Source: an uncultured Clostridia bacterium (GTDB taxonomy: Bacteria > Bacillota_A > Clostridia > Christensenellales > CAG-138). Taken from it: a DNA stretch of 11,126 nucleotides. Location of the stretch: contig CAMORL010000046.1 in the NCBI GenBank assembly GCA_946623765.1, positions 1-11,126 on the forward strand, read 5' to 3'. The position numbers and the translations under genes were made by a program. A model generated the notes under the pieces. The model ran no database searches. It saw only the letters and a program-made list of their open reading frames with translations, and was not told the DNA's origin. Position 1 is the first letter of the stretch. Each line of letters opens with the position of its first letter. Below, piece by piece: positions 1 through 11,126 of this stretch.

Positions 1-130
1 CTTTATGCAGAGCAACGATATGGATGATGCCTGCGAATGTGATTGTGCTCCCCGCGCCGAAAAAGCCGTGCGGCACGGCGCAATCTGCGACCGTCTGTCC
101 GGTCGCGCGCTCCGGCGCGTCGGAAGGCAT
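1..130 (-). CDS. Possible 5' end of an unrecognised gene, cut by the window edge
   Basis: Reading leftward from the ATG at 130 there are 43 codons with no stop before the window ends. The frame has GC-rich third positions like its neighbours and a hydrophobic stretch near the edge (residues about 28-40, ending in AGIIHIVAL). I do not recognise the protein. It lies 117 nt past the stop of the GAF-ABC gene and no good ribosome binding site precedes the ATG. In this operon position an FtsX/MacB-type permease would be expected, but the visible residues do not resemble such an N-terminus. Two perfect 7-bp inverted repeats fall inside it (65-79 and 87-106), and the first is followed by five T on this strand. 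The stretch may therefore be a non-coding terminator region instead. Confidence 0.28.
   Translation of the reverse strand, partial: MPSDAPERATGQTVADCAVPHGFFGAGSTITFAGIIHIVALHK
60..79 (-). terminator. Candidate intrinsic terminator after the GAF-ABC gene
   Basis: On the minus strand GCCGTG and CACGGC pair around a CCG loop (65-79), and five T follow (64-60). A second perfect stem, GCGACCG/CGGTCGC with a 6-nt loop (87-106), lies just upstream. This would end the STAS/GAF-ABC transcript about 170 nt after the stop codon. It competes with the reading of 1-130 as coding. The T tract is short and GC-rich sequence follows it. Confidence 0.3.
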
Positions 131-247
131 GCGTCCGTCGACGTTCGCGATCCGGCTGATCCGCCCGCGGCGGGGATGCTGTTGCCGAAAGAAAAGATGC
201 CTTTTGCTTTGGAAAACTCCGCAGCGCTGCGTTTTCTTCGCGTCGGA

Positions 248-1468
248 TTACCAGACCAGTTCTTCCGCGTGTACCGGATGCAGGTTCTTTTTGATGCTCG
301 CGATCCTGCCGTTGCGCACCTTGACCACGCGGTCCGCCATCTTGGCGATCTCGGGGTTGTGCGTGACCATCATGACCGTCGCGCCCTGGTTGCGCACGAT
401 GTCCTCAACGACCGAAAGCACCTCGATGCTCGTCGTATAGTCGAGCGCCGCCGTCGGCTCGTCGGCAAGGATCAGCTTCGGTTTTTTCACGATTGCGCGG
501 GCAATGGACACGCGCTGCTGCTGACCGCCGGACATCTGTCCCGGATAGTTGCCCGCACGGTCCGAAAGACCGACCTTTGCGATGGCGTCCGCAGCGTCCA
601 TCGGATCGCTCACAAGCTCTGCGATAAACTGCACGTTTTCGAGCGCCGTAAGGTTCGGCATCAGGTTATAGGACTGGAAGATGAAGCCGATGTATTCGCG
701 GCGGTACTTGGTGAGTTCGGCGTCGGAGGGGTGCGAGAAATCTTTGCCCTCGACCAGAAGCTCGCCGTCGGTCAGAAAGTCCATGCCGCCCACGATGTTC
801 ATCATCGTGGATTTGCCGCAGCCGGATTCGCCGAGCACGACCACGAACTCGTTCTTGTAAACGTCGAGGTTGATTCCCTTCAGCACCTGCAGCACGCCGT
901 CGCCGGACGGAAACTCCTTCGTGACGTTGCGGAGCGTTGCGAGAATCTCCTTCTTTTCGCCGAGATCGACGATCAGACCCTTTTCGTCGATCGTGATCGC
1001 CGCGAGCGACGCCATGCGCTCGCACAGCTTCAGCTCGTCCGCGTCATAGAGGCTGCCGTCCTTTTTGTTGACGATCTGCACGCAGCCGATGACGTCGTGC
1101 AGGTTGTTGAGCGGCACGCAGATCATCGTTCTGGTCACGACGCCGCCGTCGTCGAATACGGAGCCCTCGAAGCGATCGTCGTTTGCGGCATCCTCGATCA
1201 TGATCGACTTGCCGGTCTTGGTGACGACGCCCTCGATGCCGAGTCCGTTCTCGACGGAGATATTGGAGATGTCCGCCGGTCCGATGTGGAACATCGGGGT
1301 CAGACGCTCCGTTTTCGCATCCAGAAGCCAGATCGCTCCGGCTTCGCTGTTCAGCGTATTGACGATGATTTCCAGACTGCCGGACAGCGCGTCGTCAAGG
1401 TTGTCTACCTCGAGAAGCTGTTCCATGATCTGCCATGTCGCTTTGGTAAACCGTTTTTCTTCAGGCAT
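248..1468 (-). CDS. GAF domain fused to ABC transporter ATP-binding subunit (LolD/MacB type)
   Basis: This 406-aa cytoplasmic protein probably powers an ABC system whose permease is not in the window. Residues about 15-165 form a GAF sensor domain. Residues about 177-400 are a complete ABC ATPase, with Walker A GESGCGKST at 213-221, Q-loop Q265, signature MSGGQ at 312-316, Walker B KLILADEPT at 331-339 with catalytic E337, and H-loop H370. The order of motifs and the FQSYNLMPNLTALENV stretch are typical of the LolD/MacB/FtsE group, which pairs with FtsX-like permeases. Those ATPases usually have about 220-250 residues, so the GAF half is an addition. AAGGAG lies 8 nt before the ATG. The gene follows the STAS gene by 72 nt in one apparent operon. 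A small ligand or redox signal could gate the ATPase through the GAF domain, but this is inference and the ligand is unknown. Confidence 0.93.
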   Translation of the reverse strand: MPEEKRFTKATWQIMEQLLEVDNLDDALSGSLEIIVNTLNSEAGAIWLLDAKTERLTPMFHIGPADISNISVENGLGIEGVVTKTGKSIMIEDAANDDRFEGSVFDDGGVVTRTMICVPLNNLHDVIGCVQIVNKKDGSLYDADELKLCERMASLAAITIDEKGLIVDLGEKKEILATLRNVTKEFPSGDGVLQVLKGINLDVYKNEFVVVLGESGCGKSTMMNIVGGMDFLTDGELLVEGKDFSHPSDAELTKYRREYIGFIFQSYNLMPNLTALENVQFIAELVSDPMDAADAIAKVGLSDRAGNYPGQMSGGQQQRVSIARAIVKKPKLILADEPTAALDYTTSIEVLSVVEDIVRNQGATVMMVTHNPEIAKMADRVVKVRNGRIASIKKNLHPVHAEELVW

Positions 1469-1540
1469 GTCGTATTCTCCTTATGCGCTCTGATAAATTG
1501 ATATGTTCGCCGCTTGGGTGCGGCCGCCTTCGGTGTTCCG

Positions 1541-1837
1541 TCACTCAACGGTCAGGATGTCCGAAAAACCCGTGACCTCGAAGATCTCGAGAATCATTTC
1601 GTTGGCATGGACGACCTTCATGGAGCCCTGCCGGTTCATGGTCTTCTGCGCGGACAGCAGCACCCTGAGTCCCGCGGAGGAGATGTAATCCAGGTTTTCG
1701 AAATCCAGCGTCAGCGTCTCCGTTCCGGGTACGGCTTCCAGTAAAACCGCCTCCAGTTCGGGTGCGGTTACGGTGTCCAGACGTCCGGAAAGTGCAATTT
1801 TCAAAGCGGTTCCGTTCTTTTCTTGTTTAACAGTCAC
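1541..1837 (-). CDS. STAS-domain anti-sigma factor antagonist-like protein (SpoIIAA/RsbV family)
   Basis: The 98-aa product is a single STAS domain. It has the LSGRLDTVTAPEL strand-turn-helix near residues 17-29 and the switch loop LDYISSAGLRVLL at 49-61. Ser53 or Ser54 aligns with the serine that a cognate kinase phosphorylates in SpoIIAA and RsbV. I chose the GTG at 1837 because GAAAGGGG lies just upstream and because translation from there begins at a normal STAS N-terminus (MTVKQEKNGTALKIALSGRL). The longer frame from 1951 would begin inside the promoter. No anti-sigma kinase or PP2C phosphatase is visible. The neighbour is a GAF-ABC protein, so this may be a partner-switching module controlling transport rather than a classical sigma-factor switch. 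The family call is strong. The target is unknown. Confidence 0.9.
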   Translation of the reverse strand: MTVKQEKNGTALKIALSGRLDTVTAPELEAVLLEAVPGTETLTLDFENLDYISSAGLRVLLSAQKTMNRQGSMKVVHANEMILEIFEVTGFSDILTVE

Positions 1838-1853
1838 AACGTTTCCCCTTTCT

Positions 1854-1891
1854 GACCGTTTCGGAAGAACTGCTCCGTTCCGCACGCGGTC
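1854..1891 (-). other. Stem-loop in the leader of the STAS/GAF-ABC transcript
   Basis: On the minus strand GACCG (1891-1887) pairs with CGGTC (1858-1854). Inside it CGGAA (1882-1878) pairs with TTCCG (1866-1862) around an 11-nt loop. The structure ends just before the GAAAGGGG ribosome binding site. It could affect translation or transcript stability. It has no U tract, so it is not a terminator. I do not recognise a riboswitch class. Confidence 0.35.
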
Positions 1892-1922
1892 CCTTTTCTG
1901 CAAATGAATATCTGTTCTTTTT

Positions 1923-1951
1923 ATTATATACCATCCGCATGCTTTTGGCAA
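1923..1951 (-). promoter_or_regulatory. Sigma-A promoter of the STAS/GAF-ABC operon
   Basis: On the minus strand TTGCCA (1951-1946) and a perfect TATAAT (1928-1923) are separated by 17 bp. Transcription would start near 1916, giving a leader of about 80 nt before the GTG start at 1837. The local AT-richness contrasts with the GC-rich surroundings. Confidence 0.78.
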
Positions 1952-2018
1952 TCAGAATTCTTGATCCGGACCGGACTCCTTCGCGCCCCGCGATCTGTAT
2001 CGCGTCCGTTCCGAAATA

Positions 2019-2047
2019 TTGCATCTCGGACCGAATCATGGTAAACT
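2019..2047 (+). promoter_or_regulatory. Candidate sigma-A promoter of the AlkD/GTPase-nuclease operon
   Basis: TTGCAT (2019-2024) and TAAACT (2042-2047) are separated by 17 bp. Both boxes depart slightly from consensus. No other promoter this good is seen before the next several genes, so it may serve much of the run down to the terminator at 8953-8991. Internal promoters cannot be excluded. Confidence 0.5.
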
Positions 2048-2055
2048 GATAGCTG

Positions 2056-2132
2056 CAAAGCCGCGCCGGCGTCCGGCAAACGAACAGGATCGGCTTTGGA
2101 ATCGCGCGGGGACCGTTTTTTAGCGGACGCGC
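2056..2132 (+). other. Structured leader upstream of the AlkD-like gene
   Basis: A perfect 8-bp stem CAAAGCCG/CGGCTTTG (2056-2063 with 2091-2098) encloses a smaller GCCGG/CCGGC hairpin (2065-2069 with 2073-2077). A second element follows, with GCGCG (2104-2108) facing CGCGC (2128-2132) and a run of six T (2116-2121) in its loop. Because the T run is in the loop and not after the stem, this is not a standard terminator. It matches no riboswitch class that I recognise. Confidence 0.35.
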
Positions 2133-2159
2133 AAAAACGAACCGGTTCAGGAGGATCAT

Positions 2160-2831
2160 ATGACGATTTACGATCGGCTCATCCGGGAGCAGGACGACGC
2201 CTACCGGGCGTTTCAGACGAAGCTCGTACCCAACATTGCGCCGGAAACGATCGTCGGCGTGCGGACGCCCGCGCTTCGGAGGATCGCAAAGGAGCTCTTT
2301 GAAAGCGCGGACCGGGACGCGTTTCTTTCGGACCTGCCGCACCGGTATTACGAGGAAAATCTGGTCCATTTCTTTATGACGGCGATGTTCCGGGAGTTCG
2401 ACGTGTGCATCAGCATGACGGAAGCGTTTCTTCCCTATGTGGATTGCTGGCCGGTTTCCGACCAGGCGACGCCGAAAACGTTCCGGAAGAATCACGAAAA
2501 ACTTCTGCCGTACATCCGGAAGTGGATCGCGTCGGAGCATGTGTACACGGCAAGATTCGGACTGCGCATGCTGATGAACGAATTCCTCGACGGCGATTTC
2601 AAACCGGAATATCTCGCGCTTGCCGCTTCAAAGCAGGGCGACGACTATTACCTCAAAATGATGGTCGCGTGGTTCTTTGCCACGGCGCTTGCCAAGCAGT
2701 ACGACGAGACGGTTCCGTATTTCGAGACGCGCCGGCTGGACGAATGGACGCATCGGAAGGCGATTCAGAAGGCGATCGAAAGCTATCGCGTTTCGGATGA
2801 ACATAAAGCATATTTGAGGAATCTCCGGTAA
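2160..2831 (+). CDS. AlkD-like DNA alkylation repair protein (HEAT-like repeat)
   Basis: The 223-aa product belongs to the DNA alkylation repair (AlkC/AlkD) family. These all-helical HEAT-like-repeat glycosylases remove alkylated purines without flipping the base. The family N-terminus is clear (YDRLIREQDDAYRAF, then NIAPETIVGVRTPALRRIAK at residues 25-44). W97 and D101 in VDCWPVSDQ, and W171 in MVAWFF, have nearly the spacing of W109, D113 and W187, which surround the lesion in Bacillus cereus AlkD. The active site therefore looks intact. This residue match is made by eye. Length is normal for the small clostridial branch. The start is firm, with a perfect AGGAGG at 2149-2154, 5 nt before the ATG. 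The next gene begins 48 nt downstream, so it is probably first in the operon. A functional link to the ribosome genes downstream is not evident. Confidence 0.9.
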   Translation: MTIYDRLIREQDDAYRAFQTKLVPNIAPETIVGVRTPALRRIAKELFESADRDAFLSDLPHRYYEENLVHFFMTAMFREFDVCISMTEAFLPYVDCWPVSDQATPKTFRKNHEKLLPYIRKWIASEHVYTARFGLRMLMNEFLDGDFKPEYLALAASKQGDDYYLKMMVAWFFATALAKQYDETVPYFETRRLDEWTHRKAIQKAIESYRVSDEHKAYLRNLR

Positions 2832-2879
2832 GCGTCTGCAGAACGTTTTGCAGCGCGCCGAAACAGAAAGGATTATGAC

Positions 2880-3113
2880 ATGGATCGAATGGCTCTTTTG
2901 AAAACCGCGGGCATTTTATTTCTGATTGCGCTTGCAGTCTTTGTTTTGACGTTCTTCATATTCCATTACATGCAGGAGAACGGACGATTCGGCAAAACCT
3001 TCCGCAAAACGCCGGGCAAGCCCTTTATCACGCAGCTGTTCGGCGTCTGGGGTACCGTTTTTCTGTCGCTGTCGATCGGCGCGCTGGTGCTTGCGCTGAC
3101 GCTTCCCGCATAA
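2880..3113 (+). CDS. Small two-helix membrane protein, function unknown
   Basis: The 77-aa product has two hydrophobic segments, at about residues 7-29 and 52-75. They are joined by a short basic hydrophilic loop (about 32-50) containing GRFGKTFRKTPGKPF. No conserved domain is recognised. A topology with both ends on the same side of the membrane is expected. AAAGGA precedes the ATG by about 7 nt. It lies 48 nt after the AlkD-like gene and 19 nt before the GTPase-nuclease gene, so it is probably co-transcribed with both. The reading frame is convincing because of its composition, ribosome binding site and fit between neighbours. No function can be assigned. Confidence 0.72.
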   Translation: MDRMALLKTAGILFLIALAVFVLTFFIFHYMQENGRFGKTFRKTPGKPFITQLFGVWGTVFLSLSIGALVLALTLPA

Positions 3114-3132
3114 GAACGAAGAAACCGCCTGC

Positions 3133-5748
3133 ATGAACGGAACGGTGAAAAAACTGACCGCCGGAATCCTGGCGCACGTGGACGCGGGAAAGACCACGCT
3201 GTCCGAAGCGCTTCTGTTCCGCGCGGGCATGCTGCGAAAACTCGGACGCGTCGATCACAGGGACGCGTTTTTGGATACGCATGCCCTCGAACGCGAACGC
3301 GGCATCACGATTTTTTCCAAGCAGGCGAGGATCCGGACGGACGCGCTTGAACTGACGCTTCTGGACACGCCCGGGCACGCGGATCTTTCCGGCGAGACCG
3401 AGCGCGCGATCGCCGCGATGGACGTCGCGATCCTTGTCGTCAGCGGCGTCGACGGCGTTCAGGCGCATACGGAAACACTCCGGACGCTTCTGATGCGCGG
3501 ACACGTGCCGACGTTCGTGTTCGTCACCAAAATGGACGCGTCGAACCGCAGCCGGGAGGAACTTCTGAACGACCTCCGCGCCTGTTTCGGCGACGGGTTT
3601 TATCCGCTTCCCGCCCCGGACGAAACGCTTGCGATGCTCGACGAAACCGCGCTGGAGCGCTATATGGAGACCGGACGCGTTTCCGACGCGGAAATCACCC
3701 GGCTCATCCGCGCGCGAAAGCTCTTTCCCGTGTCCTTCGGCTCGGGGCTGAAGCTGGACGGCGTGGACGAATTTCTGACGCTGCTCGCCCGCTATGCGCC
3801 GGAACCCGTGCGTCCGCCGGTGTTCGGCGCGAAGGTGTTCAAGATCGGGCACGACCCGCAGGCGGGCAGGCTGACCTATCTCAAAATGACCGGCGGCACG
3901 CTCTCCGTGCGCGACACGCTGCGCTATACCGGCGCGGACGGCGAAATCCGGACGGAAAAGGCGGCGCAGCTGCGGCTGTATTCCGGCGCAAAGTTCGAAA
4001 CGGCGCAGCAGGTTTTTGCGGGCGACGTCGCTGCGGTCACGGGACTGTCGCAAACGCGTCCCGGGCAGGGACTCGGCGCGGAGCCGGACGCCGAAACGCC
4101 TCTTCTGAATCCCGCGCTCGGGTACCGGATCGGACTTCCCGCGGGCACGGACGCGCGCACGGTGCTGCCGAAGCTCCGGGAGCTGGAAGAAGAGGAACCG
4201 CTGCTGCACATCGTCTGGCAGCCGGCGCTCGGCGAGCTGCAGGCGCAGCTGATGGGCGCGCTGCAGAAGGAGGTCCTGACCTCGCTGATCCGCGAGCGCT
4301 TCGACCTCGACGTGACGATCGGCGCGGGACACATCCTGTACCGGGAGACGGTTTCGGAACCGGTCGAAGGCGTCGGGCATTTTGAGCCGCTGCGGCACTA
4401 TGCCGAAGTGCATCTGCTCATCGAACCCGGCGAGCCCGGCAGCGGTCTGCGCTTCGCGTCCGCGGTGCCGGAAAACGAACTCGATCTGAACTGGCAGCGG
4501 CTGATACTCACGCATCTTGCGGAAAAGGAGCACCGCGGCGTGCTCACCGGCTCACCGCTGACCGACGTAAAGATCACGCTGATTGCGGGACGCGCGCACC
4601 TCAAACACACCGAGGGCGGCGATTTCCGGCAGGCGACCTATCGCGCGGTGCGGCAGGGGCTGATGCGGGCAAAGAACGTGCTGCTGGAGCCGTATTACCG
4701 CTTCCGTCTCGAGGTGCCGTATCCGGACATCGGGCGCGCAATCAACGATATTCAGGCAATGGGCGGCGAGCACGACGCGCCGTTTGAAGCCGGCGGACGG
4801 ATGGTGCTGACCGGCGCGGCGCCGGTGTCCCGGATGGCGGATTACATGACCGAGGTCGCGGCGTACACGCGCGGCAAGGGGCGCTTCTCCTGCCGCGTGG
4901 AGGGCTATCGCCCCTGCAGGAACGCCGATGCGGTGATCGAAGAGATCGGCTACGATCCCGAAGCGGACCTCGACAACACGCCGGACAGCGTGTTCTGCGC
5001 GCATGGCGCAGGGTTCATTGTGAAATGGAAGGACGTGCCGGACTATATGCACCTCGACACCGGTTTCGGAAAAACGCCTGTTTCGGAACAGCAGACCGCG
5101 GTGCGACGGAAAAACCTGAACCTCGACGAAAAGGAACTGGAAGCGATCATGGAGCGGGAGTTCGGTCCCGCCCCAAAGACGGTTCTGTACGCGCCGCGCA
5201 CGGTGCGGGCACAAGATCCGCCTCAGCCGGTTGAAAAAACGCCGGAACGCATCATCGTGGACGGGTACAACGTGATCTTCGCGTGGGAGGAGCTGCGCGC
5301 GCTGTCCGAACAAAGCCTCGACCTTGCACGGGCAAGGCTTATCGAGCTTCTGATCGGCTACCGGAGCTATACGGCGGCGGAAATCGTGTTGGTGTTCGAT
5401 GCGTATCAGCGTCCCGGAAACGCCGGGACGAAGGAAACGGAAGCCGGACTGCACGTCGTCTACACGGGCGAGAACGAGACTGCGGACATGTACATCGAAC
5501 GGCTTGTCGGAGAGATCGGCAAAAACGTGACGGTGCGGGTCGTGACGTCCGACTCGCTGATCCGGCTCGGCGCGCTTCGCGCAGGGGTGCTGCGCACCTC
5601 GTCGAAGGCGTTCGAACAGGAGGTAGCCCGCGTGACGGAACGGATCGCGGCGGAACTGCAAAAGAATCGGGAAACGGTATGGAACATCGGGAATTCTTTA
5701 AGCGCATCGACGATCTCGGCGATCGCTCCGAACGGCGCGGAATCGTAA
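3133..5748 (+). CDS. TetM/EF-G-like ribosomal GTPase fused to a YacP/Rae1-type NYN ribonuclease domain
   Basis: This 871-aa protein has two parts. Residues 1 to about 650 are a translational GTPase of the TetM/TetO class: G1 AHVDAGKT at 14-21, switch-region RERGITI at 54-60, G3 DTPGH at 78-82 with the catalytic His82, and G4 TKMD at 132-135. Elongation-factor-like domains follow, including HTEGGDFR at 492-499 in the domain IV region. After a linker, residues about 707-845 match YacP/Rae1, the Bacillus enzyme that cuts mRNA in the ribosomal A site. They carry VDGYNVIFAWEEL with D710, VFDAY with D756, ENETAD with E782 and D785, and TSD with D807. TetM proteins have about 640 residues, so the nuclease is a full extra domain. 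The domain IV tip is not the TetM SPVSTPADFR type, so drug resistance is not shown. The ATG at 3133 has a weak ribosome binding site; GTG at 3145 is possible. The last 70 nt overlap the YlmH-like gene. Confidence 0.93.
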   Translation: MNGTVKKLTAGILAHVDAGKTTLSEALLFRAGMLRKLGRVDHRDAFLDTHALERERGITIFSKQARIRTDALELTLLDTPGHADLSGETERAIAAMDVAILVVSGVDGVQAHTETLRTLLMRGHVPTFVFVTKMDASNRSREELLNDLRACFGDGFYPLPAPDETLAMLDETALERYMETGRVSDAEITRLIRARKLFPVSFGSGLKLDGVDEFLTLLARYAPEPVRPPVFGAKVFKIGHDPQAGRLTYLKMTGGTLSVRDTLRYTGADGEIRTEKAAQLRLYSGAKFETAQQVFAGDVAAVTGLSQTRPGQGLGAEPDAETPLLNPALGYRIGLPAGTDARTVLPKLRELEEEEPLLHIVWQPALGELQAQLMGALQKEVLTSLIRERFDLDVTIGAGHILYRETVSEPVEGVGHFEPLRHYAEVHLLIEPGEPGSGLRFASAVPENELDLNWQRLILTHLAEKEHRGVLTGSPLTDVKITLIAGRAHLKHTEGGDFRQATYRAVRQGLMRAKNVLLEPYYRFRLEVPYPDIGRAINDIQAMGGEHDAPFEAGGRMVLTGAAPVSRMADYMTEVAAYTRGKGRFSCRVEGYRPCRNADAVIEEIGYDPEADLDNTPDSVFCAHGAGFIVKWKDVPDYMHLDTGFGKTPVSEQQTAVRRKNLNLDEKELEAIMEREFGPAPKTVLYAPRTVRAQDPPQPVEKTPERIIVDGYNVIFAWEELRALSEQSLDLARARLIELLIGYRSYTAAEIVLVFDAYQRPGNAGTKETEAGLHVVYTGENETADMYIERLVGEIGKNVTVRVVTSDSLIRLGALRAGVLRTSSKAFEQEVARVTERIAAELQKNRETVWNIGNSLSASTISAIAPNGAES

Positions 5749-6419
5749 CGAAAACGGATTTTCTGACGCCTGCGGAGCAGATCGCGCTGACGCAGTACGA
5801 AAAAAGCGACCGGCTGCTGCTGACCGGCGGACAGGACGGCTGCGAGCGGCAGATCGCGTTCTTTCTGCCGGAATACATGGAGAAACCGGACTTCGATCCT
5901 TCGGCGTACATCCGCGCGGTCAGAATCGAAGCGCACTTCGGTACGCCGGGACACCGGGATTATCTCGGCGCGGCGCTCGGGCTCGGACTTTCACGCGAGG
6001 CGATCGGCGACATCCGCATCTTCGGCGAAACGGCATATCTCTTCTGTCTGCCCGCCGTGCAGCAGGTGCTGTCGGACGAGCTCGACAAGGTCGGACGCGT
6101 CGGTGTGACGGTCTCGCCCTGCGCGCTTTCGGACGTGCCGGCGGCGATCGTGAAAACAAAAACCGTCTCGTTTACCGTAAAAAGCCTGCGCTTCGACGCG
6201 GTGCTCGGCGCGACGTTCGGCATGAGCCGCACCGCGGCGGCGGAGTGCATTCGCGCGGGGCTTGCAAGCCTCAACTACACCGTCTGCGAACACACGGACG
6301 CCCCGATCGGGGAGGGCGATATTCTGTCGGTGAAGGGGCACGGCAAGGCGCGGCTCGTTTCGATCGGCGGACGGTCGAAAAAGGACCGGCTGTTCGTCGA
6401 GTCGGAAGTGTATCTTTGA
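5679..6419 (+). CDS. ylmH: YlmH-like S4-domain RNA-binding protein (RqcP2 family)
   Basis: The 246-aa product matches the YlmH family. Its N-terminal half has the FFKRIDDL start and FLTPAEQ at 28-34. The middle has the family-typical HRDYLGAALGLGLSREAIGDI at 92-112. An S4 RNA-binding domain lies at about 168-228 (SLRFDAVLGATFGMSR through GDILSVKGHGKARL). B. subtilis YlmH binds ribosomal complexes and takes part in ribosome-associated quality control, where RqcH adds tails to stalled peptides. The gene starts inside the upstream GTPase-nuclease gene with a 70-nt overlap in another frame. I prefer the ATG at 5679 because the protein from there begins like other YlmH proteins, while residues read from the earlier ATG at 5283 are low-complexity antisense-like sequence. 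The large overlap suggests translational coupling. Unlike B. subtilis ylmH, it is not next to division genes here. Confidence 0.85.
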   Translation: MEHREFFKRIDDLGDRSERRGIVTKTDFLTPAEQIALTQYEKSDRLLLTGGQDGCERQIAFFLPEYMEKPDFDPSAYIRAVRIEAHFGTPGHRDYLGAALGLGLSREAIGDIRIFGETAYLFCLPAVQQVLSDELDKVGRVGVTVSPCALSDVPAAIVKTKTVSFTVKSLRFDAVLGATFGMSRTAAAECIRAGLASLNYTVCEHTDAPIGEGDILSVKGHGKARLVSIGGRSKKDRLFVESEVYL

Positions 6420-6428
6420 GGAGGTCGT

Positions 6429-6812
6429 ATGAACTGTTTACTGCGTCCGCATCACGGGATGTGCTTTCAATTTTACGAGGGCAAGGGCTACAGCGCGGAG
6501 TTTACCGACCACATGGGCCGCGTGATCCGGGCGCTGTCCGAAGCTCCCGAGGCGACGGTTTCGCTGACGGTCTCTTCGGATGCGGTCTGCGCGCATTGCC
6601 CGAACCGTACGGGCGGGACCTGTCAAAGCGCCGACAAGGTGCGCCGCTACGACGAAGCGGTCTTGCGCGCCTGCGGTCTTGCCGACGGCGACGAACTCGC
6701 TTACATAGACTTTATCGCGTCGGTCCGCACGAAAATTCTGAAAAAGGGGCTTCGGCAAAGCATCTGCGGGGACTGCGAATGGAACGAAATCTGCAAAAAC
6801 CATCATCTGTAA
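6429..6812 (+). CDS. DUF1284 family cysteine-rich protein
   Basis: The 127-aa product has the DUF1284 hallmark LRPHHGMCFQFYEGKGYS near its N-terminus (residues 5-22). It carries cysteines at 3, 12, 54, 57, 65, 82, 113, 116 and 122. The groupings C-x2-C-x7-C (54-65) and C-x2-C-x5-C (113-122) look like metal or iron-sulfur ligands, but binding is inference. The molecular function of the family is unknown to me. A GAGGAGG ribosome binding site overlaps the stop region of the YlmH-like gene, leaving 9 nt between the two genes, so co-transcription and coupled translation are likely. It ends 40 nt before the next gene. Confidence 0.85.
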   Translation: MNCLLRPHHGMCFQFYEGKGYSAEFTDHMGRVIRALSEAPEATVSLTVSSDAVCAHCPNRTGGTCQSADKVRRYDEAVLRACGLADGDELAYIDFIASVRTKILKKGLRQSICGDCEWNEICKNHHL

Positions 6813-6852
6813 AGAAACACGGCGCGGGGAAGCGCTGCCGGGGAGGACGGAT

Positions 6853-7179
6853 ATGATCGAAACAAGAATCTATGTGGGACTGAACGACGCGGTCGAAAAG
6901 AAACAGATCTTTGAAACGGACAAGTATCTCCGCATACTGCGCGAGGTCTGCTATGCGTACCGAACGCCGTTTTCCTTCGACGTGCTGGAGGGCGGTTATT
7001 TTCATAAAAACGGAGACTACACGCAGGAAACGACGCTGATGCTGACGCTGATCGATGCGGAAAGGGAGACGATCGACGAGATCGCCAAGGACCTCTGCGT
7101 GTTCTTTCATCAGGAATCGGTGATGATCACCGAGAATCCGGTGCGGTCGTACTTCGTCAGCGAATCGCTGCAGCGGTAA
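6853..7179 (+). CDS. Conserved-looking 108-aa protein, function unknown
   Basis: The product is a small soluble protein with alternating strand and helix patterns. It begins METRIYVGLND-like (MIETRIYVGLND), continues through a YLRILREVCYAY helix and a FDVLEGGYFHKNGDYTQE loop, and ends with AKDLCVFFHQESVMI. It has no signal peptide, membrane segment or obvious catalytic motif. The pattern is compatible with a compact alpha-beta fold, but I cannot place it in a named family. A GGGGAGG ribosome binding site lies 6 nt before the ATG. The kinase-like gene starts 17 nt downstream. The gene is real on coding grounds. No function is proposed. Confidence 0.8.
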   Translation: MIETRIYVGLNDAVEKKQIFETDKYLRILREVCYAYRTPFSFDVLEGGYFHKNGDYTQETTLMLTLIDAERETIDEIAKDLCVFFHQESVMITENPVRSYFVSESLQR

Positions 7180-7196
7180 GGAAAGGCGGCAAAGCG

Positions 7197-7739
7197 ATGG
7201 TGATTCTGATAACGGGCGCTTCGCACGCGGGCAAGACCGTGCTTGCGCAGCGGCTTTTGGAAAAGCTGCTGATTCCGTACCTGTCGATCGACCATCTCAA
7301 GATGGGACTCATTCGCAGCGGACAGACCGCGCTCACGCCGGAGGACGACGAAAAGCTTGTCGCGTACCTTTGGCCGATCGTGCGCGAAATCATCAAGACC
7401 GCGATCGAAAACCGGCAGGACCTGATCGTCGAGGGCTGCTATGTGCCGTTCGAATGGCGAAAGGACTTTGACGAACGGTATCTTCCGTCAATCCGCTTCC
7501 TTTGCCTTGCGATGACGGACGACTACATCGACGCGCATTTCGACGCGATCAAAGCGCATGCTTCGGATGCGGAAGCGCGGCTCGACGATTCCTTCTGTAC
7601 GCCGGAACGGCTGAAGGCGGAAAACCGTGCCGGGATCGCGGGATTCCGTTCCGCAGGCGAAGCGGTGACGCTGATCGACACAGACTGGAAACGGACCGTC
7701 GAACCGGCGATCCGGGCATTGGAAAGGGGACAGGCATGA
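7197..7739 (+). CDS. P-loop nucleotide kinase-like protein
   Basis: The 180-aa product has a Walker A motif GASHAGKT at residues 7-14, followed by a SIDHLKMGL segment at about 30-38. This resembles the acceptor-site aspartate region of small P-loop kinases such as shikimate kinase, 2-phosphoglycerate kinase-like proteins and antibiotic phosphotransferases. LIVEGCYVPFEW is at about 79-90. Length fits a minimal kinase of the adenylate-kinase-like fold. The substrate cannot be read from the sequence. AAGGAAAGG lies upstream of the ATG. Its TGA overlaps the ATG of the acetyltransferase gene in an ATGA, a sign of translational coupling. The pairing may hint at small-molecule modification, but that is inference. 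Confidence 0.82.
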   Translation: MVILITGASHAGKTVLAQRLLEKLLIPYLSIDHLKMGLIRSGQTALTPEDDEKLVAYLWPIVREIIKTAIENRQDLIVEGCYVPFEWRKDFDERYLPSIRFLCLAMTDDYIDAHFDAIKAHASDAEARLDDSFCTPERLKAENRAGIAGFRSAGEAVTLIDTDWKRTVEPAIRALERGQA

Positions 7740-8458
7740 ACGAATGGGAAAAAATGACGTCGGGACGGCTGTATAACCCGGCGGACACGGAAATTCAGCG
7801 GCGGCACGAGCGCGGCATGTCGCTTTGCGACCGGCTGAACCGGACGCCGTACCGGAATAAACGAAAAAAAAGAAGACTTCTGGAAACCCTGATCCCGTCC
7901 GCAAAAGAGCGGAATCTTGACGTATTTACGCCGTTTTACTGCGAATACGGCGTAAACATCCGCGTAGGCGCGAACGTGTTTCTGAACTACGGCTGCACGC
8001 TTCTGGACGTTGCGCCGATCACGCTCGGAGACGGCGTCATGCTCGGCGCAAACGTGATCCTCGGCACGCCGGTGCATCCGTATCTTGCCGACGAACGCGC
8101 GATTCAGGCATATCCGGACGGTGTGCACGATCTGGAATACGCGCTGCCGATCACGATCGGAAAGAACGCCTGGATCAGCTCCGGCGCGATCATCTCCGGC
8201 GGGGTCACGATCGGCGAAAACGCCATCGTCGCGGCAGGCGCGGTCGTCACGCGCGATGTACCTCCGGACACGATCGTCGCCGGCGTGCCCGCAAAGGTCC
8301 TCCGAAGAATCACCGAGGCGGACCGGCTCGACGTGCGGAACGCATATTTGAGAGAGCAGTACCCGGTACGGGATGCGCACGGGGATGCGAACAAGAACCG
8401 GGAAAAAGAAAACGACGAAGATGCCCATGCGGCTGAAGCTGTACAAAAAAGGCGATAA
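7736..8458 (+). CDS. Maltose/galactoside O-acetyltransferase-like hexapeptide enzyme with an extra C-terminal tail
   Basis: This 240-aa protein is of the LacA/Maa type. A helical N-terminal cap (residues about 3-60; WEKMTSGRLYNPAD) is followed by left-handed beta-helix hexapeptide repeats (about 70-188). TPVHPYLADERA at 111-122 carries His114, the likely catalytic histidine of the maltose acetyltransferase family. The end of the fold, VAGVPAKVLRRI, falls at 181-192. It would transfer acetyl from acetyl-CoA to a sugar or other hydroxyl group; the true acceptor is unknown. Family members usually have about 185-200 residues. The last 45 or so residues here are charged low-complexity sequence rich in K, E, D, N and A. 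They are probably read-on into degenerate DNA before the GNAT remnant, whose frame overlaps the tail by 38 nt. The start is fixed by the ATGA overlap with the kinase-like gene and a GAAAGGGG ribosome binding site. Confidence 0.88.
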   Translation: MNEWEKMTSGRLYNPADTEIQRRHERGMSLCDRLNRTPYRNKRKKRRLLETLIPSAKERNLDVFTPFYCEYGVNIRVGANVFLNYGCTLLDVAPITLGDGVMLGANVILGTPVHPYLADERAIQAYPDGVHDLEYALPITIGKNAWISSGAIISGGVTIGENAIVAAGAVVTRDVPPDTIVAGVPAKVLRRITEADRLDVRNAYLREQYPVRDAHGDANKNREKENDEDAHAAEAVQKRR

Positions 8459-8585
8459 AGCACGGTACGAGCAGCTCGTGTTCAACGAGGAAGCGATGCG
8501 CATGAACTGCGGACGGACGTTCACCGCAGAGGAGGCGTCGGCTCTGTTTGCCGCAAAAAGAAAAACATCGGAGGAAAAGGCATGA
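8421..8585 (+). pseudogene. Truncated GNAT acetyltransferase remnant
   Basis: The 54-aa frame (52 aa from the ATG at 8427) begins MPMRLKLYKKGDKARYEQLV and continues FNEEAMRMNCGRTFTAEEAS. The latter stretch resembles a segment near the N-terminus of some clostridial GNAT N-acetyltransferases. The rest of a GNAT fold of about 150-180 residues, including the acetyl-CoA-binding motif, is absent. After residue 45 the sequence turns into a lysine-rich tail containing the GGAGG of the next gene. It overlaps the acetyltransferase tail upstream and the glutaredoxin start downstream (ATGA). It lacks a good ribosome binding site of its own. It could instead be a genuine small protein retained for translational coupling. 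Confidence 0.5.
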
Positions 8586-8896
8586 TTACGGTTTACACAA
8601 GTCCGCTGTGCCCGGATTGCCGGGAGTGCAAGGTGAATTTTGACGAACACAAGCTCGCATACGAGGAGATCGACATCACGGCAAGCATGAAAAACCTCAA
8701 GGCGTTTCTGAAGCTCAGGGATACGCTTGCCGTATTCGACCCGTGCCGCGCGCAGGGCAGCGTCGGGATTCCGGCGATCGTAAGCGGGGACGGCAGCGTC
8801 ACGCTCGACTGGGAAGGGTATCTGTCGGAACGGGGACTTCCGGTCGTGTACCGGGAGGAACGCCCCGCCTGCCGTCTCGACGGCAGCGGCTGCTGA
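8582..8896 (+). CDS. Glutaredoxin-like thiol oxidoreductase
   Basis: The 104-aa product has a thioredoxin-fold layout. It starts with strand ITVYTSPLC, followed by the redox motif CPDC at 10-13 and another cysteine at 16. The cis-proline motif GIPAIV is at 63-68 with Pro64 or Pro65 in the expected place before a strand, and DWEGYL follows near 76-81. The family reduces disulfides or handles thiol adducts in the cytoplasm. The tail carries two more cysteines (97 and 104, the last residue), which is unusual and could form a resolving or metal site. GGAGG lies 5-6 nt before the ATG, which overlaps the stop of the GNAT remnant. This is the last gene of the plus-strand run before the hairpin at 8953-8991. 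Confidence 0.88.
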   Translation: MITVYTSPLCPDCRECKVNFDEHKLAYEEIDITASMKNLKAFLKLRDTLAVFDPCRAQGSVGIPAIVSGDGSVTLDWEGYLSERGLPVVYREERPACRLDGSGC

Positions 8897-8952
8897 ACCT
8901 GCGCAGCGCCGCATTGACGCAGATAACGCTCGGAAGCTGCAAAAAGAGAACG

Positions 8953-8991
8953 AAACAAGGATCCGCCGGTTGCTCCGTCGGATCCTTGTTT
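8953..8991. terminator. Bidirectional intrinsic terminator between convergent genes
   Basis: AAACAAGGATCCG (8953-8965) and CGGATCCTTGTTT (8979-8991) form a perfect 13-bp stem with a 13-nt loop. On the plus strand the 3' arm ends in TTGTTTT. On the minus strand it ends in TTGTTTCG, followed closely by another T-rich run. It sits between the glutaredoxin stop (8896) and the regulator stop (9013) and can serve both. Confidence 0.85.
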
Positions 8992-9012
8992 TGCGGAAAT
9001 GCTCCGCTTTTT

Positions 9013-10041
9013 TTATTTCCGTTTCGCGATCAGGCCTTTGAGCCGCTCGATCTCGCGGAGGTTCTCGTCGACTTCCTCGCCGTCTGTGACGTTATACTCG
9101 GTCTTCAGGCAGTCGATGACGCGCCTGCGGTCCTCGATCGCGCCCTCAAAGTCGCCGATGAGCTCGTGTACCTGTGCTCTTGCAAACAGCCCGTCGGTAT
9201 AGCGCGGCGCGCTCTGCATGGTAAAGCTCTTCTCAAACGCGTCGAGCGCTTCTTCGTACATGCCGAGCAGGCGATAGCCTTCGCCGAGCCAATCGGTTGC
9301 CGCCCATTTATCCGGATTATCCGCCGCCGCTTTTTTCCACAGGCGCAGCGCTTCCTCACGATCGCCTTTCAGGAATGCGAGCTTTGCGCTGTAATCAACG
9401 AAGGTATAGTCCTTCTTCATATTCGCGATCTCGGCTTCCGCTTCGTCAAGCCGGTGATCCGCAAGCAGGTTTTCAACCAGCAGGATCCGCGGGTAGCGAA
9501 GCTCCGGACGGCGTTCCACGTAATCCTTGATATAGCGGATCACGGAGAAGTGGTTGTCGAGCCAGTTGTCGCCGCACGGCGCGTTGTTCGCTTCGAGATA
9601 CGCCGCCCATGCGTTGTTCTCATCCGCCGGATCGGCTTCCAGCGCGCGCTCCGCATAATAGGACGCGTTTTCATGGTCGCTGTGCGCGCGGTGGTTATAG
9701 AGCTCGGAAAGCTTTGTCAGCGCTTCTGCGTCCTGCGGGTTTTCCTTCAGGATGCCTTCGAGGTACGCGGCGGTGCGGTCGAAGGTCTCGGGGCTGATGC
9801 GGCGCTCATCCCAGAGCATGTTCTGGATGCGCTCCATCTTTTCGGTGCGCGGCACCTCGAAGAGCTCGTCGATGCTGACGCCGAAGTAGGTCGCAAGCTG
9901 CGGTAAAAGAGCGATGTCCGGGTCGCTTGCGCCGGTTTCCCACTTGCTGACCGCCTGCGCGGAAACGCCGATCGCGTCCGCAAGGGTTTCCTGTTTGATG
10001 TGTTTTTCCTGTCTCAGTTGTTTGATATTCATACCGATCAT
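9013..10041 (-). CDS. XRE-family transcriptional regulator with TPR-like repeats
   Basis: The 342-aa product has an N-terminal HTH_3 DNA-binding domain at about residues 5-61: NIKQLRQEKHIKQETLADAI, then GVSAQAVSKWETG, then FGVSIDELFEV. The remaining 270 residues are helical and contain several TPR-like units, for example AEALTKLSELYNHRA and EALDAFEKSF. In related Firmicute proteins this architecture often senses a peptide or partner protein; the signal here is unknown. AGGAGG lies 8 nt before the ATG at 10041. It has its own promoter at 10103-10130. A dyad fills the spacer of that promoter, which suggests autoregulation. The divergent neighbour is the zinc-finger membrane protein gene, a possible target. 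The gene is monocistronic and converges on the terminator at 8953-8991. Confidence 0.92.
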   Translation of the reverse strand: MIGMNIKQLRQEKHIKQETLADAIGVSAQAVSKWETGASDPDIALLPQLATYFGVSIDELFEVPRTEKMERIQNMLWDERRISPETFDRTAAYLEGILKENPQDAEALTKLSELYNHRAHSDHENASYYAERALEADPADENNAWAAYLEANNAPCGDNWLDNHFSVIRYIKDYVERRPELRYPRILLVENLLADHRLDEAEAEIANMKKDYTFVDYSAKLAFLKGDREEALRLWKKAAADNPDKWAATDWLGEGYRLLGMYEEALDAFEKSFTMQSAPRYTDGLFARAQVHELIGDFEGAIEDRRRVIDCLKTEYNVTDGEEVDENLREIERLKGLIAKRK

Positions 10042-10102
10042 GGCTGTTTCCTCCTAAACTGTTGTTTGTTTGTCTGTTTTTTCAGATCGATCTTATGCCC
10101 TT

Positions 10103-10130
10103 ATTATACTTGCTTTTTTTGCAAATACAA
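10103..10130 (-). promoter_or_regulatory. Sigma-A promoter of the XRE-TPR regulator gene
   Basis: On the minus strand TTGTAT (10130-10125) and a perfect TATAAT (10108-10103) are separated by 16 bp. The spacer is filled by the dyad TTGC-N7-GCAA (10110-10124), where N7 is a T or A run. Such a dyad between the boxes is a plausible repressor site. The leader to the ATG is about 55 nt and A-rich. Confidence 0.75.
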
Positions 10131-10148
10131 GCGAGGCAAATTCTTTTT

Positions 10149-10169
10149 GAATCAACTTGCGGTTGATTC
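10149..10169. promoter_or_regulatory. Perfect inverted repeat between divergent promoters, candidate operator
   Basis: GAATCAAC (10149-10156) and GTTGATTC (10162-10169) form a perfect 8-bp dyad around 5 nt. It lies upstream of the regulator's -35 box and about 60 bp before the -35 box of the divergent membrane protein gene. It shares the hexamer ACTTGC with the dyad at 10110-10124. It could be an operator of the XRE protein. A terminator role is less likely because only a short GCTTTTG follows on the plus strand and no gene points into it. Confidence 0.4.
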
Positions 10170-10229
10170 GCTTTTGTGCGGTGTCGGGCAAACGTACAGA
10201 CGATCGCCGTCTTTTTTGTTCCGCCGGAC

Positions 10230-10258
10230 TTGACAGCCTCAGACAGGGGATTTACAAT
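10230..10258 (+). promoter_or_regulatory. Sigma-A promoter of the zinc-finger membrane protein gene
   Basis: A consensus TTGACA (10230-10235) and TACAAT (10253-10258) are separated by 17 bp. Transcription would start near 10265, about 46 nt before the ATG at 10311. This excludes the upstream ATG at 10176 as a start. Confidence 0.82.
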
Positions 10259-10310
10259 TTACGGGAAACAGAGAGGTTTTTTGCCGAAATTCGGTATGTG
10301 GGGTTTTGAT

Positions 10311-11081
10311 ATGGAAAAAATGCGTTCCTCTTCGCGGTCTGCTTCCGCCGAGGTCCGGCGCGTGATCGCGATCGTTCTGACGCTGCTGTCGCTCGTTTTT
10401 CTGTTTTGGCCGCCGTCGTTTTATGTATCGGATAAGAACGGAGACACGTTCACCGGCGCATCGTTTCCGGACATGCAGCTGCGGTTTTCCGAGGGAACGA
10501 CGTACGCCGCGGAGCGTTATTCCGACGGGATCGACGACGGCGCTTTTGCAATGGTTCTGTTCGTGATGTGTTTCTGTCACTGCATTCTGCTTGCGATCGC
10601 TTCCGCGATCGTCATGCTGCTGAAAAAAGCCCCCGTCGTCCCGTGCATCTATGCCGTGTTCACCTTTCTGATCTTCTTCGGGTGCATCCTGTACCTTGTC
10701 CTTGCAAACAGCGAGAGCGTCCGGGAATATCCCGGCGCGGGATTGTATCTGCTTCCCATGAGCGCGACGGCGGCGATGCTGCTCTATTCGGCGGACCGCC
10801 GCAAAGCGAAAAAGACGGCCGCGCCCGTACCGGCGCCGCCCGCCCCGCCGCCCGTACCGCCGGTCAAATCGAAGCCCGCGCCGAAACCGCCCGTGCTGAT
10901 CAGTACGTTCAAAGGCAAAACGGCGACTGCGGACGCGCCGAAAACCGCAATCGTCCCGGAACCCGCAGATACGCCGAACCCCGCAGAGGATGAAGGCGAA
11001 CCGTGGCAGTGTCCCCTCTGCGGACGGATCAACAGCGCCGGCATCCGGATCTGTCCGGACTGCAACACGCTGCGGAATTGA
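10311..11081 (+). CDS. Multi-pass membrane protein with proline-rich linker and C-terminal RanBP2-type zinc finger
   Basis: The 256-aa product has four hydrophobic segments at about residues 17-35, 79-105, 111-131 and 143-160. Between the first two lies a 40-residue loop (about 36-76), probably extracytoplasmic. A basic RRKAKK stretch (163-168) and a proline-rich linker (about 170-195) lead to a C-terminal metal site: W232, C234, C237, N241, C248, C251. This fits W-x-C-x2-C-x3-N-x6-C-x2-C, the RanBP2 zinc-finger pattern, exactly. Zinc binding is inferred. The basic stretch after the last segment suggests that the linker and finger are cytoplasmic. I chose the ATG at 10311, with TGGGG 7 nt upstream; ATG at 10296 in the same frame is possible. 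The gene is alone between its promoter and a strong terminator. Its function is unknown, and it may be controlled by the divergent XRE regulator. Confidence 0.85.
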   Translation: MEKMRSSSRSASAEVRRVIAIVLTLLSLVFLFWPPSFYVSDKNGDTFTGASFPDMQLRFSEGTTYAAERYSDGIDDGAFAMVLFVMCFCHCILLAIASAIVMLLKKAPVVPCIYAVFTFLIFFGCILYLVLANSESVREYPGAGLYLLPMSATAAMLLYSADRRKAKKTAAPVPAPPAPPPVPPVKSKPAPKPPVLISTFKGKTATADAPKTAIVPEPADTPNPAEDEGEPWQCPLCGRINSAGIRICPDCNTLRN

Positions 11082-11090
11082 ACCGACCTT

Positions 11091-11120
11091 TCGGAAGCGC
11101 TCTCACGCTTCCGATTTTTT
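11091..11120 (+). terminator. Intrinsic terminator of the zinc-finger membrane protein gene
   Basis: TCGGAAGCG (11091-11099) and CGCTTCCGA (11106-11114) form a perfect 9-bp stem with a 6-nt loop, followed by six T (11115-11120). It begins 10 nt after the stop codon. Confidence 0.93.
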
Positions 11121-11126
11121 GTGCCG

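What the first reader, a model, noticed from the sequence alone, without database searches (positions are those of the whole stretch)
3133..5748. Ribosomal-protection-type GTPase fused to a Rae1/YacP A-site ribonuclease domain
Seen: a complete TetM-like GTPase with all G motifs, followed by a complete NYN domain closely matching YacP/Rae1 (VDGYNVIFAWEEL, VFDAY, ENETAD, TSD). Known: TetM-class GTPases bind near the A site and dislodge ligands, and Rae1 enters the A site and cuts mRNA. Inference: one polypeptide could use GTP-driven binding to deliver a nuclease to stalled or drug-blocked ribosomes, cutting the mRNA and resetting the ribosome. Similar long translation-factor GTPases may already be in databases under generic names. 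I know of no experimental description of this activity.
Basis: partly seen in the sequence, partly recalled or inferred. Interest (0 to 1): 0.85.

Follow-up and report, generated by a model that had tools for sequence, protein, structure and literature searches.

The report
Ribosome GTPase carrying an mRNA-cutting domain
A protein of gut-type Clostridia joins a ribosome-binding GTPase to the mRNA-cutting enzyme Rae1; the fusion was noted in print in 2015, but genome comparison now suggests that it has replaced the free enzyme in many species, which makes its role at stalled ribosomes testable.

Summary
In detail: window 3133-5748 (+) is one frame of 871 aa, an EF-G/Tet-type translational GTPase with a Rae1/YacP nuclease domain. 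The architecture is not new: Atkinson 2015 (PMC4342817, passages) reported it in "ten species of clostridiales" and suggested an RNase mechanism. New here: (1) The fusion looks like a relocated Rae1. It is the only NYN_YacP match in 40 of 40 fusion genomes; where rlmB and sigH are linked in fusion genomes, the old rae1 slot is empty in 20 of 22 and holds a decayed remnant in one, though the window's own branch could not be checked. (2) The GTPase is not Tet(M): 25-28% identity, under NCBI's cut-off, another domain IV tip. (3) A C-terminal tail found in 15 of 15 free Rae1 proteins is absent from 82 of 87 fusions, this one included. (4) ylmH, a ribosome quality-control gene, lies directly downstream in the window and in 23 of 80 loci. 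Best reading: GTP-driven ribosome binding delivers an A-site mRNA nuclease to stalled ribosomes. No activity has been shown.

The parts
3133..5748 (+). Fusion gene: translational GTPase + Rae1/YacP NYN nuclease, 871 aa
   Evidence: ORF; Pfam; aligned with 86 relatives
3157..3801 (+). GTPase (G) domain, residues 9-223; G motifs AHVDAGKTT, RGITI, DTPGH, TKMD
   Evidence: PF00009, 151.4 bits; conservation
3829..4056 (+). EF-G domain 2, residues 233-308
   Evidence: PF22042
4330..4674 (+). EF-G domain IV, residues 400-514
   Evidence: PF03764
4588..4629 (+). Domain IV tip GRAHLKHTEGGDFR (residues 486-499), unlike Tet(M) GLYYSPVSTPADFR
   Evidence: K491-R499 identical in the 87 aligned rows (21 of these were found with a search pattern that included the tip)
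4678..4923 (+). EF-G domain V, residues 516-597
   Evidence: PF00679
4924..5052 (+). Extra C-terminal piece of this GTPase group (residues 598-640, with SVFCAHGAGFIVKWKDVPDYMH), absent from Tet(M); unfused relatives end at or soon after it
5053..5250 (+). Linker, residues 641-706, model confidence under 50 at 648-664 and 678-702
5125..5169 (+). Conserved linker helix DEKELEAIMEREFGP (residues 665-679)
   Evidence: E668, L669, I672 identical in 87 of 87; helix 664-677
5251..5718 (+). NYN_YacP (Rae1) nuclease domain, residues 707-862
   Evidence: PF05991, 144.1 bits; B. subtilis YacP 5mq8/5mq9, E 5e-20
5679..6419 (+). ylmH (S4-type ribosome quality-control factor); its ATG, as I place it, lies 70 nt before the end of the fusion gene
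   Evidence: PF17774 in the longer ORF 5283-6419, at 5916-6128

Best explanation
The gene encodes the Rae1 of its host in a new form. In an ancestor of a large group of Clostridia, rae1 left its old place between rlmB and sigH and was joined, through a flexible linker, to the end of an existing EF-G-like translational GTPase that is not a tetracycline-resistance protein. The GTPase binds the factor site of the ribosome and reaches into an empty or stalled A site with its special domain IV tip. This brings the nuclease to ribosomes that are not translating. After GTP hydrolysis domain IV swings out, the tethered NYN domain takes its place and cuts the mRNA at the A-site codon, as free Rae1 does in B. 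subtilis. The cut ribosome then goes to tmRNA or to splitting and quality control, in which YlmH takes part. Shown by sequence: the fusion, the kept active-site residues, the lack of another NYN_YacP gene in fusion genomes, the empty ancestral slot (in other branches of the family), the missing tail, ylmH as neighbour. Inferred: ribosome binding, order of events, cleavage, link to rescue.
For: Single frame, all domains. NYN active-site residues identical in 87 of 87 and aligned with B. subtilis YacP. Exactly one NYN_YacP match, in a frame of 597-1,069 aa, in each of 40 fusion genomes looked at out of the 80. In a class sample of 293 genomes 192 have the domain, 188 of them once; of the 149 genomes whose place was listed, 84 have it in a frame of 840 aa or more and 59 in one of 216 aa or less, one genome (G324) counting in both, and 7 lie between. 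Free rae1 lies with both rlmB and sigH in 12 of 15 loci that I chose. In 42 fusion genomes rlmB and sigH share a locus in 22; no rae1 is found there in 20, a decayed remnant in 1, intact rae1 in 1. Fused NYN domains and 13 of 15 free ones fall on two sides of a branch with 100/98 support. The tail motif is in 15 of 15 free proteins and 5 of 87 fusions; R166P in B. subtilis Rae1 is among mutations read as loss of function (PMC6613710 passages). ylmH directly downstream in 23 of 80 loci, and the only copy next to the fusion in 20 of the 38 genomes in which it was found. YlmH is a potential quality-control factor in B. subtilis (PMC11317155 abstract).
Against: No biochemical test exists here. The domain IV tip and Rae1 should compete for the A site. 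pTM is 0.60 and the linker is poorly predicted, so the position of the NYN domain is unknown. The empty-slot evidence does not cover the window's own branch: in four ylmH-type genomes (G002, G005, G013, G026) sigH was not beside rlmB. In 14 of the 20 empty slots the gap between rlmB and sigH is 120-601 nt, so something else or unseen DNA is there. Unfused GTPases exist in genomes without a NYN_YacP match (G065, G068, G094, G108, G218, G328), so the GTPase has a job that needs no nuclease. ylmH is next door in a minority of loci, all on one side of a branch of the fusion tree, with 5 gains or losses. MutS2 (39 of 40 over cut-off), SmpB (36 of 40) and RqcH by its NFACT domain (36 of 40) are still found, so the fusion replaces none of these. 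Two free Rae1 proteins (L107, L108) group with the fused ones, so fusion is not strictly required. G160, G214 and G248 have a second NYN_YacP match whose place I did not see.
Confidence: 0.6

Rival explanations
1. It is a tetracycline-resistance ribosomal protection protein that gained an RNase, which adds to resistance (the suggestion of Atkinson 2015).
For: Placed in the Tet subfamily by Atkinson 2015. Some relatives are named TetM/TetW/TetO/TetS family in public records (with the NYN domain, without). Best NCBIfam match is tet_protect. Two fused relatives lie on records filed as plasmids, of 518 and 252 kb.
Against: Score 363.9 bits against a cut-off of 775. Only 25-28% identical to Tet(M)/Tet(O)/Tet(S). 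The tip, which in Tet proteins dislodges tetracycline, differs. The tip pattern occurs in 90 of 293 genomes of a class sample, and the fusion takes the place of a gene of the rlmB-sigH cluster; that this is unlike mobile resistance is my inference. Only 2 of 1,282 plasmid records with a match cover 80% of the protein, and one of these also carries secA.
Confidence: 0.1
2. The nuclease domain cuts rRNA or tRNA (maturation or damage), with the GTPase as the ribosome anchor.
For: [quoted passage not shown]
Against: The domain groups with Rae1, whose described activity is A-site mRNA cleavage (PMC6613710 and PMC12320835 passages), and stands in for it.
Confidence: 0.12
3. The two halves work independently; the fusion only keeps them co-expressed, and Rae1 acts as it always did.
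For: Poorly predicted linker; unfused forms of both parts exist, together in G249, G265, G299 and G317.
Against: Absence of the Rae1 tail in 82 of 87 fusions and a conserved helix in the otherwise variable linker point to joint work.
Confidence: 0.13
4. The GTPase mainly acts after the cut: the nuclease cleaves first, then the GTPase clears or splits the ribosome.
For: Both parts aim at the A site, so the order is open; EF-G moves tRNA and, with RRF, splits ribosomes.
Against: Replacement of free Rae1 and the missing tail are better explained by delivery first; no splitting partner was seen.
Confidence: 0.2

Closest known systems
Clostridial Tet proteins with a YacP-like NYN domain (Atkinson 2015, PMC4342817)
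   Same: Same added domain on the same kind of GTPase; this is very probably a member of that described group (I did not see its list of accessions)
   Different: There: ten species, a few sentences, read as antibiotic resistance. Here: far wider spread, origin from the rae1 gene of the rlmB-sigH cluster, no second NYN_YacP gene, non-Tet tip, ylmH neighbour
Rae1/YacP of Bacillus subtilis (5mq8/5mq9)
   Same: NYN domain with the same acidic residues
   Different: A free protein, co-transcribed with the rlmB homologue yacO in B. subtilis; here the domain sits on a GTPase and the C-terminal tail of free clostridial Rae1 is missing
Tet(M)/Tet(O) ribosomal protection proteins
   Same: EF-G-like translational GTPase
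   Different: 25-28% identity, other domain IV tip, an extra C-terminal piece in the fusion, score below the curated cut-off
EF-G (elongation factor G)
   Different: 27% identity in that alignment; different tip; carries a nuclease
MutS2 (B. subtilis ribosome splitting factor)
   Same: Works-like comparison only: a stall factor that joins an NTPase to a nuclease-type (SMR) domain
   Different: Unrelated domains; no mRNA cleavage seen for MutS2 (PMC10897456 passages); still present in 39 of 40 fusion genomes

Membership tests
Rae1/YacP endoribonuclease | NYN_YacP domain over Pfam cut-off | tested here: met
   144.1 bits against 24.6
Rae1/YacP endoribonuclease | Acidic residues and VDGYN motif of the NYN site | tested here: met
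   87 of 87 for D710, N713, D756, D785, D807; aligned with 5mq8/5mq9. That these are the catalytic ones is recalled from the NYN/PIN family
Rae1/YacP endoribonuclease | C-terminal tail [LIM][DE]x[LIMV]R[RKL] of free clostridial Rae1 | tested here: not met
   15 of 15 free proteins, 5 of 87 fusions, not in the window (pattern widened after a first look). My own feature, not a published criterion
Rae1/YacP endoribonuclease | Free gene beside rlmB and sigH | tested here: not met
   12 of 15 free genes with both; the window shows neither gene among its annotated ORFs, and no whole genome is held
Rae1/YacP endoribonuclease | Translation-dependent mRNA cleavage in the A site | not testable with these tools
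   needs biochemistry
Tetracycline-resistance ribosomal protection proteins | Score over the curated NCBIfam cut-off | tested here: not met
   NF012153 363.9 bits, cut-off 775
Tetracycline-resistance ribosomal protection proteins | Domain IV tip of Tet(M) type | tested here: not met
   KHTEGGDFR against SPVSTPADFR; the role of the tip loops is, that SPV is the key part is recalled
Tetracycline-resistance ribosomal protection proteins | Confers resistance | not testable with these tools
   needs an assay
EF2-family translational GTPases | G motifs and domains 2, IV, V | tested here: met
Ribosome-associated quality control (RQC) | Conserved gene association with an RQC factor | tested here: inconclusive
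   ylmH adjacent in 23 of 80 loci, one side of the tree only
Ribosome-associated quality control (RQC) | Genetic or physical link to RqcH/tmRNA pathways | not testable with these tools
   needs genetics

The most novel reading that the evidence does not exclude
A large part of the Clostridia use a GTP-driven ribosome rescue nuclease: a dedicated EF-G-like factor recognises stalled or vacant A sites and hands a tethered Rae1 domain into them to cut the mRNA, and in a branch of Oscillospiraceae it is made together with YlmH so that cutting feeds straight into quality control of the unfinished protein.
Probability: 0.3. Interest if true: 0.85.

Novelty: new variant of a known kind. Interest (0 to 1): 0.6.

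Why it matters
As far as I recall, Rae1 has few known targets and no known recruiter. If a GTPase has taken over its delivery in many gut Clostridia, the fusion tells what Rae1 needs to find its ribosomes, and gives a single-protein system to test how A-site mRNA cleavage starts ribosome rescue. It also warns that some genes filed as TetM-family resistance genes (two such records seen) may be ordinary translation factors.

Tried and rejected
Reading ylmH as rqcP: rejected after the abstract of the paper on YlmH; RqcP is another S4 protein (notes 1 and 2 still carry the wrong name). The idea that the fusion stands in for MutS2 or tmRNA: rejected, both are found. The idea that the whole gene neighbourhood is conserved: rejected; the window's DNA-alkylation gene, small membrane ORF, DUF1284 gene and ORF 6853 were found in 0 of the 83 other loci held (80 genome loci and L001-L003). 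Beyond ylmH the widest shared neighbours are in 17 loci (by eye an ABC transporter, not tested) and fewer; one gene is shared by 7 loci, all of them with ylmH. Fold comparison of the nuclease part was not decisive: the list was filled by the GTPase and says nothing on residues after about 638. Promoter and terminator scans found no more than shuffles give. Three Rae1 papers (PMC6152456, PMC5412759, PMC10351889) are not held, so they may hold remarks on fusions that I could not see; that no functional study of the fusion turned up rests on the paper searches only.

Limits of the samples. A first pattern for the Rae1 tail gave 11 of 15 free and 2 of 87 fused; I widened it after seeing the rows, to 15 of 15 and 5 of 87. 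In A3, 65 rows and the window were found without regard to the tip, but 21 rows are genome loci found with two peptide patterns, one of them the tip; the ten unfused GTPases L084-L093 were found by the tip and so carry it by construction. In the class sample 17 of 84 fused genomes lack an exact match to the tip pattern, so the tip varies in the wider family. 'Fused' goes by frame length; 67 of the 84 also have the tip pattern. The 40 genomes, the 15 free loci and the 42 rlmB genomes were my choices, not random draws. In the trees only part of the aligned rows was used: 43 fused and 15 free NYN rows, 43 fused and 11 unfused GTPases with Tet(M); there L003 fell among the fused rows on a long branch. 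Five genome loci without one long open frame in my caller (L006, L007, L015, L017, L073) were left out of the fusion tree (75 loci and the window).
Full report
What is there. Window 3133-5748 (+) is one open reading frame of 871 aa. Pfam finds GTP_EFTU at 9-223, EF-G domain 2 at 233-308, domain IV at 400-514, domain V at 516-597 and NYN_YacP at 707-862. The NYN part matches B. subtilis YacP/Rae1 (5mq8, 5mq9) at E 5e-20 over 138 residues. In an alignment of 87 fusions, window included, the others 49-81% identical to it, the NYN residues D710, N713, D756, D785 and D807 are identical in 87 of 87, and the GTPase residues counted (17, 20, 21, 59, 78, 81, 82, 133, 135) in 86 or 87. So both active sites appear to be under constraint.

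Prior art. Atkinson 2015 (PMC4342817; [quoted passage not shown] The architecture is therefore known. Public records name such genes 'translation factor GTPase family protein' or 'TetM/TetW/TetO/TetS family'. Eight paper searches turned up no functional study of the fusion; three Rae1 papers are not held.

Spread. A protein search with residues 600-871 gave 7,363 hits at E<=1e-5 among 7,996 scored candidates, of which the best 120 were listed. In a sample of 293 genomes of the class of G039 (a Mediterraneibacter), 192 have NYN_YacP, 188 of them once and 4 twice. Of the 150 listed places in 149 genomes, 84 genomes have it in a frame of 840 aa or more, 59 in one of 216 aa or less, one genome (G324) counting in both, and 7 lie between, some perhaps cut by contig ends. 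67 of the 84 also hold the exact tip pattern of the GTPase; 17 do not. The other 43 genomes with a match were not listed by place.

The fusion looks like a relocated Rae1. In 40 of 40 fusion genomes, taken from the 80 loci, there is one NYN_YacP match and it lies in a frame of 597-1,069 aa. Free rae1 sits with both rlmB and sigH in 12 of 15 loci, and with at least one of them in 14 of 15. I looked at rlmB in 42 fusion genomes. In 22 of them sigH lies on the same locus of about 3.7 kb; in 20 of these no rae1 is found there, in G324 an intact rae1 remains besides the fused copy, and in G035 the slot holds a decayed remnant with stops. The gap between rlmB and sigH is 23-39 nt in 6 of the 20 and 120-601 nt in the other 14. 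Four genomes of the ylmH type, nearest to the window, had no sigH beside rlmB, so the slot could not be judged on the window's own branch. In a tree of 58 NYN domains, 13 free ones lie on one side of a branch with 100/98 support, and all 43 fused ones plus 2 free ones on the other. Those 2 free ones (L107, L108) come from genomes G249 and G265 that carry the GTPase as a separate gene: a two-gene form of the same pair, either older than the fusion or a later split.

The GTPase is its own group. Free relatives of 618-665 aa end at or soon after the piece SVFC...W...MH, which Tet(M) lacks. The domain IV tip reads KHTEGGDFR in 87 of 87 aligned fusions, 66 of which were found without regard to it; in ten unfused relatives it is present by construction, since it was the search pattern, and L003, found otherwise, has VHTVGGDFR. 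Tet(M) has SPVSTPADFR there. Identity to Tet(M), Tet(O) and Tet(S) is 25-28%, and the NCBIfam tetracycline score is 363.9 against a cut-off of 775. A role in tetracycline resistance is therefore unlikely, though untested.

Signs that the two parts work together. The AlphaFold2 model (mean pLDDT 80.7, pTM 0.60) has good domains and a poor linker at 648-702, interrupted by a helix at 664-677. That helix, DEKELEAIMEREFGP in the window, has E668, L669 and I672 identical in 87 of 87, while the linker as a whole is the least conserved part (mean majority fraction 0.54 against 0.75 for the GTPase and 0.71 for the NYN part). Free Rae1 proteins end in a tail with [LIM][DE]x[LIMV]R[RKL] in 15 of 15; fusions have it in 5 of 87, all in the branch that holds the Lachnospiraceae rows, and the window does not (pattern widened). 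In B. subtilis the change R166P in Rae1 is counted among mutations read as loss of function (PMC6613710, passages); that residue 166 lies in this tail is my inference. The simplest reading is that the GTPase has taken over the ribosome binding that the tail helped with.

Neighbour. The ATG that I take as the start of ylmH lies 70 nt before the end of the fusion gene. ylmH is found directly downstream of the fusion in 23 of 80 genome loci; by my ORF caller it overlaps the fusion by 11-17 nt in 9 of them and by 25 nt in one. Not every locus had room downstream: of 76 fusion rows (75 loci and the window) 69 had 900 nt or more. In 40 fusion genomes YlmH is found in 38, once each, and next to the fusion in 20. 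On the fusion tree all 21 placed cases (the window and 20 loci) lie on one side of a branch with SH-aLRT 88, and the label needs 5 changes, at least 3 forced by well supported branches. YlmH binds 50S-peptidyl-tRNA complexes and, when overproduced, can replace RqcP in alanine tailing in B. subtilis (PMC11317155, abstract and passages). RqcH (by its NFACT domain) is found in 36, MutS2 over cut-off in 39 and SmpB in 36 of the 40 genomes, so the usual pathways are there for a cut ribosome to enter. Adjacency is suggestive, not proof.

Mechanism. Free Rae1 is described as a ribosomal A-site endoribonuclease (passages), and the tip loops of domain IV of Tet and EF-G act at the tetracycline and peptidyl-tRNA sites. 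Both should not fit there at once (inference). The likely order is: the GTP form binds the stalled ribosome, the tip probes the A site, hydrolysis withdraws domain IV, the tethered NYN domain enters and cuts. Each of these steps is inferred. Rivals are listed with their tests.

Verdict.

Noticed in passing
window 248-1468 (-): A 406-aa protein joins an N-terminal GAF domain to a MacB/LolD-like ABC ATPase; the GAF part could make the transporter respond to a small ligand.
   Followed up: no
window 1541-1951 (-): Anti-sigma-factor antagonist family protein, TIGR00377 over cut-off.
   Followed up: no
window 8582-8896 (+): Glutaredoxin-like protein nearest to the YruB and UXX-star families, below their cut-offs, with a CPDC motif.
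   Followed up: no
L118 (genome G035), slot between rlmB and sigH: Decayed rae1 remnant with stops in the old place of rae1, in a genome that carries the fusion.
   Followed up: partly
residues 595, 622, 624, 640 of the fusion (window 4915-5052): Two Cys and two His (C595, C622, H624, H640) identical in 86-87 of 87 fusions at the end of and behind domain V; a metal site is possible, but H624 is not kept in several unfused relatives.
   Followed up: partly
G065, G068, G094, G108, G218, G328 (loci L088-L093): Unfused GTPase of this group in genomes without a NYN_YacP match (three are listed as without a match, the other three are missing from the table of matches); its function without a nuclease is unknown.
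   Followed up: partly
L162, L163 (IMG/VR contigs): Two contigs filed as viral encode part of such a GTPase at one end of the stretch held (60% and 53% identical over residues 344-647 and 5-651); perhaps host DNA beside a prophage.
   Followed up: partly
G160, G214, G248: Two NYN_YacP matches each; the second place was not listed, so a second fusion or another architecture is open.
   Followed up: no
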